From: Natrinema pallidum DSM 3751
GTDB taxonomy: Archaea > Halobacteriota > Halobacteria > Halobacteriales > Natrialbaceae
Assembly (NCBI RefSeq): GCF_000337615.1
Contig: NZ_AOII01000088.1
Coordinates: 1 to 64,000, forward strand
DNA: 64,000 nt
Reading direction: 5' to 3'
Position numbers and translations under genes: made by a program. Shown here piece after piece: positions 1-64,000 of the stretch; within the stretch, counting starts at the first letter, position 1, and each line of letters starts with the position of its first letter. Under the pieces are notes generated by a model, which was given only the letters and a program-made list of their open reading frames with translations, made no database searches and was not told the origin of the DNA.

Positions 1-326
1 GTCTCGAGGTGCTGACCGGCTACGGTTCCGAATCGGTCTCGATCGCCGTCACCGTCGAGCCCGGGCCGCCGGGCGTCGACGTCGACGAATCCCTCGCCGA
101 ACCCGCGCGATCGGACCCCGAGCCGACGGCGTTCGACCGAGCCGTCGACCGGTGTGCCGCTGTGACTGCGGTCGAGCCGGCGACGCTCGTCGTCCTCGCA
201 CTCGGCGCGGTCGCGGTCGGCGTCGCGGGGCTGACGACGGCGATGATCGGCGGTCCCGTCGCGACCGCCGGCCTGGGAATCGTCGGCGGCGGCGTTCTCG
301 TGGCGCTGTTCTTGCTGGGACAGTAA
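1..326 (+). CDS. C-terminal part of a membrane-anchored hypothetical protein (5' truncated)
   Basis: The reading frame is open to the left edge of the window, so the gene probably begins outside; a GTG at position 9 is the first possible start inside. The visible ~105 residues start with a beta-rich stretch (SVSIAVTVEPGPPG), continue through an acidic linker, and end in two hydrophobic segments rich in Gly/Ala/Val, the last one running to the stop (VLVALFLLGQ). This suggests an extracytoplasmic or cytoplasmic domain with a C-terminal membrane anchor. I do not recognise the family. Confidence 0.6.
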   Translation, partial: LEVLTGYGSESVSIAVTVEPGPPGVDVDESLAEPARSDPEPTAFDRAVDRCAAVTAVEPATLVVLALGAVAVGVAGLTTAMIGGPVATAGLGIVGGGVLVALFLLGQ

Positions 327-409
327 CTCGCCGGCTCCCGGACGTGAAATGACGTTCGTGGCCGGCGGACGAGAACCGGAGTCGGAGGCGCGGTGGCACC
401 GATCGGTCG

Positions 410-1588
410 TCAGTCGTCGACCCGTGTCGCCTCGAGATCGCCCTCGTCGTCGAACCGTTTGGCGCGGAGATATCGCGCCCGGTAGCGGTTCGCGCCGTCG
501 TAGACATCGGCCTCACGGATCTCGTCGGTACGGCCCTCCGCGACTGCATCGATGAGTTCCTCGAGTTGGTTCAGTTCGCTCGTCGTCAACTCGAGTTCGT
601 AGGTGTGCTCGTCCTCGGACTCGAGGGTGGCCCACTTGCGGGCGGCGGCGACGACGAGTGAACACGGCTCGCGACAGGGGAACGGTCCGTCGCCGCCGTC
701 GACGGCGAGGTCGTCGCCCGCCTCGTACTGCCACTCCCGGCGGCGGAGACACTGGGAATCCACACAGCAGGCCTCGGTCATCCATTCGACGGCCTCGCGG
801 GGGAGTTCGTCGATCACGTCGTAGATGCCCGTCTGTCGCTCGGCGGTCTCGAGCCAGTGGTCGACGTCCAGGTTCCCGCGCAGTTCGCGGTGCCAGTTGG
901 CGACCGTCGCGGGATAGAAGAACTCGACCGTCTCGACGAGTTCCGCGCCCGAGAGGCCGGTAAAGGCCCAGCCACCGGGCAGCGTCGGCGCGGTCTTCAG
1001 TGGGCGGTAGCGGCCGTCCTCGTCGTACGTCGCGAGTTCGCGTGCGTCGCGTGGGTCGTCGTGAATCTCGAGGTCGGCGAGATCCCTGCCGGCGTCCTCG
1101 ACGTGCCAGAGATCGTAGACGCGCTCGCCGTCGGGAGCGTCGATATCGACGAAGCGGGCCGTAATAGAGAGCTGCCCCCACTCGCGGTCGATGCCGTCGC
1201 GGAGCGCGTCGTACCGGTCGGTGACGCCGAGTGCACCCGGGCGGTCGTCCGCGTCGTCGGCTCCGCCGGTCCGGGGACCGGTCGGAGCCGCGTCCGGGTC
1301 GGCGTCCGCCAGCGGCGCGCGCTCGCACCACCGGAGGAAGGCCCGGCGGGCAGTCCCCTCGCCGCCGACTGTCTCCTGCCAGTAGCGCCAGTTCGTGACG
1401 TACGCCGCCACGGAGTCGAGCGCCCGCCGGAGCGCGGCGTCGTCGAGACCGGTCCACTCGTTGCCCGGCGTCTCGAGTGCGTACTCGCCGTCCGTTTCCG
1501 TGACGTGCAGGCCGTCGAACGCGACGCCGTCGGACGCGCGTTCGAGCAGCGCCTCGATATCGTCGGTCGCCACCGACACGTCAGTCAC
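410..1588 (-). CDS. DR2241-like iron-sulfur protein next to cbiX
   Basis: Predicted 392-residue cytosolic protein. The C-terminal third contains a cysteine set (ACCVDSQC, then FPCREPC about 25 residues later) matching the 4Fe-4S domain of the Deinococcus DR_2241 family; the N-terminal part fits the accompanying stabilising domain. In other genomes this family is associated with CbiX chelatases, so a role in cobalt/iron insertion into sirohydrochlorin or in delivering an Fe-S cluster is likely, but no activity can be read from sequence. The start is taken at GTG 1588 because it overlaps the cbiX stop (GTGACTGA), giving an 8-nt overlap typical of translational coupling; upstream in-frame codons lie inside cbiX and give low-quality Arg/Pro-rich sequence. 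Confidence 0.8.
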   Translation of the reverse strand: MTDVSVATDDIEALLERASDGVAFDGLHVTETDGEYALETPGNEWTGLDDAALRRALDSVAAYVTNWRYWQETVGGEGTARRAFLRWCERAPLADADPDAAPTGPRTGGADDADDRPGALGVTDRYDALRDGIDREWGQLSITARFVDIDAPDGERVYDLWHVEDAGRDLADLEIHDDPRDARELATYDEDGRYRPLKTAPTLPGGWAFTGLSGAELVETVEFFYPATVANWHRELRGNLDVDHWLETAERQTGIYDVIDELPREAVEWMTEACCVDSQCLRRREWQYEAGDDLAVDGGDGPFPCREPCSLVVAAARKWATLESEDEHTYELELTTSELNQLEELIDAVAEGRTDEIREADVYDGANRYRARYLRAKRFDDEGDLEATRVDD

Positions 1589-2498
1589 CCGCGCCTGCGC
1601 CCGCGTTCGGCTCCGGGCTCGAGTCAGTTCCGGCCTCGGCGGCCGAGGCGGCCAGTCGGCGGACCGCCTCGCGGGCATCGCCGATGTCGGCCCCGGCGTC
1701 GGCCGCCCGCTCGAGGACGACGTCGGCCATCAGGTCTTCGGTCCCGACGGCACCGGTGTACCAGATGCGGTGGCCGTCGACCGCGGCCGGGACGTCCCAG
1801 CCGAGCCGATAGTCCTCGGTCAGACCCATGTCCTCGGGGATGTCCTCCTGCGTGTGGTAGCCGTCGGCGATGAAGAGGGGTACGACGACGATGTCGTCGC
1901 TCTCGAAGTAGTCAGTGACGTCGTCGACCTCCGGTTCCTCGTCCATGAACAGCGCCTTCACCTCGTCGAAGCGGTTGCGCTCGGCGATACGGTCGCTGTG
2001 GTACTCGATGGCCTTCGCGGAGTTCTCGTTGCGCTCGGTGCCGTGGCCGACGACCGAGAGACCGACGCCATCCCCGACGTTAGGGTCCTCCATCGCGGTT
2101 TCGGCCCGCTGGACGATCACGTCCGTCATCGCGTCGTGAGTCCCGACCGGCCCGCAGTAGTGGATGGTCTTCCCGACGTCAGTCGCCTCGAGCGTGGCCT
2201 GGGAGGCGCTGGTCCCGTCTGACTCCCATTTGTCTGGGTCCCAGTCGTCGAGCCGGAGCTCTCGCGGGATGACCTGTTCGGTGAAGTACCCCTCGCTGAT
2301 AAAGAGGGGAACGACGAACACCTCGTCGGACTCGAGCGTTCGGATCACCTCGCGGAAGTGGGGTTCCTCCTTCCAGAACGCTTCGCGGACCTCGTCGAAC
2401 GCGCCCGTCTCGCGGATCGTGTCCGCGTGGGCGTAGGTCGGGTCCGAAGCATCCGGATTCAGATGCGATCCGTGTGCCGCGATGACCAGCGCTTGCAT
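1581..2498 (-). CDS. cbiX: Sirohydrochlorin cobaltochelatase, two-domain CbiX
   Basis: 305 residues, about twice the size of small archaeal CbiXS, with two tandem chelatase domains. Domain 1 begins MQALVIAAHGSHLNPD, with the metal-binding His at residue 9; domain 2 has the equivalent GHGTERN motif. It inserts Co2+ into sirohydrochlorin, the first committed step of the early-cobalt B12 route (or Fe2+ for siroheme). The ATG at 2498 is chosen because homology begins there and a palindromic TATA box (ggtatatacc, 2521-2530) sits 27 nt upstream, implying a leaderless transcript. It is co-transcribed with the overlapping DR2241-like gene. A second CbiX fused to a ferredoxin lies at 43.6 kb, so the two may differ in metal or redox partner. 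Confidence 0.9.
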   Translation of the reverse strand: MQALVIAAHGSHLNPDASDPTYAHADTIRETGAFDEVREAFWKEEPHFREVIRTLESDEVFVVPLFISEGYFTEQVIPRELRLDDWDPDKWESDGTSASQATLEATDVGKTIHYCGPVGTHDAMTDVIVQRAETAMEDPNVGDGVGLSVVGHGTERNENSAKAIEYHSDRIAERNRFDEVKALFMDEEPEVDDVTDYFESDDIVVVPLFIADGYHTQEDIPEDMGLTEDYRLGWDVPAAVDGHRIWYTGAVGTEDLMADVVLERAADAGADIGDAREAVRRLAASAAEAGTDSSPEPNAGAGAGD

Positions 2499-2520
2499 GA
2501 TCGACCGTTCGGACGGGGCC

Positions 2521-2530
2521 GGTATATACC
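2521..2530 (-). promoter_or_regulatory. TATA box of cbiX
   Basis: Palindromic ggtatatacc centred 27 nt upstream of the cbiX ATG, the spacing expected for a leaderless haloarchaeal gene. Confidence 0.6.
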
Positions 2531-2656
2531 CTATGGAGAAGCACAATAGTTCCTCTTCGACGGCTGAAACAGAGTTTTTGTTTCTCTAAAACTGATTCCG
2601 TAAAGACGAACCAATGCGAGCCGCAGTCGTCGTTCCGACCGGCGTGTCCCGGCCGC

Positions 2657-3001
2657 TCATTCCACGACGGTGACCGTGGTCGTCGCCTCGCAGTCCCGCT
2701 TCCGAGCCTGCAACGTCGCGATCGCAGTGTACTCGCCCGGGTCGGGGTCGGACCACTCCGCCTCGTAAGTCGTTGTTTCGCCGGGATCGAGTTCAGCCGA
2801 ACTGAGTACCTGCGCGAACATGCGTCCGTCGCTGAACCGCCAGACCTCGTTTCCGTCGTCGACGAGCACGAACTCCGCCTTACAGCCGTCCGTAAACGCG
2901 AGCTCGACGGGCTCATCGCCGGTATTGGTGACGGTAAACACGAACAGTACAGCGTCTCTGGCTCCGTCCGCCGTCGTCTCGAGTGCACCCTCGAGGGTCA
3001 T
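2657..3001 (-). CDS. BsuPI-like proteinase-inhibitor-domain protein
   Basis: 114 residues forming an all-beta immunoglobulin-like domain. The patterns FVFTVTNTGDEPVELAF, VWRFSDGRMF and LDPGETTTYEAEW match the intracellular proteinase inhibitor BsuPI family (PF12690): a conserved N-T-G turn and a Trp-Arg-x-Ser core. No signal peptide or membrane segment is visible, so a cytoplasmic location is inferred. Two Cys (CKAEF and RKRDC) could pair. The target protease, if any, is unknown; many family members have no tested inhibitory activity. It lies between cbiX and phoD with its own spacing and is not clearly in an operon. Confidence 0.75.
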   Translation of the reverse strand: MTLEGALETTADGARDAVLFVFTVTNTGDEPVELAFTDGCKAEFVLVDDGNEVWRFSDGRMFAQVLSSAELDPGETTTYEAEWSDPDPGEYTAIATLQARKRDCEATTTVTVVE

Positions 3002-3068
3002 GAACGGGGGGTTTGGCCCCGTGACGCATAGGTCTTCTCCGTGGCCCGCGCTCGATCGCGGTGGCGCG

Positions 3069-5303
3069 TTACTTCGAGAGGACGACGTTGTCGAGGAAAC
3101 TCGTATCGTCGCCGGACCGATACTCGCCGCGGATTCGGAGGGTCTCGAGGGTTCCGAGGACCGCTCGGAACCGTTCCTCGGTCGCGAGCGGTTCCTGGCT
3201 CGTCAGATCGATCCAGGTCGCATCGGCCGACAGCGGCACCTCGAAGCTGGTCCATTCCGTCCCCGGTGTGCGCTCGGGGCCGCGGAACTCGTAGACGAGT
3301 TTCGCGCCGCCGCCCGCGAGCAGCACGTCCCCGCCCTCGACGGGTTCGGCGTCGAACTGGCGGTCAGCCCGGGCCTGCCGGAGGTCGAAGGAGAGGGAGC
3401 CGCCGTAGAACGCCTCGCGGTCGCCGAGGAACTTGAACGGAGCCTGATAGTACCAGGCGATGCCGCCCTGGTTCTCCTCGTCGCTCACGTGTCCGCCGGG
3501 GGTGCCGCCGCTCTCGTGGTACACGGGACGGTCGCTCCCGCCGTTCTGCGAGATGAGCCAGCCGTCGTCGTCCTCGTCGAACGTGCTTTCGATGCGCTCG
3601 GGCGGCTCAGGTCCGGTACCGGCGTCGATATCGGCAGCGCGGAACGTTTCGGTGAACTGTTCAGTCCCCTGTTCGTCGTAGATGCCGATCGTCAGGGTCT
3701 CGCCTGATTCGTCGACGTCGACGGTGCCGAAGTTCGCGTATTCGCCCTTGGCGAAGAACTCCGTCGGGTTCAACGGCGGATACAGGTCGTCGGGCTCACC
3801 CGCGGGCGCACCCAATGGACCCGCGATGGCCTCGACGAACTCGAACTCGCCGTCGTCGTCCGGATCGAACGCCCCCACGACCGACTTGTGGACGTCGCCG
3901 GCGACGACGACGAGGTTCGAGATCGGTTCCGTCCGAACGAACTCGAGCAGGTCGAGCAGTTCCGCCTCGTAGCCGGTTCGATCGGCCGGCGTCACCCACG
4001 AGTCCGACGGATATCCCAGCGGGGCCGGCGAGGCGAGGACCTTCCACGTCGCCTCGGAGTCGGCGAGCGCGTCTTTCAGCCACTCGAGTTGTGTCGCGCC
4101 GAGCAGCGTCTTCGACTCGAGTTTGACGTTCGGATCGCGGTACTGGCGAGTGTCGATGAGGAACAACTCGACGTGGCTCCCCCAGCGGAACGAGTCGTAG
4201 AACTGATTCGACTCGCCGGGTTCGGCCCCGTCGTCTCGATCGAGCGGCCAGTACTCGCGAAAGGCCCGTCGTCCCTCGGGCATCAGCGGCTCGATCGGTC
4301 CCGCGAAGTTGTTGACGACCTCGTGGTCGTCCCAGACAGTGTACACTGATGTCGTCTCGAGCAACTCGCGTAAACCCGTCCGATCTGCGACCTCCGCGGG
4401 CGGATCGCGCATTTCCTTGTACTTGGCCCGATAGATCTCGAGGGCATCGTCGAGCGGGGTCTGCCTGGTGATCGTCCCGGCCGGCGTCTCCGCATCGGCG
4501 TAGATGGTATCGCCGTGATAGAGGAAGAAGTCCGGCTTGCGGTCTGCAATGGCCTGCAGTCCCGGGAACGGCGGCTCGACCGGGTCGTCGCCGTACCCCC
4601 ACGTGTCGCCGCTCCAGGCGAACGTAACGCTCGCATCGTCGTCGGGGGCCGGTGCCGTGACGAAGATCCCGCGTTCGATCGCGTCGGGGAGCAGGTCGCC
4701 GGTCACGTCACCACCGGCCGGGGGGTCGTCGCCCGAACGGCTCGCCCCCGGATTCTCTCGAGGGTCGTGACCCGCGGTGTCGGTTCCATCCGACCCGCGA
4801 TCGCTTCGGTTCGAGTGCTCGGTCCCGGGTCCGCTCTCGAAATGCCCTCCTCGGGCGACGTTCCCGCCGCGAAACGGTCGATACGTCGTCTCGGAGCGCG
4901 TTGCCCAGACGTGGTACCGATACCGGGTTCCGGGCTCGAGTCCCTCGAGTCGAACGTGGCCGGTGTGATCGGTCTCGGCGTCGACCGTCGTCCGATCGTA
5001 GCCGATGTCGTCGAACGACTCGGCATGACCGTATGCGACATGGATGGTCGCATCGTCCGCCGTCCGCCCCCAGACCGTCGCCGTCGTCGCCGTGACGTCA
5101 CCGGTCGCGACGCCGTGAGTGAGCGCGACGAGGGCGTCGGCCGTCCCGTCGCGTCCGGCATCGGTTGCGTCGTCCGACTCGGAACCCGCGGCCGCCGTGC
5201 CGACGAGACCGGTCGATGTCGCAGCCAGCCCGATCGTCCGCAGAACCGCTCGCCGATCGTTCGCCATCGAATCCGCTCGTCCGTTGGAGTGTGTGTCTTT
5301 CAT
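3069..5303 (-). CDS. phoD: PhoD-type alkaline phosphatase/phosphodiesterase with C-terminal laminin-B-like domain
   Basis: 744 residues. A Tat-type signal (NDRRAVLRTIGLAAT, about residues 15-29) directs folded export. A PhoD N-terminal beta domain follows (LTHGVATGDVTATTATVWG, ~61-79), then a Gly/Asp/Ser-rich insert (~150-200), then the metallophosphatase core with YHGDTIYAD (~262-270), VWDDHEVVNN (~323-332) and VVAGDVHKS (~466-474), the Fe/Ca-binding residues of PhoD. Residues ~569-744 are not part of PhoD: ESTFDEDDDGW, GGTPGGHVS, FYGGSLSFDLRQ and LRIRGEYRSGDD follow the pattern of laminin B (domain IV) modules. The start at 5303 is preferred because of a CGGAG 3 nt upstream and a TATA box at 5342-5347; an ATG at 5267 (MANDRR) is a realistic alternative. 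Likely scavenges phosphate from extracellular phosphoesters. Confidence 0.88.
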   Translation of the reverse strand: MKDTHSNGRADSMANDRRAVLRTIGLAATSTGLVGTAAAGSESDDATDAGRDGTADALVALTHGVATGDVTATTATVWGRTADDATIHVAYGHAESFDDIGYDRTTVDAETDHTGHVRLEGLEPGTRYRYHVWATRSETTYRPFRGGNVARGGHFESGPGTEHSNRSDRGSDGTDTAGHDPRENPGASRSGDDPPAGGDVTGDLLPDAIERGIFVTAPAPDDDASVTFAWSGDTWGYGDDPVEPPFPGLQAIADRKPDFFLYHGDTIYADAETPAGTITRQTPLDDALEIYRAKYKEMRDPPAEVADRTGLRELLETTSVYTVWDDHEVVNNFAGPIEPLMPEGRRAFREYWPLDRDDGAEPGESNQFYDSFRWGSHVELFLIDTRQYRDPNVKLESKTLLGATQLEWLKDALADSEATWKVLASPAPLGYPSDSWVTPADRTGYEAELLDLLEFVRTEPISNLVVVAGDVHKSVVGAFDPDDDGEFEFVEAIAGPLGAPAGEPDDLYPPLNPTEFFAKGEYANFGTVDVDESGETLTIGIYDEQGTEQFTETFRAADIDAGTGPEPPERIESTFDEDDDGWLISQNGGSDRPVYHESGGTPGGHVSDEENQGGIAWYYQAPFKFLGDREAFYGGSLSFDLRQARADRQFDAEPVEGGDVLLAGGGAKLVYEFRGPERTPGTEWTSFEVPLSADATWIDLTSQEPLATEERFRAVLGTLETLRIRGEYRSGDDTSFLDNVVLSK

Positions 5304-5340
5304 CGCTCCGAGAGGATCACTCCCGACCTGCCACAAGATA

Positions 5341-5350
5341 TTATATATTT
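5341..5350 (-). promoter_or_regulatory. TATA box of phoD
   Basis: AT-rich ttatatattt, standing out in GC-rich surroundings, about 41 nt upstream of the chosen phoD ATG; predicts a short leader of about 15 nt. Confidence 0.5.
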
Positions 5351-5514
5351 TGCATAAGTTGGCGTGAATACGGCACGACCGACGTCCGTCACCGTCGTAG
5401 CAGTATGTATGCGATGGGAGCGACGGGAAATACACCCCTGACGCCGAAACCCGAACGGAGTAGGTCCGTCCCGAGAGCGCTACGTCTATTTGAGTCGGGT
5501 TCCAACTCGAGTCC

Positions 5515-6270
5515 GTGCAACTGGTCGGCTACGAACCGAGCGGACGGGGCTCGGCGCTGCTGCTCAGCGACGGCAGCGGCGACGTCGACCGCCGTCCGCT
5601 CGCGGCCGGCGACGACCTCGCGTACGCGCTCGGTGACCGCCACTGTGCCGGTGCCGTCGCCGACGGCACCCACGTCTCCTGTGACCGGCCGTCGGCACCC
5701 TACTGCGACTACCACACGAACACGTGGGTCTGTGCGCGCTGTACCGGGACCTGCCTGAAAGACGAGATGGACTGTGACGAGGAACACGCGGTCTACATCG
5801 CGGCCTTCGCCCCGGAGACGTTCAAGGTCGGCGTCACGAAACGCCGACGGCTCGAGACCCGCCTGCGCGAGCAGGGAGCCGACCGCGCGGCCCACGTTCA
5901 CACCGTCTCGAACGGTCGGGTCGCCCGCGAGCTCGAGGCCGACATCGCGACCCGGCTCGTCGACCGCGTTCGAACCGGGCCGAAGGTCGCCGCGCTCGCG
6001 GCCGCGGTCGACGAAACCGCCTGGGCGGCTGCTCTCCGGGAGTTCGACGTGATCGACCGGTTCGAGTTCGACTACGGGATGACCCTCGAGACCCGCCCGG
6101 TCCGCGAGACGATCGCCTCGGGGACCGTCGTCGGCGTCAAAGGTCGACTGCTGGTCCTCGTGAACGGCGGGACGACCTATGCCGTCGACATGCGCGATCT
6201 GGTCGGCTACGACCTCGAGACGGGCAGGCCGGACCGGAGCCTTCAGTCATCGCTCGGCTCCTTCGGCTAA
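5515..6270 (+). CDS. DUF2797 family protein (zinc-ribbon plus GIY-YIG-like segment)
   Basis: 251 residues, cytosolic. The N-terminal half is rich in paired Cys/His (HCAGAV, SCDRPSAPYCDYH, WVCARCTGTC, DCDEEH; residues ~43-91), consistent with one or two zinc sites. It is followed by VYIAAFAPETFKVGVTKRRR and then RLREQGA (~93-122), which resembles the N-terminal motifs of GIY-YIG endonucleases (a YI pair, KVGVT in place of YIGVT, and a basic helix). The overall match is to DUF2797, a family of unknown function. GTG 5515 is used as start; a TATA-like ctatttgag at about 5486 gives leaderless spacing. A nuclease or nucleic-acid-binding role is inference only. Confidence 0.7.
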   Translation: MQLVGYEPSGRGSALLLSDGSGDVDRRPLAAGDDLAYALGDRHCAGAVADGTHVSCDRPSAPYCDYHTNTWVCARCTGTCLKDEMDCDEEHAVYIAAFAPETFKVGVTKRRRLETRLREQGADRAAHVHTVSNGRVARELEADIATRLVDRVRTGPKVAALAAAVDETAWAAALREFDVIDRFEFDYGMTLETRPVRETIASGTVVGVKGRLLVLVNGGTTYAVDMRDLVGYDLETGRPDRSLQSSLGSFG

Positions 6271-6332
6271 CGCTCGCTCGGCGGCGCACTCGGAGCGCCG
6301 TTTCGGCGACTCGACGGCCGTGCGTGGCCCGA

Positions 6333-7019
6333 TCAGTCGGGGGCGTACTCGAGTTTCGTATCCCCCGTCGGACCCCAGTCCGCTCGGGTTTCCGCCTCGA
6401 TGCCGTACTCGATACGGTAGGGCGTTTCCCGTCGCCAGTTACTTCCCGAAAGGTGCTCGCGGACCCGCCGCGTGGCAACGTGATAGCCGTCGCCGCGGTG
6501 CAAATACGCGTACTCGAGGTCGATGACGTCCAGGTGTGCGTGGAGCGCCACTCGATCCGCGTCGAGTTCCCAGACGTGGACGTGCGTCCACGCGTCGCCC
6601 AGCCGCGGCCGGCGAACCGAGCGGTCCGGAGCAACGAGTTGGTCGTCGTCGCTGTCCCACGCTGCGATCGGTGCGTCCGGAAGAACGCGGGTCCAGCGCG
6701 GGTTCTCGAGGCCGACCAGTTCGGCGTCGATCGCGGCGAGCGCCCGTTGCTCACCCGGGGCGGTGACGTGCATATTGATCGGCATCGTGACGCTCCAGCC
6801 GCCGTCACCGTCCGGCTGGTAGACACAGTGGGGATACGCGCGTTCACGTTCCGTTTCGAGACCGGGCAGCGACCCCGGCCCCGCGGCCACCGATTCACGC
6901 TGCTCCGTTCGCTCCGACCCGGCGACGCCGCTTCCAGTCGGGGTTGCTTCGCAGTCGTGATCCCATCGGCTCTCGAGGCCTCCGCTAATCGGGGGGTGGT
7001 GGGAACGATTATCGTCCAT
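6333..7019 (-). CDS. Conserved hypothetical haloarchaeal protein
   Basis: 228 residues, no membrane segment or signal. After a variable N-terminal ~60 residues the sequence looks well folded and conserved: WSVTMPINMHVTAPGEQRAL, AWTHVHVWELDADRVALHAH, LEYAYLHRGDGYHVATRRVR. The alternation of beta strands with His and aromatic residues suggests a small alpha/beta domain. I cannot assign a family. The start is placed at ATG 7019 (MDDNRSHHPP) rather than farther upstream, because the upstream codons overlap the divergent neighbour's promoter region. It is convergent with the DUF2797 gene. Confidence 0.6.
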   Translation of the reverse strand: MDDNRSHHPPISGGLESRWDHDCEATPTGSGVAGSERTEQRESVAAGPGSLPGLETERERAYPHCVYQPDGDGGWSVTMPINMHVTAPGEQRALAAIDAELVGLENPRWTRVLPDAPIAAWDSDDDQLVAPDRSVRRPRLGDAWTHVHVWELDADRVALHAHLDVIDLEYAYLHRGDGYHVATRRVREHLSGSNWRRETPYRIEYGIEAETRADWGPTGDTKLEYAPD

Positions 7020-7155
7020 ACGCCAGCTACCGGTTCGTCTCGGGTCGGTTTTATGCAGGCATTGCTCGCCGGGCGATCGCGGAATCGGGAAGCCGGTCGG
7101 TGCGGGCATTCGAAACATGGCAACCCTTTTCCCTCACGCACCGGAATCCGATGGT

Positions 7156-7536
7156 ATGACGGACGAAAACGACTCCCCTGACGGAGATGCAGGCGAGGAC
7201 AGCGAGGAGAAATCCTTCCGCGAACGCGTCGAGGAGATTCGCGAAAAGCGAGCCGAGGAAGGCGACGGCGAGGGTGAGCCACCCGAAAGCCCGTTCGGCG
7301 GCGGCGGTGGCGGTCCCGGCGGCCCCGGTGGCATGGGCGGCAACCCGTTCGCGCAGATGATGGGCGGCATGATGGGCGGTGGCGGCCCCGGCCCCGGTGC
7401 CGGTCCCGGCGGGCCGGGCGCTGGCGGTCAGGACGAGAGCAACGAGGAACTCGTCCGCGAGGTCCGACAGATGCGCGACGAACTCCGTGACCAAACCCGC
7501 GCACTGAAGCGCATTGCGGACGCACTCGAGGACTAA
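7156..7536 (+). CDS. Small acidic coiled-coil protein with Gly/Met-rich linker
   Basis: 126 residues in three parts: an acidic N-terminus ending in a charged helix (RERVEEIREKRAEEG), a low-complexity Gly/Pro/Met linker (GGMGGNPFAQMMGGMMGGGG, ~residues 55-90), and a C-terminal amphipathic helix (ELVREVRQMRDELRDQTRAL). The charged heptads at both ends suggest coiled-coil oligomerisation. Start at ATG 7156 (MTDENDSPDG); an in-frame ATG at 7117 would add 13 non-acidic residues. Function unknown. The Gly/Met linker is unusual for such a small protein. Confidence 0.65.
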   Translation: MTDENDSPDGDAGEDSEEKSFRERVEEIREKRAEEGDGEGEPPESPFGGGGGGPGGPGGMGGNPFAQMMGGMMGGGGPGPGAGPGGPGAGGQDESNEELVREVRQMRDELRDQTRALKRIADALED

Positions 7537-7626
7537 CGGTAACGGCCGTTCGTCTCGTTTTTGTCTCCACGCCGAGTCGACCAGCCGCGGCGCACCCGTT
7601 CCGTCTCGAGCGCGGTGATCGGTTGG

Positions 7627-9405
7627 TTACTGTCTAACCCGAAGCCGGCCGTAATCGTCGTATCGGAAGCCGGCGGTTTCGAACGCGGCCTTCGCCGCGT
7701 CGACATCGACCTCGCCCTCCGAGCCCAGGAACGGTGTTTCGGGATCGGTGCCATGCCACTCGAGGCTCTCGGGGACCCAGTCGTCGGTGACCGGGGTCGC
7801 GATGGGACGGGCGTGCCCGTGGAACACCTCGTCGACGAGCCACTCTTTGTCGACTAACTGCGCGAGCAGCCGCCGAAACCGGTAGTTGCTAAACGGCGCG
7901 TCGCGGGTGTTGAATCCGAGACAGTAGAACGTCCACGGCGACGCGTCGCGCATCGCCACTCCGGCGGGGGTCTCGACGCCGTCGATATCGGCCGCGCCGA
8001 GCGGGAGGCTCGTCGCGTCGGCGTCGCCGTTCGCGACGACCTGTGCCGCCGTGTCGCCGCTCGGGTGGATGTCGATACGACACTCGTCGACGGTCGGTGC
8101 CGGGAGATCGACCCCCGGGCGACGCGTGAAGTGATCGTCGAACCGCTCGAGGACCAGCTGGGCACCCTCGGTTCGCCCGCCGAACTGGAAGGGGCCGCTC
8201 CCGATCGGCGGGATGTTGTTCGTGGCGACGGCCTCCGTCGTTCCCTGGGCGACGCTGGGGCCGCCGGGTCCAACGACGTCGACCGCCCGATCGCGCCAGT
8301 GGTGGGCGGGAAGTATCGGGACGAGAAGCGCGCGCGCACCGACCGCCGGCGACGTTTCGACCGAGAGTTCGACGCGGTGGTCGGTGCGACTCTCGACCGA
8401 CTCGACGGCGTCGACCTGACCCCGATACAGGGGAGCCGGCGAGGGCGTGCCGTGGTTGCCAAGCGAGGTATCCTGGAGGAACCGATACGTGAACTCGACG
8501 TCGTCGGCGGTCACCGGCTCCCCGTCGTGGAACTCGCAACCGTCCCGAAGGGTGATGTCGACGGTCCGATCGTTCCACGCCCATGATTCGGCGAGCCAGG
8601 GTTCGATAGGGCCGTCGCCGTTCTTGGTCGCCAGCGAGTCGTACAGCAGATCCGTGATCGTGCCACGATCACGATAGTCGGTCGCGATCGGATTGCAGTT
8701 CTCCGTGAGCCTGCCGTCGAGATGGGCCAATCGAAGCGTATCGACGCCCGCGGCCGGCTCGAGGCCGAGATAGCCGTGGCGAGTCGCGGGGTGACCCTCA
8801 TCCCAGCCGTCGAACCGGTCCGTCCTGACGACCCGATGCTCTTCGGGGACACAGAGCGGGACGAACGGCTGCTCGGTCGCGATCGCCTCGAGCATCGCCG
8901 TGACCGCCTTGCGGCGCGCGTCGCCCTCGGCGGTTCGCTGCGCCACGAGGTGGGTGTCGATGTTCCGGTCGGTGAATCCGAACGGGTTCTGCCACCCGGA
9001 CTCGTCGATATACCGCGAGTACAACGCCTCGTAGAGGAAGTCGGGATCGGTCCCGCCCGGATGGTGGCCGACACAGATCTCGAACTCGTGGTCGTACAGT
9101 ACCGCTCGGCGGAACTCGATGTCGGAGCGAAGGTCGAGGGACACGTCGATTCCGACGGCCCTGAGGTTTTCCTCGAGATGCCGCGCGATGCGGATGGCCT
9201 GTCTGTCCGCGTCCGCGGGGACCGTCGTGATCGTCACGGAGAGCTGTTGGATGTCGTCCGTTCTGACGATGTTCCGGACCCGACGAAGACAGCCGCTGCT
9301 CGAGACCGTCAGTCCCGCGGCCGTCGCCAACATGGCTCGCCGACTGAGCGACTTGCTGTCGCCGCCGCGGCGCTCTCGATTTGGAGCGGTCCGTCTCCTG
9401 TTCAT
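7627..9405 (-). CDS. Tat lipoprotein solute-binding protein, circularly permuted SBP_bac_5 (paralogue 1)
   Basis: 592 residues. A Tat motif (SRRAML, 21-26) and a lipobox (VSSSGC, Cys39) predict a lipid-anchored binding protein outside the membrane. The segment order is unusual. Residues ~55-200 (LSVTITTVPADADRQ, AVGIDVSLD, DPDFLYEALYS, FVPLCVPEEHRV) correspond to the C-terminal third of normal peptide/nickel-binding SBP_bac_5 proteins. Residues ~222-310 (LLYDSLATKNGDG, WLAESWAWND, CEFHDGEPVTADDVEF) correspond to their N-terminus. The protein ends with the canonical middle (CLGFNTRDAPFSNYRFRR, AAKAAFETAGFRYDD). No permease or ATPase gene is near. It is paralogous to the gene at 10424-12223 and shares its promoter element. 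The ligand is unknown; peptides or other organics are plausible. Confidence 0.85.
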   Translation of the reverse strand: MNRRRTAPNRERRGGDSKSLSRRAMLATAAGLTVSSSGCLRRVRNIVRTDDIQQLSVTITTVPADADRQAIRIARHLEENLRAVGIDVSLDLRSDIEFRRAVLYDHEFEICVGHHPGGTDPDFLYEALYSRYIDESGWQNPFGFTDRNIDTHLVAQRTAEGDARRKAVTAMLEAIATEQPFVPLCVPEEHRVVRTDRFDGWDEGHPATRHGYLGLEPAAGVDTLRLAHLDGRLTENCNPIATDYRDRGTITDLLYDSLATKNGDGPIEPWLAESWAWNDRTVDITLRDGCEFHDGEPVTADDVEFTYRFLQDTSLGNHGTPSPAPLYRGQVDAVESVESRTDHRVELSVETSPAVGARALLVPILPAHHWRDRAVDVVGPGGPSVAQGTTEAVATNNIPPIGSGPFQFGGRTEGAQLVLERFDDHFTRRPGVDLPAPTVDECRIDIHPSGDTAAQVVANGDADATSLPLGAADIDGVETPAGVAMRDASPWTFYCLGFNTRDAPFSNYRFRRLLAQLVDKEWLVDEVFHGHARPIATPVTDDWVPESLEWHGTDPETPFLGSEGEVDVDAAKAAFETAGFRYDDYGRLRVRQ

Positions 9406-9436
9406 TTCGTTCGTCTATCATAGTTGACGAGCCACC

Positions 9437-9450
9437 TTATAACAGTATTG
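9437..9450 (-). promoter_or_regulatory. TATA box and shared upstream element of SBP paralogue 1
   Basis: On the minus strand CAATACTGTTATAA, with the TATA part (9437-9442) about 34 nt upstream of the ATG. The 13-mer at 9438-9450 differs by one base from that in front of SBP paralogue 2 (12255-12267), indicating a duplicated promoter or a common regulator. Confidence 0.5.
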
Positions 9451-9554
9451 TGCTCCTCCAACAGCACGCGACCGCCGTGATCGCAGTACCGGACGGGTCA
9501 GGGCTGTGCCGTGGCTCCCGGCACACGGTCACCGGCCGGACGTGTGACTCGTCG

Positions 9555-10418
9555 TTATTCGCTTCGTTCCAGCCACGGTATCCGGTCCTCGAACCGCTCG
9601 AGTCGCTCGCCGAGGAGTTCCGAGACCGCCCAGCGACCGACGAGTCGGTCGGAGAGAACGACACAGAGCGCTGCAAGCAGCATTCCCGCGACGACGTCGA
9701 TCCCCCAGTGGATGCCGAGGAACATCGTCGAAATCGCGACGCTGGCCGCCAGCGCGACCGCGACGGGGAACCACTTCGGAAACGTCGAGCGCGTTATCGC
9801 AGCGAACGTGGCGACGGTCGCCGAGAGCGATGTATGAAGCGATGGGAAGACGTTGGTGTTGCTGTTGACCTCGCGGGTGAGGTACTGGTACTGCGGATTG
9901 TTCTCGAACAGCATCGTTGCCGCCACGTCGGCCGGCATCACGTTTCGAGGGCCGTACGCGATGACGAAGATGTAGAGGACGAGTCCGATCACGTAGTTGA
10001 GCGCGTACGCCGTTAACAGCCGGCGGAACATCCGCGTGTCCGGCAGCGTGAAGTACGCCAGAACCGGGAAGACGATCAGGAAGACGTAGCCGTACACGTA
10101 GATCGACGAGAAATACGCCGTCGTCTCCGGCGTTGCGATCGACTGGAAGAGCAGGATGAACTCCCCCTCGATGTTGTAAAAGCTCGCGGTGAGGTGAAAC
10201 CCGATCTCCCGCGAGAGACGCGGTGCACGCTGTCTGGCAAAGCGATTGATCAGCAAGACCACGAGCAAGACGGCGATCGTCGGTGCTGCCGTTTTGAGGC
10301 GAGTCCGCCACTCCGATCGTGTCCGTACGAGGCGCTCACGACCGACGAAGAGAGCGATCGAGACCGGGAGGAGAATCCCGACTACGACGACGAGCTGAAT
10401 CAGCACCTCGGCGAGCAT
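9555..10418 (-). CDS. PAP2-superfamily membrane phosphatase
   Basis: 287 residues with about six membrane helices. The PAP2 phosphatase motifs are recognisable: YGPRN (~155-159) for the first, FPSLHTS (191-197) for the second, and GIHWGIDVVAG (235-245) with His237 and Asp241 for the third. The family dephosphorylates lipid phosphates or transfers head groups (as in inositol-phosphoceramide synthases). The active site would face the outside in the usual topology. The gene starts 5 nt after the stop of SBP paralogue 2, so it is almost certainly translated from the same mRNA, and it is followed by SBP paralogue 1. The substrate is unknown; the tie to lipoproteins may be accidental. Confidence 0.8.
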   Translation of the reverse strand: MLAEVLIQLVVVVGILLPVSIALFVGRERLVRTRSEWRTRLKTAAPTIAVLLVVLLINRFARQRAPRLSREIGFHLTASFYNIEGEFILLFQSIATPETTAYFSSIYVYGYVFLIVFPVLAYFTLPDTRMFRRLLTAYALNYVIGLVLYIFVIAYGPRNVMPADVAATMLFENNPQYQYLTREVNSNTNVFPSLHTSLSATVATFAAITRSTFPKWFPVAVALAASVAISTMFLGIHWGIDVVAGMLLAALCVVLSDRLVGRWAVSELLGERLERFEDRIPWLERSE

Positions 10419-10423
10419 CGCTC

Positions 10424-12223
10424 CTAATAGCCCCCAAGCAGTCGCCCGTTATCATCGTATCGGAACCCGGCTCGTTCGAAGGCCACTTTCGCGGCTTCGA
10501 CGTTGAGATCGCCGTCAGCGCCGGCAAACGGCGTTACTGGATCGTCGCCACTCCACTGGAGTCGCTCCGGGACCCACTCGTCGCTGACCGGCGTTGCCAC
10601 GGGCGTTGCGTTCCCGTAGAACACGTCCGTTACGATCCCTTCCTTGTCGATCAGTTGTGTGACCGCCCTGCGAACGTGTGGATTGCTGAAGGGTGCGTTC
10701 CGGACGTTGAACCCGAGATGATAGAACGTCCGCGATGGGGAGCGGAGCCGTTCGAGGTCCGACGAGTCCGGAATCGTCGGCAACGAATGCGGACTGAGCA
10801 TCGTCGCCGTGACGTCCGCGCCGCCGTCTTCGATGCGAGTGATCGACGAGTTGCTCGACGGATCGACGGAGAACTGCACCTCGTCGACCGTCGGCTCGGG
10901 GAGGTCGACGCCGTCCCGAAGCGTGAAGTGGTCCTCGAATCGTTTGAGGACGAGCGACTCGTCTTCGGACCGACTCTCGAACTCGAAGGGGCCGCTCCCG
11001 ACCGGCGGGATGTTGTTACCCGAGACGACTGCCCACCGCCCCTGCGGTGCGGTGAAATCGTCGCCCGTGGCGTACTGATCGAGCAACTCGAGCCAGACGT
11101 GTCTGGGCAAGACCGGTACGGTAAACGCCCGCTTGACGGCCTCCCGACCGCCCGACGCGGTGATCGTGACCTCGTAGTCCCCGTCGACGCTCACGGCTTC
11201 GATTACGTCTGCCCGGCCCCGATACCGCGGTGCCGGCGACCGAACCGGTGCTCGTCCCCACGACGTATCGTTGAGGAATTTATACGTGAAGGCGACATCC
11301 GCGGCGGTCACGGGCTCCCCGTCGTGGAAGTGACACCCCTCTCGGAGCGTGATCGTGGCCGTTCGCGTCGTCTCTTCGTCCGCCGTCTCGGAGTCCGACT
11401 CCGCCGTCGTCTCCGCGATGTCCCACGACTCGGCGAGCCACGGTTGGACGTCGCCCCCGTGTTCGGTCCCTAGGGAGTCATAGAGCAGGTCGATGGTCGT
11501 CCCGCGGTTCCGGAACGTCGCCGAAAGCGGGTTGAGATTTCGGGTGATCCGACTGTCGGTGACGAGCGCGTGCAACCGGTCGACGCCCGCGGCCGGCTCG
11601 AGGCCGAGATAGCCGTGGCGAGTCGCGAGGTGGCCCTCGTCCCAGCCGTCGAACCGATTCGCTTGAGCGACGCGGTGCTCTTCGGGGATACAGATCGGGT
11701 CGAAAGGCTTCGCCCGTGCCAATCCCGTCAGGACGGCCTCGACGTGTCGCTTGCGCTCGTCGCCGTCGGTTCGACGCTGGTGCTCGAGATGCGTATCGAA
11801 GGCCATGTTGGTGAACCCGAAGGGGTTCTGCCAGCCGGCCTCGTTTGCGTACGTGGAGTGAAGGGCTTCGTAGAGGAAGTCGGGATCGTAGTCGGCGGGA
11901 TGACGGCCAATGTAGCAATCGAAATCGTGCTCGATCAGGACAGCTTCCAGTAGTTCGGACTGCGATCGCATGTCGAGCGAGACGTCGATACCGACCTTCT
12001 CGAGGCTCGCCTCGAGCCGACGGGCGATCCGGACGTTTTGCCGATCCGCGTCCGCGGGGACCGTCGTGATCGACAGCGAAAACTGCTCGTCGCCGCCCTG
12101 ATCGACGACGCTCTGGACGCGGTCGATACAGCCGCTCGTCGCGAGGGTCGCACCGGTTACGCCGGCGGCCAGAAACGACCGTCTGCTCACGCCGTCGTCG
12201 GGCGGGGAGGAATTCCAATTCAT
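10424..12223 (-). CDS. Tat lipoprotein solute-binding protein, circularly permuted SBP_bac_5 (paralogue 2)
   Basis: 599 residues from ATG 12223; a GTG at 12238 is also in frame but lies too close to the TATA box. Tat motif (SRRSFLAAG, ~13-21) and lipobox (LATSGC, Cys32). Same permuted order as paralogue 1: ITTVPADADRQNVRIAR and KVGIDVSLD near residues 53-90, DPDFLYEALHS ~115, then LLYDSLGTEHGGD and HFHDGEPVTAADVAFTYKFL in the middle, ending HLGFNVRNAPFSNPHVRR and AAKVAFERAGFRYDDNG. It differs from paralogue 1 by an acidic insert (SDSETADEE) before the FHDGEP motif. It heads an operon with the PAP2 gene. Permease and ATPase partners are absent from the window. Confidence 0.85.
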   Translation of the reverse strand: MNWNSSPPDDGVSRRSFLAAGVTGATLATSGCIDRVQSVVDQGGDEQFSLSITTVPADADRQNVRIARRLEASLEKVGIDVSLDMRSQSELLEAVLIEHDFDCYIGRHPADYDPDFLYEALHSTYANEAGWQNPFGFTNMAFDTHLEHQRRTDGDERKRHVEAVLTGLARAKPFDPICIPEEHRVAQANRFDGWDEGHLATRHGYLGLEPAAGVDRLHALVTDSRITRNLNPLSATFRNRGTTIDLLYDSLGTEHGGDVQPWLAESWDIAETTAESDSETADEETTRTATITLREGCHFHDGEPVTAADVAFTYKFLNDTSWGRAPVRSPAPRYRGRADVIEAVSVDGDYEVTITASGGREAVKRAFTVPVLPRHVWLELLDQYATGDDFTAPQGRWAVVSGNNIPPVGSGPFEFESRSEDESLVLKRFEDHFTLRDGVDLPEPTVDEVQFSVDPSSNSSITRIEDGGADVTATMLSPHSLPTIPDSSDLERLRSPSRTFYHLGFNVRNAPFSNPHVRRAVTQLIDKEGIVTDVFYGNATPVATPVSDEWVPERLQWSGDDPVTPFAGADGDLNVEAAKVAFERAGFRYDDNGRLLGGY

Positions 12224-12252
12224 ACTGTTATGTAACACCCAATCTCATCTGA

Positions 12253-12267
12253 TATATAACAATATTG
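12253..12267 (-). promoter_or_regulatory. TATA box and shared upstream element of SBP paralogue 2
   Basis: Forward tatataacaatattg; the minus-strand TATA (12253-12258) is about 32 nt from the ATG at 12223, implying a leaderless or nearly leaderless mRNA. It contains the palindrome CAATATTG (12260-12267), degenerate in the paralogue's promoter. Confidence 0.5.
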
Positions 12268-12425
12268 CGTACTCCATCGAACACGAGGGTGAGTAAAGAA
12301 TCTTTTCAATCAACAGCACAGTCGCCACAGCCGTGGGATTCACTCGCGGGCCGTCCGCGAGGGGTCGCACTCTCATCCCGTCGTCGGAGCGCAACATCAA
12401 TAGGCCGACCGACGAAAAGGCGGGT

Positions 12426-12704
12426 ATGGATATCGCCGCCGAACGGATCGAGCGTCTGCACAGTCTGGCTCGAGCGGCGGCGGCGGACGGCGCGGACGAC
12501 CGGGCTCGATACTACGTTCGGCTCGCGCGGCGGGTCGCGGAGCGAAACCGGTTGACGCTGCCGCGGGCGTTTCGCCAGTTTACCTGTGACCGGTGTGACG
12601 CGTACCTTCGCCCGGGGAAGAACGCCCGGGTGAGAGTCCGGGACGGCCACGTCGTAATCACCTGCGACTGCGGTGCACACGCCCGGTATCCCTACGAAGG
12701 GTGA
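12426..12704 (+). CDS. rnp4: RNase P protein component 4 (Rpp21 homologue)
   Basis: 92 residues, the usual length for archaeal Rpp21/Rpr2 proteins. An N-terminal pair of helices (AAERIERLHSLARAAAADGA, ARYYVRLARRVAERNRLTLP) binds Rpp29; the C-terminal zinc ribbon uses the Cys pairs FTCDRCDAY and ITCDCGAH. It is part of ribonuclease P, which trims the 5' leader of pre-tRNAs. ATG 12426 (MDIAAERIERL) is chosen because homology starts there. It is followed by the YhbY-domain gene after 96 nt, a common archaeal arrangement. Confidence 0.9.
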   Translation: MDIAAERIERLHSLARAAAADGADDRARYYVRLARRVAERNRLTLPRAFRQFTCDRCDAYLRPGKNARVRVRDGHVVITCDCGAHARYPYEG

Positions 12705-12800
12705 TCGCCGTTCCACGCTCGAGGTCGGTCCCGACCGCCCGGTTCTCCGGTCGCTACCGAATCGAGAAGATTGAAGCGCCTCGGTTCGTTACTCGAGGCC

Positions 12801-13049
12801 ATGGATACACAGGAACTCAAGCAGCGAGCACACGATCTCGACGTGACCGTCTGGGTCGGCAAGAGCGGCGTCGACGCCGTCGTCGACGAACTCGACGATC
12901 AACTCTCGAATCGGGACCTCGTGAAGGTCAAATTCCTCCGCGCCGCTCGTGCGGGGAGTTCGACCGAGGAGAAGGCGGCTGATCTCGCCGACCGCGTGAA
13001 CGCCGAACTGATCGAGACGCGCGGTCACACGGCAGTCCTCCATCGATGA
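12801..13049 (+). CDS. YhbY/CRS1-YhbY (CRM) domain RNA-binding protein
   Basis: 82 residues, a single CRM domain: basic helix ELKQRAHDLDVTVWVGKSG with the G-K-S-G loop equivalent to the GxxG RNA-binding loop, then LVKVKFLRAA and the closing strand GHTAVLHR. Bacterial YhbY binds pre-50S ribosomal subunits; a role in ribosome or RNA maturation is likely and fits the rnp4 neighbour. ATG 12801 is used rather than an in-frame ATG at 12771 because the family begins at MDTQELKQ. Its stop overlaps the next start (ATGA at 13046-13049). Confidence 0.88.
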   Translation: MDTQELKQRAHDLDVTVWVGKSGVDAVVDELDDQLSNRDLVKVKFLRAARAGSSTEEKAADLADRVNAELIETRGHTAVLHR

Positions 13050-13963
13050 GCGGCTGGGTCGAACTGCTCCCGGGACAGGCCCTCGGACCGATCGGTCGCA
13101 GACTCGACGGGTTCGGGCTCACCGCCGCACAGGCCGCCGCGGCGGAGAGCGCGATCAAGTTCGTCATGGCGCTCGTCGCGATCTGGCTCGTCGGCCGAAT
13201 CGTCCTCCTGCCGCTCGTTCGCCGAGCGCTCGACCGACATGAGATCGACGAGCACGCCCAGAATCCGCTGTTGATGCTGACACGGTTCGGCATCGGCTTC
13301 GGTGCCGTCGCGGTCGCCTTCGGGTTCGCCGACTACGGGAACTTCCTCGTCTCGATGGCCGGCATCGCGGCGGCCGGGGCGCTCGCCATCGGGCTCGCGA
13401 TGCAGGACGTGATCTCGAATTTCGTCGCCGGCGTGTTCATCTACACCGACAAGCCGTTCCGTATCGGCGACTGGATCGAGTGGGACGACGGCACCTATTC
13501 GGGCACCGTCGAGGACATCAGCCTCCGCGTGACCCGCGTCAGAACGTTCGACAACGAACTGCTGACCGTTCCCAACTCGGCGCTCACCGACGGCGTCCTC
13601 AAAAACCCCGTCGACGCCGACAAGCTGCGGCTGAAGTTCGTCTTCGGGATCGGCTACGACGACGACATCGAACGGGCGACCGAGATCATCGTCGAGGAAG
13701 CCACGCGCCACCCCGACATCATGGACGACCCTGAACCGTCGGTACGACTGACGGAACTCGGCAACTCCGACGTGGGCCTCCAGTCGCGGTTCTGGATCTC
13801 GAACCCGTCCCGCGCCGACTTCGTCCGGACGCGAGGCGAGTACGTTACCGCGGTCAAACAGCGCTTCGACGAGGAGGGGATCGACATCCCCTACCCCGTT
13901 CGCACGCTCGAGGGCGGTCTCTCCCTCGAGAGTGGCCAAGGCGTCGTGCAGCCGGCCGAATAA
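13046..13963 (+). CDS. MscS-family small-conductance mechanosensitive channel
   Basis: 305 residues. Three N-terminal membrane helices (~25-125), the third being the Gly/Ala-rich pore helix (GIAAAGALAIGLAMQDVISN), followed by the conserved beta domain (FRIGDWIEWDDGTYSGTVED, VRTFDNELLTVPNSAL) and a C-terminal alpha/beta cage domain. It opens on membrane stretch to release solutes on hypo-osmotic shock, relevant for a halophile. It begins inside the stop codon of the YhbY gene (ATGA), so it is translationally coupled to it. Confidence 0.9.
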   Translation: MSGWVELLPGQALGPIGRRLDGFGLTAAQAAAAESAIKFVMALVAIWLVGRIVLLPLVRRALDRHEIDEHAQNPLLMLTRFGIGFGAVAVAFGFADYGNFLVSMAGIAAAGALAIGLAMQDVISNFVAGVFIYTDKPFRIGDWIEWDDGTYSGTVEDISLRVTRVRTFDNELLTVPNSALTDGVLKNPVDADKLRLKFVFGIGYDDDIERATEIIVEEATRHPDIMDDPEPSVRLTELGNSDVGLQSRFWISNPSRADFVRTRGEYVTAVKQRFDEEGIDIPYPVRTLEGGLSLESGQGVVQPAE

Positions 13964-14034
13964 CGCGCCTCGCAGGGACCGCCGGATCGGTTCGTTGACG
14001 GCGGTCGACTTTTCGATCGCTGCGTTTTTCGGCG

Positions 14035-14459
14035 GATCGAACACGAACGGATCATCGCCGAATCGGCATCGAACGTGACTGACTCGAAGCGCTCGGTCAT
14101 GACGATGCGCTCGCCGTCGAACTCCTGGCACGCTCCTCGAACGGGGAGTCGTACTCCGTATCGAGCCCAGTGTCTGTTCGACGGTCTCATTGTTCGCCTC
14201 GACTGCGAGGGCGTGGGCTTCTCGCTCCGCGATTCGTTCGGTGCCGCTGTCGTCGAGGTCGATAACACGAGTTGTCGCTCGGCCTCGTAGTAACTCGCAG
14301 TTCGCGAGGCTGCGCCGTACCACCACGACCCAGAGTCGTTCGAGTCGTTACTGTCTCCCATCTTCGGGTTCGGAGGACTCGAGCACTGCACAACCGCTCA
14401 GAAGGGCGCATACGACGAATGCAGTGGAACGGCCGTCGATCCTCCAACTGCCATTGAAG
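14035..14459 (-). pseudogene. Decayed lipoprotein gene (several frameshifts)
   Basis: No frame is open throughout, but reading the minus strand across frames gives protein-like sequence in order. A signal peptide with lipobox (AFVVCALLSGCAVLESSE, ~14420-14355) ends at a TAA at 14348-14350. The next frame continues with DSNDSGSWWYGAASRTASYY (~14350-14280). A third gives VIDLDDSGTERIAEREAHAL and VEANNETVEQTLGS (~14275-14165). A fourth segment gives CQEFDGERIVMTERFESVTF (~14120-14060). The composition (acidic, few Arg) is that of real haloarchaeal coding sequence, unlike the Arg/Pro-rich shadow frames. At least three frameshifts are needed. The original was probably a ~130-residue secreted lipoprotein of unknown function. 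Confidence 0.5.
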
Positions 14460-14714
14460 GATTGGTTCCGGCCTGCAATAGTAGCAGGTTCGACTCCGAC
14501 TGTTGTGCTAAGATTCGAAGATCGGGACGCTCAATCGCTGGCCGGGAACACGGCTCGAACGACAGTGAGAGCAGTGCGAACCGGGGGAGGGCAGGCTATG
14601 CCCGTACTCAACCGCGAGCGACCGGCGGGAGCGAGCGGGCTGACGGCGACGGTGAGTGAGGACTGGCAGGGCAACGAACGGCAGGAAGAGCGCTTTTGAT
14701 CAAACTCTCATCGA

Positions 14715-14743
14715 GCGAGCAAGCGCGTAGCGCTGCCGCTCGC
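14715..14743 (-). terminator. Stem-loop just 3' of the SRP RNA
   Basis: Nested inverted repeat: gcgagc (14715-14720) with gctcgc (14738-14743), and inside it agcg/cgct. It directly follows the predicted 3' end of the SRP RNA on the minus strand. No clear T-tract follows, so it could be a processing or stability element instead of a terminator. Confidence 0.35.
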
Positions 14744-14746
14744 GCA

Positions 14747-15076
14747 GAGTGAAATGTGGTATGAATGCGGACGACCGCGGTTGCCCGGCGTTCCGACCGG
14801 GGGAATCTCGGTTGCCTTCTCCACCCCGCGACCCGTCGAGCGACAGGTGTCCGGCGGTCCACTGCTCGCTTCCGCGCCTGATGGGCTGTCGCCGACTAAC
14901 CACGGTGGGTCGTCCCTGCGGACGGCCATCGTGGACCGCTGTCCCCGACGGACGAGGCTTCTCTGTTGGCTCCCGAGGCCCCGGTCGGTCTGACCGGACG
15001 CCCGCGGTGTTCGGTCCCCGCTAATGACCATAGCGCGGGTAACGAGCAGGGCCAAACTGCCCGACCTAGTCCACTC
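14747..15076 (-). ncRNA. ffs: Signal recognition particle (7S) RNA
   Basis: About 330 nt on the minus strand, folded by eye. Helix 8 signature: CAGGCGCGGAAGCGAGCAGT, with the GGAA tetraloop and following GAGCAG, near 14880-14861. Helix 5: GCGGTCCAC pairs perfectly with GTGGACCGC. Helix 6: GTCC-GCAG-GGAC with a GNAR tetraloop. Alu domain: helix 2 GGTC/GACC, helix 3 GGGCAG/CTGCTC, the GTTAC turn, helix 4 CCCGC/GCGGG. Helix 1: GAGTGGA (15076-15070) pairs with TTTCACTC (14754-14747), which sets the ends to about +/-15 nt. With SRP19 and SRP54 it targets membrane and secreted proteins. Confidence 0.88.
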
Positions 15077-15094
15077 CATGGTAGACGGTTATGA

Positions 15095-15100
15095 CTTAAG
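15095..15100 (-). promoter_or_regulatory. TATA-like box of the SRP RNA gene
   Basis: cttaag (palindromic) about 22-25 nt before the predicted RNA 5' end; the same motif occurs before the small gene at 31954-32121. Confidence 0.4.
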
Positions 15101-15341
15101 GGCCTTTCGCCTCTCGGATCGCCCGACGGCACGGGGGAACGTGAACGAGCGGCGGGCCGTCGAGTTCCCGACGCTGACCGAATACTGCGAGTGATCGCCA
15201 CACGGTTGCGTGTCGGCCGCTTACTCCGCCTCAGTCTCGGTCCCGGCACCCTCGAGACCCTCGTCGAAGTCGCTCGCGCCCGCTCCGACTCGAGGGCGGT
15301 GGAGGAAAAGGCCCATTAGTACGTCGACACATTGTCTCTCC

Positions 15342-15665
15342 ATGGGACTCGGCAGCACTGCGAAGAAGATTCAGACCCTTTCGGATCGGGCCGAAGCGAT
15401 GTACAAGCAGGTAAAGAAACTCCAGCAGCGGATCACGGGACTGGAAGAGGAGATGGACGAAACCCACACCACGGTCACGCGCATGGACCACCAACTCACC
15501 GAGCAACGCGCGCTCTTGCTCGCGATCGCCGACGAGCAGGGTCTCGACGGCGAGCAGATTTTGGCCGACGCAGCGATCGAGGACGCCGAACGCGACGGCG
15601 AAACCGAGCCCGACGACGGGTCGGCGGCCGCCGAAGACGGGGCGACCGACGCCACAGCCGAATAG
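15342..15665 (+). CDS. DUF5798-like small coiled-coil protein
   Basis: 107 residues. After MGLGSTAKKIQTLSDRAEAM comes a long coiled coil (QVKKLQQRITGLEEEMDETH, then TRMDHQLTEQRALLLAIADE), then an acidic disordered tail of about 40 residues. The start motif GLGSTAKK is typical of the haloarchaeal family I know as DUF5798; the assignment is from memory of its pattern. Function unknown; the coiled coil suggests oligomerisation. ATG 15342 is used because upstream codons are Ser/Pro-rich shadow sequence. Confidence 0.7.
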   Translation: MGLGSTAKKIQTLSDRAEAMYKQVKKLQQRITGLEEEMDETHTTVTRMDHQLTEQRALLLAIADEQGLDGEQILADAAIEDAERDGETEPDDGSAAAEDGATDATAE

Positions 15666-15760
15666 CGTTCGCACCGCGTCGAGCGCCGTCCGACCCCGGT
15701 TGTGTCCCCGAATTTCCCGCTGCGAAAAGCCTAACAACGCGGGCAACTTTTGCCGAATCG

Positions 15761-16741
15761 ATGACGACCCACGACGAGCCGGTGGACTCGGTGCTCGAGA
15801 CGATCGGCCGAACGCCGCTTGTTCGGCTCCAGGACGGCCCCACGGACGTACCGATCTACGCGAAACTCGAGTCGTTCAACCCCGGCGCGAGCATCAAAGA
15901 CCGGATCGGACAGTACATGCTCGAACGGATGCTCGAGCGCGGCGATGTCTCGCCGGGCGGGACGATTATCGAGCCGACGGCCGGTAACACGGGTATCGGG
16001 CTGGCGGTCGCGGCCGGACAACTGGGACTGGATGCGATCTTCGTCGTCCCCGAGCGGTTCAGTCTCGAGAAACAGCAGTTGATGTCGGCACTCGGCGGCG
16101 AGGTCATCAACACCCCCACCGAAGACGGGATGGATCGCGCGATCGAGCGCGCACACGAACTCGCGTCGGAACTCGATAACGCGGCCGTTCCCCAGCAGTT
16201 CTCGAACCCGCTGAACACCGAGGCACACTACGAACTGACGGCTCCCGAAATCTTCGACGCGCTGGACGGAGAGGTGGGAGCGGTCGTCGCCGGCTGTGGG
16301 ACCGCTGGCACTCTCATGGGGATCGCCCGCTACGCCCTCGAACAGGACCCCGAGACCCACGTCGTCGCCGTCGAGCCCGAGGGGTCCGTCTACGGCGAAC
16401 TCATCGGTGACGGCCGCGACGAGGACGAGTACAAGACCGAAGGGATCGGCACGCACGATACCGAGACCAACGAACTGTTCGACCCGGAACTGGTCGACGA
16501 CGTCGACGCCATCCCGGACCGGGACGCTCACGACGAACTCAAACGCCTCGCTCGCGAGGAGGGCCATCTCGTCGCCTCGAGCGCAGGTGCCGCGAGTGTG
16601 GCCGCGAAACGAGTCGCCCGCCGGATCGACGATGGCGACCTCGATGTCCCCCACGAGACGGTCGTCACGCTGTTCCCGGACTCGAGCGAACGCTACCTCT
16701 CGAAGGGCATCTATCGTTCGTTCGAGGAGTGGTCGTCGTAG
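15761..16741 (+). CDS. cysK: Cysteine synthase family PLP enzyme
   Basis: 326 residues, fold-type II PLP enzyme. The PLP lysine lies in FNPGASIKDRIG (~42-53), the substrate loop is TAGNTGIGLA, the phosphate-binding Gly-rich loop is VAGCGTAGTLMG, and the C-terminal Ser sits in VASSAGAAS. It joins O-acetylserine or O-phosphoserine with sulfide (or homocysteine) to make cysteine or cystathionine; sequence alone does not separate CysK from CBS-like activity. No CBS regulatory domain is present. It stands alone, 95 nt after the coiled-coil gene. Confidence 0.85.
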   Translation: MTTHDEPVDSVLETIGRTPLVRLQDGPTDVPIYAKLESFNPGASIKDRIGQYMLERMLERGDVSPGGTIIEPTAGNTGIGLAVAAGQLGLDAIFVVPERFSLEKQQLMSALGGEVINTPTEDGMDRAIERAHELASELDNAAVPQQFSNPLNTEAHYELTAPEIFDALDGEVGAVVAGCGTAGTLMGIARYALEQDPETHVVAVEPEGSVYGELIGDGRDEDEYKTEGIGTHDTETNELFDPELVDDVDAIPDRDAHDELKRLAREEGHLVASSAGAASVAAKRVARRIDDGDLDVPHETVVTLFPDSSERYLSKGIYRSFEEWSS

Positions 16742-16780
16742 AGTCACCGGGCGACCGTCGGCCGGGTGCCGACCACCCGT

Positions 16781-17191
16781 CTAGGCGACGAGCCGCCGGT
16801 GTTGGACTTTCATACACCGGTCTTGGACGACAGTCCGACCCTCGGTCTCCGCGCGGGCCGCCGCCTCGTCGTCGCGAATCCCCTGTTGGGTCCAGATGAC
16901 CGCCACGTCATCGCGCTCGAGGGCCTCGTCGACGATCCCGCTGACCTCCTCGCTGGGCCGGAAGATACAGACCACGTCGATCGCCGCCTCGACATCGGCC
17001 AGCGAGTCGTTGGCCTCGCGGCCGAAAATCTCGTCCGCGTAGGGGTTGACCGGGATCACGTCGTAGCCGTGATCGAGCAGGTACTTCGGTACGTCGTGGG
17101 CCGCCTTCCCGGGCGTGCTCGAGCAGCCGACGACGGCGACCGTTTCGTACTCGAGGATGTCCGCTATCTCCGCCGCGGATTCGACTGGCAT
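16781..17191 (-). CDS. CoA-binding domain protein (YccU-like)
   Basis: 136 residues, one Rossmann-type CoA-binding domain: VAVVGCSSTPGKAAHDVPKY at the nucleotide loop, VIPVNPYADEIFG, VVCIFRPSEEV, and AVIWTQQGIRDDEAA near the end, with a C-terminal Cys (DRCMKVQH). It resembles succinyl-CoA synthetase alpha N-domains and YccU; a regulatory or CoA-sensing role is inferred. A TATA-like ctaaac at 17214-17219 lies ~26 nt upstream of the ATG. Convergent with the cysteine synthase gene. Confidence 0.8.
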   Translation of the reverse strand: MPVESAAEIADILEYETVAVVGCSSTPGKAAHDVPKYLLDHGYDVIPVNPYADEIFGREANDSLADVEAAIDVVCIFRPSEEVSGIVDEALERDDVAVIWTQQGIRDDEAAARAETEGRTVVQDRCMKVQHRRLVA

Positions 17192-17270
17192 ACGCGGGCG
17201 TACGGGCTCGAGGACTAAACGTCTCGGGGTGCGAACGGGATCGCATGGCCGTGGACTCCCGTCTCAGATC

Positions 17271-17903
17271 TTACGTCGACAGGCCGGCGGTCCGGATTGC
17301 GGGCTCGTCGCCGTCGGCCGTCTCCTCGAGTTCGATGACGGCATCGAAAAGCTGTTTGAGCGTGTTCATCGTCTGATCGTCGTGAGACGTCGAGTCGATG
17401 ACGTAGATGCCGAGCGCATCGGCGCTCTGAATACGGCCGGTAAACACGTGGAGGAACCGGAAGACGGTCTGGAGGTCGGAGTACATCAGCAGCGTCGAGA
17501 CGGAGTGGAGGAGGACGCGGTTTTCGGTGTGGCCGCGAGTCTCGTAGAACTCCTGGAGGAACTCCGAGAGCTTGATCCCGATGCCGGTCATGTCGACGGG
17601 CGAGGAGGCGTACTTGATTCGCGGATCGTCGTCCGTCGTTCCGATGCCGCGCTGTTTCGTGACGCAGTCGACGACTCCGATATCCGGTTCGACGCCCTCG
17701 GCGACGTGGTCGTCGAAGCTCCCGAGAACCTTGTCGGCGCTGTCCTTCGTGGTGACGACGATCGAACCGTCACCGCGGTTTGCGCCGCTCCCGAGGATAT
17801 CGAACGCGATCCGTCGTTTCCCCGTCAGTGGCGGGCCCGCAACGAGTACGTTTGTCCCCGGCTCGAGTTCGGCGTCCGGAAGGACATCTGCGAGGTCATA
17901 CAT
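17271..17903 (-). CDS. RecA/KaiC-superfamily ATPase (RAD55-like)
   Basis: 210 residues, single RecA-like domain. Walker A is GPPLTGKR (23-30); the Walker B-like strand is ALGIYVIDST (~182-191), with LLHSVSTLLMYSDLQTVFRF preceding it. The family includes KaiC-like and DUF835/HTR-like signalling ATPases in haloarchaea. No HTH or sensor domain is attached. The ATG is at 17903; AT-rich TATA candidates (ttataatc around 18005, tataag around 17992) lie 85-100 nt upstream, so a longer leader is possible. Role unknown; signalling or chromosome-related functions are guesses. Confidence 0.65.
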   Translation of the reverse strand: MYDLADVLPDAELEPGTNVLVAGPPLTGKRRIAFDILGSGANRGDGSIVVTTKDSADKVLGSFDDHVAEGVEPDIGVVDCVTKQRGIGTTDDDPRIKYASSPVDMTGIGIKLSEFLQEFYETRGHTENRVLLHSVSTLLMYSDLQTVFRFLHVFTGRIQSADALGIYVIDSTSHDDQTMNTLKQLFDAVIELEETADGDEPAIRTAGLST

Positions 17904-18075
17904 ACGGGATACTCACATCGCCGTGGCGACGAGCTGGTACCACAGCCCACTCCGAAAGCCGGCGCGTTGTATGGAAATACGCAAAGCGGCTTATAGTACT
18001 TTTGATTATAAAACACACCGAGCACGGATGTGGGCGGAGCGAACCCGTCTTTCGTCGGCACTGTCATTTTTCATG

Positions 18076-18930
18076 TTACATCGTTAGCGACACTTCGAGA
18101 GCGGCACGGCCGACGATAAACGCCAGCGAGGCGAGGAACATCCCGTATTTGAGACGGGATTGTCCGACGGTCGGGTCCTCGAAGCTCTCGTAGGCCGCAG
18201 CGAGCATGACGGCATCGGCCGGCACGACGAGCAGCAGGTAGGCGACGCCGAACTCCCCGCGGAGGAACGGGACCGGGCTCGCAACGACCGCAAGGACGAG
18301 GAGAACGGCAGCCACGCCGAGCGCGCGACGTTCCCCGATCGCGATCGGGAGCGTGTTCAATCCCTCCTCGCGGTCCCCCTCGATGTCCTCGACATCTTTG
18401 ATGATTTCCCGAGTCAGCGTCGCAGTCCCCGCGAGTACGAAGAGGACGACCGCCGGGCCGATCTCGCCGACCGCCGCGGCCCCGAAGAGAAACGTGCTTC
18501 CGACCAGATAGGCCACGAGCGCGTTTCCGAGACCGGGCAGCCCCTTGAACACCTCGGTGTACGCGATCAGCGCGAGGAGGTTGACGGCCGCGATGGCGAT
18601 CGCCAGCCCCGGCAGCGTGAGCGCAAGCGCGACCGCTCCGGCAAAGAGGACGACGCTAAAGACGAGCGCACCGCGCGGGCTTACCGCACCGCGGGGAATC
18701 GCCCGCTCGGGCTGGTTGATCCGATCGATCTCCCGATCGAAGTAGTCGTTGATCGCGTTTCCGGCACCGACCGCCAACCCCGTGGCGGCGACCGCCGCGA
18801 CGACCGCCACTGGTTCCTCTCCCACCCCGCCCGCAACGAAGGCCCCGATAAACGTCAACACGCTCGCCGCGATCACGTTCACCGGCCGCGTCAACTCGAG
18901 CATCCCGCGACCCGTCTCGCCGACAGTCAT
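18076..18930 (-). CDS. Digeranylgeranylglyceryl phosphate synthase (UbiA family)
   Basis: 284 residues, about nine membrane helices. The two Asp-rich prenyl-diphosphate sites of UbiA enzymes are clear: NDYFDREIDRINQPERAIPR (~61-80) and DVEDIEGDREEGLNTLPI (~180-197). It attaches the second geranylgeranyl chain to geranylgeranylglyceryl phosphate (EC 2.5.1.42), making the archaeal membrane-lipid core. Being the archaeal-type sequence beginning ELTRPVNVIAASVLTFIGAF, it is more likely this than a quinone prenyltransferase. A TATA-like ggttaaac at 18954-18961 is ~27 nt upstream of the ATG. Confidence 0.85.
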   Translation of the reverse strand: MTVGETGRGMLELTRPVNVIAASVLTFIGAFVAGGVGEEPVAVVAAVAATGLAVGAGNAINDYFDREIDRINQPERAIPRGAVSPRGALVFSVVLFAGAVALALTLPGLAIAIAAVNLLALIAYTEVFKGLPGLGNALVAYLVGSTFLFGAAAVGEIGPAVVLFVLAGTATLTREIIKDVEDIEGDREEGLNTLPIAIGERRALGVAAVLLVLAVVASPVPFLRGEFGVAYLLLVVPADAVMLAAAYESFEDPTVGQSRLKYGMFLASLAFIVGRAALEVSLTM

Positions 18931-19087
18931 ACGCGGGACTGATCATGCGTGGTGGTTAAACGGTCCGGTCCGCCGTCGTGGGCTTTGGACGGTCAGCGTT
19001 CACACGACGCTCGAGACCGATCGAACAGCGACGAGAACACGGCTCGCGTGGGCCGCCCGCCGCGACCGGCCATCACCTGCCGGCGTT

Positions 19088-19270
19088 TCAGCGCCACTCC
19101 TCGAGATCACAGAGCACGTCGCCCTCGACCTCGAGCCACTTGCTCACCTGCTCGTCCCCGCTGGCGTCCGCGGGCACGGCCGTCCAGTTCCCCTCGTCGT
19201 CCGAGAGGAGCTCCAGGGGCGTCGCGCCGGCCTGCGCCTCGTCCGAAACGGTGGCGTCGGTGTTCGTCAT
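19088..19270 (-). CDS. Small haloarchaeal protein (possibly DUF7511)
   Basis: 60 residues from ATG 19270. Core ELLSDDEGNWTAVPADASGD followed by VSKWLEVEGDVLCDLEEWR: a Trp-containing strand, an acidic turn and a closing strand. The pattern recalls the short haloarchaeal DUF7511 proteins; this is from memory and unsure. A TATA-like ctacataaca at 19290-19299 is ~24 nt upstream. Function unknown. Confidence 0.55.
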   Translation of the reverse strand: MTNTDATVSDEAQAGATPLELLSDDEGNWTAVPADASGDEQVSKWLEVEGDVLCDLEEWR

Positions 19271-19386
19271 GACACGCGTAGTCGTTGGAACTACATAACA
19301 AAGATCTCTGACGCCAATTATCATCGGCTGAGAACAGCCGGACAGTGTGTGTCGTTCCCTGTCGAAACTGGTCCGAATCGAGTGAC

Positions 19387-19392
19387 TTATAG
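19387..19392 (+). promoter_or_regulatory. TATA box of tRNA-Arg
   Basis: ttatag centred 29 nt upstream of the mature tRNA 5' end. Confidence 0.6.
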
Positions 19393-19417
19393 GGAACCGG
19401 CCGGAACAACACGATGC

Positions 19418-19492
19418 GGGCGCTTAGCTCAGTCTGGACAGAGTACTTGGCTTCGGACCAAGCTGTCACGGGTTCAAATCCTGTAGCGCCCA
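19418..19492 (+). tRNA. tRNA-Arg (anticodon TCG)
   Basis: Cloverleaf found by eye: acceptor GGGCGCT (19418-19424) pairs with AGCGCCC (19485-19491), discriminator A19492. D arm AGCTCAGTCTGGACAGAG. Anticodon stem CTTGG/CCAAG (19446-19450, 19458-19462) with loop CTTCGGA, giving anticodon TCG (reads CGA, Arg). T arm CACGGGTTCAAATCCTGT. No intron, and no CCA is encoded. Confidence 0.93.
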
Positions 19493-19699
19493 TCCTGTTC
19501 CTGCCCGTTTCGGGACTAATCTTAATCAGCCAGTATCGGTACTGTATACCTCATTATCCGACATTCCAGCCTGTTCTAAATCAGGGGTCTAAATCGGATA
19601 CAAGACGGAAACCACTCGCGGACCCGTTACGTCGGGCGTTTTCCTTCGCAAACGAGGGGTGGTCGCCGTGACGCTCGAGACGCTGTTAGGCGTGTAGTC

Positions 19700-20010
19700 G
19701 ACTTTTTCGAGCACGACGCGAGTCGATCGGCGACGGCCGTTGCGATGGCCGCGCCGATGCGGTCGGCGGATTCGGAGCAGTCCCAGACGTGGGCTCCGGT
19801 TCGGGTGACGGTCATCCAGTCGACGTAGCCGTGGCGGTCGAGTTCGAGCAGGAGGGACTCGAGCACGGCGTCGTCGGGGGCGACAGCCCAGCGCGTCCTC
19901 GATGGCCGCGGCCAGTTACTCAGTCGTGGCGACGATGCCGGTTTCGCGGTCGATATCGTGAGTCTGTGGGCCGATGACGGGGTTGGCCGGGGCGGCAGCC
20001 GGTTGGTCAT
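19700..20010 (-). pseudogene. Broken small haloarchaeal gene
   Basis: Starting at ATG 20010 (ATG ACC AAC), the protein-like reading continues only after frame changes: PAAAPANPVIGPQTHDIDRE and GIVATTE, a TAA stop near 19917-19921, then LAAAIEDALG in the same frame, then a shift into VAPDDAVLESLLLELDRHGY and TGAHVWDCSESADRIGAAIA. Read together they form a plausible ~105-residue acidic protein, so the locus carries at least two frameshifts and one stop. The family is unknown. It lies in a lower-quality 650-nt stretch following the tRNA, which holds no intact gene. Confidence 0.55.
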
Positions 20011-20167
20011 GATCCGACACCGGACGTAGCGGTAATAGGGCTGCGGTCCTCCCGGACACGAGGGAGTGGCGGGACCGAAGCGCCGCGGTCGCGGGACATC
20101 TCGAGAGACCGGACGCAATGCGTGTCGCAGCCGCTAACCCCGGGAAACGGCGAGCCAACGCCTGTCC

Positions 20168-20815
20168 TTACGTTTCGGGCAGTTCGTTGATGATGACGAC
20201 TGCCTCGCCGTCGATGACCGTCTCGTCGGCCTCGTCGACGACCCGCGTATGCAACCGATAGCGGTCGCCACCGAGGTCCTCGACGATCTCGCACTCCGCC
20301 GTGACTCGCCCACCGATTCGGACCGGACCCGTAAACTCGAGGGTCTGGGAGAGGTAGACCGTCACGCCGGGGAGTCGGGCCAGCGCGGCGCTGATCGTTC
20401 CGGCGACGAGCGTGCCGTGGGCGATCCGGCCGCCGAACTGGGTGTCCTCGGCGAAGTCCGATTCGAGGTGGAGTCGGTTGGTGTCCCCGGAGACCTGTGC
20501 GAACGCGGTCACGTCGGTATCCGCGATCAGTTTGCTGAACCGAACGTAGTCGCCGACGCCGAGCGAGTCGTAGTCGTCGGTCGAGCGCTCCATGACCCAG
20601 GTTTCGTCGCCGAACGAGACATCGGCGGTCGGCGACGGCGTCGTCGTTTCGGCCGCCGCTGACGCGTCCGTCCCCGCGGAACTGAACCCCATCGCGGCGA
20701 GGAGCGCGTTGTTCGCCTCGAGATAGCTATTGACGACGTGTTTCGAGATGCTGGTCCACTGTTCGGCCGCTGGCGTGGCGGTGGCGCTGTCGGTGTCCGG
20801 ACATTGGCTACTCAT
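20168..20815 (-). CDS. MaoC-like enoyl-CoA hydratase with N-terminal phasin-like helix
   Basis: 215 residues. The C-terminal ~140 form a hot-dog hydratase domain with the catalytic Asp/His loop VSGDTNRLHLESDFAEDTQF followed by RIAHGTLVAGTISAAL. It hydrates trans-2-enoyl-CoA to (R)-3-hydroxyacyl-CoA, as PhaJ does for polyhydroxyalkanoate. The N-terminal ~60 residues (QWTSISKHVVNSYLEANNAL) are an amphipathic helix of a kind found in haloarchaeal PHA-associated proteins; the link to PHA granules is inferred. A FabG/PhaB-like reductase lies at 34.5 kb but not in the same operon. Confidence 0.78.
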   Translation of the reverse strand: MSSQCPDTDSATATPAAEQWTSISKHVVNSYLEANNALLAAMGFSSAGTDASAAAETTTPSPTADVSFGDETWVMERSTDDYDSLGVGDYVRFSKLIADTDVTAFAQVSGDTNRLHLESDFAEDTQFGGRIAHGTLVAGTISAALARLPGVTVYLSQTLEFTGPVRIGGRVTAECEIVEDLGGDRYRLHTRVVDEADETVIDGEAVVIINELPET

Positions 20816-20882
20816 AGGTGTGAATCTGGGACCGTCCCGATCGACGGGGGTCGATTCCGCGTACAGCTAGTACGGTCCCCGT

Positions 20883-20901
20883 CTTTGGCGTGTCGCCAAA
20901 G
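20883..20901. repeat. 8-bp inverted repeat between hydrolase and MaoC genes
   Basis: CTTTGGCG-TGT-CGCCAAAG, perfect arms with a 3-nt loop, about 125 nt downstream of the hydrolase stop and 70-85 nt upstream of the MaoC ATG. It is either a terminator hairpin or an operator. The 210-nt intergenic stretch otherwise holds nothing recognisable. Confidence 0.4.
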
Positions 20902-21025
20902 CATGTTGGGCGACCAACGGGAGCTCTCTCGAGCGGTGACTGATTCAGCGTCGAACACCCGAGGAGGCCGATCCGAACCGTCCCGTAACGCCGGGCAGCG
21001 TTCCCTCGCGGCGGCGCGACCGGAG

Positions 21026-21853
21026 CTAGGCCGCGGGGAGCCGGTCGAGGAAGTCGGCCGCGATCGCGTTGAACGCCAGCGGCCGGTCCTGATTGACGAG
21101 ATGGCCGGAGCCGGCGAGTTCCCGCTGGTCGCCGTCGGCGACCGCCGCGGCGATCTGCCGGCCCTGTCGCTTGACCAGCGGCGCTTCCTGTTCGCCGTGA
21201 ACAACGAGCGTCGGCGTTTCGACACCGGTCAGCGCCGGCGGGTCGTACCGATAAAGCGCGTCGAAGATCTTCCGGAATTCGGTCGACGGGATGTCGCCGA
21301 CCGCTTCGATCGCCTCGGCTCTGACCGCGGGATCGACTGCCAGCCACCGCTGGCCGGTCGTCGCCTGAATCGAGGACAGCATCGACCGGAACGTCCCTTT
21401 CGAGCCCGAGACCGACAGCGACAGCGACAGCGCCGGTAGCGGCGACCAGAACGACTTCAGTCCCGCTGGCAACTCGATCGGTGGCATCGACCGCACTGCG
21501 CCGCCGAGGATCGCGCCCGCCGTATCGTCCGGGTGGCGGTCCAGATACTCCTGGACGACCATCGAGCCCAGCGAGAGGCCACAGAGGGTCGGCCGCTCGA
21601 GGTCGAGCGCCGACAGCAGGGCCTCGAGATCGTCGGTGAAGAGGCCGATCGAATACTCGTCCGGGTCGGTACTGCCGGTCTCGCCGTGGCCCCGAACGTC
21701 GAGCGTGACGACGCGGTAGTCGTCGGCGAAGCGTTCGACCTGGGGGTCCCAGGCCCGGCCGTTCATCCAGCCGCCGTGGACGAACACCAGCGGCGGGCCG
21801 TCACCGCTCGTCTCGTACCAGATGGTCCCGTCCGCGAGTTCGAGTTCCGCCAT
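21026..21853 (-). CDS. Alpha/beta-fold hydrolase
   Basis: 275 residues. Oxyanion-hole motif VFVHGGWMNG (~23-32), nucleophile elbow CGLSLGSMVV (Ser ~94), acid in the THP-type strand TPTLVVHGEQEAPL, and catalytic His in AGSGHLVNQDRP. A cap-domain segment with the low-complexity LSLSLSVSGSKG lies between. The substrate (ester, lactone, haloalkane or epoxide) cannot be told. No signal peptide. Confidence 0.82.
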   Translation of the reverse strand: MAELELADGTIWYETSGDGPPLVFVHGGWMNGRAWDPQVERFADDYRVVTLDVRGHGETGSTDPDEYSIGLFTDDLEALLSALDLERPTLCGLSLGSMVVQEYLDRHPDDTAGAILGGAVRSMPPIELPAGLKSFWSPLPALSLSLSVSGSKGTFRSMLSSIQATTGQRWLAVDPAVRAEAIEAVGDIPSTEFRKIFDALYRYDPPALTGVETPTLVVHGEQEAPLVKRQGRQIAAAVADGDQRELAGSGHLVNQDRPLAFNAIAADFLDRLPAA

Positions 21854-21952
21854 ACGCCCTCTGGAACGCGCGCGCTCTTACAATACCGGGTTGCGTTCGA
21901 CGTGTTGCAAGGGTGCCAAAAGAATATCGGGGTCGCGCGAGCGGCGACGCGG

Positions 21953-23536
21953 TCAGTCTTCGGTACCCGTTTCGGTCCGCACCCAGCGGTCCCAAAACGA
22001 GTCGAAATCGGTCTCGTCCTCGGTGAGCCGGTCCCACTCCGCGAGCCCGCGTTCCTCTCGGGAGCCGGGGATCGTGTTGTCGAGCACGAGCGCGGCGAGG
22101 CCGCCGACGGCCATGCCGGTCGAGCCGATGATGAAGACGGTGTCGACGACGGCCTGTGCGGCGGCTTCGATCCAGATCGCACTCGCTCCGCCCGTGCCGA
22201 CCAGCGAGTCGACTGTCGCCTCGAGCCCGACGGCCTCGCGGAACGCGAGCGTGCTCTCGAAGTTGCCCATGTACGCCGGAATCGCCAGCCCGACGAAGAG
22301 GGCAAAGCCGATGACGAACGTGTTGCGCGAGGAGTCCAGATCGACGTGGCGGAGGTTCGAGACCCCGACGGCGACGATCTGGCCGAACATGGCGATGAAG
22401 AGGCCGCCGACGATCGGGTCCGGGATCGTCGCGATCAGTTGGCCGAAGTAGCCGATAAAGCCGACGAACAGCATGACGACGGCCCCGATCTGGACGACGT
22501 ACCGCGAGGCGACGCCGGTCAGGCCGATCGCGCCGATGTTCTCGGAGTAGGAGGTCGAACCGCCGGTTCCCATCACGCCGGCGAAGATGTTCATCAACCC
22601 CTCCATGCCGATGCCGTGGTTGATCCGTTTCCCGCTCGGCGCGCCCGAGCCAGTGATGTTGGCCACCGCGTAGTAGTCGCCGATGCTCTCGACGATCGAG
22701 GCCAGCACGCCGGCGAACATCCCGATGACGAAGGCGGTCGTCACCTGCGGAACGCCCCACTGGAAGGGGTAGATCGGCAACAGCAGTCGCGTGTCCGCGA
22801 CCTGCTCGAGGTCGACGAAGCCGGGATGGCTTCCCCCGATGACGCCGGCGACCGAGAGCGCCGCCGCGACGACCCAGGCGATGACCAGTGCCAGAATGAC
22901 TGGATACAGACGGAACGCCCTGTGTTTGACGTCGAGATACTGCGAGAACAGCAGGATGAGGCCGAGCGTGAGGCCGAGCAGCCACCAGCTCTGATCGGGC
23001 GTCGTGATCTGCGGTGCGCTGAACAGCGACAGCCCGATCAGTGCGATCGTCGGGGCGATGACGACCGGCGAGAGGAACCGCCGGAGTTTCCCGACCAGCC
23101 CGAAGTATCCCATCGCGACCTCAACGACCGCAGCGACGATGATCGCTCCCTGTAACTGCAGCAATGCGGCTTCCCAGCCCGCGCCCCCGGAGACGCCGCC
23201 GGCGGTAACGACGCCGACGATCGCAAGCGCGGGTGCGAGCATCGAGAACGGCGCGCCCTGGACGATCGGATACCGGTTGCCGAACGTCGTCTGCGCCAGT
23301 GTCGCGATCCCGGAGACGACGAAGAACGTTCCGATGAACCGCGCGGTCACGCCGGGATAGTCCGTCATTCCCATGGCCCTCGCCAGAATCAACGGTACCG
23401 CGATGTTCGCACCCACCATCGTCAGATAGTGCTGGATACCCAGCACGATCGATTCGCCGAGCGGCGGCTGCTCGTCGATTCCATACTCGATATCGTCGCC
23501 GACGGCCCCGTCGGCGACTGGCTCGTCCCCCGTCAT
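21953..23536 (-). CDS. NCS2-family nucleobase (xanthine/uracil) permease
   Basis: 527 residues, 12-14 membrane helices. It has the NCS2 Gln-His signature in helix 1 (GIQHYLTMVGANIAVPL), the conserved QGAPFSMLAP loop, NITGSGAPSGKRINHG, and the EGLMNIFAGVMGTGGSTSYS segment. It imports uracil, xanthine or a related base with a cation. It has no purine-metabolism neighbour, so specificity is open. Its stop lies 99 nt from the divergent-side hydrolase start. Confidence 0.85.
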   Translation of the reverse strand: MTGDEPVADGAVGDDIEYGIDEQPPLGESIVLGIQHYLTMVGANIAVPLILARAMGMTDYPGVTARFIGTFFVVSGIATLAQTTFGNRYPIVQGAPFSMLAPALAIVGVVTAGGVSGGAGWEAALLQLQGAIIVAAVVEVAMGYFGLVGKLRRFLSPVVIAPTIALIGLSLFSAPQITTPDQSWWLLGLTLGLILLFSQYLDVKHRAFRLYPVILALVIAWVVAAALSVAGVIGGSHPGFVDLEQVADTRLLLPIYPFQWGVPQVTTAFVIGMFAGVLASIVESIGDYYAVANITGSGAPSGKRINHGIGMEGLMNIFAGVMGTGGSTSYSENIGAIGLTGVASRYVVQIGAVVMLFVGFIGYFGQLIATIPDPIVGGLFIAMFGQIVAVGVSNLRHVDLDSSRNTFVIGFALFVGLAIPAYMGNFESTLAFREAVGLEATVDSLVGTGGASAIWIEAAAQAVVDTVFIIGSTGMAVGGLAALVLDNTIPGSREERGLAEWDRLTEDETDFDSFWDRWVRTETGTED

Positions 23537-23601
23537 CGATTCTCGTCGGATAACGGCGGAGGGTGTTCAAAGGGGTGTTGGTCCGTCCCTGGCGGTCTCG
23601 T

Positions 23602-25836
23602 CTACCGCTGGGTCTCGTCCGCCGCGGTCTCGGCGGCCGCTCGGACGGTCTCGACCGAGAGCGAAGCGAGATCGACCAGTTCCCCCTCGGTCTCGCTCGC
23701 GACCAGTTCCGAGAGGCCGGCCCGGGAATCGTCGCCAGCGTCGACGACGACGACTCGAGTATCGCTGGACGCCAGCGCTCGAGCCGCAGTCCGGGTCGCC
23801 TCGGTGGGGCTCCCGTCGGCGACGTTCGCCCGGCCGTCGGTGACGAGGACGACGACCGAGGCGTCGGTATCGGCGCGCTCGAGCACTCGGCGCGAGGTCT
23901 CGAGGCCGGCCGGCAGCGGCGTGCGGTCGCCGGAGGGGAGGTCCTTGAGGTGCCGAGCCGCCAGCGAGACACTGTCGGTCGGCGGGAGCAAGACGTCGGC
24001 GTCCTCGCCGGCGAACGCGACGAATGAGACCTGATCGCGGTGTTCGTAGCTGTCCCGCAGGAGTTCGAGCACGACCCCTTTCGCGGTGCGCATTGCCGGC
24101 CGCATCGAGGCGCTGGCGTCGACGGCGAAGACGATCGTCACCGAGGTGTCGCCGGTCCGGACCGACTGCCGGAGGTCGTCCTCGCCGACGCGGGACGCCC
24201 CGCGGGCGGCGGCCGACCGGACCGACGCCGCGGCGTCGATCGAGCCCTCGCCCGAGGCGGGTTCGGTGCGCACGCGAGCGCCCCGGTTGGCCGTGCTCGG
24301 CGAGGAACTCGCACGCGTTCCGGTCGCGGTCGCCGTGTCGCCGTCGACGGTCGGCGACTCGAGGTCAGGAGCCCGTGCTTCGCCGATTCCGGCCCGCCGC
24401 TGGCCCGGCACGAGCGGCTGGGCGGTTTCCTCGTCCTCGTCATCGGGCGACGCCTCCGAATCCGATTCCCCGTCGCTCGAGCCGTCATCCGACCCGCCGT
24501 CGCCGGCTTCGGCGGGCGACTGGTCCACCGAGTCGGGGCGGTCACCGTCGTCGGGGCGGCGCTCGGGACCGTCGTCAGTGCCGGCGCTGTCCCCGTCGCC
24601 ATCGGGACCCGCACCGTCGCTCGAGTCCTCACCGTCCGGGCCGTCGTCTCCCCCGTGCCCGTTTCCCTCGTCGCGATCACCGCGGTCGGCACCGTCGCCC
24701 GGATCGGACTCGGCGTCGCCGTCCTCGCCGTCCGTTCCCTCCGCGCTGTCACCGTCGTCCGCGTCACCCTTCTCTTCCCCGTCGGCCTCGTCCGGCGACT
24801 CCTCGTCGAACCGATCCTCGAGCAGGTCGTCGAGATCGGGTTCGTCCTCGAAGGGCGTACTCCGGAGGCGATGGGGGAGGGCGTAAGTCGCCGCCTCGTG
24901 GACGTCGGACTCGATGACCGTCTCGCGGCCCTCGAGCGCGGCCAGCGTCATCGCGGTTCGAGCCGTCGCCACGTCGCCGCGGTGGCCGTCGACGCCGGCC
25001 TCGAGACAGAGTTCGGCGATCTCGGCCTTGAAGTCGGGTGGGAGGTCGACGCTCGAGAGGCGGTCCCGCGCCGCTGCCAGATCGTTTCGGAGGGTCTCCA
25101 CTGCGTCGGCGTACTCCCGGTCCGGGCCCGGTTCGGTGCCGCCGTCGGCCTCGAGCGCGCGGTCGATGATCTCGACGCGGTCGTCGATCTCCCGGCAGCC
25201 CTCGACGCTGGCCTGGAGGGCGAAGCGGTCCCGCAGTTGCGGGCGCAGGTCACCCTCCTCCGGATTCATCGTCCCGATCAGGGTGAACTCGGCCGGATGG
25301 GAGACGCTGATCCCGTCGCGCTCGACGGTGTTGACGCCGCTTGCGGCGGCGTCGAGGATGACGTCCACGAGGTGGTCATCGAGCAGGTTGACCTCGTCGA
25401 CGTAGAGGATGCCCCGATGGGCGCGGGCCAGCAGGCCGGGATCGAAGTCGGCCTCGCCGGCCAGCGCGTCCTCGACCGAGAGGGTGCCGACGACGCGGTC
25501 CCGGGTCGCCCCGAGCGGAAGCGTGACGAGCGGGACCGGTCGCGTCTCGACCGGCAGGTCCGCGGGATCGCGTTCGCGGCAGTCGGCACACTGCAGGTCG
25601 GGGTCGTCGGGTGAACAGCCGTACGGACAGTCCGCCACGGCCCGCTGGTCGGGCAGGAGATCGACGAGCGCCCGAACCGCGGTCGACTTCGCGGTCCCTT
25701 TCTCGCCGACGATCAGAGCCCCGTCGAGACCGTCGTTGGCCGCGACGGCGAGCAGCACGCGCTTTAGCTCGTTCTGTCCGACGATCGCCGGAAAAGGGAG
25801 TGACGATAGCTTTTTGCCCCCGGCGTTTACAACCAT
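23602..25836 (-). CDS. Cobaltochelatase AAA/VWA subunit (ChlI-ChlD fusion)
   Basis: 744 residues. The N-terminal AAA+ domain has Walker A GEKGTAKST (44-52), Walker B GILYVDEVNLL, and a Cys cluster CPYGCSPDDPDLQCADC (~70-86) typical of this branch. A highly acidic Asp/Glu/Gly linker (~345-510) follows, then a VWA domain with the MIDAS motif VDASASM (~585-591). It combines the I and D subunits of Mg/cobalt chelatases and would power the CobN subunit encoded divergently. ATG 25836 has a TATA (tttaaa, 25859-25864) 25 nt upstream, so it is leaderless. Confidence 0.9.
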   Translation of the reverse strand: MVVNAGGKKLSSLPFPAIVGQNELKRVLLAVAANDGLDGALIVGEKGTAKSTAVRALVDLLPDQRAVADCPYGCSPDDPDLQCADCRERDPADLPVETRPVPLVTLPLGATRDRVVGTLSVEDALAGEADFDPGLLARAHRGILYVDEVNLLDDHLVDVILDAAASGVNTVERDGISVSHPAEFTLIGTMNPEEGDLRPQLRDRFALQASVEGCREIDDRVEIIDRALEADGGTEPGPDREYADAVETLRNDLAAARDRLSSVDLPPDFKAEIAELCLEAGVDGHRGDVATARTAMTLAALEGRETVIESDVHEAATYALPHRLRSTPFEDEPDLDDLLEDRFDEESPDEADGEEKGDADDGDSAEGTDGEDGDAESDPGDGADRGDRDEGNGHGGDDGPDGEDSSDGAGPDGDGDSAGTDDGPERRPDDGDRPDSVDQSPAEAGDGGSDDGSSDGESDSEASPDDEDEETAQPLVPGQRRAGIGEARAPDLESPTVDGDTATATGTRASSSPSTANRGARVRTEPASGEGSIDAAASVRSAAARGASRVGEDDLRQSVRTGDTSVTIVFAVDASASMRPAMRTAKGVVLELLRDSYEHRDQVSFVAFAGEDADVLLPPTDSVSLAARHLKDLPSGDRTPLPAGLETSRRVLERADTDASVVVLVTDGRANVADGSPTEATRTAARALASSDTRVVVVDAGDDSRAGLSELVASETEGELVDLASLSVETVRAAAETAADETQR

Positions 25837-25858
25837 GCTTGAGCTAATACAACAGAGG

Positions 25859-25864
25859 TTTAAA
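25859..25864 (-). promoter_or_regulatory. TATA box of chlID within the cobN/chlID divergent start region
   Basis: tttaaa, 25 nt before the chlID ATG. The two divergent start codons are only 34 bp apart, so both promoters overlap here; a weaker ctaatac at about 25843-25849 may serve cobN. Confidence 0.5.
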
Positions 25865-25870
25865 AGTACG

Positions 25871-28800
25871 ATGACACGGATCGGGATCTATACTGCGACG
25901 GAGAACGAACTCGGCTCGATCGGCCGGGCCGCCCAGCGACTCGAGGACGTCGAACTGGTCGTCCGCTCGGAGAGCGACCTCGAGGACGAGGCCGACGTCG
26001 AGGAGTTCGTCGAGGAATTGCACGACGCCGCGGCGGCGATCTTCTGGCTGCACGGGGCCGAAGACAGCATGCCGGGCTACGACTACGCGACGGGTGCGCT
26101 CGCCGAGGCGGGCGTCCCGCTGATCGTCAAGGCGACCGGCGACGCCTTCGCGTTCGAAGATACGACGGTCGCGGACGCCCACCGGGACCGGGTCTACGAC
26201 TACCTCGAGAAGGGTGGCACGATCAACGTCGCGAACCTGTGTCGGTTTCTCGCTGCGGAGTACGAGGGCCGCGATATCGAATACGATGAGCCCACCGAAC
26301 TCCCCACGGAGGGCGTTTACCACCCCGATCATCCGGGCATCGAGTACGAGGACCTGCTCAAGACCCACGACCCCGACAAGCCGACGGTCGCGGTCTGGTT
26401 CTACGAGTCCCACTGGACCCACGAGAACACCCGGTACGTCGACGCACAGGTCCGGGCGCTCGAGGAACAGGGGGCCAACGCCCTGCCGATCTTCTGTAAT
26501 CCGGCCACGGACACCGACGAGCAGGAGGACGCCGAGTGGGTCACTGACAACTGGCTGCTCGACGACGCAGGCCGGCCGGTCGTCGACGCCGTACTCTCTT
26601 CCTTTATGTTCTCCCTCTCGATGGACGAGCGCGGCCGCAGCGCCGACGACGAAGGCAGTTCCGCGGAGGATGTCTTTCTCGATCGGCTCGGCGTGCCGGT
26701 CCTCCAGACGGTTACCACGATGCGCTCGCGTTCCCGGTACGAGTCCAGCGACACGGGCGTCATGGGCTTCGAACTCGCGCTCTCGGTCGCGCTGCCGGAG
26801 TTCGACGGCAACGTGATTACGCACCCGATCTCGGGCAAGGAACGCACCGACGACGAGGCCGGCATCGGCTCCGCGCCGAAACACCACTTCCCGATCGAAG
26901 ACCGCATCGACCACGCGACCCGGCTGGCGGTCAACTGGGCCGAACTCCGACACACGCCGAACGAGGACAAGCAGATCGCCGTCGTCCTCCACAACTACCC
27001 GCCCAGCGACGACGGCATCGGGACGGCGTTCGGACTCGATTCGCCCGAATCGACGGTCAACCTGCTCGCGGAACTCGAGGCTCGCGGCTACGATCTGGGC
27101 GGCGAGGCGCGAAGCGCCTCGGAAACGTCGAGCGGGGAGCAGAGCGACCCGCGAGACGACGACATGCCGGACAGCGGACAGTCCCTCGTCGAGAAACTGA
27201 CCGCCCAGCTCACGCTCGAGGACCGCTGGGTCGCGCCGGAAGACGTCCGCGACCTCGCCGTTGACGTGGTCTCGCCGGACACCTACGCGGAGTGGTTCGC
27301 CGACACCGACGAGCGCTTTCAGGAGAACATCATCGAGGAGTGGGGCGAGGTCCCCGACCGCCCGTTCGCGATCCCGGGCGTCGAGTTCGGTAACGTGCTC
27401 GTCACCGTCCAGCCGCCGCGCGGGTTCGGGATGGACCCCTCGAAGGTCTACCACGACTCGAACCTGCAGCCGCCACACGACTACTATGCGTTCTACGGCT
27501 GGCTGCGCAATACGTTCGAGAGCGACGCCGTGGTCCATCTGGGCACCCACGGCAGCCTCGAGTGGCTCCCCGGCAAGACCGTCGGGCTCGACGGCGAGAG
27601 CGCGCCCGATCAATTGATAGACGACATCCCGAACGTCTACCCCTACATCGTCAACAACCCCGGCGAGGGGACCCAGGCCAAGCGCCGCTCCTACGCTGCT
27701 ATCGTCGACTATCTGACGCCGGTCATGCGATCGGCCGGCACCTACGACGAACTCTCGGAACTCGAGGAGTTGGCGAATCAATACCGCGAGGCCGGGATGG
27801 AGGACGCCCGCGCCGACGACGGCCAGCACCTCGAAGCCCTCATCCGCGAAAAAGTCGACGAACTCGATCTCGCCGTCGAGCTGGGGATCACGGGCTCTAT
27901 CGACGAGAAAGCCGATGTCCGCGGCCCCGACGAGGCGGGCTCGACACCTGCGGAGGGCGACGTTGACGGCGACGAGGTCGACATCGATGAGCTCGTCGAA
28001 CGCGTCCACGAGTACCTCACTGATGTCAAGACGACCCAGATCCGGCTCGGACTCCACACCATGTCCGAGCCGCCGGCCGACGAGCGCCTCGTGGAGTACC
28101 TCGTCGCGCTGACGCGACTCGAGAACCCCGGCGCGCCGAGCCTGCGCGAGAGCGTGGCCGGCGTCCTGGGCGTCGACTACGAGAAAATGCTGAACGCGCC
28201 CGGCGAGTACGACGACGCCCTCGGGATGACCTACGCCGAGGCCGCCGACGAGGTCTACGAGACCAGCGTCGACCTGATCGAGACGCTCGCCGAACACGAC
28301 TTCGACATTCCGGTCTCGGAGCGTGAGGCCGGCCCCGACGACGAGGTGAACATGAACCTCCTCGTCGTCGACCTCGAGACGATCGGCGACGGGCGCGCGA
28401 AATCCGGTGCGCACAACGACCTGCGGGAGGCACTCGCGTACATCTGCGAGGAAGCCCAGCCGCGCGTGCAGGGGGCCGAAGACGAGATTCCCCGCACCGC
28501 CGACGCCCTCTCGGGCGAGTACGTGCCCCCGGGCGGCTCCGGCGCGCCGACCCGCGGCGGCGTCGATCTACTGCCGACCGCGCGGAACTTCTACACGCTC
28601 GACCCGCGCAAGGTGCCGGCGAAGGCCGCCTGGCAGGTCGGGAGCGAAGTGGCGGAGGGGGTCCTCGAGCGCCACCACGACGAGAACGGCGAGTACCCCG
28701 AGGAGATCGGCGTCGTCGCGTGGGGGACCCCGACCGTCCGCACTCGCGGCGAGACGATCGCGCAGGTGCTTGCCATGATGGGCGTCGAACCGCAGTGGAC

Positions 28801-29824
28801 AGACGCCGGCCGGATCGACGACGTCGAGCCGATCCCGCTCGAGGACCTCGACCGGCCCCGCGTCGACGTGACGACCCGTGTCTCGGGTCTGTTCCGTGAC
28901 GCCTTCCCCGCCGCGGCGGGGGTCATTCACGACGCCGTCGACGCCGTCGTCGATCTCGACGAGCCCCACGAAATGAATTACGTCAAAAAGCACGTCGAGG
29001 AAGAGCAGGCGGAACTCGAGGCAGAAGATGGTCTCGACGAATCCGATGCTCGCAAAGCGGCCAAACACCGCGTCTTCACGACCCGCCCCGGCGGCTACGG
29101 TGCCGGGACGAACAAGGCGGTCGACGAGGGCAACTGGGACGACCGCGCCGACCTCGCCGATGTCTACGTCCAGTGGGGCGGCTACGCGATGGGCTCGAGA
29201 GGGCGCGTCTCCGACGCCCACGACGCCTTCGAGCGCCGCCTCTCGTCCGTCGACGCGACGGTGAAGATCGAGGACACGATGGAACAGGACGAGTTCGACT
29301 CCTCGGACTGGTACGCCTTCCACGGCGGCTTCATCTCCGCCGTGAGCGAGATTTCGGGCGCGGAGCCCGCCTCCTACGTCGGCGACTCTTCCGACCCGGA
29401 CAACGTCGACGTCTACACGAACGAGGAGAAGGTCCGCAAGGCCATGCGCTCGCGCGTGCTGAATCCCGACTGGCTCGAGTCCATGGAGGACCACGGCTAC
29501 AAGGGTGCGGGCGACCTCTCGACGACGGTCGACGTGACGCTGGGCTGGGACGCGACCACCGGCGTCGTCTCGGATACGCTCTGGGCGGAGGTCGCCGAGA
29601 AGTTCGCCTTCGACGAGGACCGCCAGGACTGGATGCGCGACGTGAACCCGTGGGCGCTCGAGTCGATCACGGACACCTTACTCGAGGCCGTCGAACGCGA
29701 TCTGTGGGATGCCGACGACCAGACGGTCGACCGCCTGCGCGATCTGAACCTCGCGGTCGAGGGTGACCTCGAGGCGCGGACGACCAACGAGGCCGTCGGT
29801 GCGGAGGTATCGACCGATGACTGA
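25871..29824 (+). CDS. cobN: Cobaltochelatase large subunit CobN
   Basis: 1317 residues, full length for CobN/ChlH. Diagnostic motifs: VVHLGTHGSLEWLPGK, YPYIVNNPGEGTQAKRRSYA, the Asp/Glu-rich linkers typical of halophiles, and near the end GGYGAGTNKAVDEGNWDDRA, DVYVQWGGYAMGSRGR. It binds the corrin substrate and inserts Co2+ with ATP hydrolysis by the I/D subunits (divergent chlID). In classical aerobic synthesis the substrate is hydrogenobyrinate diamide; here it sits with early-cobalt enzymes. The start is ATG 25871 (MTRIGIYTATEN); an in-frame ATG at 25835 is less likely as it overlaps the chlID start. cbiC and cbiE follow. Confidence 0.93.
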   Translation: MTRIGIYTATENELGSIGRAAQRLEDVELVVRSESDLEDEADVEEFVEELHDAAAAIFWLHGAEDSMPGYDYATGALAEAGVPLIVKATGDAFAFEDTTVADAHRDRVYDYLEKGGTINVANLCRFLAAEYEGRDIEYDEPTELPTEGVYHPDHPGIEYEDLLKTHDPDKPTVAVWFYESHWTHENTRYVDAQVRALEEQGANALPIFCNPATDTDEQEDAEWVTDNWLLDDAGRPVVDAVLSSFMFSLSMDERGRSADDEGSSAEDVFLDRLGVPVLQTVTTMRSRSRYESSDTGVMGFELALSVALPEFDGNVITHPISGKERTDDEAGIGSAPKHHFPIEDRIDHATRLAVNWAELRHTPNEDKQIAVVLHNYPPSDDGIGTAFGLDSPESTVNLLAELEARGYDLGGEARSASETSSGEQSDPRDDDMPDSGQSLVEKLTAQLTLEDRWVAPEDVRDLAVDVVSPDTYAEWFADTDERFQENIIEEWGEVPDRPFAIPGVEFGNVLVTVQPPRGFGMDPSKVYHDSNLQPPHDYYAFYGWLRNTFESDAVVHLGTHGSLEWLPGKTVGLDGESAPDQLIDDIPNVYPYIVNNPGEGTQAKRRSYAAIVDYLTPVMRSAGTYDELSELEELANQYREAGMEDARADDGQHLEALIREKVDELDLAVELGITGSIDEKADVRGPDEAGSTPAEGDVDGDEVDIDELVERVHEYLTDVKTTQIRLGLHTMSEPPADERLVEYLVALTRLENPGAPSLRESVAGVLGVDYEKMLNAPGEYDDALGMTYAEAADEVYETSVDLIETLAEHDFDIPVSEREAGPDDEVNMNLLVVDLETIGDGRAKSGAHNDLREALAYICEEAQPRVQGAEDEIPRTADALSGEYVPPGGSGAPTRGGVDLLPTARNFYTLDPRKVPAKAAWQVGSEVAEGVLERHHDENGEYPEEIGVVAWGTPTVRTRGETIAQVLAMMGVEPQWTDAGRIDDVEPIPLEDLDRPRVDVTTRVSGLFRDAFPAAAGVIHDAVDAVVDLDEPHEMNYVKKHVEEEQAELEAEDGLDESDARKAAKHRVFTTRPGGYGAGTNKAVDEGNWDDRADLADVYVQWGGYAMGSRGRVSDAHDAFERRLSSVDATVKIEDTMEQDEFDSSDWYAFHGGFISAVSEISGAEPASYVGDSSDPDNVDVYTNEEKVRKAMRSRVLNPDWLESMEDHGYKGAGDLSTTVDVTLGWDATTGVVSDTLWAEVAEKFAFDEDRQDWMRDVNPWALESITDTLLEAVERDLWDADDQTVDRLRDLNLAVEGDLEARTTNEAVGAEVSTDD

Positions 29825-29884
29825 CGACGGGAGTGAACGGGTTCGCCCGACGATCGATCGTTGGAGCCCGGAGTGTGATACCCA

Positions 29885-30634
29885 ATGAGCGACAGCCAAG
29901 AGTTCGAGGAGGAGTACGCCGATCTGGGAGCAACGACGCAGAACGCGATGGACATCGCGGAGACGAGCATGGACATCGTCCGGGGGTTCACGCCCGACGA
30001 GACGCTGGCCGACCGGGTGCGCCAGAAGTCGGTCCACTCGATGGGCGACATCGAGTTCCAGCACCTGATCGAGTTCACCGGCGGCGACGAGATCGGTGAC
30101 GACGAGGACGCGCCGGTCCGGGCCGGCGCGCGGGCCGTGCTCGACGAGGCCGACATCTTCACCGACATCACGATGGTGAAAGCCGGCGTCACGGGCCGGG
30201 GCCACGACTGCGAAGTCTCGAAAGCCATCGGTCACGGGAAGGAACTCGCCGCCGAGACCGGGATGACCCGGACCGCTGCGGCGATGCTCGAACTGGACAA
30301 GGAAGACGCCTTCGAGGGCGCGATCGTCACGGTCGGAAACGCGCCCACGGCGGCGCTGGCGCTGGCGGACTGCATCGAGCAGGGGACCCGGCCGGCGGTC
30401 GTCGTCGCGAACCCGGTCGGCTTCGTCAAGGCCGAGGAGAGCCGCGGGCGCATCCGCGAGGTCAGCGAGGAGTACGGCGTCCCCGCGATTACGCACGTCG
30501 GCCGCCGCGGCGGGAGCGGCCTCGCCGCCGCGCTGACGAACGAACTGATCCACGTCGCAAAGGACGTCCGGACCGACGAGATCGACCTCGAGCTCGACGC
30601 CGAAACCCGGGCCGCGGACGGCCGGAACCGATGA
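29885..30634 (+). CDS. cbiC: Cobalt-precorrin-8 methylmutase CbiC
   Basis: 249 residues. Conserved catalytic His in RQKSVHSMGD (His51), the substrate-contact segment TDITMVKAGVTGRG, and NAPTAALALADCIEQG and PAVVVANPVGFVKAEESR near the C-terminus. It moves the methyl group from C-11 to C-12 to yield cobyrinate. It follows cobN by 60 nt and overlaps cbiE by ATGA. Confidence 0.92.
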   Translation: MSDSQEFEEEYADLGATTQNAMDIAETSMDIVRGFTPDETLADRVRQKSVHSMGDIEFQHLIEFTGGDEIGDDEDAPVRAGARAVLDEADIFTDITMVKAGVTGRGHDCEVSKAIGHGKELAAETGMTRTAAAMLELDKEDAFEGAIVTVGNAPTAALALADCIEQGTRPAVVVANPVGFVKAEESRGRIREVSEEYGVPAITHVGRRGGSGLAAALTNELIHVAKDVRTDEIDLELDAETRAADGRNR

Positions 30635-31431
30635 GCGGCGAGTACGACCTCGATTCGGGGCCGGACCCGGCGACGTTCGCCGCGGGAGCGGCGGAGCCGG
30701 ACATCGATGCGGACGCCGACGACCCGGTGTATGCCGTCGGCGTCGGTCCCGGGAACCAGGAGTATCTCACCCCTCGCGGCGAGCGGGCGATCCGCGAGGC
30801 CGACGTCGTCGTCGGCTTTACGACGGTCGTCGAGTTCGTCGCGGACCTGACCGACGCCGATCTGCTGACCTGCGGCTACAAGGACGAGGCCGAGGCGCTC
30901 GAGGAGTTCGGCGAGCGCGTCGCCGCCGGCGAGTCGGGGACCGCCGTCGCGATGGGCGACCCCAATCACTCGGGCTACCAGTTCGTCGGCAAAGTACAGG
31001 ACACGGTCCAAGAGCACGATTCCGACGTTCCGGTTCGCGTCGTTCCCGGCATCTCCGCGATCCAGATGGCGGCGAGCCGTGCCCGGACGCCGATGGAGGA
31101 CACCGAATTCGTCACGCTGCACAAGAGCGGCGACCTCGAGTCGGACATGGACCGCCTCGCCGCCGCGGCCACGGTCGACGAACGGCACCTGCTCGTGCTC
31201 CCGCGGCCGTACGACCGGATGCCCGGCGACATCGCGGCCTTCCTGCTCGAGGAGGGTGCCGACCCCGAGCTCGAGGTGCTGGTGCTCGAGAAGCTGACCC
31301 ACGACGACGAGCAGATCCACCGGTTCACGCTTGCGGAACTGGCAGAGCACGCTGGCGGGAGCGGGACGGACGACACGCCGTTCTCCGATCTGGTCGTGCT
31401 CGCGGTTCGGCAGCCGGTCGCCGAGGAATAG
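30631..31431 (+). CDS. cbiE: Cobalt-precorrin-7 C5-methyltransferase CbiE
   Basis: 266 residues, tetrapyrrole methylase fold: VYAVGVGPGNQEYLTPRG at the SAM loop, GDPNHSGYQFVGK, and VRVVPGISAIQMAASR. It works with CbiT (at 37.3 kb) for C5 and C15 methylation and decarboxylation. The first ~30 residues are an acidic extension. Its start overlaps the cbiC stop (ATGA). Confidence 0.9.
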   Translation: MSGEYDLDSGPDPATFAAGAAEPDIDADADDPVYAVGVGPGNQEYLTPRGERAIREADVVVGFTTVVEFVADLTDADLLTCGYKDEAEALEEFGERVAAGESGTAVAMGDPNHSGYQFVGKVQDTVQEHDSDVPVRVVPGISAIQMAASRARTPMEDTEFVTLHKSGDLESDMDRLAAAATVDERHLLVLPRPYDRMPGDIAAFLLEEGADPELEVLVLEKLTHDDEQIHRFTLAELAEHAGGSGTDDTPFSDLVVLAVRQPVAEE

Positions 31432-31542
31432 GCAGGTGTAGCATCCGCGTTTCGAACGATACTCGAGCGGCCCTCCACCGATATGATACGGTGCCGAACC
31501 GTCCGAAATAAACAGAGTGGGAACCGACTCGCGCGTACAGCG

Positions 31543-31925
31543 ATGCCGTTCTATTCGCAACGGCCGTACCTGTACGTCTTCATCGGGGCGCTCGCTATCT
31601 GGGTCGTATCGGACCTGAGCGTCGGATTTCGGTCTCGCGGTAGAGCCACTGCTTCGCAGGATCGGGGATCGAAACTCGCGATCGCCGTCGCCATCTCTGG
31701 CGGTACTTTTGGCGCTGCACTCCTTCCCGAAGTGATGCCCGCTCCGGAACTCCCGCGTTCGCCGGCCGCGTTCTGGATCGGGATCACACTGTGGCTCTCG
31801 CCGGCCTGACCGGCTACGGCTATCGCATCCGCGTCGAAGGGCGCGTCCTGCGGGAACAATTGGGCGCACCCTCCGAAGCGTATGCGAACCGAACGCCGTA
31901 TCGCCTCGTTCCCGGTCTCTGGTGA
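31543..31925 (+). pseudogene. Isoprenylcysteine carboxyl methyltransferase-like gene, deleted and frameshifted
   Basis: The first frame (ATG 31543) encodes MPFYSQRPYLYVFIGALAIW and later FWIGITLWL with two membrane segments, then ends at a stop. A shifted frame continues LAGLTGYGYRIRVEGRVLRE, then EAYANRTPYRLVPGLW and TGA 31923-31925. The ending (RIRVEERVL...RLIPGLW pattern) is characteristic of ICMT-family proteins. About 60-70 residues of the catalytic core that normally separate these parts are missing, and one frameshift is present, so the gene is dead. Confidence 0.6.
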
Positions 31926-31953
31926 CGATCCCCCTGCCGGACCAGTACGGCCG

Positions 31954-32121
31954 TCACTCGTGGCCTTCGTACTCCCGCAACACCGATGAGACGGTGTTCG
32001 ATACTTCCTCGAGCGCGACGGCGTTGGTCTTCCTGAGGTCGTCGGCATCTCGTGCCTCACCCAGGTGTCGAAGCGCCTCGCGAAGGTGGCGTTCGGTGTC
32101 GCTCCCGTTCTGGTCGTTCAT
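31954..32121 (-). CDS. Small helical hypothetical protein (55 aa)
   Basis: Encodes MNDQNGSDTERHLREALRHL, then GEARDADDLRKTNAVALEEV, then SNTVSSVLREYEGHE and a stop. It is acidic, helical, with high GC at third positions like neighbouring real genes. A TATA-like gcttaagg at 32153-32160 is ~35 nt upstream. It resembles other short haloarchaeal helical proteins; function unknown. The 350 nt between this gene and the cbiA leader holds only AT-rich patches. Confidence 0.55.
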   Translation of the reverse strand: MNDQNGSDTERHLREALRHLGEARDADDLRKTNAVALEEVSNTVSSVLREYEGHE

Positions 32122-32470
32122 AGTTCGAGCGGCGGGTCGTAACCGACTCGAGCGCTTAAGGTCGTCGGTGGTCTGACCCCGTCACTCGAGGGCGTTCCGG
32201 ACTGCCGACGACTCGGAGTCGCTGCGTCTCGACGACGGACAGCCCGCCATCAAGCGTACTCCTAACACAATCGCCAAAGCGATGTTTTGTAACCCGATTT
32301 CCAAAACACGGTTTTTGTATCGGATATGAGGGTCCGTCGCTTGGGTGCCGCTGGCCCTCCGTCCTTGGGTTGCCCCCGATCAGGGTGTATCGTCGCTGCC
32401 ACGAGCGGTGCTCTGACCGGCCGATGCCACCGATGGATTCAAGTTCAATTGTTCTAATTCAATCGTAGTG

Positions 32471-32548
32471 ATGAACGACCTCGAGACGTCGACCCGAGAC
32501 GAACGGCTCGCCGGAGCAGCGGGTCGGAACACGGGATACGGACCATGA
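32471..32548 (+). CDS. 25-codon leader ORF ending in the cbiA start codon
   Basis: ATG 32471 opens MNDLETSTRDERLAGAAGRN and TGYGP, with its TGA (32546-32548) overlapping the cbiA ATG (32545) as ATGA. This is the overlap seen between the real cbi genes, so it may be a leader peptide that couples translation to cbiA. It may equally be chance; no Cys/Thr-rich or His-rich attenuation signal is seen. Confidence 0.3.
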   Translation: MNDLETSTRDERLAGAAGRNTGYGP

Positions 32549-33861
32549 ATGGATTCGTCCTCGGCGGCGTCAGCTCCGGCGTCGGGAAGACCGTTGCGAC
32601 ACTGTCGATCGTTCAGGCACTCGCAGACGCCGGCCACGAGGTCCAGCCCGCCAAGGCGGGGCCGGACTTCATCGATCCGAGCCACCACGAGGCGATCGCG
32701 GGTCGGCCGTCCCGCACGCTGGACTCGTGGCTCGAGGGGGAAGACGGCCTCCGACGAAATTACCGCCGCGGTGAGGGCGACATCTGTGTCATCGAGGGCG
32801 TGATGGGCCTGTACGACGGCGACGGCTCGAGCACCGCCATGGTCGCCGAAGCCCTCAACCTCCCGGTCGTTCTCGTGGTCGACGCGAAAGCCGGGATGGA
32901 AAGCGTCGCGGCGACCGCCCTCGGCTTCCGCGAGTACGCCGACACCATCGGTCGCGACATCGAGGTCGCCGGCGTCGTCGCCCAGCGCGCCCACGGCGGT
33001 CGCCACGAGCGGGGGATTCGGGACGCCCTGCCCGACGACATGGCGTTCTTCGGCCGAATCCCGCCGAACGACGACCTCGAGATTCCGGATCGACATCTGG
33101 GCCTCGAGATGGGAGGGGAAGCGGCGCTGCCGAAGGCGGCACTACGGGAGGCCGCCGAGTCGCTCGCGGCCGAACGGCTCGCCGCCGTCGCGAGCGAACC
33201 ATCGGCTCCCGACGCTCCGTCACCCGCTGTCGACCCGGCTGATCCGGTCGACGCCACCGTCGCCGTTGCCAGCGATACCGCCTTTTGTTTCCGGTATCCG
33301 GCGACGATCGAGCGCTTCCGCGAACGGGCCGAACTGGTCACGTTCTCGCCGGTCGCCGGCGATTCCGTCCCCGACTGCGACGGGGTCTATCTGCCCGGCG
33401 GCTATCCGGAACTCCACGCCGACGCACTCGAGTCGGCCGGCACACTGGACGCACTCGGCGAACGGGCCAGCGACGGACTGCCCGTACTGGGAGAGTGCGG
33501 GGGCCTGATGGCTATGAGTCAGTCGCTGACGACGGCCGAGGGCGAGCGCCACGAGTTGGCCGGAATCCTCCCCGCGGACGTGACCATGCACGACCGCTAT
33601 CAGGCGCTCGATCACGTCGAACTCGAGGCCACCGAGGGAACGCTGACCGCGGCTGCCGGGGAGACGATTCGCGGCCACGAGTTCCACTACTCGAGCGCCG
33701 ACGTCGACGGCGACGCTCGCTTCGCCTTCGAGACGGTTCGTGGCGACGGCATCGACGGGGATCACGACGGCCTGACCGAGTACGAGTCGCTCGGTACGTA
33801 CGTCCACGTTCACGCGGAAAGCGGGGCGTTCGATCGGTTCCTCGCGCGTCTCGGCCGATGA
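32545..33861 (+). CDS. cbiA: Cobyrinate a,c-diamide synthase CbiA
   Basis: 438 residues. The N-terminal ATP-binding domain has the P-loop VLGGVSSGVGKTVATL (5-20) and KAGPDFIDPSHHEA; the C-terminal class I glutamine amidotransferase has its nucleophile Cys318 in LGECGGLMAM and a His in RGHEFHYS. It amidates the a and c side chains of cobyrinate using glutamine or ammonia. A short acidic linker (~215-235) joins the domains. It stands apart from the cobN and cbiT blocks, flanked by decayed genes. Confidence 0.92.
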   Translation: MNGFVLGGVSSGVGKTVATLSIVQALADAGHEVQPAKAGPDFIDPSHHEAIAGRPSRTLDSWLEGEDGLRRNYRRGEGDICVIEGVMGLYDGDGSSTAMVAEALNLPVVLVVDAKAGMESVAATALGFREYADTIGRDIEVAGVVAQRAHGGRHERGIRDALPDDMAFFGRIPPNDDLEIPDRHLGLEMGGEAALPKAALREAAESLAAERLAAVASEPSAPDAPSPAVDPADPVDATVAVASDTAFCFRYPATIERFRERAELVTFSPVAGDSVPDCDGVYLPGGYPELHADALESAGTLDALGERASDGLPVLGECGGLMAMSQSLTTAEGERHELAGILPADVTMHDRYQALDHVELEATEGTLTAAAGETIRGHEFHYSSADVDGDARFAFETVRGDGIDGDHDGLTEYESLGTYVHVHAESGAFDRFLARLGR

Positions 33862-34293
33862 CGACCCGCAGCGCTCGGTGGCAGGGGAGCGGCCGGTCCA
33901 CGAGGTCGACCGTCATCCGCTCGCTGTCCTATCCGATACCGTTGGAAGCGTCGTCCTGCTCTATCTGGGGGCGGGGTACCTTCTCGGCAGGAGCACGCTC
34001 GAGGCACGCAACGAGGCGATGCTCGCGGCGGTCGCCGCGCTGGGACGGCCAACGACTACGATCGAGTCTGTCTCGCGACCGGGTCCAAACACCTGCCAGG
34101 AATGGTCGAGCGTGCGTCCGAACACGGATTACTGACGGCGGACGTCTTCGAACCGCACTGGCGCGCGTCGGGAGAGGTCCTCGAGCCGAACGCAGTCCTC
34201 GACCGCGACGATGCCGATGTTCGGCTGAACATGGAACCGGCCGGAACGGTACTCCGCCGCCGACTCGTGGCGACCGGAATTGACTGGCCGTGA
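33858..34293 (+). pseudogene. Frameshifted membrane-protein remnant after cbiA
   Basis: ATG 33858 overlaps the cbiA stop (ATGA), but the protein-like frame is another one: ERPVHEVDRHPLAVLSDTVG, VVLLYLGAGYLLGRSTLEAR, NEAMLAAVAALGRPTTT. About 34065 the good frame changes again to CLATGSKHLPGMVERASEHG, LLTADVFEPHWRASG, EPAGTVLRRRLVATGIDWP and stop at 34293. At least two frameshifts are required. One membrane helix is visible. I do not recognise the family. Confidence 0.45.
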
Positions 34294-34525
34294 TCGCGGT
34301 GCTCGCGTTCTCCGCTCCGGCACTGCTCCCACTCGGGTTCCTCCTGGCAGGTCTCCCCTCGGTGCCATCGTCGCCGCCACGACCGACTACGGCCAGCGAC
34401 TCGGCGATATCGCGGCCGGGACGATCATGGTGAAACGCGAGCGGGTGACCGATTCCGCGGAGTCGTCGCGCCGCTCGCGCTCCTCGAGTGGTGTTGATCT
34501 CGATGCGAACCGAACAAGTATTTAA
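34290..34525 (+). pseudogene. Remnant of an RDD-family membrane protein C-terminus
   Basis: One frame gives a hydrophobic helix (VIAVLAFSAPALLPLGFLLA); a second, shifted, gives TTDYGQRLGDIAAGTIMVKR, the hallmark end of RDD-family proteins (QRLGDLxAGTxVV), followed by a Ser/Arg tail. No intact start or full domain is present. It may be one decayed locus with the preceding remnant. Confidence 0.4.
34518..34525 (+). promoter_or_regulatory. TATA box of the fabG/phaB-like gene
   Basis: gtatttaa centred 31 nt upstream of ATG 34553. Confidence 0.5.
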
Positions 34526-34552
34526 CACGATGTTCGTGGTAGCAGCCCTCGC

Positions 34553-35335
34553 ATGTCGGAAACAGTTCAGCGTCTCGAACCGCTGTCGCGTCGTCCACTG
34601 ACCGATCGCACCTGTCTCGTGACGGGGTCCTCCCGGGGCATCGGTCGCGAAATCGCGTTCGAACTCGCCCGCTGCGGGGCCGACGTAGCCGTGAACTATC
34701 GCTCGTCCGATGAATTGGCGCGCGAAGTCACCGAGACGATCACGGAGAACGGCGACACGGCCGTCCCTGTACAGGCGGATGTCTCGGACCCGGCGGCGGT
34801 CGAGCGGATGGCAGCGGAAGTCCGCGAGGAACTCGGCGAAATCGACGTGCTCGTCAACAACGCGGGGATCACCATCGATCGCACGTTCGAGGAGATGACC
34901 TACGAGGACTGGCAGACGGTCATCGACATTAACCTGAACGGGACGTTCAACTGTACGAACGCGTTCTACGAGGACATCAAGACGTCCGACCACGGCCGAC
35001 TCATCAACATCTCGAGCGTCGTCGGCCAGCAGGGCAACTACGGCCAGGCGAATTACGCGACCTCGAAGGGCGGCCTATTTGCCTTTACGCGGACGTTGGC
35101 GCTGGAACTCGCCAGCCACGGCTCCACGGCCAACTGCGTCGCACCGGGGTTTACCGAAACGGAGATGCTCGAGCAGGTTCCCGACCGAGTACAGGACAAG
35201 CTCCGCGAGGAGATCCCGCTGGGCCGGTTCGCCGACCCCGCGGACATCGTCGGCATGGTCCGCTTTCTCGCCGGCGATCAGGCGGAGTACATGACCGGGC
35301 AGGTGCTGGGGATCAACGGCGGACTGGAGTGGTGA
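34553..35335 (+). CDS. 3-ketoacyl-CoA/ACP reductase (FabG/PhaB-like SDR)
   Basis: 260 residues, classical SDR. Cofactor loop CLVTGSSRGIGREIAF (~22-37) with an NADP-type YRSSD after strand 2, NNAGI, catalytic Ser in INISSVVGQQG, and the YxxxK pair in YATSKGG. Arg/Ser residues after strand 2 favour NADPH. It reduces a 3-ketoacyl thioester; in haloarchaea lacking fatty-acid synthase the usual role is acetoacetyl-CoA reduction for PHA, so PhaB is likely. It has its own promoter. Confidence 0.85.
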   Translation: MSETVQRLEPLSRRPLTDRTCLVTGSSRGIGREIAFELARCGADVAVNYRSSDELAREVTETITENGDTAVPVQADVSDPAAVERMAAEVREELGEIDVLVNNAGITIDRTFEEMTYEDWQTVIDINLNGTFNCTNAFYEDIKTSDHGRLINISSVVGQQGNYGQANYATSKGGLFAFTRTLALELASHGSTANCVAPGFTETEMLEQVPDRVQDKLREEIPLGRFADPADIVGMVRFLAGDQAEYMTGQVLGINGGLEW

Positions 35336-35425
35336 CGAGTCGCTAAGCGAGCGGGTCCAGTCCTCACATGGGCGTGTACCCCACACTACGGTTGGCTCGA
35401 TCGTGTTACTGAATAATCGAATCAA

Positions 35426-35430
35426 TTATA
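35426..35430 (+). promoter_or_regulatory. TATA box of the 558-aa membrane protein gene
   Basis: ttata within atcaattatacg, centred 27-28 nt before ATG 35455; leaderless spacing. Confidence 0.45.
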
Positions 35431-35454
35431 CGATGTTGCTGAAAGCTATAACCA

Positions 35455-37131
35455 ATGTCTTCGCTTCGGGACGCGCTTCGCGTCACGGTTCGATCGGAGC
35501 GACTCGGCACAGCCGTCGTCATCGTCTCGGTGCTCGAGACGCTGGTGCGTGTCGGCCTCGCGATCGCCATCTCCCCCCTCGTCGGTGTCCTCTGGCCACC
35601 GCTCATCGCAGTCGTGGGTCTCGCAACGGTCGTTCCGGTAGTACGGAACGCGATGGAGGACGGTGACGAAACACCCGAACAGAGCATAGCGGTTCGAAGT
35701 CGGCTTCCGTCACTCGTCGGCGTCGCTGTCGGTGGCCACGCGCTCGCAGTGACGGCAGGGGCAGCCCTCTTTTTGCTCGTCGATACGCCGATTCGATATG
35801 GACTCTACTGGGCCGGCCGGGGTGACCTGCTCACCTCAACCGTCATCGTGATCACGCCGCTGATCGGCGTCACGATCGGGACGCTCGTCATGTGGGCCAT
35901 TCCAGCAATCGCAGTCGTTCGGGTCGCCGATGGGGCCAGTTGGATGCAGGGGCTTCGAACGGCGCTCGTGACGACGGTGACTCGGCCTCGAGCGATCGGT
36001 AGGGCCGTCTGCCGTCAACTCGTCTTCGTCGCGGTGTTCAACGTGGCGGTCGGCGTCGGGACCCGGATCGGAAGCGAACTCGGAGCGAATCCACAGTCGG
36101 ACCCCATCTACTACGTTCCACACTCCGGGTTCATCGAATACATGTACGCCCCGCTCGCACTGGTGTCCGAGGGGAGCATCGGTATCTATCCGATCGCACT
36201 CGGCGGGTTGGTCGTCGTTTTCGGGAGCGCGCTGTGGCTCGCGCTCTCGCTCGCTCTGACAGTCGGGTTCGTCCCCATCTCCGGTGAGTCGTCGGGTGCA
36301 TCGATACCGACGAAGAGAGCGGTCGCACGACTTGCGCTCGCGATACTCCTCGGGACCGCGCTCGTTGGAGCGGCCGGTGCCGTTCGGATGGGTGAGGTGC
36401 GACCGATGGATACGTCTCCGGAGCCGCTACCGGACGATCCGGACGCGCTGTACGCGACGGCCTGGGAGAATACCGACCGGGCGAGTCACGAGTACCGGGT
36501 CACCTATCTGAACGGCGACAACGAAGTCACGCACGACACGATGAGACGGATCGACAGGGACGATCGGCAGTTCGTATTGAAAACGAACCCGAGAGGCGAA
36601 CTAACCGGCGATAAGCGTACCTGGTACGCTTCGACCGGATTGGTTTTCAGTCCCGGTTCTATCGATATGGAAGAAGCAACACTCGGGACCCGCGGCGTCG
36701 GTGACGGCCAGTTCGGACGAATCAAACAGTTTCCCGGCTATCCCGGCTGGGAAGAGGGCGATTTCCGATTCGGCGAACCGCCGGCCGACGCGACGGGCTG
36801 GACGATCGTCAACGAAAGCGACGAGACGGTTACGCTCGAGATGACCGATCCCAAGGCGGTTTCCGCCGTGTTGTCTAGTTCCAACGACTGGATCGAATCC
36901 CAGGACGTCGATATTCGAGACTCGTGGGCCCGGATGACGATCGACACCGAACGAAACACGCTCTCCGAGGGCGAGGTTCTACTCAACGCAACCAAATACG
37001 AAGACGGTGAGGCGACGGTCCACGACAGACACTTGACCTATGAATACGATGTCGATATCGAGGCAGAGCGACCGAGCAAACTCGGCACACCACGGCCCGG
37101 CGAGTTACTCTGGCGGCTGTTCGCCTACTGA
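35455..37131 (+). CDS. Polytopic membrane protein with large C-terminal extracytoplasmic domain
   Basis: 558 residues. The N-terminal ~310 contain about six or seven membrane helices (e.g. TAVVIVSVLETLVRVGLAIA, TSTVIVITPLIGVTIGTLVM, LALAILLGTALVGAAGAVRM). The remaining ~240 residues are soluble and beta-rich (HEYRVTYLNGDNEVTHDTMR, RQFVLKTNPRGELTG, WTIVNESDETVTLEM), resembling the lipid-carrier-like domains of haloarchaeal lipoproteins. The third-position composition is less GC-biased than neighbours. Function unknown. It separates cbiA/fabG from the main cbi operon without a visible functional link. Confidence 0.7.
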   Translation: MSSLRDALRVTVRSERLGTAVVIVSVLETLVRVGLAIAISPLVGVLWPPLIAVVGLATVVPVVRNAMEDGDETPEQSIAVRSRLPSLVGVAVGGHALAVTAGAALFLLVDTPIRYGLYWAGRGDLLTSTVIVITPLIGVTIGTLVMWAIPAIAVVRVADGASWMQGLRTALVTTVTRPRAIGRAVCRQLVFVAVFNVAVGVGTRIGSELGANPQSDPIYYVPHSGFIEYMYAPLALVSEGSIGIYPIALGGLVVVFGSALWLALSLALTVGFVPISGESSGASIPTKRAVARLALAILLGTALVGAAGAVRMGEVRPMDTSPEPLPDDPDALYATAWENTDRASHEYRVTYLNGDNEVTHDTMRRIDRDDRQFVLKTNPRGELTGDKRTWYASTGLVFSPGSIDMEEATLGTRGVGDGQFGRIKQFPGYPGWEEGDFRFGEPPADATGWTIVNESDETVTLEMTDPKAVSAVLSSSNDWIESQDVDIRDSWARMTIDTERNTLSEGEVLLNATKYEDGEATVHDRHLTYEYDVDIEAERPSKLGTPRPGELLWRLFAY

Positions 37132-37289
37132 TTCAGTAAGCGGTGACCGCAGTGTGGCGTTTCGGCCGTTTCTCGCCGCTGTTCGCCACTTCTCGCGTTC
37201 GAACACGTTGAATCGCAACCGAACAAGGTCGCTTGTCCTATCGGAACCATCTCTGAGCAATCGCAGTTGTTCTACCCCAAACAAAATTG

Positions 37290-37295
37290 TTTTAG
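37290..37295 (+). promoter_or_regulatory. TATA box of the cbiT operon
   Basis: ttttag, 25 nt upstream of ATG 37317, in an AT-rich stretch (acaaaattgttttag). No Shine-Dalgarno sequence follows, so the operon's first gene is leaderless. Confidence 0.5.
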
Positions 37296-37316
37296 GGACG
37301 GGCTCTGTTCCAACGG

Positions 37317-37934
37317 ATGATGCCACCCATCGCGCTTCCACACGACGCGAAGGCCGGCCCGACGAAGTCCGAGGTCCGGGCCGTCGTCCGCTCGAAGCTC
37401 GCGCTCGAGCCGGACGACCACTTCGCGGAGGTCGGCTCCTGTACGGGGGCCGTCACCATCGAAGCCGCACAGCGAGCCGGGCGAGTGACCGCCGTCGAGC
37501 GGAAACCCGAGCGACTCGAGACGACGGAGCGGAACCTCGCCGCGAACGAGGCGTCGGTACGCGCCGATGTCGACCTACGCAACGCGGAAGCGCCCGACGG
37601 ACTGCCCGACGATGCTGACGCGCTCTTTCTGGGCGGCAGTCGGAATTTCGAAGCCGTCCTCGACCACGCCGTCGACACCGAAATCGACCGCGTCGTGATG
37701 AACGTCTCGCGGCTCGAGGTCGCTGGCCAAGCCACGAAGGCCTTCCGCGAGCGCGACATTCTCGAGGAGGTCGTCCAGTTTCAGGTGAGCCACGGCTACG
37801 AACTCGCCGGGGCGACGAGTTTCAACTCGGACAACCCGGTCTACATGCTGGTCGGGAGTGCGACGCCCGACGAGGAGACTGACGAAGGCGACGGCGAGAC
37901 CGTCGCCGCCGACGGAGGGAGCACCGCCCAATGA
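37317..37934 (+). CDS. cbiT: Cobalt-precorrin-6B C15-methyltransferase (decarboxylating) CbiT
   Basis: 205 residues, class I methyltransferase. Typical CbiT opening (PHDAKAGPTKSEVRAVV), SAM loop FAEVGSCTGAVTIEAA in which the usual G-x-G-T-G is S-C-T-G, then VTAVERKPERLETTERNL and FLGGSRNFEAVL. It methylates C15 and decarboxylates the ring-C acetate side chain; CbiE supplies C5. The C-terminal ~25 residues are an acidic tail. First gene of an eleven-gene operon; overlaps cbiL (ATGA). Confidence 0.9.
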   Translation: MMPPIALPHDAKAGPTKSEVRAVVRSKLALEPDDHFAEVGSCTGAVTIEAAQRAGRVTAVERKPERLETTERNLAANEASVRADVDLRNAEAPDGLPDDADALFLGGSRNFEAVLDHAVDTEIDRVVMNVSRLEVAGQATKAFRERDILEEVVQFQVSHGYELAGATSFNSDNPVYMLVGSATPDEETDEGDGETVAADGGSTAQ

Positions 37935-38737
37935 CGCTGTACGGCGTCGGACTCGGTCCCGGCGAGGCTGATCTCGTCACGGTTCGCGGGAAGGACGTTC
38001 TCGAGAACGCAGACGTGGTCTACTCCCCGGGCCGCCTGTCGCGGACGGTCGCGCTGAAACACGTCGACGAGTCGAAGATCGGGGATCTGGACTTCCCGAT
38101 GACGAAAGACGAGGAGAAACTGCGAACGGCGTGGAAGGAGGCCGCCGCGGAGATCGCCCCGAACGCACGGGACGGCGATGTCGCCTTCGTCACGCTGGGC
38201 GATCCGAACGTTTACTCGACGTTCGGCCACCTGCGCCGGACGATCGACGCTTTCCACTCCGACGTAGACCTCGAGATCGTCCCCGGCGTGAGCGCCGTGA
38301 CGGCGTTTGCGACCGCGATGGGAGTCGAAATCGAAGCCGGCGCGGGGCTCTCCTTGCGAGAGGCCGCCGCCGGCCACAGCCCGACCGGCCCGGACCGGAT
38401 GATCCTGTTCAAGGTCACCGACGCGCCGGCCACCCACGAGGGCCTCGTCGAGGCCGGCTACGACGTGACATACGGCCGCCGGCTGTTCATGGAGCAGGGC
38501 GACACGATCGTCACCGACGACCCCGACGAGATCGACGAGCGCGATTATTACACGCTCGCCTACGCCGAGAAGGAGGGTCTCGAGGTCGAGCAGGCGACGG
38601 CGGCGTTCGAGACCGACGAGGAGACTGGGGCGGACGAGACGACCGCGGACGGGGAGCCGGTGACTGACGGTGGAGAGCGACGAGCCAGCGAGCGCGCCGA
38701 GGGTCGTGACGGCGGCGACCGTGGAGGCCACCGATGA
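37931..38737 (+). CDS. cbiL: Cobalt-factor II C20-methyltransferase CbiL
   Basis: 268 residues, tetrapyrrole methylase: LYGVGLGPGEADLVTVRGK, VAFVTLGDPNVYSTFGHLRR, LEIVPGVSAVTAFATAMG. It adds the C20 methyl after cobalt insertion. The last ~50 residues are a disordered acidic/Arg-Gly tail not needed for the fold. Overlaps both neighbours by ATGA. Confidence 0.92.
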   Translation: MTLYGVGLGPGEADLVTVRGKDVLENADVVYSPGRLSRTVALKHVDESKIGDLDFPMTKDEEKLRTAWKEAAAEIAPNARDGDVAFVTLGDPNVYSTFGHLRRTIDAFHSDVDLEIVPGVSAVTAFATAMGVEIEAGAGLSLREAAAGHSPTGPDRMILFKVTDAPATHEGLVEAGYDVTYGRRLFMEQGDTIVTDDPDEIDERDYYTLAYAEKEGLEVEQATAAFETDEETGADETTADGEPVTDGGERRASERAEGRDGGDRGGHR

Positions 38738-39654
38738 CCGACGAGACTGGGAACGACCCACAGGACGCGATCGATTCGCAGGGCGAACGGCGCCGCGAAG
38801 AACTGGACGACCGGATCTTCGAGCACAGCGCCGGCGACGAACAGGCCGGAATTCCCTTCGTCGGTGCCGGCCCGGGCAACCCGCGGCTGCTAACCGTCGC
38901 CGGGAAGGAACTGCTCGAGGAGGCCGATCTCGTCGTCCACGCGGGCTCGCTGGTCAACAGCGAACTGTTGGACGAGTACTGCGGCCACGCCGAACTCGTG
39001 AATTCGGTCGGGAAGGACCTCGAGGAACTGATCCCGCTGATGCGGGACGCCTACGAGGACGGTGACAACGTCGTCCGACTCCACAGCGGCGACCCCGCGA
39101 TCTATGGTGCCGCCTTGGAACAGATGGACGCGCTGGAACACGAGGGCGTGCCGACGCATTTCGTCCCGGGCGTCACGTCGGCCTTCGCAGCCAGCGCGAC
39201 GCTGCGGACGCAGCTGACGCTCAACGAGGTCTCGAACCACGTCGCGTTCACCCGGCCGCAGGGCAAGACCCTGACGCCCGAGGAGGACCACATCTCCGAC
39301 TTCGTCGAGATGGGTGACGTGACGACCTGCATCTATCTGGGGACCCACGCGGTCCGGGACACGATGGACCGGCTGCTCGAGGACGACCACGACCCCGAGA
39401 CGCCGGTCGCGGTGATCTACCACGCTTCGTGGCCGGACGAGGACGTTATTATCGGCTCGATCGGCGACATCGCCGACAAGGTCGAGGAGGCGGGCTACCG
39501 CGCCTCGGCGCTGGTCGTCATCGGCGACGCGGTGACCGGCGCGGGCTACGAGCGCTCGTTCCTCTACGGGGACTGGGCCAATCGGGGCCCCGACTCGAGC
39601 GACGCGGACGAATCGGACGCACAGGCGAACGAAACGCAAGCGGGAGACGACTGA
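38734..39654 (+). CDS. cbiF: Cobalt-precorrin-4 C11-methyltransferase CbiF
   Basis: 306 residues, tetrapyrrole methylase with the CbiF/CobM pattern: IPFVGAGPGNPRLLTVAGK, LVVHAGSLVNSELL, VRLHSGDPAIYGA, HFVPGVTSAFAASATL, and LNEVSNHVAFTRPQGKT. It transfers methyl to C11 before CbiG-mediated lactone opening. Acidic N- and C-terminal extensions. Confidence 0.92.
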   Translation: MTDETGNDPQDAIDSQGERRREELDDRIFEHSAGDEQAGIPFVGAGPGNPRLLTVAGKELLEEADLVVHAGSLVNSELLDEYCGHAELVNSVGKDLEELIPLMRDAYEDGDNVVRLHSGDPAIYGAALEQMDALEHEGVPTHFVPGVTSAFAASATLRTQLTLNEVSNHVAFTRPQGKTLTPEEDHISDFVEMGDVTTCIYLGTHAVRDTMDRLLEDDHDPETPVAVIYHASWPDEDVIIGSIGDIADKVEEAGYRASALVVIGDAVTGAGYERSFLYGDWANRGPDSSDADESDAQANETQAGDD

Positions 39655-39657
39655 CAC

Positions 39658-40647
39658 ATGAGTACGGACAACGCTGACAACGCGAACGACGAGTCGGATT
39701 CCGACGGCGGCCACTGTTCGACGGCGGATTCGGACGGCGAGGTCGCCGAGGAGATCGCGATCATCTCCTTCGGGCGGAAGATGGACACCGCCGAGGAGAT
39801 CAAAGCCGAGATCGGCGATCGTTACGAGGCGATCGACATCATCGAGTACCACGGCGACGTCTTCGAGGAGCACTGGGGCGAGTACGACTGTTTCATCGGG
39901 CTGATGGCCTCGGGGATCGCGATGCGGAAGACGGCCCACCTGCTCGATGACAAGTGGGAGGACCCCGCGATCTGCGTCGTCGACGAGGAACTGACGTGGG
40001 CGATCCCGATCACGGGCGGCCACCACGGCGCGAATCAAGTCGCACAGGACCTGGCGACGATGGGCGCTGTCCCGGCGATGACAACCGCGAGCGAGGCCGC
40101 GGGCAAGCAGGGCGTCGAGTCCCGCGCGAAGGCCATGGACACTCACGTCGTCAACGGCGACTCGACGGTCAAGACGAACCTCGCCGTACTGGACGAGAAC
40201 CTCGGCCCCGTCGCCCGACTCGACGGGCCGAAGGCCGTCCTCGTCGGTGACGACGTGACGGTCCTCAAACGGAACAAGGACGACGGCGTCGTCCTGGGGA
40301 CCGGTAGCGTTTCGGGGGCCAGCAAGGAGGCCTTCCTCGCGGCGTGGGAGGAAGCCCTCGAGCGGACGGACTACGATATCGACGACGTGGAGTTCGTCGG
40401 GACCGCGACCCGGAAAGAAGACGAGGAGGGACTGCTCGAGGCGGCCCAGGAACTCGATCTGGGTGTCGTCGCCTTCGACAAGGAGACGCTGCTCGAGCAC
40501 GAGGGCCCGACGCCCTCGAAGTCGAAGGAGCTGATCGGCTGGCCGGGCGTCTCCGAAGCGAGTGCGATTGCGGGCGGGGCCGAGCAGGAACTGCTCCTCG
40601 AGAAGTTGAGTTACGAAAACGAGGTCACGGTGGCGATCGGTCGATGA
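39658..40647 (+). CDS. cbiG: Cobalt-precorrin-5A hydrolase CbiG
   Basis: 329 residues. IAIISFGRKMDTAEEIKAE opens the CbiG N-domain, FIGLMASGIAMRKTAHLL and VDEELTWAIPITGGHHGANQ are the central motifs, and the C-terminal domain has GTATRKEDEEG and GWPGVSEASAIAGG. It opens the delta-lactone and releases acetaldehyde, the step that separates the early-cobalt route from the aerobic one. Overlaps cbiH1 (ATGA). Confidence 0.92.
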   Translation: MSTDNADNANDESDSDGGHCSTADSDGEVAEEIAIISFGRKMDTAEEIKAEIGDRYEAIDIIEYHGDVFEEHWGEYDCFIGLMASGIAMRKTAHLLDDKWEDPAICVVDEELTWAIPITGGHHGANQVAQDLATMGAVPAMTTASEAAGKQGVESRAKAMDTHVVNGDSTVKTNLAVLDENLGPVARLDGPKAVLVGDDVTVLKRNKDDGVVLGTGSVSGASKEAFLAAWEEALERTDYDIDDVEFVGTATRKEDEEGLLEAAQELDLGVVAFDKETLLEHEGPTPSKSKELIGWPGVSEASAIAGGAEQELLLEKLSYENEVTVAIGR

Positions 40648-41540
40648 GTTCGGGCGACGAAGTCGCCGAGACGGAGACGTCTGCGGACGCGACGGCCGGC
40701 GGCACGCCCGACGGCCACGGCACACTCTACGTCGTCGGCATCGGCCCCGGGCTGCCCGACCACATGACCAAGCGGGCGAAGGAGGTCATCGAGACCGCGG
40801 ACGTCGTCATCGCCTCGAGCCTCTATCAGGAGTTCCTGCGCGACGACGGCACCCTGCTGCCGGAGGAGGAAACCGACGAGGACGGCACTGCAACCCGCGA
40901 GGACGGCTTCGAACAGGAGATCGTCCGCTCGACGATGGGCCGACAGATCGAACTCGCCCGCGCGGCGTTCGACCACGTCCGTGATGGAAAGGACGTGGCC
41001 CACGTCTCGGGCGGCGATCCGTCGGTCTACGGGAAGTCCGACCTGATATTCAAGATGGCCGAGGAGGACGACGCGACGGATATTCCGATCGAGATCGTCC
41101 CCGGCATCACCGCGGCGCTCGGCGGGTCGGCGAACGTCGGTGCGCCGCTGTGCAACGACTTCTGTACGGTCTCGCTGTCGGACAAGTGGCGCGGCTGGGA
41201 CGAAATCGAGGAGAAGTTGCGCGCTGCCGCGGTCAGCGACTTCGTGATCGTCCTCTACAACTGCTGGCGCAACTACGAGAAGGCCGTCGAGATCGTCCGC
41301 GAGGAACGGACCGACGACGCTTACGTGGCCATCGTCAACGACGCGGGCCGCGCGGACGCCGGTCGAAACGGCGAGAGCCAGTTCGTTACCACCCTCGGCG
41401 AGGCCGCCGACCACGACGACAAGGTCTCCGGGATGGGAACCTCGCTGATCATCGGCAACCACGAGACCGAAACCTGGCGCAACGACGATCGAACGTACCT
41501 CGTCACCCCGCGCGGCGGGCGTGACGTCGACGACTTCTGA
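40644..41540 (+). CDS. cbiH: Precorrin-3B/cobalt-factor III C17-methyltransferase CbiH (copy 1)
   Basis: 298 residues from ATG 40644, which overlaps the cbiG stop. Tetrapyrrole methylase: LYVVGIGPGLPDHMTKRAKE, VAHVSGGDPSVYGKSDLIFK, IEIVPGITAALGGSANVGAP, FVIVLYNCWRNYEKAVEIVR. It methylates C17 with ring contraction. A second CbiH follows directly; two copies are usual in haloarchaeal clusters, and which one contracts the ring is not known from sequence. Confidence 0.9.
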   Translation: MSSGDEVAETETSADATAGGTPDGHGTLYVVGIGPGLPDHMTKRAKEVIETADVVIASSLYQEFLRDDGTLLPEEETDEDGTATREDGFEQEIVRSTMGRQIELARAAFDHVRDGKDVAHVSGGDPSVYGKSDLIFKMAEEDDATDIPIEIVPGITAALGGSANVGAPLCNDFCTVSLSDKWRGWDEIEEKLRAAAVSDFVIVLYNCWRNYEKAVEIVREERTDDAYVAIVNDAGRADAGRNGESQFVTTLGEAADHDDKVSGMGTSLIIGNHETETWRNDDRTYLVTPRGGRDVDDF

Positions 41541-41557
41541 AATCAGTATCACCAACC

Positions 41558-42595
41558 ATGAGTACGGATACGAACGCGGACACCGACGCTGACGCCGAAT
41601 CGACTTCCAACTGCGGTGCCTCGAGCAGCGAGAGCACCAGCGAGGCGAGCACCGATCGCTCGAGTAGCTGTGGCGCATCGAGCGGCAGCGACGACTCGAG
41701 TAGCTCGAAGTGCGGGGCGTCCTCGAACTCCTCGTCTTCGAGTAGTTGTGGGGCCTCGAGTTCCGACGACGACAGTTCGAACGAGAAGGAGGTCGGCTCC
41801 ACCGTCGACGACTTCGACGCCGACCCCGGCAAACTGAGCGCCGTCGGCCTCGGCCCCGGCCATCCGGAGGGGATGACCGACCGCGCGAAGTCGGCGCTGC
41901 TCGAGGCCGAGCATATCGTCGGCTACACGACCTACATCGACCTCATTCCCGACGAGATCACCGAGGAAGCCGACGAACTGTACGACACGCCGATGTGCGG
42001 CGAAGTCTCCCGCACCGAGGAAGCCATCGACCGCGCGTTGGCGGGCAACGATGTCGCCATCGTCGGCAGCGGCGACCCCAACGTCTACGCGCTGGGCGGG
42101 CTGGCACTCGAGATCCTCGAGTCCAAGGGCGCGACGGCGTCGATGGTCGACTTCGAGGCCGTGCCGGGCGTCCCGGCGGCCCAGTCCTGTGCGGCCCGAC
42201 TGGGCGCACCGCTGGTCAACGACACCGTCTCGATCTCGCTGTCGGACCACCTCGTCCCGATGCCGGAGATCGAGTCGCGGCTCCACTCCGCGGCCAAGGA
42301 GAGCTTCACGATCACGATCTACAACCCGTGGAGCCGCAAGCGCCGGGAGAACTTCGAGAAGGCCTGCGAGATCCTGCTGGCTCACCGCGACGAGGACACG
42401 CCCGTCGGCATCGTCCACGGTGCCGGCCGCGAGGACGAGCAGGTGATGATCACCGAACTCGGCGAACTCGAGGAGTTAGGCGAGGACGAGATCATCGACA
42501 TGACGACGACGATCGTCGTCGGCAACGAGGACACCTACGTCTGGGACGACCGGATGGTCACGCCGCGTGGCTACGAGACGAAGTACGACTACTGA
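41558..42595 (+). CDS. cbiH: Precorrin-3B/cobalt-factor III C17-methyltransferase CbiH (copy 2) with four CGASS repeats
   Basis: 345 residues. The methylase domain begins ~90: LSAVGLGPGHPEGMTDRAKS, VAIVGSGDPNVYALGGLALE, FEAVPGVPAAQSCAARLGAP, TITIYNPWSRKRRENFEKAC. In front of it is a Ser/Asp-rich segment of ~80 residues with four CGASS repeats; Cys at 19, 38, 52 and 64. Four regularly spaced Cys in a disordered tail suggest a metal or Fe-S site (compare Bacillus megaterium CbiH60, which carries an Fe-S domain), but this is inference. Followed by a ferredoxin gene. Confidence 0.9.
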   Translation: MSTDTNADTDADAESTSNCGASSSESTSEASTDRSSSCGASSGSDDSSSSKCGASSNSSSSSSCGASSSDDDSSNEKEVGSTVDDFDADPGKLSAVGLGPGHPEGMTDRAKSALLEAEHIVGYTTYIDLIPDEITEEADELYDTPMCGEVSRTEEAIDRALAGNDVAIVGSGDPNVYALGGLALEILESKGATASMVDFEAVPGVPAAQSCAARLGAPLVNDTVSISLSDHLVPMPEIESRLHSAAKESFTITIYNPWSRKRRENFEKACEILLAHRDEDTPVGIVHGAGREDEQVMITELGELEELGEDEIIDMTTTIVVGNEDTYVWDDRMVTPRGYETKYDY

Positions 42596-42632
42596 CCAGT
42601 TCGACCGACCGCCGACCAGCCGCAATTCACCA

Positions 42633-42899
42633 ATGTCACGATACGAAGTTACGATCGAGAAAGACGCCTGCGACGGCATCTTCGCCTGTTTGACCCGCGA
42701 CCCGCGCTTCGTCGAGGGCGGGGACGGTCTCGCGACGATCGATCCCGGCGCGGACCCGGTCTACGACTGCGAGGGCGAGGTTACCGACAACGCCGAGCGC
42801 GTCGTCGCGACGTTCGACGACGACCGAATCGACGAAGCCCGGCAGGCCGCCGCGGCCTGTCCGACGGACGCGATCGTCGTCGAGGAGGTGGGCGAATGA
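42633..42899 (+). CDS. Ferredoxin of the cobalamin operon
   Basis: 88 residues: SRYEVTIEKDACDGIFACLT at the start and QAAAACPTDAIVVEEVGE at the end, with another Cys in YDCEGE. The Cys pattern (CDGIFAC ... CPTDAI) fits a single-cluster 3Fe-4S/4Fe-4S ferredoxin of the type with an inserted loop. It probably donates electrons to a B12 step such as ring contraction or a missing CbiJ-like reduction. ATG 42633 is chosen for homology. Overlaps the next gene by ATGA. Confidence 0.82.
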   Translation: MSRYEVTIEKDACDGIFACLTRDPRFVEGGDGLATIDPGADPVYDCEGEVTDNAERVVATFDDDRIDEARQAAAACPTDAIVVEEVGE

Positions 42900-43588
42900 G
42901 CGACGCGGAATCCGCGACCGAGATCGAGGTTCCGTCGGACCCGCTGGCCGGCCACGCCGCGACCGCGTACTTTTGGGGCCACGTCGCCGGCAGCGGCGAC
43001 GTCTCGGACGACGGCATCGAGATCGTCGCCAACGACGAGGCGTCCGCACAGGTGCTGGCCGCCGTCGCCGGGGGCGACCTCGAGCACGACACGACCAGCC
43101 GCGAGTACGCCCACGATACGTCGATTACGCGGACGGAAGACGAGTACACGCTCTCGATCGACGGTGACGACGACTCGGGCCTCCTCGGCCGTAGCGGTAC
43201 ACTCGGGCTCCCCGTCGACGGCCGCGGGAACTACCGGTTCGGCGCGTTCTCGAACTACGACCGGGAACTGCTCCGCGGACTGCTCGAGGGCTGTGGCACC
43301 GTCTGCTTCAAATCCTCGAGCGGCACGGTGGGCATCTCGTTCGTCCACGACGACGCGGACCTGCTCGAACTCGCACGGGAACTGATCGCCGAGTGCCCGG
43401 TCGATGCCCCGATGGGGGAGCTGTCGGAGACGTCCGCCGGGGGCTACTGGTTCGGCGTCGACGACGACGCCGCGCCCGACTTCGGCGCGTGGCTCTACGA
43501 GAACTGCGACGAAACGGGCCTGTTCGCGCCGAGCCGCCGTCGCAAATTGGAGCGGAGCCTCGAGCAGGCCGAGGCGTACGACGAGTAA
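42896..43588 (+). CDS. LAGLIDADG-fold protein in the cobalamin operon, catalytic Asp replaced
   Basis: 230 residues. Two LAGLIDADG-like motifs: YFWGHVAGSGDV (25-36) and LLRGLLEGCGTVCFKSS (125-141), each followed by beta-rich segments (DGIEIVANDEASAQVLAAV; GTVGISFVHDDADLLELARE). The C-terminal WLYENCDETGLF plus RRRKLERSLEQA matches the closing helix of LAGLIDADG_3 proteins. The acidic residue that binds the catalytic metal is Ser in the first motif and Cys in the second, so nuclease activity is unlikely. It is ATGA-coupled to the ferredoxin and sits between B12 enzymes, so a non-nuclease role in cobalamin synthesis or its control is inferred. It is usually annotated only as a cobalamin-cluster hypothetical. 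Confidence 0.7.
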   Translation: MSDAESATEIEVPSDPLAGHAATAYFWGHVAGSGDVSDDGIEIVANDEASAQVLAAVAGGDLEHDTTSREYAHDTSITRTEDEYTLSIDGDDDSGLLGRSGTLGLPVDGRGNYRFGAFSNYDRELLRGLLEGCGTVCFKSSSGTVGISFVHDDADLLELARELIAECPVDAPMGELSETSAGGYWFGVDDDAAPDFGAWLYENCDETGLFAPSRRRKLERSLEQAEAYDE

Positions 43589-43618
43589 CCACCCGACAGA
43601 TCGACACCCACGATACCG

Positions 43619-44851
43619 ATGAGCACACCCGACCAGACCACGCCCGCACCGACAGCCGGATTCGACGACGAGGCCGTCCTCCTGATCGGCCACGGCTCCC
43701 GACGCGAGAAGTCCAACGAACAGGTCCGCGAACTGGCCGCCGCGCTCGAGTCCCGACTCGGGATACCGGTTGACGCCGCGTTCCTCGAACTCGCCGAGCC
43801 GGCGATCGACGAGGCCTTCGCGGGACTCGCGGCCGTCACGTCGCAGGTAACGGTCGTCCACTGCTCGCTGTTCGCCGCGAGCCACGTCAAAAACGACGTC
43901 CCGCTGGCGATCGAGCAGGCCCGCGCCGAACACGGTTTGGAGATCAACAACGGCGCGCATCTGGGTGTCCATCCCGCGATTCTGGACCTGCTTGACGACC
44001 GCGCCGCCGCGGTCGAGGCCGACCTCGGCGTCGATCGAGCGACCGACGACGTGGCCGTCGTCGTCTGTGGCCGTGGCTCGAGCGACCCGGACGCCAACGG
44101 CGACGTGCACAAGCTGGCCCGACTGCTCTACGAGGGTCGCGAGTTCGACCGCGTGGAGGCGTCGTTCATCGGCGTCACCGAACCGACGCTCGAGGAGACG
44201 CTCCACGGACTCTCGAAACACCGTCCCGACGCGGTCGTCGTCCTGCCGTACATGCTCGGCGACGGCGTCCTCACCCAGCGGGTCCGCGACTGGACGGCGG
44301 AGTTCGACGCGGACTATCCCTACGTCGACGCGCTGGCCGGCGATCCGCTCGGAACGGACTCGCGGCTGCTGGACGTCTTCGCCGACCGCTGGCAGGAGGC
44401 CCGCACGGAGAGCGTGGAGATGTCCTGTGACACGTGCAAGTACAAGGTCGATCTCGAGGGCTACGAGGAGGACGTCGGCGGGGCGCGGGCCATGCTCCGT
44501 GCGCTGGCCCATCAGGAGGCCCACGCCGACCGCGACGACATCGACGAGGAACCCGACAGCCACGACGCCCCGGAAAAGCACGTGGCCGTCTGTACCAACC
44601 AGACCTGTGCCAAGATGGGGTCGCCGGCGGTCCTCGAACGCCTGCGCCAGGCGGTGCGGGACTCCGACCACTGCGACGCCCGCATCACGCGGTCGTCCTG
44701 TCTGGGTCGGTGCGGCGACGGGCCGATGGTCGCGGTCTACCCCGACGGAATCTGGTACGGCGGCGTCGAGGACGATGACGCCGAACGGATCGTCGGCGAC
44801 CACCTCGATCGGGACCGTATCGTGAGCGAACTCGTCGATCAGACGCTGTAA
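43619..44851 (+). CDS. cbiX: CbiX chelatase fused to a 2Fe-2S ferredoxin domain
   Basis: 410 residues. Two CbiX-type halves: the first has LLIGHGSRREKSNEQ with His25; the second has VVVCGRGSSDPDANGD, where the metal His is Arg. A spacer with Cys270/Cys273 (SCDTCKYKVDLEGYEED) leads to a C-terminal thioredoxin-like 2Fe-2S domain with Cys325, Cys330, Cys361 and Cys365 (AVCTNQTCAKMG; SSCLGRCGDGPMVAVYPDG). It likely inserts cobalt into sirohydrochlorin, with the ferredoxin domain possibly providing redox control. It is the second CbiX of the window. Confidence 0.9.
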   Translation: MSTPDQTTPAPTAGFDDEAVLLIGHGSRREKSNEQVRELAAALESRLGIPVDAAFLELAEPAIDEAFAGLAAVTSQVTVVHCSLFAASHVKNDVPLAIEQARAEHGLEINNGAHLGVHPAILDLLDDRAAAVEADLGVDRATDDVAVVVCGRGSSDPDANGDVHKLARLLYEGREFDRVEASFIGVTEPTLEETLHGLSKHRPDAVVVLPYMLGDGVLTQRVRDWTAEFDADYPYVDALAGDPLGTDSRLLDVFADRWQEARTESVEMSCDTCKYKVDLEGYEEDVGGARAMLRALAHQEAHADRDDIDEEPDSHDAPEKHVAVCTNQTCAKMGSPAVLERLRQAVRDSDHCDARITRSSCLGRCGDGPMVAVYPDGIWYGGVEDDDAERIVGDHLDRDRIVSELVDQTL

Positions 44852-44894
44852 CGCTGACCGAAACACACGAATTCGACACATCATACAGCAACCC

Positions 44895-45266
44895 ATGAGC
44901 TGCCACGAAATCGAAGCACTACGACTCGGACTGATGAACGTCCTCGGCGTCGGGGACGACAGCACCCGCGATCACGCGGAGAAGGAACTCGAGGGCCACC
45001 TGGAGGGGCCGATCAAGGGTCTCGCGGAGGCCGATAGCCTCGCCGAAGTAGAACGCCATCTGGACGCGGCGTTGGTCGATCTGGAGGAGGAGGTCGCATC
45101 GATGGACAGCGACGACCCCGAGTACGACTACACGCGGGGGCGACTGCTCGCGGTCCGCGACGCCGAGCGGGCGGTCCAGCGACTGCACGCGCAAGGCGAG
45201 AGCATCGTCGATGGGCTCGGCGACGCTCACGACACCCTCCACGAGACGTTCCCGGTCGAGGAGTAA
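44895..45266 (+). CDS. DUF3209 family protein
   Basis: 123 residues, almost all helical: SCHEIEALRLGLMNVLGVGD at the N-terminus (conserved Cys-His-Glu-x-Glu), then acidic helices (HAEKELEGHLEGPIKGLAEA, VERHLDAALVDLEEEVASMD). DUF3209 is known mainly from haloarchaeal and some bacterial B12 clusters; the C-H-E-x-E start could bind a metal such as cobalt. No enzymatic motif. Third from last gene of the operon pattern; 2 nt before the propeller gene. Confidence 0.85.
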   Translation: MSCHEIEALRLGLMNVLGVGDDSTRDHAEKELEGHLEGPIKGLAEADSLAEVERHLDAALVDLEEEVASMDSDDPEYDYTRGRLLAVRDAERAVQRLHAQGESIVDGLGDAHDTLHETFPVEE

Positions 45267-45268
45267 CG

Positions 45269-46546
45269 ATGGCCGAAACTGCCGATACCGAACGCGAGGA
45301 CGCCCTCGAGCTCCGGTCGGTTCCGCTTGGCGAGATCGAAACCGCCCGGAGCCGTCACATGTGGACCCGATCCGCGGTCGGCTTCGCCGCCGCCGGCGAT
45401 CTCGTCGTCACCGGCGAGTGGGACGGCACCGTCACCGCCCGCGATGTCGACTCGCTCGAGACCCGCTGGTCGGCCGCCCATCCGGATCACGCGGTCGGGA
45501 TCGCGTCGCTCCCGGCGAGTGATACGATCGTCGTCGCGGGCCGCGGCCGGACGGGGACGATCGCGGCCTACGACGCCGAGACCGGCGACCGACGGTGGCG
45601 CTACGACACCGTCGACGACGTCGGCGAGGCCGTCAAAGACACCGTCTTCTACCTGCCCTACGTCGTCGCCTGCGAGACGGGACCCGACGCCGACGGCGAC
45701 GAGCGGCTCTACGCCGCTGCGCGGCGCTACGAGCGGGACGGCGAGATCCGACGGTGGCACAGCACGGTCTACGCGTTCGATGCCGACGGCGCTGTCTGCT
45801 GGACCTACGAGACCGACGCCTCGCCCATCGCGCTCGATCTCGACGCCGACGGCGAGCGCCTTGCGGTCGGCTACAACCGCTGTCTGGGCGACCACGACAC
45901 CGGTCTCGTCGTCCTCGACCCCGAGTCGGGCGACCTCGAGTGGACCTGGGACCCCGGTACCGAAGGCGACCGCCGCGTCGGCGACCTATCGTTCGACGGG
46001 GACTCGATCGCCGTCTCGAGTCACGGTGACAAACGCGGCTACCTGTTGGGTCCCGGTGGTGCCGAGCGCTGGCGGGTCGACCTCGCAGTCGAGACCGAAC
46101 TGGACGACGAGACGCTGTACGCCTATCCGAACCACACCTACGCGGACGACGGCCGCGTGGCGTTCGTGACCGGCAACACCTATGCGATCGAGAGCCGCGA
46201 GACGGAGCATCGTCATCCGAACGAACACCGGGTCGCCGTGTTCGACGCCGACGGTGACCCCCTATGGGACGACGAGGTTCGGGGCTTCGTCCATGGCCTC
46301 GCCGCCGACGGGGGACGATTCGTCGCTCCCTGCGCCCAGAACTTCCGCGTTCGCGACCCGAGCACCCACGCCGTCCGCTGGTACGACCTCGAGTCCGGCG
46401 CGGGCGGGTACGAGCGGTTCGCGGGAATCGCGACGGCGGCCGCTGTCGAGGACGGCACGGTCGTAGCCATCGAGGAGCCCGTTGCATACCACGACGACGG
46501 CGAGACGCGCGGCGAGTACGCACTCTGGGCCGGCTCGCTCGAGTAG
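45269..46546 (+). CDS. Cytoplasmic PQQ-like beta-propeller protein of the cobalamin operon
   Basis: 425 residues with repeated blade motifs: DLVVTGEWDGTVTARDVDSL, TIAAYDAETGDRRWRYD, AVCWTYETDASPIALDLDAD, GLVVLDPESGDLEWTWD, HRVAVFDADGDPLWDDEVRG. The pattern A-x-D-x-x-(S/T)-G-x-x-x-W is that of PQQ enzyme/BamB repeats, about seven blades. There is no signal peptide, so it is cytosolic, unlike most PQQ-like proteins. Two nt separate it from the DUF3209 gene, so it is the last gene of the B12 operon. Scaffold or corrinoid-handling roles are guesses. Confidence 0.82.
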   Translation: MAETADTEREDALELRSVPLGEIETARSRHMWTRSAVGFAAAGDLVVTGEWDGTVTARDVDSLETRWSAAHPDHAVGIASLPASDTIVVAGRGRTGTIAAYDAETGDRRWRYDTVDDVGEAVKDTVFYLPYVVACETGPDADGDERLYAAARRYERDGEIRRWHSTVYAFDADGAVCWTYETDASPIALDLDADGERLAVGYNRCLGDHDTGLVVLDPESGDLEWTWDPGTEGDRRVGDLSFDGDSIAVSSHGDKRGYLLGPGGAERWRVDLAVETELDDETLYAYPNHTYADDGRVAFVTGNTYAIESRETEHRHPNEHRVAVFDADGDPLWDDEVRGFVHGLAADGGRFVAPCAQNFRVRDPSTHAVRWYDLESGAGGYERFAGIATAAAVEDGTVVAIEEPVAYHDDGETRGEYALWAGSLE

Positions 46547-46790
46547 CGTCGTCGATCGGTCGTTTTCGGAACGGTTCGCCGGCGCGTTGGCTAGTCGCAT
46601 ACGCAAGGCCAACCCCCACAACGCTCACGAGCGTCCGTGTTCCCGTATAATGACCGCGAGTTCTGCACGCGACGGTCGCGAGGTGCGTTCGGATCCCGGG
46701 CGGGTCGAACGCTCCTCGAGCCGTCTCGACGAAACTGGGCGGACGACGGGACCGCCACGCCGGGTGATAACCGACGGCGGACAGGCGGAG

Positions 46791-47741
46791 ATGGATGGGG
46801 TCGACGACCAGCCCGAGGACGCGAGCGACGCCGACGTGGCCCCCGGGGAGGGGGAGACGGACCCTGCCGAAAGCGAAGGGGTCCAGGGAGGGGACGACGA
46901 ATCCGAAGGGGCAGTCGAAAGCGAAGACGAGGAGGAAAAAGGAGACGCCGAGGAAGAAGCGGAAGTCACGGACGGGGAGAGCGAGGACGAAACGGAAGCT
47001 GAGGTGGGAGAGGGCGACGACGAAACTGCAACGGACGGGGCGGACGCGGACGGCGAGGAGGAGGACGAGTACCACGTCGAAGACGCCGACGACGTCTATC
47101 AGGGCGACGAAACGGCCGGCGTCCTCCATCTCGATCTCGACGGCCTCTTCCTGGACTTGCTCGGCCTCGAGGTGAACCTGAATCCGGTCACGCTCGACGT
47201 CTCGGCGCGACCCGGCGGGAACAACCTGCTCGGGAACGTGTTGTCGGCAGTCACGGGACTTCTCGACGGCCCCGGTGCCGTGCTGGACAAGGTCCAGTCG
47301 CTACTGGGCAACCCAAAAGAGGTGCTCAGTTCCCTGGTTAGCAAGCCAAAAGAACTGCTCAGCAACGTGCTTGGCAAGCCCAGAGAGTGGCTCAGTAGCG
47401 CACTCGGCAAGCCGAGGGCGTGGCTCAGTGGACGCTTTGGCGGTGATACTGGCGAGCCGGCGGAAACCGACGAACCGGACGCCGAGGAAGCGAAACCAGC
47501 AGCAGCCGACGACGGGGAAGCGGAACCGAGCGAGGGCGACGGGACGACGGGCCGCATCTCTAAGGCGGCCAGCTGGCTCAGCGGGAAGCTGTCCGGGCTC
47601 GTTCCCAGTTTCCCGACCGAGGAAATCGTAGCGATGATCGTCAGCGAAGTCATCGAACAGCTGATCGAACGACTCGAGCCGGAGCGTGAGGAGGAGGCCG
47701 GCGGACAGGCGGAGCCGTCACAGGCGGAGGCATCATCATGA
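46791..47741 (+). CDS. Acidic protein with conserved LDLDGL domain and four 11-residue repeats
   Basis: 316 residues from ATG 46791, preferred because codons from there on have near-saturated GC at third positions, while 46650-46790 does not; an ATG at 46650 would add 47 basic residues. After ~100 very acidic residues comes a hydrophobic domain (LHLDLDGLFLDLLGLEVNLN, PGGNNLLGNVLSAVTGLLDG; ~112-160). Then four tandem 11-mers at ~174-217: NPKEVLSSLVS, KPKELLSNVLG, KPREWLSSALG, KPRAWLSGRFG. A C-terminal amphipathic helix (EEIVAMIVSEVIEQLIERLE) follows. The repeats would form one long amphipathic surface. First of four genes of unknown function; overlaps the next by ATGA. Confidence 0.72.
   Translation: MDGVDDQPEDASDADVAPGEGETDPAESEGVQGGDDESEGAVESEDEEEKGDAEEEAEVTDGESEDETEAEVGEGDDETATDGADADGEEEDEYHVEDADDVYQGDETAGVLHLDLDGLFLDLLGLEVNLNPVTLDVSARPGGNNLLGNVLSAVTGLLDGPGAVLDKVQSLLGNPKEVLSSLVSKPKELLSNVLGKPREWLSSALGKPRAWLSGRFGGDTGEPAETDEPDAEEAKPAAADDGEAEPSEGDGTTGRISKAASWLSGKLSGLVPSFPTEEIVAMIVSEVIEQLIERLEPEREEEAGGQAEPSQAEASS
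47310..47441 (+). repeat. Four tandem 33-bp units encoding 11-residue repeats
   Basis: Units at 47310, 47343, 47376 and 47409, each coding (N/K)P(K/R)xxLSxxxx. The DNA units are diverged, particularly the first, so the repeat is old and held by protein function. Confidence 0.7.
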
Positions 47742-48181
47742 GCGACGATTCACTCACACAGCGGATCGATACCGAGAAAATCACCGAAAACGTCGACGTC
47801 GACGAACTGGTCGAGGGGACCCAGTGGGAAGAGGAGATCGACGGGGGCAAGCCACTCGGAGAGGTGCTTGGCGGACAGATCGGCGCGATCCTCGGGCGAG
47901 CGATCGGCGAATCCCTCGGTCGAACGATCGGGAACATGGTCGTCGACGAACTGCTCAGTTCCGGCGACGAGGACGAGGCAGAAGGCGAGGAGGGTGCCGA
48001 GGAGGGCACGGAAACGGCTGCGGAAGGTGCGAAAGCGGACGAAGAGGCTACCGAAGCGGACGAGCCCGAGATCGAGGGTGACGACGGGAGCGGCGAAGGC
48101 GAGGCCCAAGACGACGCCGAATCGGGCGAGGAAGGCGAAGCATCGGCGGACGAAGACTCGGAACAGGCGGCCGAGGAGTAA
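47738..48181 (+). CDS. Acidic glycine-zipper protein (first of a pair)
   Basis: 147 residues. Residues 41-65 carry seven glycines exactly four apart (G41, 45, 49, 53, 57, 61, 65): GEVLGGQIGAILGRAIGESL then GRTIG. The helix contains Arg and Glu, so it is an amphipathic rather than membrane-spanning zipper. The N-terminus is TEKITENVDVDELVEG; the C-terminal half (~75-147) is almost pure Glu/Asp/Ala/Gly. It starts in the stop of the previous gene (ATGA). Function unknown; oligomerisation with itself or the similar downstream protein is suggested. Confidence 0.7.
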   Translation: MSDDSLTQRIDTEKITENVDVDELVEGTQWEEEIDGGKPLGEVLGGQIGAILGRAIGESLGRTIGNMVVDELLSSGDEDEAEGEEGAEEGTETAAEGAKADEEATEADEPEIEGDDGSGEGEAQDDAESGEEGEASADEDSEQAAEE

Positions 48182-48234
48182 TATTGTGATGCAACACACG
48201 CTCTCGTTCGATGACCCGGCTCGAGGTGGTCGCC

Positions 48235-48954
48235 GTGAGTGACGGGTCCGGACTGAAGGGGATGGTGGCCAACGAGGTGAGCAATCAACTCGACGCCGCC
48301 GATATGCTCGGCGACGGGTCCATCGAGGACGGCATCGACGGCGGCGAGGTCGGCGCAGCGGTCGGTCGACAGTTCGGCGAACAGTTCGGACGGGAAGTCG
48401 GGGCGGCGGTCGGCCGAGAAGTCCACGAGACGATCGCCGAAGGCGTCGACGAGGGGAACGACCTCGGCGAGATCAGAATCGAATTAGCGGCGGCGATTCG
48501 GGACGCGCTCGGGGATTCGGTCTCGGAGATCACGGGTCGCGATTCGCTCGAGTCGGTAGCCAGGAGCGTGACCGACGGCAGCAGCGCCGAGGGGGTCCTC
48601 GATAGCATCGGCGGCGACGGACGCGACGAACCTGCGGAAGACGAGTCGGAGAGCGATGCGCGGGCGGTACCCGAGGAGGACGTGTCCGAGAGCGACGCCG
48701 ACGATGAAGGCGATGCGCCCGACGAGACCGAGGCGGAGCCGTCGATGGATGACGTCGCGGACCACAGGAGGGACACCCTCGAGGACTTCCTCGGAGTGAT
48801 GTCCTACGGCGACTTGCAGTCGGTCGCGAAGGACGTCGGCGTAAAGGCGAACCTCAGCCGGGAGGAGATGACCGACGCGATCATCGAGGCAGTGATCGAC
48901 GAGGAGGGCGATGACTCGGATTCGGGGTCAGAAGCCGAGGCAGCAGCCGAGTAG
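48235..48954 (+). CDS. Acidic glycine-zipper protein with SAP-like C-terminus (second of a pair)
   Basis: 239 residues from GTG 48235, chosen because of a Shine-Dalgarno-like gaggtgg 6 nt upstream; ATG 48211 has none. Residues ~36-60 again have seven glycines four apart (GGEVGAAVGRQFGEQFGREV then GAAVG), matching the upstream gene. A helix (LGEIRIELAAAIRDALGDSV), an acidic linker, and a C-terminal helix-turn-helix-like unit (LEDFLGVMSYGDLQSVAKDV, LSREEMTDAIIEAV), which looks like a SAP/Rho-N module, follow. Nucleic-acid or protein docking is possible for the last part. Function unknown. Confidence 0.68.
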   Translation: MSDGSGLKGMVANEVSNQLDAADMLGDGSIEDGIDGGEVGAAVGRQFGEQFGREVGAAVGREVHETIAEGVDEGNDLGEIRIELAAAIRDALGDSVSEITGRDSLESVARSVTDGSSAEGVLDSIGGDGRDEPAEDESESDARAVPEEDVSESDADDEGDAPDETEAEPSMDDVADHRRDTLEDFLGVMSYGDLQSVAKDVGVKANLSREEMTDAIIEAVIDEEGDDSDSGSEAEAAAE

Positions 48955-49023
48955 TCGACCGACACGCGCCCCCAACCACGGATCGCGGGACCGACGCCGG
49001 TGTAGTCACACCAGGTGACAGCT

Positions 49024-49875
49024 ATGACCGACGCACAACGACGGGATCGAGTGGACGAAGTATTGAACCAGGCCGCCGCGTCGAGCACCGCGATCATCGC
49101 CGACGACGGCTCGGCTGACGGGGACGAGTCCCCCGAGACGACCCTGCTCGAGGCCGCCGCGGAAGCAAACGAGCTACTCGAGACGGCCGACCCCGACGCC
49201 CTGCTCGCAGCGGTGGGGCTGGACACGCTCGCGGACGGAACCGAACCGGAGTCGATTCCGGAGGCCATCGCCCGGGGCGACCAGGAGAACCTCGAGGACC
49301 TGCAGCGGTTGCTTCACCTCGCGAAACTTGCCGACCGGGCGAACGACCGCGATCTCGAGGCGACCGCCGACGGCCTTCGGGGGACGATCGGTGACCGGGA
49401 GGCATCCGCGAGGACGGACGCGGACACCACAGCGGATGCGGACACGGCGGCATCCGGAGGCGACGCGGCGGCGGAGACGGCCGACGACCTCGGGGATCGA
49501 CTCCGCTCGTCGATGCGGTCCTCCGTCGAGCGGTTCGGCGACGATGTCGTGCAACTCAGAGACCGACTCGAATCCGCGAATGAGGGACCCGCCCGCAGCG
49601 ACACGTCGGCGGCCGACGGGACGGCTGCCGACGCTCGATCCCCGGACGAAGGTGGTACCGAAGAAGCAGCGGACGAAACGGAAGTGGCGGACGAGGAAGA
49701 AACGGCGGACGAAGCGGAAGACGAGGGGGTTCTGGGATCGGGGCTCGGCGGTGACTGGGCGCGCGGAACGGCGGGCGGTCCGAGTCGCCATTCGACGATG
49801 GCACCGCCCCCGTCCGAGCGGGCGGACATGCGCGGGGTCACGCGTCACTCGACGATGCCGGACAAGCACGGGTAG
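49024..49875 (+). CDS. Acidic helical protein with twin RHSTM tail
   Basis: 283 residues from ATG 49024, with AGGTGA 5 nt upstream as ribosome-binding site. The N-terminal ~125 residues are helical (AQRRDRVDEVLNQAAASSTA, ANELLETADPDALLAAVGLD, NLEDLQRLLHLAKLADRAND). A long helix (DRLRSSMRSSVERFGDDVVQ) and acidic linker follow. The last ~30 residues are basic and contain RHSTM twice (SRHSTMAPPPSERADM and RGVTRHSTMPDKHG), looking like a short linear binding motif. Last gene of the four-gene group. The 300 nt that follow hold a protein-like stretch (GELLADIDPMLAATPGFHPF) without a usable start, and the tupA promoter. Confidence 0.65.
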   Translation: MTDAQRRDRVDEVLNQAAASSTAIIADDGSADGDESPETTLLEAAAEANELLETADPDALLAAVGLDTLADGTEPESIPEAIARGDQENLEDLQRLLHLAKLADRANDRDLEATADGLRGTIGDREASARTDADTTADADTAASGGDAAAETADDLGDRLRSSMRSSVERFGDDVVQLRDRLESANEGPARSDTSAADGTAADARSPDEGGTEEAADETEVADEEETADEAEDEGVLGSGLGGDWARGTAGGPSRHSTMAPPPSERADMRGVTRHSTMPDKHG

Positions 49876-50142
49876 CGGATCGGTTCGAATCGTCGATCGA
49901 AGCGGAGTCGACACCGAACGAGCCAGGACCCTGCGTCGCGACGATCAGCAACGCGGCGAATTACTCGCAGACATCGATCCGATGTTGGCGGCGACGCCGG
50001 GATTTCACCCGTTCCTCGACGAGGACGGTGCGTCCAGAACGTCGTGATCGCGGTGGCGGGTAACCGAATCCCATTACGCGTTCGCCCGCAGTGGGTCCTC
50101 GAGAGCGGTTCGTAACCATCGACGGGTTCCTTGGGCGGTACG

Positions 50143-50148
50143 TTTATC
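50143..50148 (+). promoter_or_regulatory. TATA box of the tup operon
   Basis: tttatc centred 30 nt upstream of ATG 50176. Confidence 0.5.
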
Positions 50149-50154
50149 CCACTG

Positions 50155-50183
50155 TATTCCATCGTTGTTCCATAGATGGAATA
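50155..50183 (+). promoter_or_regulatory. Inverted repeat over the tupA start codon (operator candidate)
   Basis: Perfect 9-bp arms TATTCCATC (50155-50163) and GATGGAATA (50175-50183) with an 11-nt spacer, immediately downstream of the TATA box and covering the ATG. A repressor bound here would block initiation; the ModE-like protein encoded at the end of the operon is the natural candidate. It might also act as an RNA hairpin hiding the start codon. Confidence 0.5.
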
Positions 50184-51093
50184 TCGACGGCGGGCGCTAC
50201 TCGGAGCGGGTGCGGCGGGGATCGCCGCGGCCGTCGGGGGCTGCCTCGGATCGGACGCCGAGGGCGAGGGATCGATCGCCGGGGAGGAACTCGCGCTCGC
50301 GACGACGACCAGCACGGAAGCGACGGGACTGCTCGACGAGATCAACGTAGCGTTCGAGGAGCGCTTCGGGACGCGCGTTGCGGCCAACGCGGAAGGGACG
50401 GGAGCCGCGATCCGCTCGGCTCGAGACGGGAACGCCGATGTCATTCTGGTCCACGCCCGGTCGCGCGAGGACGAGTTCATGCAGGAGGGGTATGGCGTCA
50501 ACCGGCGGGACCTGATGTTCAACGATTTCGTGATCGTCGGTCCGAGCGACGATCCGGCGGGTGCAAGCGACACCGAGGGGGCGGCGGCCGCCTTCGACGC
50601 CATCGCGAGTGCGCACGCGCCGTTCGTCTCTCGCGGAGACGAGTCCGGGACACACACGAAAGAGCTCGTCATTTGGGAGCACGCGGACAACGAACCCGGC
50701 GGCGAGTGGTATCGGAGCCTCGGCCAGGGGATGGGCGAGACGCTGACCCACGCCAACGAGGCCGGAGCCTACACGCTCGCGGATCGGGGGACGTACCTCT
50801 CGCGGGACGACATCGACCTCGAGATTCTGGTTCAAGGCCCGATCGAGGACGGGCCGGAGTTGCTCGCGAACCCGTACGGGATCATGGCGGTCAATCCCGA
50901 GATTCACTCGAACGTCAACTACCAGCTCGCGATGACCTACATCGGCTTCGTGACGAGCCCCGAGGGACAGGAGATCATCGCGGAGTTTACGGCAAACGGG
51001 GAGCAGTTGTTCTATCCCGAGGCGCTGTCCGCGGAACCGAACTTCCAGCAGTACGTTCCGGAGGGATGGCAGCCGGACTCCGCGGACGAGTGA
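50176..51093 (+). CDS. tupA: Tungstate/molybdate-type ABC transporter substrate-binding lipoprotein
   Basis: 305 residues. Tat motif YRRRALLG and lipobox AVGGC (Cys23). The TupA signature [20 protein letters not shown] lies after the acidic linker; other motifs are [32 protein letters not shown] and [14 protein letters not shown]. TupA binds tungstate strongly and molybdate more weakly; specificity is not settled by sequence. It is followed by permease, ATPase and a ModE-like regulator. Confidence 0.88.
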
Positions 51094-51129
51094 CGCAGCC
51101 GCCACCCGACCGCCTCCGGGGACTTACCA

Positions 51130-51801
51130 ATGCCAATCGATGCCCTCTCCGATCCGACCTATCTCCGAAGCGTTATCCGGCTATCGCTGACGGTCAGTCT
51201 GTTCGCAATCCTGCTGAGCACCGCCGTGAGCCTCCCGATCGCCTTCGCCGTCGGGTTCGCGGACTTCCGGGGAAAACGGTTCGTCACGGCCGTCATCAAC
51301 ACTGGCATGGGGTTTCCGAGCGTCGTCGTCGGGCTCCTCGTCTGGTACGTCCTTTCGAATCGAGGCCCGCTGGGAACGCTGAACCTCATCTATACGCCGG
51401 AGGCCATGATCATCTCGCAACTCGTGCTCGCTACACCGGTGATCACCGGCGTCGCCCTCTCGGCGGTCGAGAGCGTCGACGATGCCGTTCGAGACGCAGC
51501 CTACGGGATCGGCGGGACTCGAGCGGACGTCGCCCTCATTACGCTCAAGGAGGCACGATACGGCGTCATCACCGGTATTCTCGCGGGCTTCGGCCGCGCG
51601 ATCAGCGAGGTCGGCTCCGTCCTCATCGTGGGCGGCAACATCGCCTACGCCGACGGGACCTCGAAAACCCGGACCCTGACGACCGCGATCCAGTTCGAGG
51701 TCCGGAAAGGCGAGTTCGAGACGGCGCTGGTCCTCGGTGCCGTGTTGCTCGTCCTCGTGTTGCTCGTCAACGGGATCGTCCTGCGGCTCGGGGGCCGATG
51801 A
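51130..51801 (+). CDS. tupB: Tungstate-type ABC transporter permease
   Basis: 223 residues, five membrane helices. BPD-type permease with the EAA loop in [20 protein letters not shown] (G-x-x-R-x-x-x-x-x-x-L) and a TupB-like C-terminus ([37 protein letters not shown]). Forms the channel as a homodimer with TupC. Starts 37 nt after tupA. Confidence 0.88.
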
Positions 51802-51850
51802 CCGTGCGAGCGCACCCCGTCGCCCCGACCACGATCACGGTGAGACGGCC

Positions 51851-52654
51851 ATGAACTTCGAGCTCGAGTGTGCGTCTTACGGCGTCGACGGGACGCCAAT
51901 TCTGACCGACATCTCGCTGACCGTCGGCGCGGGCGAAGTCGTGACGGTGATCGGCCCGTCGGGAGCCGGCAAGTCGACGCTCTTGCGGCTGGCCGCCTTA
52001 TTCGAGCGACCGTCCGACGGCGCGGTCCGCTGTGACGGGACGGAGCCGTGGTCGCTCCCGCGAGACGATCGCCTCGCGCTCCGGCGGCGAATCGGGGTCG
52101 TCTTCCAGCAGGCGAGCCTGTTCGGGACCTCGGTGGCGCGCAACGTCGACGCCGGACGGCGGATTCGCCGGCCGTGGGCCAGCCGGCTCCGGGGCTTCGC
52201 CGAGCGGCTCGCGGCCCGCTGGATTCACGGGTCGCCGACGGTCGACGATCGGACGCTCGAGGCGCTCGAACTCGTCGGTCTCGGGGACGAGTGGGACCGG
52301 GACGCGGCGTCGCTGTCGGGCGGGGAGGCCCAGCGGGTGTCGTTCGCCCGCGCGCTCGCACCCCGCCCGGAACTGCTCGTCCTCGACGAGCCGACGTCCG
52401 ATCTCGACCCGCGGAACACGGCCATCCTCGAGCGGGCGATCGGGCAGGCACGCGACCGCGATCACGGCGTGTTGCTCGCGACCCACGACATGCACCAGGC
52501 CGAGCGGGTCTCGGATCGGGTCGCCTTCCTGCTCGACGGCGAACTGATCGAGATCGGCCCGCCCGAGCGGGTGTTCGAGGACCCACGGGACGAACGGACC
52601 GCGCGGTTCGTCCGCGGCGATCTGCTGTACGATGACAACGAACTTCTCGTCTGA
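51851..52654 (+). CDS. tupC: Tungstate-type ABC transporter ATPase
   Basis: 267 residues from ATG 51851. Walker A GPSGAGKST (~37-45), Q-loop VVFQQASLFGTS, signature LSGGEAQRVSFARAL, Walker B LLVLDEPTSDLD, switch His in LATHDMHQAE. A ~25-residue Arg/Trp-rich insert (RRIRRPWASRLRGFAERLAA) between Q-loop and signature is longer than usual. Energises TupAB uptake. Confidence 0.9.
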   Translation: MNFELECASYGVDGTPILTDISLTVGAGEVVTVIGPSGAGKSTLLRLAALFERPSDGAVRCDGTEPWSLPRDDRLALRRRIGVVFQQASLFGTSVARNVDAGRRIRRPWASRLRGFAERLAARWIHGSPTVDDRTLEALELVGLGDEWDRDAASLSGGEAQRVSFARALAPRPELLVLDEPTSDLDPRNTAILERAIGQARDRDHGVLLATHDMHQAERVSDRVAFLLDGELIEIGPPERVFEDPRDERTARFVRGDLLYDDNELLV

Positions 52655-52717
52655 CCGCGAAGGGTGACTCGAGACCCCCGTCGGCCTCGACGGGGCTCCC
52701 ACCGGGGACCGATACCC

Positions 52718-53425
52718 ATGGAAAAGGAGTTCGACCCCTACCTACGGATCGACGACGTAAGCATCGACCGCAGCGATGTCGCGATGTTACGCGCGATCGA
52801 CGATCGTGGCTCGCTGTCGGGTGCGGCGGCGGCCCTCGAACGGTCGTACCCGCGCCTCCAGCAGCGGGTGGTCGAACTCGAGGCGGCGGCCGGACCGTTA
52901 GTCGAGCGGACCCGGGGCGGGGCCGACGGCGGCGGGAGTTCCCTGACGGGGACCGCCAGGGACCTGCTGGCGCGGTTCGATCGGCTGGTCGCGGCCTACG
53001 AGGGCGTCGCCCGCGTCGACGAGACGGTGCTCACGGGGCCGGTCGTCGACCGCGACGGTGAACTCGCGACCGTCGAAACCGGTGCCGGCGACGTGCTGGC
53101 TGTCGTCCCGACCGACGCCGCCACCGCGTCCGTGACGATCCGCTCCGACGCGGTCAGTTTGCACGCGCCGAGGGATGTCCCTCGAGCCGAGGGGACGAGC
53201 GTCCGGAACCGGTTTCCGGGGACCGTCTCGTGGCTCGAGACCGGCGACGCGGTCGCGAGAGTGGGCGTCACGCTCGCGGACGGCGACGAGGGGAGCGACC
53301 TCGTGGCGCTGGTTACGCGGCGGAGCGTCGCGGCCCTGGGACTCGAGCCGGGGCGGTCGATCGTCGCTTCGGTGAAGGCGACGGCAGCGCGGGGCGTCGC
53401 GAGGGACGAGCGGACCGAAGAGTGA
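52718..53425 (+). CDS. ModE-like regulator with TOBE-type domain
   Basis: 235 residues from ATG 52718. The N-terminal winged helix of ModE/LysR type (MLRAIDDRGSLSGAAAALER then SYPRLQQRVVELEAAAGPLV) ends by ~115. C-terminal part with TOBE-like strands (VSWLETGDAVARVGVTLADG; VALVTRRSVAALGLEPGRSI) that bind molybdate/tungstate in ModE and MopI proteins. Encoded 63 nt after tupC, so the likely sensor and repressor of the operon; the inverted repeat at 50155-50183 is its candidate site. Confidence 0.82.
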   Translation: MEKEFDPYLRIDDVSIDRSDVAMLRAIDDRGSLSGAAAALERSYPRLQQRVVELEAAAGPLVERTRGGADGGGSSLTGTARDLLARFDRLVAAYEGVARVDETVLTGPVVDRDGELATVETGAGDVLAVVPTDAATASVTIRSDAVSLHAPRDVPRAEGTSVRNRFPGTVSWLETGDAVARVGVTLADGDEGSDLVALVTRRSVAALGLEPGRSIVASVKATAARGVARDERTEE

Positions 53426-53502
53426 GCGACGGACGGCGAGGGGACGAACGAACCCGCGTTCGGTGACCATATGGGACCCGCGGTGTCCGTCACCGTTCCG
53501 AG

Positions 53503-53508
53503 CCATAA
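53503..53508 (+). promoter_or_regulatory. TATA-like box of the usp gene at 53534
   Basis: ccataa, 28 nt upstream of ATG 53534. Confidence 0.35.
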
Positions 53509-53533
53509 CCCTTTCTCGAGGGGACTCGTATCG

Positions 53534-53971
53534 ATGCCCATGTACGATTCCGTTCTGGTCGCGACCGACGGGAGCGAGGCCGCGGCGACCGCGGTCGAGC
53601 ACGCGATCGCGCTCGCGGACCGGTTCGACGCGCCGCTGTACGGTATCGCCGTCATCGACGAACGGACTGCGTACGATACCGGCATCGTCGATCCCGACGA
53701 GGTACGACAGCACCTCGAAGAGCGCGCGGCGGCCCGGCTCGCGGCCCTCGAGTCGGCGGCGACAGCGGCCGACGCGGCCGACGTGGCCGTCGAAACGGCG
53801 GTTCGATCGGGCGTCCCCCACGAGGAAATCCTCGAGTACGCGGGCGAACGGGAGGCGAGCACGATCGTGCTCGGTTCCCGCGGCCGGTCGTCGTTCAAGG
53901 GGGCGTTGCTCGGCAGTACCGTCGACAGGGTCGTCCGGATCGCGGATCGGCCGGTACTGGTCGTCGGCTAG
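53534..53971 (+). CDS. Universal stress protein (UspA family)
   Basis: 145 residues. SVLVATDGSEAAATAVEHAI at the start and the ATP-binding loop VLGSRGRSSFKGALLGSTVD (G-x-x-G-x-9-G-(S/T)) followed by RVVRIADRPVLVVG. It likely binds ATP and dimerises. ATG 53534 fits a promoter 28 nt upstream; ATG 53540 (MYDSVLVATDG) is equally acceptable. No functional partner visible. Confidence 0.85.
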   Translation: MPMYDSVLVATDGSEAAATAVEHAIALADRFDAPLYGIAVIDERTAYDTGIVDPDEVRQHLEERAAARLAALESAATAADAADVAVETAVRSGVPHEEILEYAGEREASTIVLGSRGRSSFKGALLGSTVDRVVRIADRPVLVVG

Positions 53972-54021
53972 CCGGTGTCACGGGCCGAACGTTTACCTCG
54001 TCTGTCGTGTGACGTAGTCGT

Positions 54022-54522
54022 ATGTCACTGCTCGTTCCCTTCGACGGGTCGGAACTGGCGACGAAAGCGCTCGAGCGGGCGTCGACGTTCGGCGACCTGC
54101 TTGCCGAGGAGGTCGTCGTTCTGACGGTGATTCCGGACGATGCCGACTACGCGCGGGACCGAGGCTGGATCACGCAGGGTGAGCCGTTCGATACGGAAGC
54201 GATCGCCGCGGGGATGCAGCGCCGTGCCGACGAGGTCGCGCCGGCGGCGACGGTCCGGACCGAGCGGGTCAGTTCGGACGAACCGACCGCGACGTCGACG
54301 ACGAACGTCGTCCGCGAGATACGACGTGTCGCCGCCGATATCGAGGCGTCGGTCGTGTTCATCGGCTCGGAGAACGCGGGCTCGGTCATCGCGCCGCAGT
54401 CGAGCGTCGGCGGGCCGGTCGCGAGCGATCACCGGTACGACGTCTACGTCGTTCGCGCACCCGAACACGAGGTCGATCCCGAGGAGATAGCCGACATCGA
54501 TTCGACGCAGGGCGGCCTCTGA
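54022..54522 (+). CDS. Divergent universal stress protein
   Basis: 166 residues. Start MSLLVPFDGSELATKALERA and core VVVLTVIPDDADYARDRGW; the ATP loop is altered (VFIGSENAGSVIAPQSSVGG lacks the usual G-x-x-G spacing with a basic residue), so nucleotide binding is uncertain. It follows the previous usp gene by 50 nt on the same strand. Confidence 0.78.
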   Translation: MSLLVPFDGSELATKALERASTFGDLLAEEVVVLTVIPDDADYARDRGWITQGEPFDTEAIAAGMQRRADEVAPAATVRTERVSSDEPTATSTTNVVREIRRVAADIEASVVFIGSENAGSVIAPQSSVGGPVASDHRYDVYVVRAPEHEVDPEEIADIDSTQGGL

Positions 54523-54589
54523 TCGACGCGAGGACCGCCCCGGGGCGGCCGGGTGCGACACGTCCACTGCACGGCGATTCGGAGGAACG

Positions 54590-54595
54590 TTTATT
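54590..54595 (+). promoter_or_regulatory. TATA box of acs (first copy)
   Basis: tttatt centred 32 nt upstream of ATG 54625, preceded by gaggaacg (BRE-like purines). Confidence 0.5.
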
Positions 54596-54624
54596 CCCCT
54601 GACCATCCACGGTTCGGACGAGAC

Positions 54625-56625
54625 ATGGTCGATCGGAACGGGTGGGGTCGAGACGCGTCCACGTCCAGCGGCACCACCCACGCCCCACCCGAGTCGTTCG
54701 TCGAGCAGGCGAACGTCTCGGACCCGGGGGTCCACGACGAGTTCGAGACGAACTGGCCGGACTGTTGGGAGCGTGCGGCCGCCCTCCTCTCGTGGGACGA
54801 GCCCTACGAGACGGTCCTCGCGGACGGGGACGCCCCGTTCTATCGCTGGTTCGCCGACGGACGGCTCAACGCCTCGTACAACTGCCTGGACCGGCACCTC
54901 GAGTCGGGGCGGAAGAACCACGCCGCGATCCGCTGGGAGGGCAAACGGGGCGAGCGCCGAACCTACACCTACCGGGACCTTTACGTCGAGGTCAACGAGT
55001 TCGCGGCGGCCCTGCGGGACCGCGGCGTCGAGGAAGACGATGTCGTGACGATCTACCTGCCGATGATCCCGGAGTTGCCGATCGCGATGCTCGCCTGCGC
55101 CCGGATCGGCGCGCCCCACAGCGTCGTCTTCGCCGGGCTCTCGGCGGACGCGCTCGCGACACGGATGGACGCCGCCGACAGCGAGTATCTGGTCACCTGC
55201 GACGGCTACTACCGACGGGGCGATGCGTTCAACCAGAAGAGCAAGGCGGACAACGCCCGCATCGCCCTCGAGCAGGACGTTCGAACCGTCGTCGTCGATC
55301 GGCTCGGCGACGACTTGCCCCACGTTCTCGGCGACGACGAGTGGGACTACCACGATCTCCGTGATGAGTTCGCGGGCGAGACCGTCGCGCCGGTGTCCCG
55401 AGGTGCCGAGGACATGCTGTTCCTGATGTACACGTCGGGAACGACCGGTGAGCCGAAAGGCGTCGTCCACTCGACCGGCGGCTACCTCGCCCACGTCGCG
55501 TGGACGAGCCACGCCGTTCTCGACGTCAAGCCCGACGATACCTACTGGTGTGCCGCCGACATCGGGTGGATCACCGGCCACTCCTACATCGTCTACGGCC
55601 CGCTCGCGCTCGGGACGACGACGGTGATGTACGAGGGGACGCCGGACTATCCCGACCGGGATCGGCTCTGGGAGATCGTCGACCGCAACGCCGTCGACGT
55701 CTTCTACACCGCGCCGACGGCGATCCGCGCGTTCATGAAGTGGGGGTCGGACTACCCCGGCGACCACGATCTATCCTCGCTGCGCCTGCTCGGGACCGTC
55801 GGCGAGCCGATCAGCCCGCGCCCCTGGAACTGGTATCGCGAACATATCGGCGGCGGGGACTGCCCGGTCGTCGACACCTGGTGGCAGACCGAAACCGGCG
55901 CGGTGACGATCTCCACGCTCCCCGGCATCGACGCGATGAAGCCCGGGTCCGCCGGCCCGCCGCTACCGGGGATCGACGCCCGGGTCGTCGACGAGGCCGG
56001 CGACGACGTCGCGCCCGGCGAAACCGGCTACCTCACGATCGGCCGGCCCTGGCCCGGGATGGCCCGGACGCTGTACGACAACGACGAGCGCTTCGTCGCG
56101 GAGTACTGGCGGCGGTTTTCCGAGCCCGCATCCGACGACTGGCGCTACTTCAGTGGTGACACGGCCCGCGTCGACGAGGACGGCTACATCACCGTTCTCG
56201 GGCGGGTCGACGACGTGATCTCGGTCTCGGGCCATCGGCTGGGAACCGTGGAGATCGAGAGCGCGATCGCCGACGCCGACGGCGTCGCCGAGGCCGCCGT
56301 CGTCGGCCGCTCGAGCGAGACCGGCGAGACGGATATCTACGCCTACGTCAGCACGGAGAGCGGGCACGACTCCGGCCGGGAGATTCGACGGGCGATCCGC
56401 GACAACGTCGAGTCCGCGATCGGACCGCTCGCCCGGCCCGAAGCGGTAATCTTCACCCCGGAACTCCCCAAGACGCGGTCGGGCAAGATCATGCGCCGCC
56501 TGCTCGAGGACGTCGCCAACGGCGAGGAACTGGGTGATACTTCGGCGCTTCGTAATCCCGAAATCGTCGGCGAAATCCAGGCCGAGATCGGCGACGCGGA
56601 CGATCGCGAGGACGCGGACCGGTAG
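54625..56625 (+). CDS. acs: Acetyl-CoA synthetase (copy 1)
   Basis: 666 residues. AMP-forming acyl-CoA synthetase: A3 motif MYTSGTTGEPKGVVHSTGGY, A5 TWWQTETGAVTIST, A8 GRVDDVISVSGHRLGTVEIE, and the acetylatable Lys in the closing motif KTRSGKIMRRLLED. The N-terminal ACAS_N piece (CWERAAALLSWDEPYETVL) supports acetate specificity. Converts acetate, ATP and CoA to acetyl-CoA. ~70% of positions look identical to the second copy at 59.2 kb by eye. Start at ATG 54625 based on the promoter and on homology. Confidence 0.92.
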   Translation: MVDRNGWGRDASTSSGTTHAPPESFVEQANVSDPGVHDEFETNWPDCWERAAALLSWDEPYETVLADGDAPFYRWFADGRLNASYNCLDRHLESGRKNHAAIRWEGKRGERRTYTYRDLYVEVNEFAAALRDRGVEEDDVVTIYLPMIPELPIAMLACARIGAPHSVVFAGLSADALATRMDAADSEYLVTCDGYYRRGDAFNQKSKADNARIALEQDVRTVVVDRLGDDLPHVLGDDEWDYHDLRDEFAGETVAPVSRGAEDMLFLMYTSGTTGEPKGVVHSTGGYLAHVAWTSHAVLDVKPDDTYWCAADIGWITGHSYIVYGPLALGTTTVMYEGTPDYPDRDRLWEIVDRNAVDVFYTAPTAIRAFMKWGSDYPGDHDLSSLRLLGTVGEPISPRPWNWYREHIGGGDCPVVDTWWQTETGAVTISTLPGIDAMKPGSAGPPLPGIDARVVDEAGDDVAPGETGYLTIGRPWPGMARTLYDNDERFVAEYWRRFSEPASDDWRYFSGDTARVDEDGYITVLGRVDDVISVSGHRLGTVEIESAIADADGVAEAAVVGRSSETGETDIYAYVSTESGHDSGREIRRAIRDNVESAIGPLARPEAVIFTPELPKTRSGKIMRRLLEDVANGEELGDTSALRNPEIVGEIQAEIGDADDREDADR

Positions 56626-56758
56626 CGGTTCGCGGATATCACGAATGCGAAACCGGTCGCACACCGGCTGCCGCCGCTCCACCCGTCGCTCTCCCGCGAC
56701 TGACCGCAATAGACGATACAATTATGTTCGCGTCGCCAGAATAGGCGAATCAGATTCG

Positions 56759-58972
56759 ATGGGCTTCGAGGGGACTGTGGGGGCGGTACTCACCCGGCGG
56801 GAGTACGAGTCGCTGCTCGATGCGGCCGAGACCTACCGTGAAGCGCTGGTGATCCGACTCTGCGGTGACGTCGGGCTTCGACCGACCGAACTGACCCGGC
56901 TCTCGATCGGCGACATCGAGCAGGTACGGATCGACCCGCCGCGATACCTGATCCGCGTGCCGACTGCCGACGATCGGGGAACTCGAACCGCGTACCTCCC
57001 GACCCGCGTCGAACGGGAGCTCCGCCGATACGCCCGGAGCAACGATCTCTCGAGCGACGATCGGGTGTTTACCGTTACGCCCCGTCGGCTCCAGATGCTG
57101 GTCTCGGACGTCGCCGATCGGGCGAGCGAGCTGTTCGACGAGTCCGCACTCGCCGACGTTTCGACGAGCGATCTCCGCCGGTACTTCGCCCACACCGCGC
57201 TGGTCGACCACGACGTCAATCCTCGCGTGGTCAAAACCGCGGGCGGCTGGCGCAGTTTCGAAGCCCTCGAGTCCTATCTGCCCGAGCCGACCGACACCGA
57301 GATCGTCGACGCCTTCGACGCCGTCGAGGGGCCGTCCGGCCCTCGCTCCGGCGACCCCCAGTCCGGACCCGCCGTGAGCGACGACAGCGTCGTGCGGCTC
57401 CTGTTGGCCGCCAGCGATCGGTACGCGCTCGTCCGTCTCGACGCGGACGGCTACGTCGAGCGCTGGAACCGCAGCGCGGCCGCACTGTTCGGCTACCGGG
57501 CCGGCGAGATCGTCGGCACCCACGTCTCCGCGTTCTACACCGACGACGCCGTCGAATCGGGCGCTCCCGAACGCACGCTCTCGACGGCGCTCGACGAATC
57601 CGGTTGCGAAACCGAGGGGTGGCGCGTCCACGAGGACGGCTCGCGGTTTCGCGCGACCGAAGTCGTCTCGCCGCTCCGGGACGATCAGGGCCGCCACCGC
57701 GGCTTCGCCGTCTTCGTCCGCGACGGGACGGCCGCACACGAGGCACTCGAGGCCGCCCGCCAGCGCCGTGACGAACTCGACCGGCTGTACGCCGTCGCCC
57801 GGCGACATCGGGACCTGACCGCGGCGTTGCTCGAATCGACGGATCACGAGGGGGTGGAGACGCGGACGTGTGACGCGCTCGCCGACGGCCGAGCCTACGA
57901 GTTCGCCTGGATCGACCGGGCGACGATCGCGGACCGACGAGGACGACTCGCGTCCAGCGGGATCGATCCCGATGCGATCGAGCGCGTCGTCCCCGATGAC
58001 TGGCAAGCGGCCGATCCGACCGCGCCACTCGAGCGCTCGGCGTCGGCAGCCGAGGCCGTTCCGGAGGAGGGGACGGTGCTGGTCGCGGACGATGTCACGG
58101 CGACGCTCGAGGCAGACAACCAGTTCGAGGGAGCCGTCGCGAGGGTCGCGCTCGAGTACGGTGATACCGTCTACGGAACGCTATCGGTCGCGACCGAGCG
58201 CACGGATGCGTTCGCGGACGACGAACGCACGTGGCTGGCGACGATCGGCCGGCAAGTCGGTTACGCGATCGGTGCCATCCGTCGCCGGAACCTGCTGCTG
58301 TCCGACCGCCTGCTCGAACTCGAAGTCGCCTGTCGAGACGAGCGCTCCTTTTTCGTCGATACCTCGCGTCGACTCGACTGCCGCTTCGAGCTCGACTCGC
58401 TGGTTCCGATCGACGAATCGACCCACCTCTACTACGTTCGACTCGAGGGGGCGTCGCCGGCCGATGTCTTCGATCTCGCCGACACCGCCGCCGGGATCGA
58501 GGACTGCCGGCTGATCGAGACCGACGAGGACGGCTGGCGCGTCGAGTTCGTCGTCGAGGGCTCCTGTCCGATCGTCACGCTGACCGAGTACGGTGTGACC
58601 GTCCACGAGGCGCTCTTCGAGGGCGGGTCGGCGGCGATCACCGGCGACTGCGCGGCCGACGCCGACCTCAGGACGATCCTCGACGGTCTCCGTTCGGCGT
58701 TCCCCGACTCCGAACTGGTCGGGAAACGCGAGACCGAGCGGACCGTCCAGACCGCTCGCGAGTTCCGCGAAGGGCTCGAGGATCGGTTAACCGACCGCCA
58801 GGAGGCTGCCCTCCGCGCGGCCTACTTCGGCGGCTACTACGACTGGCCTCGGGAGAGCACGGCCGAGGAAGTCGCCGACGCCATGGGCGTCTCCTCCCCG
58901 ACGCTGCACAATCACTTGCGGAAAGGCCAACACGAACTGCTCCGAACGTTCCTCGACGATCCTGAGGAGTAG
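56759..58972 (+). CDS. Bat-type regulator with recombinase-like N-terminus, PAS, GAF and HTH_10
   Basis: 737 residues. 1-185: tyrosine-recombinase-like domain with LCGDVGLRPTELTRLSIGDI (Arg41), TSDLRRYFAHTALVDH (Arg140, without the expected preceding His), AGGWRSFEALESYL (Tyr173). 211-335: PAS domain (RYALVRLDADGYVERWNRSA). ~370-515: GAF domain. ~680-737: bacterio-opsin activator HTH_10 (LTDRQEAALRAAYFGGYYDW, AEEVADAMGVSSPTLHNHLR). It probably senses a small molecule or redox state and regulates transcription. Sits between the two acs genes on the same strand, which suggests control of acetate metabolism. ATG 56759 (MGFEGTVG) is the start by homology. Confidence 0.88.
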   Translation: MGFEGTVGAVLTRREYESLLDAAETYREALVIRLCGDVGLRPTELTRLSIGDIEQVRIDPPRYLIRVPTADDRGTRTAYLPTRVERELRRYARSNDLSSDDRVFTVTPRRLQMLVSDVADRASELFDESALADVSTSDLRRYFAHTALVDHDVNPRVVKTAGGWRSFEALESYLPEPTDTEIVDAFDAVEGPSGPRSGDPQSGPAVSDDSVVRLLLAASDRYALVRLDADGYVERWNRSAAALFGYRAGEIVGTHVSAFYTDDAVESGAPERTLSTALDESGCETEGWRVHEDGSRFRATEVVSPLRDDQGRHRGFAVFVRDGTAAHEALEAARQRRDELDRLYAVARRHRDLTAALLESTDHEGVETRTCDALADGRAYEFAWIDRATIADRRGRLASSGIDPDAIERVVPDDWQAADPTAPLERSASAAEAVPEEGTVLVADDVTATLEADNQFEGAVARVALEYGDTVYGTLSVATERTDAFADDERTWLATIGRQVGYAIGAIRRRNLLLSDRLLELEVACRDERSFFVDTSRRLDCRFELDSLVPIDESTHLYYVRLEGASPADVFDLADTAAGIEDCRLIETDEDGWRVEFVVEGSCPIVTLTEYGVTVHEALFEGGSAAITGDCAADADLRTILDGLRSAFPDSELVGKRETERTVQTAREFREGLEDRLTDRQEAALRAAYFGGYYDWPRESTAEEVADAMGVSSPTLHNHLRKGQHELLRTFLDDPEE

Positions 58973-59204
58973 GCGGCCGATCACGTGGGGACTGGGACTA
59001 AGTCTCTAGACGGTCCGCCCGATCCGGGCATCTCGTTTGCCATACCAGTCAATTGAAACTCATATGCCGTCGTTCCGCAACGCGTCGCGCCCCGATACCG
59101 GGGGGCCGACCGGTCGACGAACCCCCTGTCACGGCCGTCGAGAGTCAATAGAGACGAAAGATCGCCGGGAGTCTCGAGTCGGTTTTGCACAGCTAGAGGC
59201 CGGC

Positions 59205-59210
59205 TTTACT
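59205..59210 (+). promoter_or_regulatory. Weak TATA-like box of acs (second copy)
   Basis: tttact about 32 nt upstream of ATG 59240. The 267 nt between bat and acs2 otherwise holds nothing recognised. Confidence 0.35.
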
Positions 59211-59239
59211 ATGTGGGTACCCGATTGAGTGGGTGTACC

Positions 59240-61219
<1,980 letters not shown>

Positions 61220-61287
61220 GACCGCCGATCGGAACTGACGTTTTCCGATTCGAACCGACACGCTAACCGAGGGAGATTGACAGACCT

Positions 61288-61740
61288 ATGGCAGACAACA
61301 ACAATCACGATACGACGGACGATACCCGCGATGTCGCGACCGACGGCGGGATAAGCGACGTTGAGCGCGAACAACAGATCGACTACATGAACGTCGAGAT
61401 CAACCTACTCAAGCCGGCGACCCCGTTCATGCGGGATCACTTGCGGATCATCTGGATCGGCTTCGGTATCTGGGTTCTGACGACGTTCGCACCGATCACG
61501 GCGACACGTCTCGCGCCCGATCTGATGACGCAGTCGATGCCGCTGATCGGGTTCCCGTTACACTACTTCTTGCTTGCCATCGTCGGGCCGGGAGCGGCGC
61601 TCGTCCTCTCGGTGTGGTACGCACGGAAGCGTGATCAGATCGACGAGAAGTACGGTATCGAACAGGGCGTTACCGAACCGGAGACGACCGACACCGTCCC
61701 GGACGACGCGGCCGCGACTGATGGAGGTGTCGACGAATGA
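61288..61740 (+). CDS. DUF4212 small subunit of sodium/solute symporter
   Basis: 150 residues: acidic N-terminus, then YMNVEINLLKPATPFMRDHL and two membrane helices (IIWIGFGIWVLTTFAPITAT; FPLHYFLLAIVGPGAALVLS) ending VWYARKRDQIDEKYG. DUF4212 proteins are encoded immediately upstream of VC_2705-type symporters. Overlaps the symporter gene by ATGA, indicating stoichiometric expression. Its role in the complex is not established. Confidence 0.88.
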   Translation: MADNNNHDTTDDTRDVATDGGISDVEREQQIDYMNVEINLLKPATPFMRDHLRIIWIGFGIWVLTTFAPITATRLAPDLMTQSMPLIGFPLHYFLLAIVGPGAALVLSVWYARKRDQIDEKYGIEQGVTEPETTDTVPDDAAATDGGVDE

Positions 61741-63482
61741 TCGACGCTGCCTCACTAACGGCGGCGCTCGCGATCGACGCGGCGGAATTGATGCCGCTGC
61801 AGGCGGGTTCCGAATTACTCCCGGAGAACCTGCACGTCTCGTTCAAACTCCTCCCGTCGATCATCGTCATCGGCATGATGCTGTTGTTCATCGTGGCCGG
61901 CTTCATGTTCAAGGTCGCCGACACGGACGACATGTGGGTGGCGGGTCGGTCGATCGGGAACCTCGAGAACGGAATGGCGATCGGGGCCAACTGGATGTCG
62001 GCCGCGACGTACCTCGGTGTGGCAGCGACCGTCGCCATTTCGGGCGTCTACGGCCTGGCGTACGTCATCGGCTGGACGACCGGTTACTTCATCCTGCTTA
62101 TCTTCATGGCCGCCCAGATGCGCCGGTTCGGGAAGTACACCGCGCCGGACTTCGTCGGCGACCGCTTTAATTCCGATACCGCACGCGCACTCGCGGCGGT
62201 GACCACGTTCCTGATCGGGTTCGTCTACGCGCTCGGACAGGCTCGCGGGATGGGACTCGTCGGGTTGTACATCCTCGGTGACTGGTCGGCGCTCACCGGT
62301 GGCTTGTTGACCGCGTACCAAACGATGATGGTGATATTTATGGTCATCACCGTCGGCTACCTCTCGCTGTCGGGGATGCTCGGCGCGACGAAGAACATGG
62401 TCCTCCAGTACGTCATCCTCATCGTCGCGTTCCTGCTTGGACTGGTCGTCACGGGCTGGTCCGCGGGGTACACGACCGTGTTGCCCCAACTCGAGTACGG
62501 GATGATGATCGACAGCCTCGGGACGCAGTTCTCGGCCCCGTTCGCGGGCGGGAGCTACTACCTGTGGGTCGCGACGTGTTTCAGTCTGGTCTTCGGGACG
62601 TGTGGGCTCCCCCACGTGTTGGTCAGGTTCTACACCGTCAAAAACGAACGTGTGGCCCGCTGGTCGTGTACCTGGGGGCTGTTCTTCATCTCGCTGCTGT
62701 ACCTGAGTGCGCCCGCCTTCGCCGCGATCGGAACCGCGCTGTACGGCGACGAGATCGGTGCCGTGTACGGGGATCCGGGCATGACCAGCGCCGCCGGCGA
62801 CGTGCTCGTCGTGTTGGCCGCACAGCTCGCTGACTTACCGTCGTGGTTCGTCGGATTCGTCGCGGCCGGCGGTATCGCCGCGGCCGTCGCGACGACGGCT
62901 GGGCTGTTCATCGCCGCCTCATCCGCGATCTCCCACGACATCTACGCGAACATCATCAACGAAGACGCGACGCAGCGCCAGCAGGTTCTCGTCGGCCGCC
63001 TGAGCATCATCCTGATCGGCGCGCTCACGATCGTCTTCGCGCTGAACCCCCAGCAGCCGATCGCAGCCCTAGTCGGGTTCGCCTTCTCGCTTGCGGCCAT
63101 CGTGCTGTTCCCGATGTTCTTCCTCGGGCTCTGGTGGGAGAACACGAACCGCCCGGGTGCGCTCAGCGGCATGGTGACCGGCCTGGTCGTCTGGTTCGTT
63201 CCCATGATCAACGAAGGGAACTTCGGTCTCGTCAACGGTGGCGCAGGGCTCGGTATCGAGGTCATCTCGACATGGATGCCGGCCATCGGCTCGGCGCTCG
63301 TCGGGACGCCGATCGTGTTCGCGGTGACGATCGCCGTCTCGCTCGTGACCACCGAGCCGCCGCTGCGGACCAAACAGATGGTCCGACAGTGTCACAGTCC
63401 CGATCCGATGCCAAGTGATAAGACTGCGGCGGACATCGTCGCCGAGAAGAACCGAGACGGAAGCGCACCTGCGGACGACTAA
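61737..63482 (+). CDS. actP: VC_2705/ActP-type sodium:acetate symporter
   Basis: 581 residues, 13 membrane helices of the SSS family. Signatures: DTDDMWVAGRSIGNLENGMA, GANWMSAATYLGVAATVAIS, RRFGKYTAPDFVGDRF, TCGLPHVLVRFYTVKNERVA and AAVATTAGLFIAASSAISHD. The pairing with DUF4212 and the adjacent acs genes point to acetate (or another short monocarboxylate) uptake. Coupled to usp by a 2-nt gap. Confidence 0.88.
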   Translation: MIDAASLTAALAIDAAELMPLQAGSELLPENLHVSFKLLPSIIVIGMMLLFIVAGFMFKVADTDDMWVAGRSIGNLENGMAIGANWMSAATYLGVAATVAISGVYGLAYVIGWTTGYFILLIFMAAQMRRFGKYTAPDFVGDRFNSDTARALAAVTTFLIGFVYALGQARGMGLVGLYILGDWSALTGGLLTAYQTMMVIFMVITVGYLSLSGMLGATKNMVLQYVILIVAFLLGLVVTGWSAGYTTVLPQLEYGMMIDSLGTQFSAPFAGGSYYLWVATCFSLVFGTCGLPHVLVRFYTVKNERVARWSCTWGLFFISLLYLSAPAFAAIGTALYGDEIGAVYGDPGMTSAAGDVLVVLAAQLADLPSWFVGFVAAGGIAAAVATTAGLFIAASSAISHDIYANIINEDATQRQQVLVGRLSIILIGALTIVFALNPQQPIAALVGFAFSLAAIVLFPMFFLGLWWENTNRPGALSGMVTGLVVWFVPMINEGNFGLVNGGAGLGIEVISTWMPAIGSALVGTPIVFAVTIAVSLVTTEPPLRTKQMVRQCHSPDPMPSDKTAADIVAEKNRDGSAPADD

Positions 63483-63484
63483 CC

Positions 63485-63946
63485 ATGTACGAACGCATAC
63501 TCGTGCCGACGGACGGGAGCAACGTCGCGGAAGCAGCGGTCGAGCAGGCGATCGATATCGCCACGAAGTACGACGCGGAGATTCACGCGCTGTTCGTTGC
63601 CGACACCGACGCGATCGCGTACGGACTGGGGGCCGAACAGGTCGACCGAATCCGACAGGGCCAGTTCGAGGGCATGACGGAGCTACGCGAGGACGCCGAG
63701 GAGGCGACCGGCTACGTCACGAACGCGGCCGAGGCAGCCGGCCTGACCGCGACCGAGCGTCACGCCGGGGGCCAGCCCCACCGGATGATCGCCGACTACG
63801 CCGCGGACAACGATATCGACCTCATCGTGATCGGCAGTCACGGCCGCTCCGGCGTCCGCCGAGCGTTACTCGGGAGCGTCACCGAGCGCGTGCTCCGCTC
63901 GACGCACGTTCCCGTCCTGGTCGTCGACTACACGGCCGAGGACTGA
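63485..63946 (+). CDS. Universal stress protein of the acetate-symporter operon
   Basis: 153 residues: YERILVPTDGSNVAEAAVEQ at the start and IVIGSHGRSGVRRALLGSVT then ERVLRSTHVPVLVV with the complete ATP-binding loop. Begins 2 nt after the symporter stop, so co-translated. Usp proteins often sit after SSS symporters in haloarchaea and may regulate transport in response to ATP/AMP; inference only. Confidence 0.88.
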   Translation: MYERILVPTDGSNVAEAAVEQAIDIATKYDAEIHALFVADTDAIAYGLGAEQVDRIRQGQFEGMTELREDAEEATGYVTNAAEAAGLTATERHAGGQPHRMIADYAADNDIDLIVIGSHGRSGVRRALLGSVTERVLRSTHVPVLVVDYTAED

Positions 63947-63990
63947 CGCGGCCACACACGACCGCGACACCATCGACACGATTCGTCACC

Positions 63991-64000
63991 ATGAGCCAAT
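63991..64000 (+). CDS. Possible start of the next gene (truncated by window edge)
   Basis: ATG AGC CAA at the right edge, 45 nt after the usp stop and on the same strand. Only three codons are visible, so nothing can be said of the product. Confidence 0.25.

Follow-up and report, generated by a model that had tools for sequence, protein, structure and literature searches.

Two genes of Natrinema pallidum DSM 3751, here called P1 and P2, encode predicted solute-binding lipoproteins whose halves appear to stand in exchanged order. This raises the question of whether they are circular permutants of the peptide/nickel-binding family SBP_bac_5, how such an order would have arisen and what the proteins do. 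Both lie in the stretch of 64,000 nucleotides which was analysed as a whole (contig NZ_AOII01000088.1, positions 1 to 64,000; "the window"). The locus consists of three genes, not two, with a PAP2-family gene located between P2 and P1 (Table 1). Twin-arginine motif and lipobox were recognized by eye at both N-termini (TVSSSGC in P1, LATSGC in P2), with Pfam TAT_signal scoring below its cut-off. P1 and P2 are 52% identical over the whole length and collinear. The same genes, with both paralogues side by side, are present in Natrinema altunense (96% identity to P2) and N. gari (94%). An assembly or frame error as source of the permuted order was excluded, since the genes recur in independent Natrinema assemblies. 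The downstream gene at 3069-5435 (minus strand) has, by eye only, the look of a Tat-exported PhoD-type phosphatase, so that another phosphatase would be encoded close to the PAP2 gene. Elsewhere in this genome, a third permuted gene is found on contig C81, followed by dppB, dppC and two ATPase genes, and three canonical SBP_bac_5 genes are present as well.

Table 1. Features of the P1/P2 locus of N. pallidum; positions refer to the window, h to positions of the home-built profile.
Feature	Position	Strand	Basis
P2, predicted lipoprotein of permuted SBP_bac_5 type (599 aa; lipobox Cys32)	10424..12223	-	Pfam, own profile
P2 segment A (h376-527), C-terminal third of canonical members, comes first	11642..12088	-	profile, PDB phmmer, alignment
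P2 joint region, canonical C-terminus to canonical first strand	11537..11641	-	profile, alignment
P2 segment B (h60-371), N-terminal two thirds of canonical members, comes last	10445..11536	-	Pfam, profile
PAP2-family membrane phosphatase gene	9555..10418	-	PF14378 E 4.8e-15, PF01569 E 5.2e-10
P1, predicted lipoprotein of permuted SBP_bac_5 type (592 aa; lipobox Cys39)	7627..9405	-	Pfam, own profile
P1 segment A (h372-527), C-terminal third of canonical members, comes first	8803..9267	-	own profile
P1 segment B (h57-369), N-terminal two thirds of canonical members, comes last	7654..8706	-	Pfam, profile

Pfam SBP_bac_5 (PF00496, 368 positions) was the sole Pfam family over its cut-off in P1 and P2 (167 and 186 bits, respectively; cut-off 32.4). 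The best match covers profile positions 2-284 and corresponds to residues 267-586 of P1 (E 6.5e-49) and 259-593 of P2 (E 1.6e-54). Because it stops at position 284 of 368, the proteins look at first sight like shortened binding proteins of normal order, truncated at the C-terminus and preceded by an unrelated domain. However, both contain a second stretch, which in P2 matches profile positions 281-362 and is encoded at C88:11858-12097, i.e., at the N-terminus. When P2 was compared to the PDB using phmmer, residues 290-546 aligned to 83-312 of Bacillus subtilis AppA (1xoc) and residues 27-193 to 339-501. A home-built profile of 544 positions, prepared from 17 canonical members, matched P1 with h372-527 at residues 47-201, then with h57-369 at residues 234-584; for P2 (numbered from the 604-aa start), h376-527 was found at 51-199, then h60-371 at 235-598. 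The N-terminal segments score 43-47 bits on h372-527. With this segment placed at profile 281-362, AppA 339-501 and h372-527, a truncated protein of normal order has practically no probability left.

On the same profile, canonical members span approximately h1 to h542, in nearly every case without interruption, and P1 and P2 cover h57-371 and h372-527 of the 544 positions with one joint and essentially no loss. In MAFFT alignment A1, canonical C-terminal thirds, taken in isolation, aligned to the initial 150 residues of P2, and the N-terminal two thirds of canonical proteins to the remainder. The reversed order was agreed upon by Pfam, NCBIfam, PDB phmmer, the home-built profile and BLAST. The sequence-only reading had proposed a circular permutation with the ends joined, and h372-527 was indeed found to precede h57-371 in both proteins. 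Profile searches placed both segments in SBP_bac_5 in rotated order; neither an N-terminus derived from another family nor a full-length match in normal order was obtained. As the domain elements do not follow the canonical N-to-C order, P1 and P2 are classified as a permuted variant and not as ordinary SBP_bac_5 members. On the sequence evidence, the permutation is clear, and we consider it highly probable that both are natural circular permutants of SBP_bac_5 (cluster C), formed by head-to-tail fusion and trimming with the fold kept.

The structure of P2 was predicted by AlphaFold2 as one confident fold (pLDDT 84.3, pTM 0.85); the input alignment held fragments pre-cut at the presumed boundary, hence, the model depends in part on the sequence argument. 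The best 50 Foldseek matches of this model were family-5 binding proteins, with TM values of 0.32-0.45 (query-normalised) and about 400 of 568 columns aligned, a coverage to be expected for a permutant because the program keeps the chain order. For a Synergistaceae permutant with another cut, a pTM of 0.85 was obtained and about 300 columns were aligned by Foldseek. After rotation, the secondary structures of the P2 and Synergistaceae models were the same at 88.5% of 453 profile columns, compared to 31-37% when shifted. PDB sequence searches returned no solved structure with permuted order. The family-5 fold and its ligand cleft are predicted to be kept in P1 and P2, and the lipid anchor would, from the position of the cut, be located on the second lobe. 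Since permuted proteins and canonical sisters occur beside the same kind of permease, the permutants provide a test of the need for a lobe-specific anchor in transporter docking.

The origin of such an order can be followed in two haloarchaeal permuted groups having unpermuted sisters with 36-48% identity, which makes the path of permutation traceable and allows rebuilding it in the laboratory. Residues 237-656 of the permuted, Haloferax-type protein L201 align to 54-467 of the canonical L227 (48% identity), and residues 59-239 align to 476-656 (43%), gapless and reaching the last residue of L227. Just 8 residues are missing, at the cut, and residues 237-239 of L201 align to both ends of L227. 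The permuted L225 and the canonical L226 follow the same plan, and their signal peptides match, too. In both pairs, the joint connects the canonical C-terminus directly to the N-terminus of the mature canonical protein. This plan is the prediction of tandem duplication, in-frame fusion and trimming, and the sister pairs thereby support tandem fusion as the origin.

For P1 and P2, an ancestral gene would have been fused head to tail with its own copy and trimmed afterwards, whereby the old C-terminus would have been connected to the old mature N-terminus. The chain would now open on the surface of the second lobe, in a hairpin loop that immediately follows the helix AAKxAFExAGF, and a new Tat/lipobox leader would have been placed before segment A. 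Segment B of P2 ends in a D-G hairpin, the site of chain opening, and no internal signal peptide remnant was seen in the sequence of the P2 joint region. In another haloarchaeon, one open frame (L200; genome G002, C1:2358000-2370000, minus strand) comprises two canonical SBP_bac_5 domains in head-to-tail arrangement behind a single leader. The existence of this double protein indicates that a tandem intermediate is viable, and L200 is possibly a living analogue of it.

A different route to the same order would be a chimera, in which the C-terminal fragment of one binding protein was joined to the N-terminal fragment of another; the event is old, and descent of both parts of P1 and P2 from a single gene is not provable by sequence alone. 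However, when trees were built for part A and part B separately, a single clade of type-1 permutants was compatible with each, and trees in which these were held together outscored the free search (AU test, p 0.88 and 0.71). In addition, both parts of the younger permutants match one canonical sister with 37-48% identity, up to or near its very ends. A chimera is thus quite improbable, and fusion of a gene with its own copy is preferred.

The haloarchaeal genomes were surveyed for the permuted order, which is widespread. P2 gave matches with E < 1e-35 in about 191 of 292 Halobacteria genomes, and among the matches listed, most were full length in permuted order. Outside the haloarchaea, 53 genomes of this phylum gave only matches in the canonical range. 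Within a small survey of ten haloarchaeal genomes, 14 of the 49 SBP_bac_5 genes over the cut-off were permuted, 13 of which were taken from loci read directly or close copies and one (G031:C3) from a collinear P2 match; permutation is common here and apparently recurrent in family 5. The further proposal that the permutation predates the duplication leading to P1 and P2 held as well, given that the paralogues are collinear and the order is common to Halobacteria. The trees support a much greater age, as the permutation appears to be shared with alphaproteobacterial proteins.

Plasmid records yielded further haloarchaeal permutants and permuted members in the Alphaproteobacteria Ketogulonicigenium, Microvirga, Roseomonas, Nitratireductor, Neorhizobium and Maritalea. 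Most of these genes directly precede permease and ATPase genes, and several are accompanied by genes for M20/M28 peptidases or hydantoinase/oxoprolinase. The alphaproteobacterial permutants L121, L123, L125 and L127 belong to one type of operon, in which genes for both hydantoinase/oxoprolinase and M20/M28 peptidases occur; this hints at a substrate of the cyclic-amide or pyroglutamyl type. Six permutants from termite-gut Synergistaceae (L007, L010, L012, L013, L017 and L020) are cut at profile position ~231 and are located directly before DppB-type permease genes. Such permutants are annotated plainly as 'ABC transporter substrate-binding protein', and the changed order goes unseen. Some candidates were rejected: the haloarchaeal L205 and L206, for which truncated Pfam matches were misleading, keep the canonical order and carry a long insertion that separates the middle from the C-terminal third, close to the opening loop of the permutants, and two-piece matches on Cytobacillus and Meiothermus plasmids proved canonical.

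The number of permutation events was examined by comparing cut positions and by trees built from rotated sequences. P1/P2-type proteins are cut after the helix AAKxAFExAGF, C81-type proteins before this helix, which now stands at the N-terminus, and Synergistaceae proteins at h~231. The P1/P2 type, including the alphaproteobacterial members, forms nearly one clade (AU p 0.49); the trees also put L157, a canonical row, within the type-1 group on a long branch, and its placement is uncertain. Should a single permutation be ancestral to all permuted members, the cut point must have changed later. A clade of P1/P2 type plus Synergistaceae is in fact allowed by the AU test (p 0.139), even though the cut point argues for a separate Synergistaceae event. 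In contrast, a clade of P1/P2 type plus C81 type is rejected, if modestly (p 0.033 and 0.036). Moreover, within the C81 neighbourhood of the trees, the permuted L201, L222 and L228 are sister to the canonical L223, L227 and L229 (support 100/100), and the C81-type permutants to the canonical L226 (80/88). With three differing cuts and separate canonical sisters, a single permutation is unlikely. A common permutation of C81 type and L201 type, with the helix swapped between the ends, was considered but dropped; each has canonical sisters of its own, which favours two events. The simplest reading of the sequence comparisons suggests about four separate permutations.

As to function, most permutants outside the P1/P2 clade, whether from haloarchaea, Alphaproteobacteria or termite-gut Synergistaceae, adjoin a complete operon for a Dpp/Opp-type transporter. 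These permuted relatives are very probably transport receptors, from which we infer that permutation leaves the transport role intact. The P1/P2 clade differs in its neighbourhood. A PAP2 gene adjoins the binding protein gene in 22 of 24 loci (noted for the window and L101-L120, L126, L140, L204 and L209) and is absent from two; a linked dppBC or other ABC permease gene was found in none of the 24. The adjacency spans many haloarchaeal families. In Natrinema, the gene order is SBP-PAP2-SBP, without PAP2 after P1, and in some other genomes SBP-PAP2-SBP-PAP2.

Going by gene neighbourhood alone, there is about an even chance that P1 and P2 act together with the neighbouring PAP2 enzyme, binding a small organic ligand at the cell surface; the clade would have lost its linkage to an ABC permease and kept the membrane phosphatase next door. 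Alternatively, they could be ordinary receptors that supply a Dpp/Opp permease encoded elsewhere and stand next to a PAP2 gene by coincidence. Binding proteins of the orphan kind are frequently encountered, further dpp operons are present in this genome, e.g., near C41 and C81, and in the other permuted lineages examined the binding protein gene is followed by dppBC-type permease genes. Such a role is a serious possibility, somewhat short of an even chance, yet an incidental PAP2 neighbour fits poorly with 22 of 24 loci in many haloarchaeal families and a linked permease in none. The combined scenario, in which family 5 was permuted at least four times at different loops and the P1/P2 branch abandoned ABC import for a two-gene receptor with PAP2 in most haloarchaea, is put forward only tentatively.

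The gene between P1 and P2 is a member of the PAP2 superfamily membrane phosphatases (PF14378/PF01569), and we know of no described pairing of a PAP2 phosphatase with a binding protein. P1 and P2 resemble OppA, DppA, NikA and AppA (SBP_bac_5/cluster C, PF00496) in family sequence and in predicted fold, and would likewise be secreted and anchored. Whereas most of these relatives are encoded beside ABC permease operons, the P1/P2 clade is without linked permease and has a rotated chain order. In the open literature searched, no natural circular permutant of family 5 was found, and the sole permuted ABC binding protein found was TpMglB-2 (Tp0684) of Treponema pallidum. This naturally permuted ABC-type binding lipoprotein binds glucose and changes its shape on binding (PMC4990184). 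TpMglB-2 and its relatives belong to the glucose/galactose family of cluster B with another topology and cut point (PMC4990184), and the event is not homologous to that of P1 and P2, for which SBP_bac_5 was the only Pfam match over its cut-off. Among the published cases found, this treponemal protein, a permutant from a different fold cluster, comes closest to P1 and P2.
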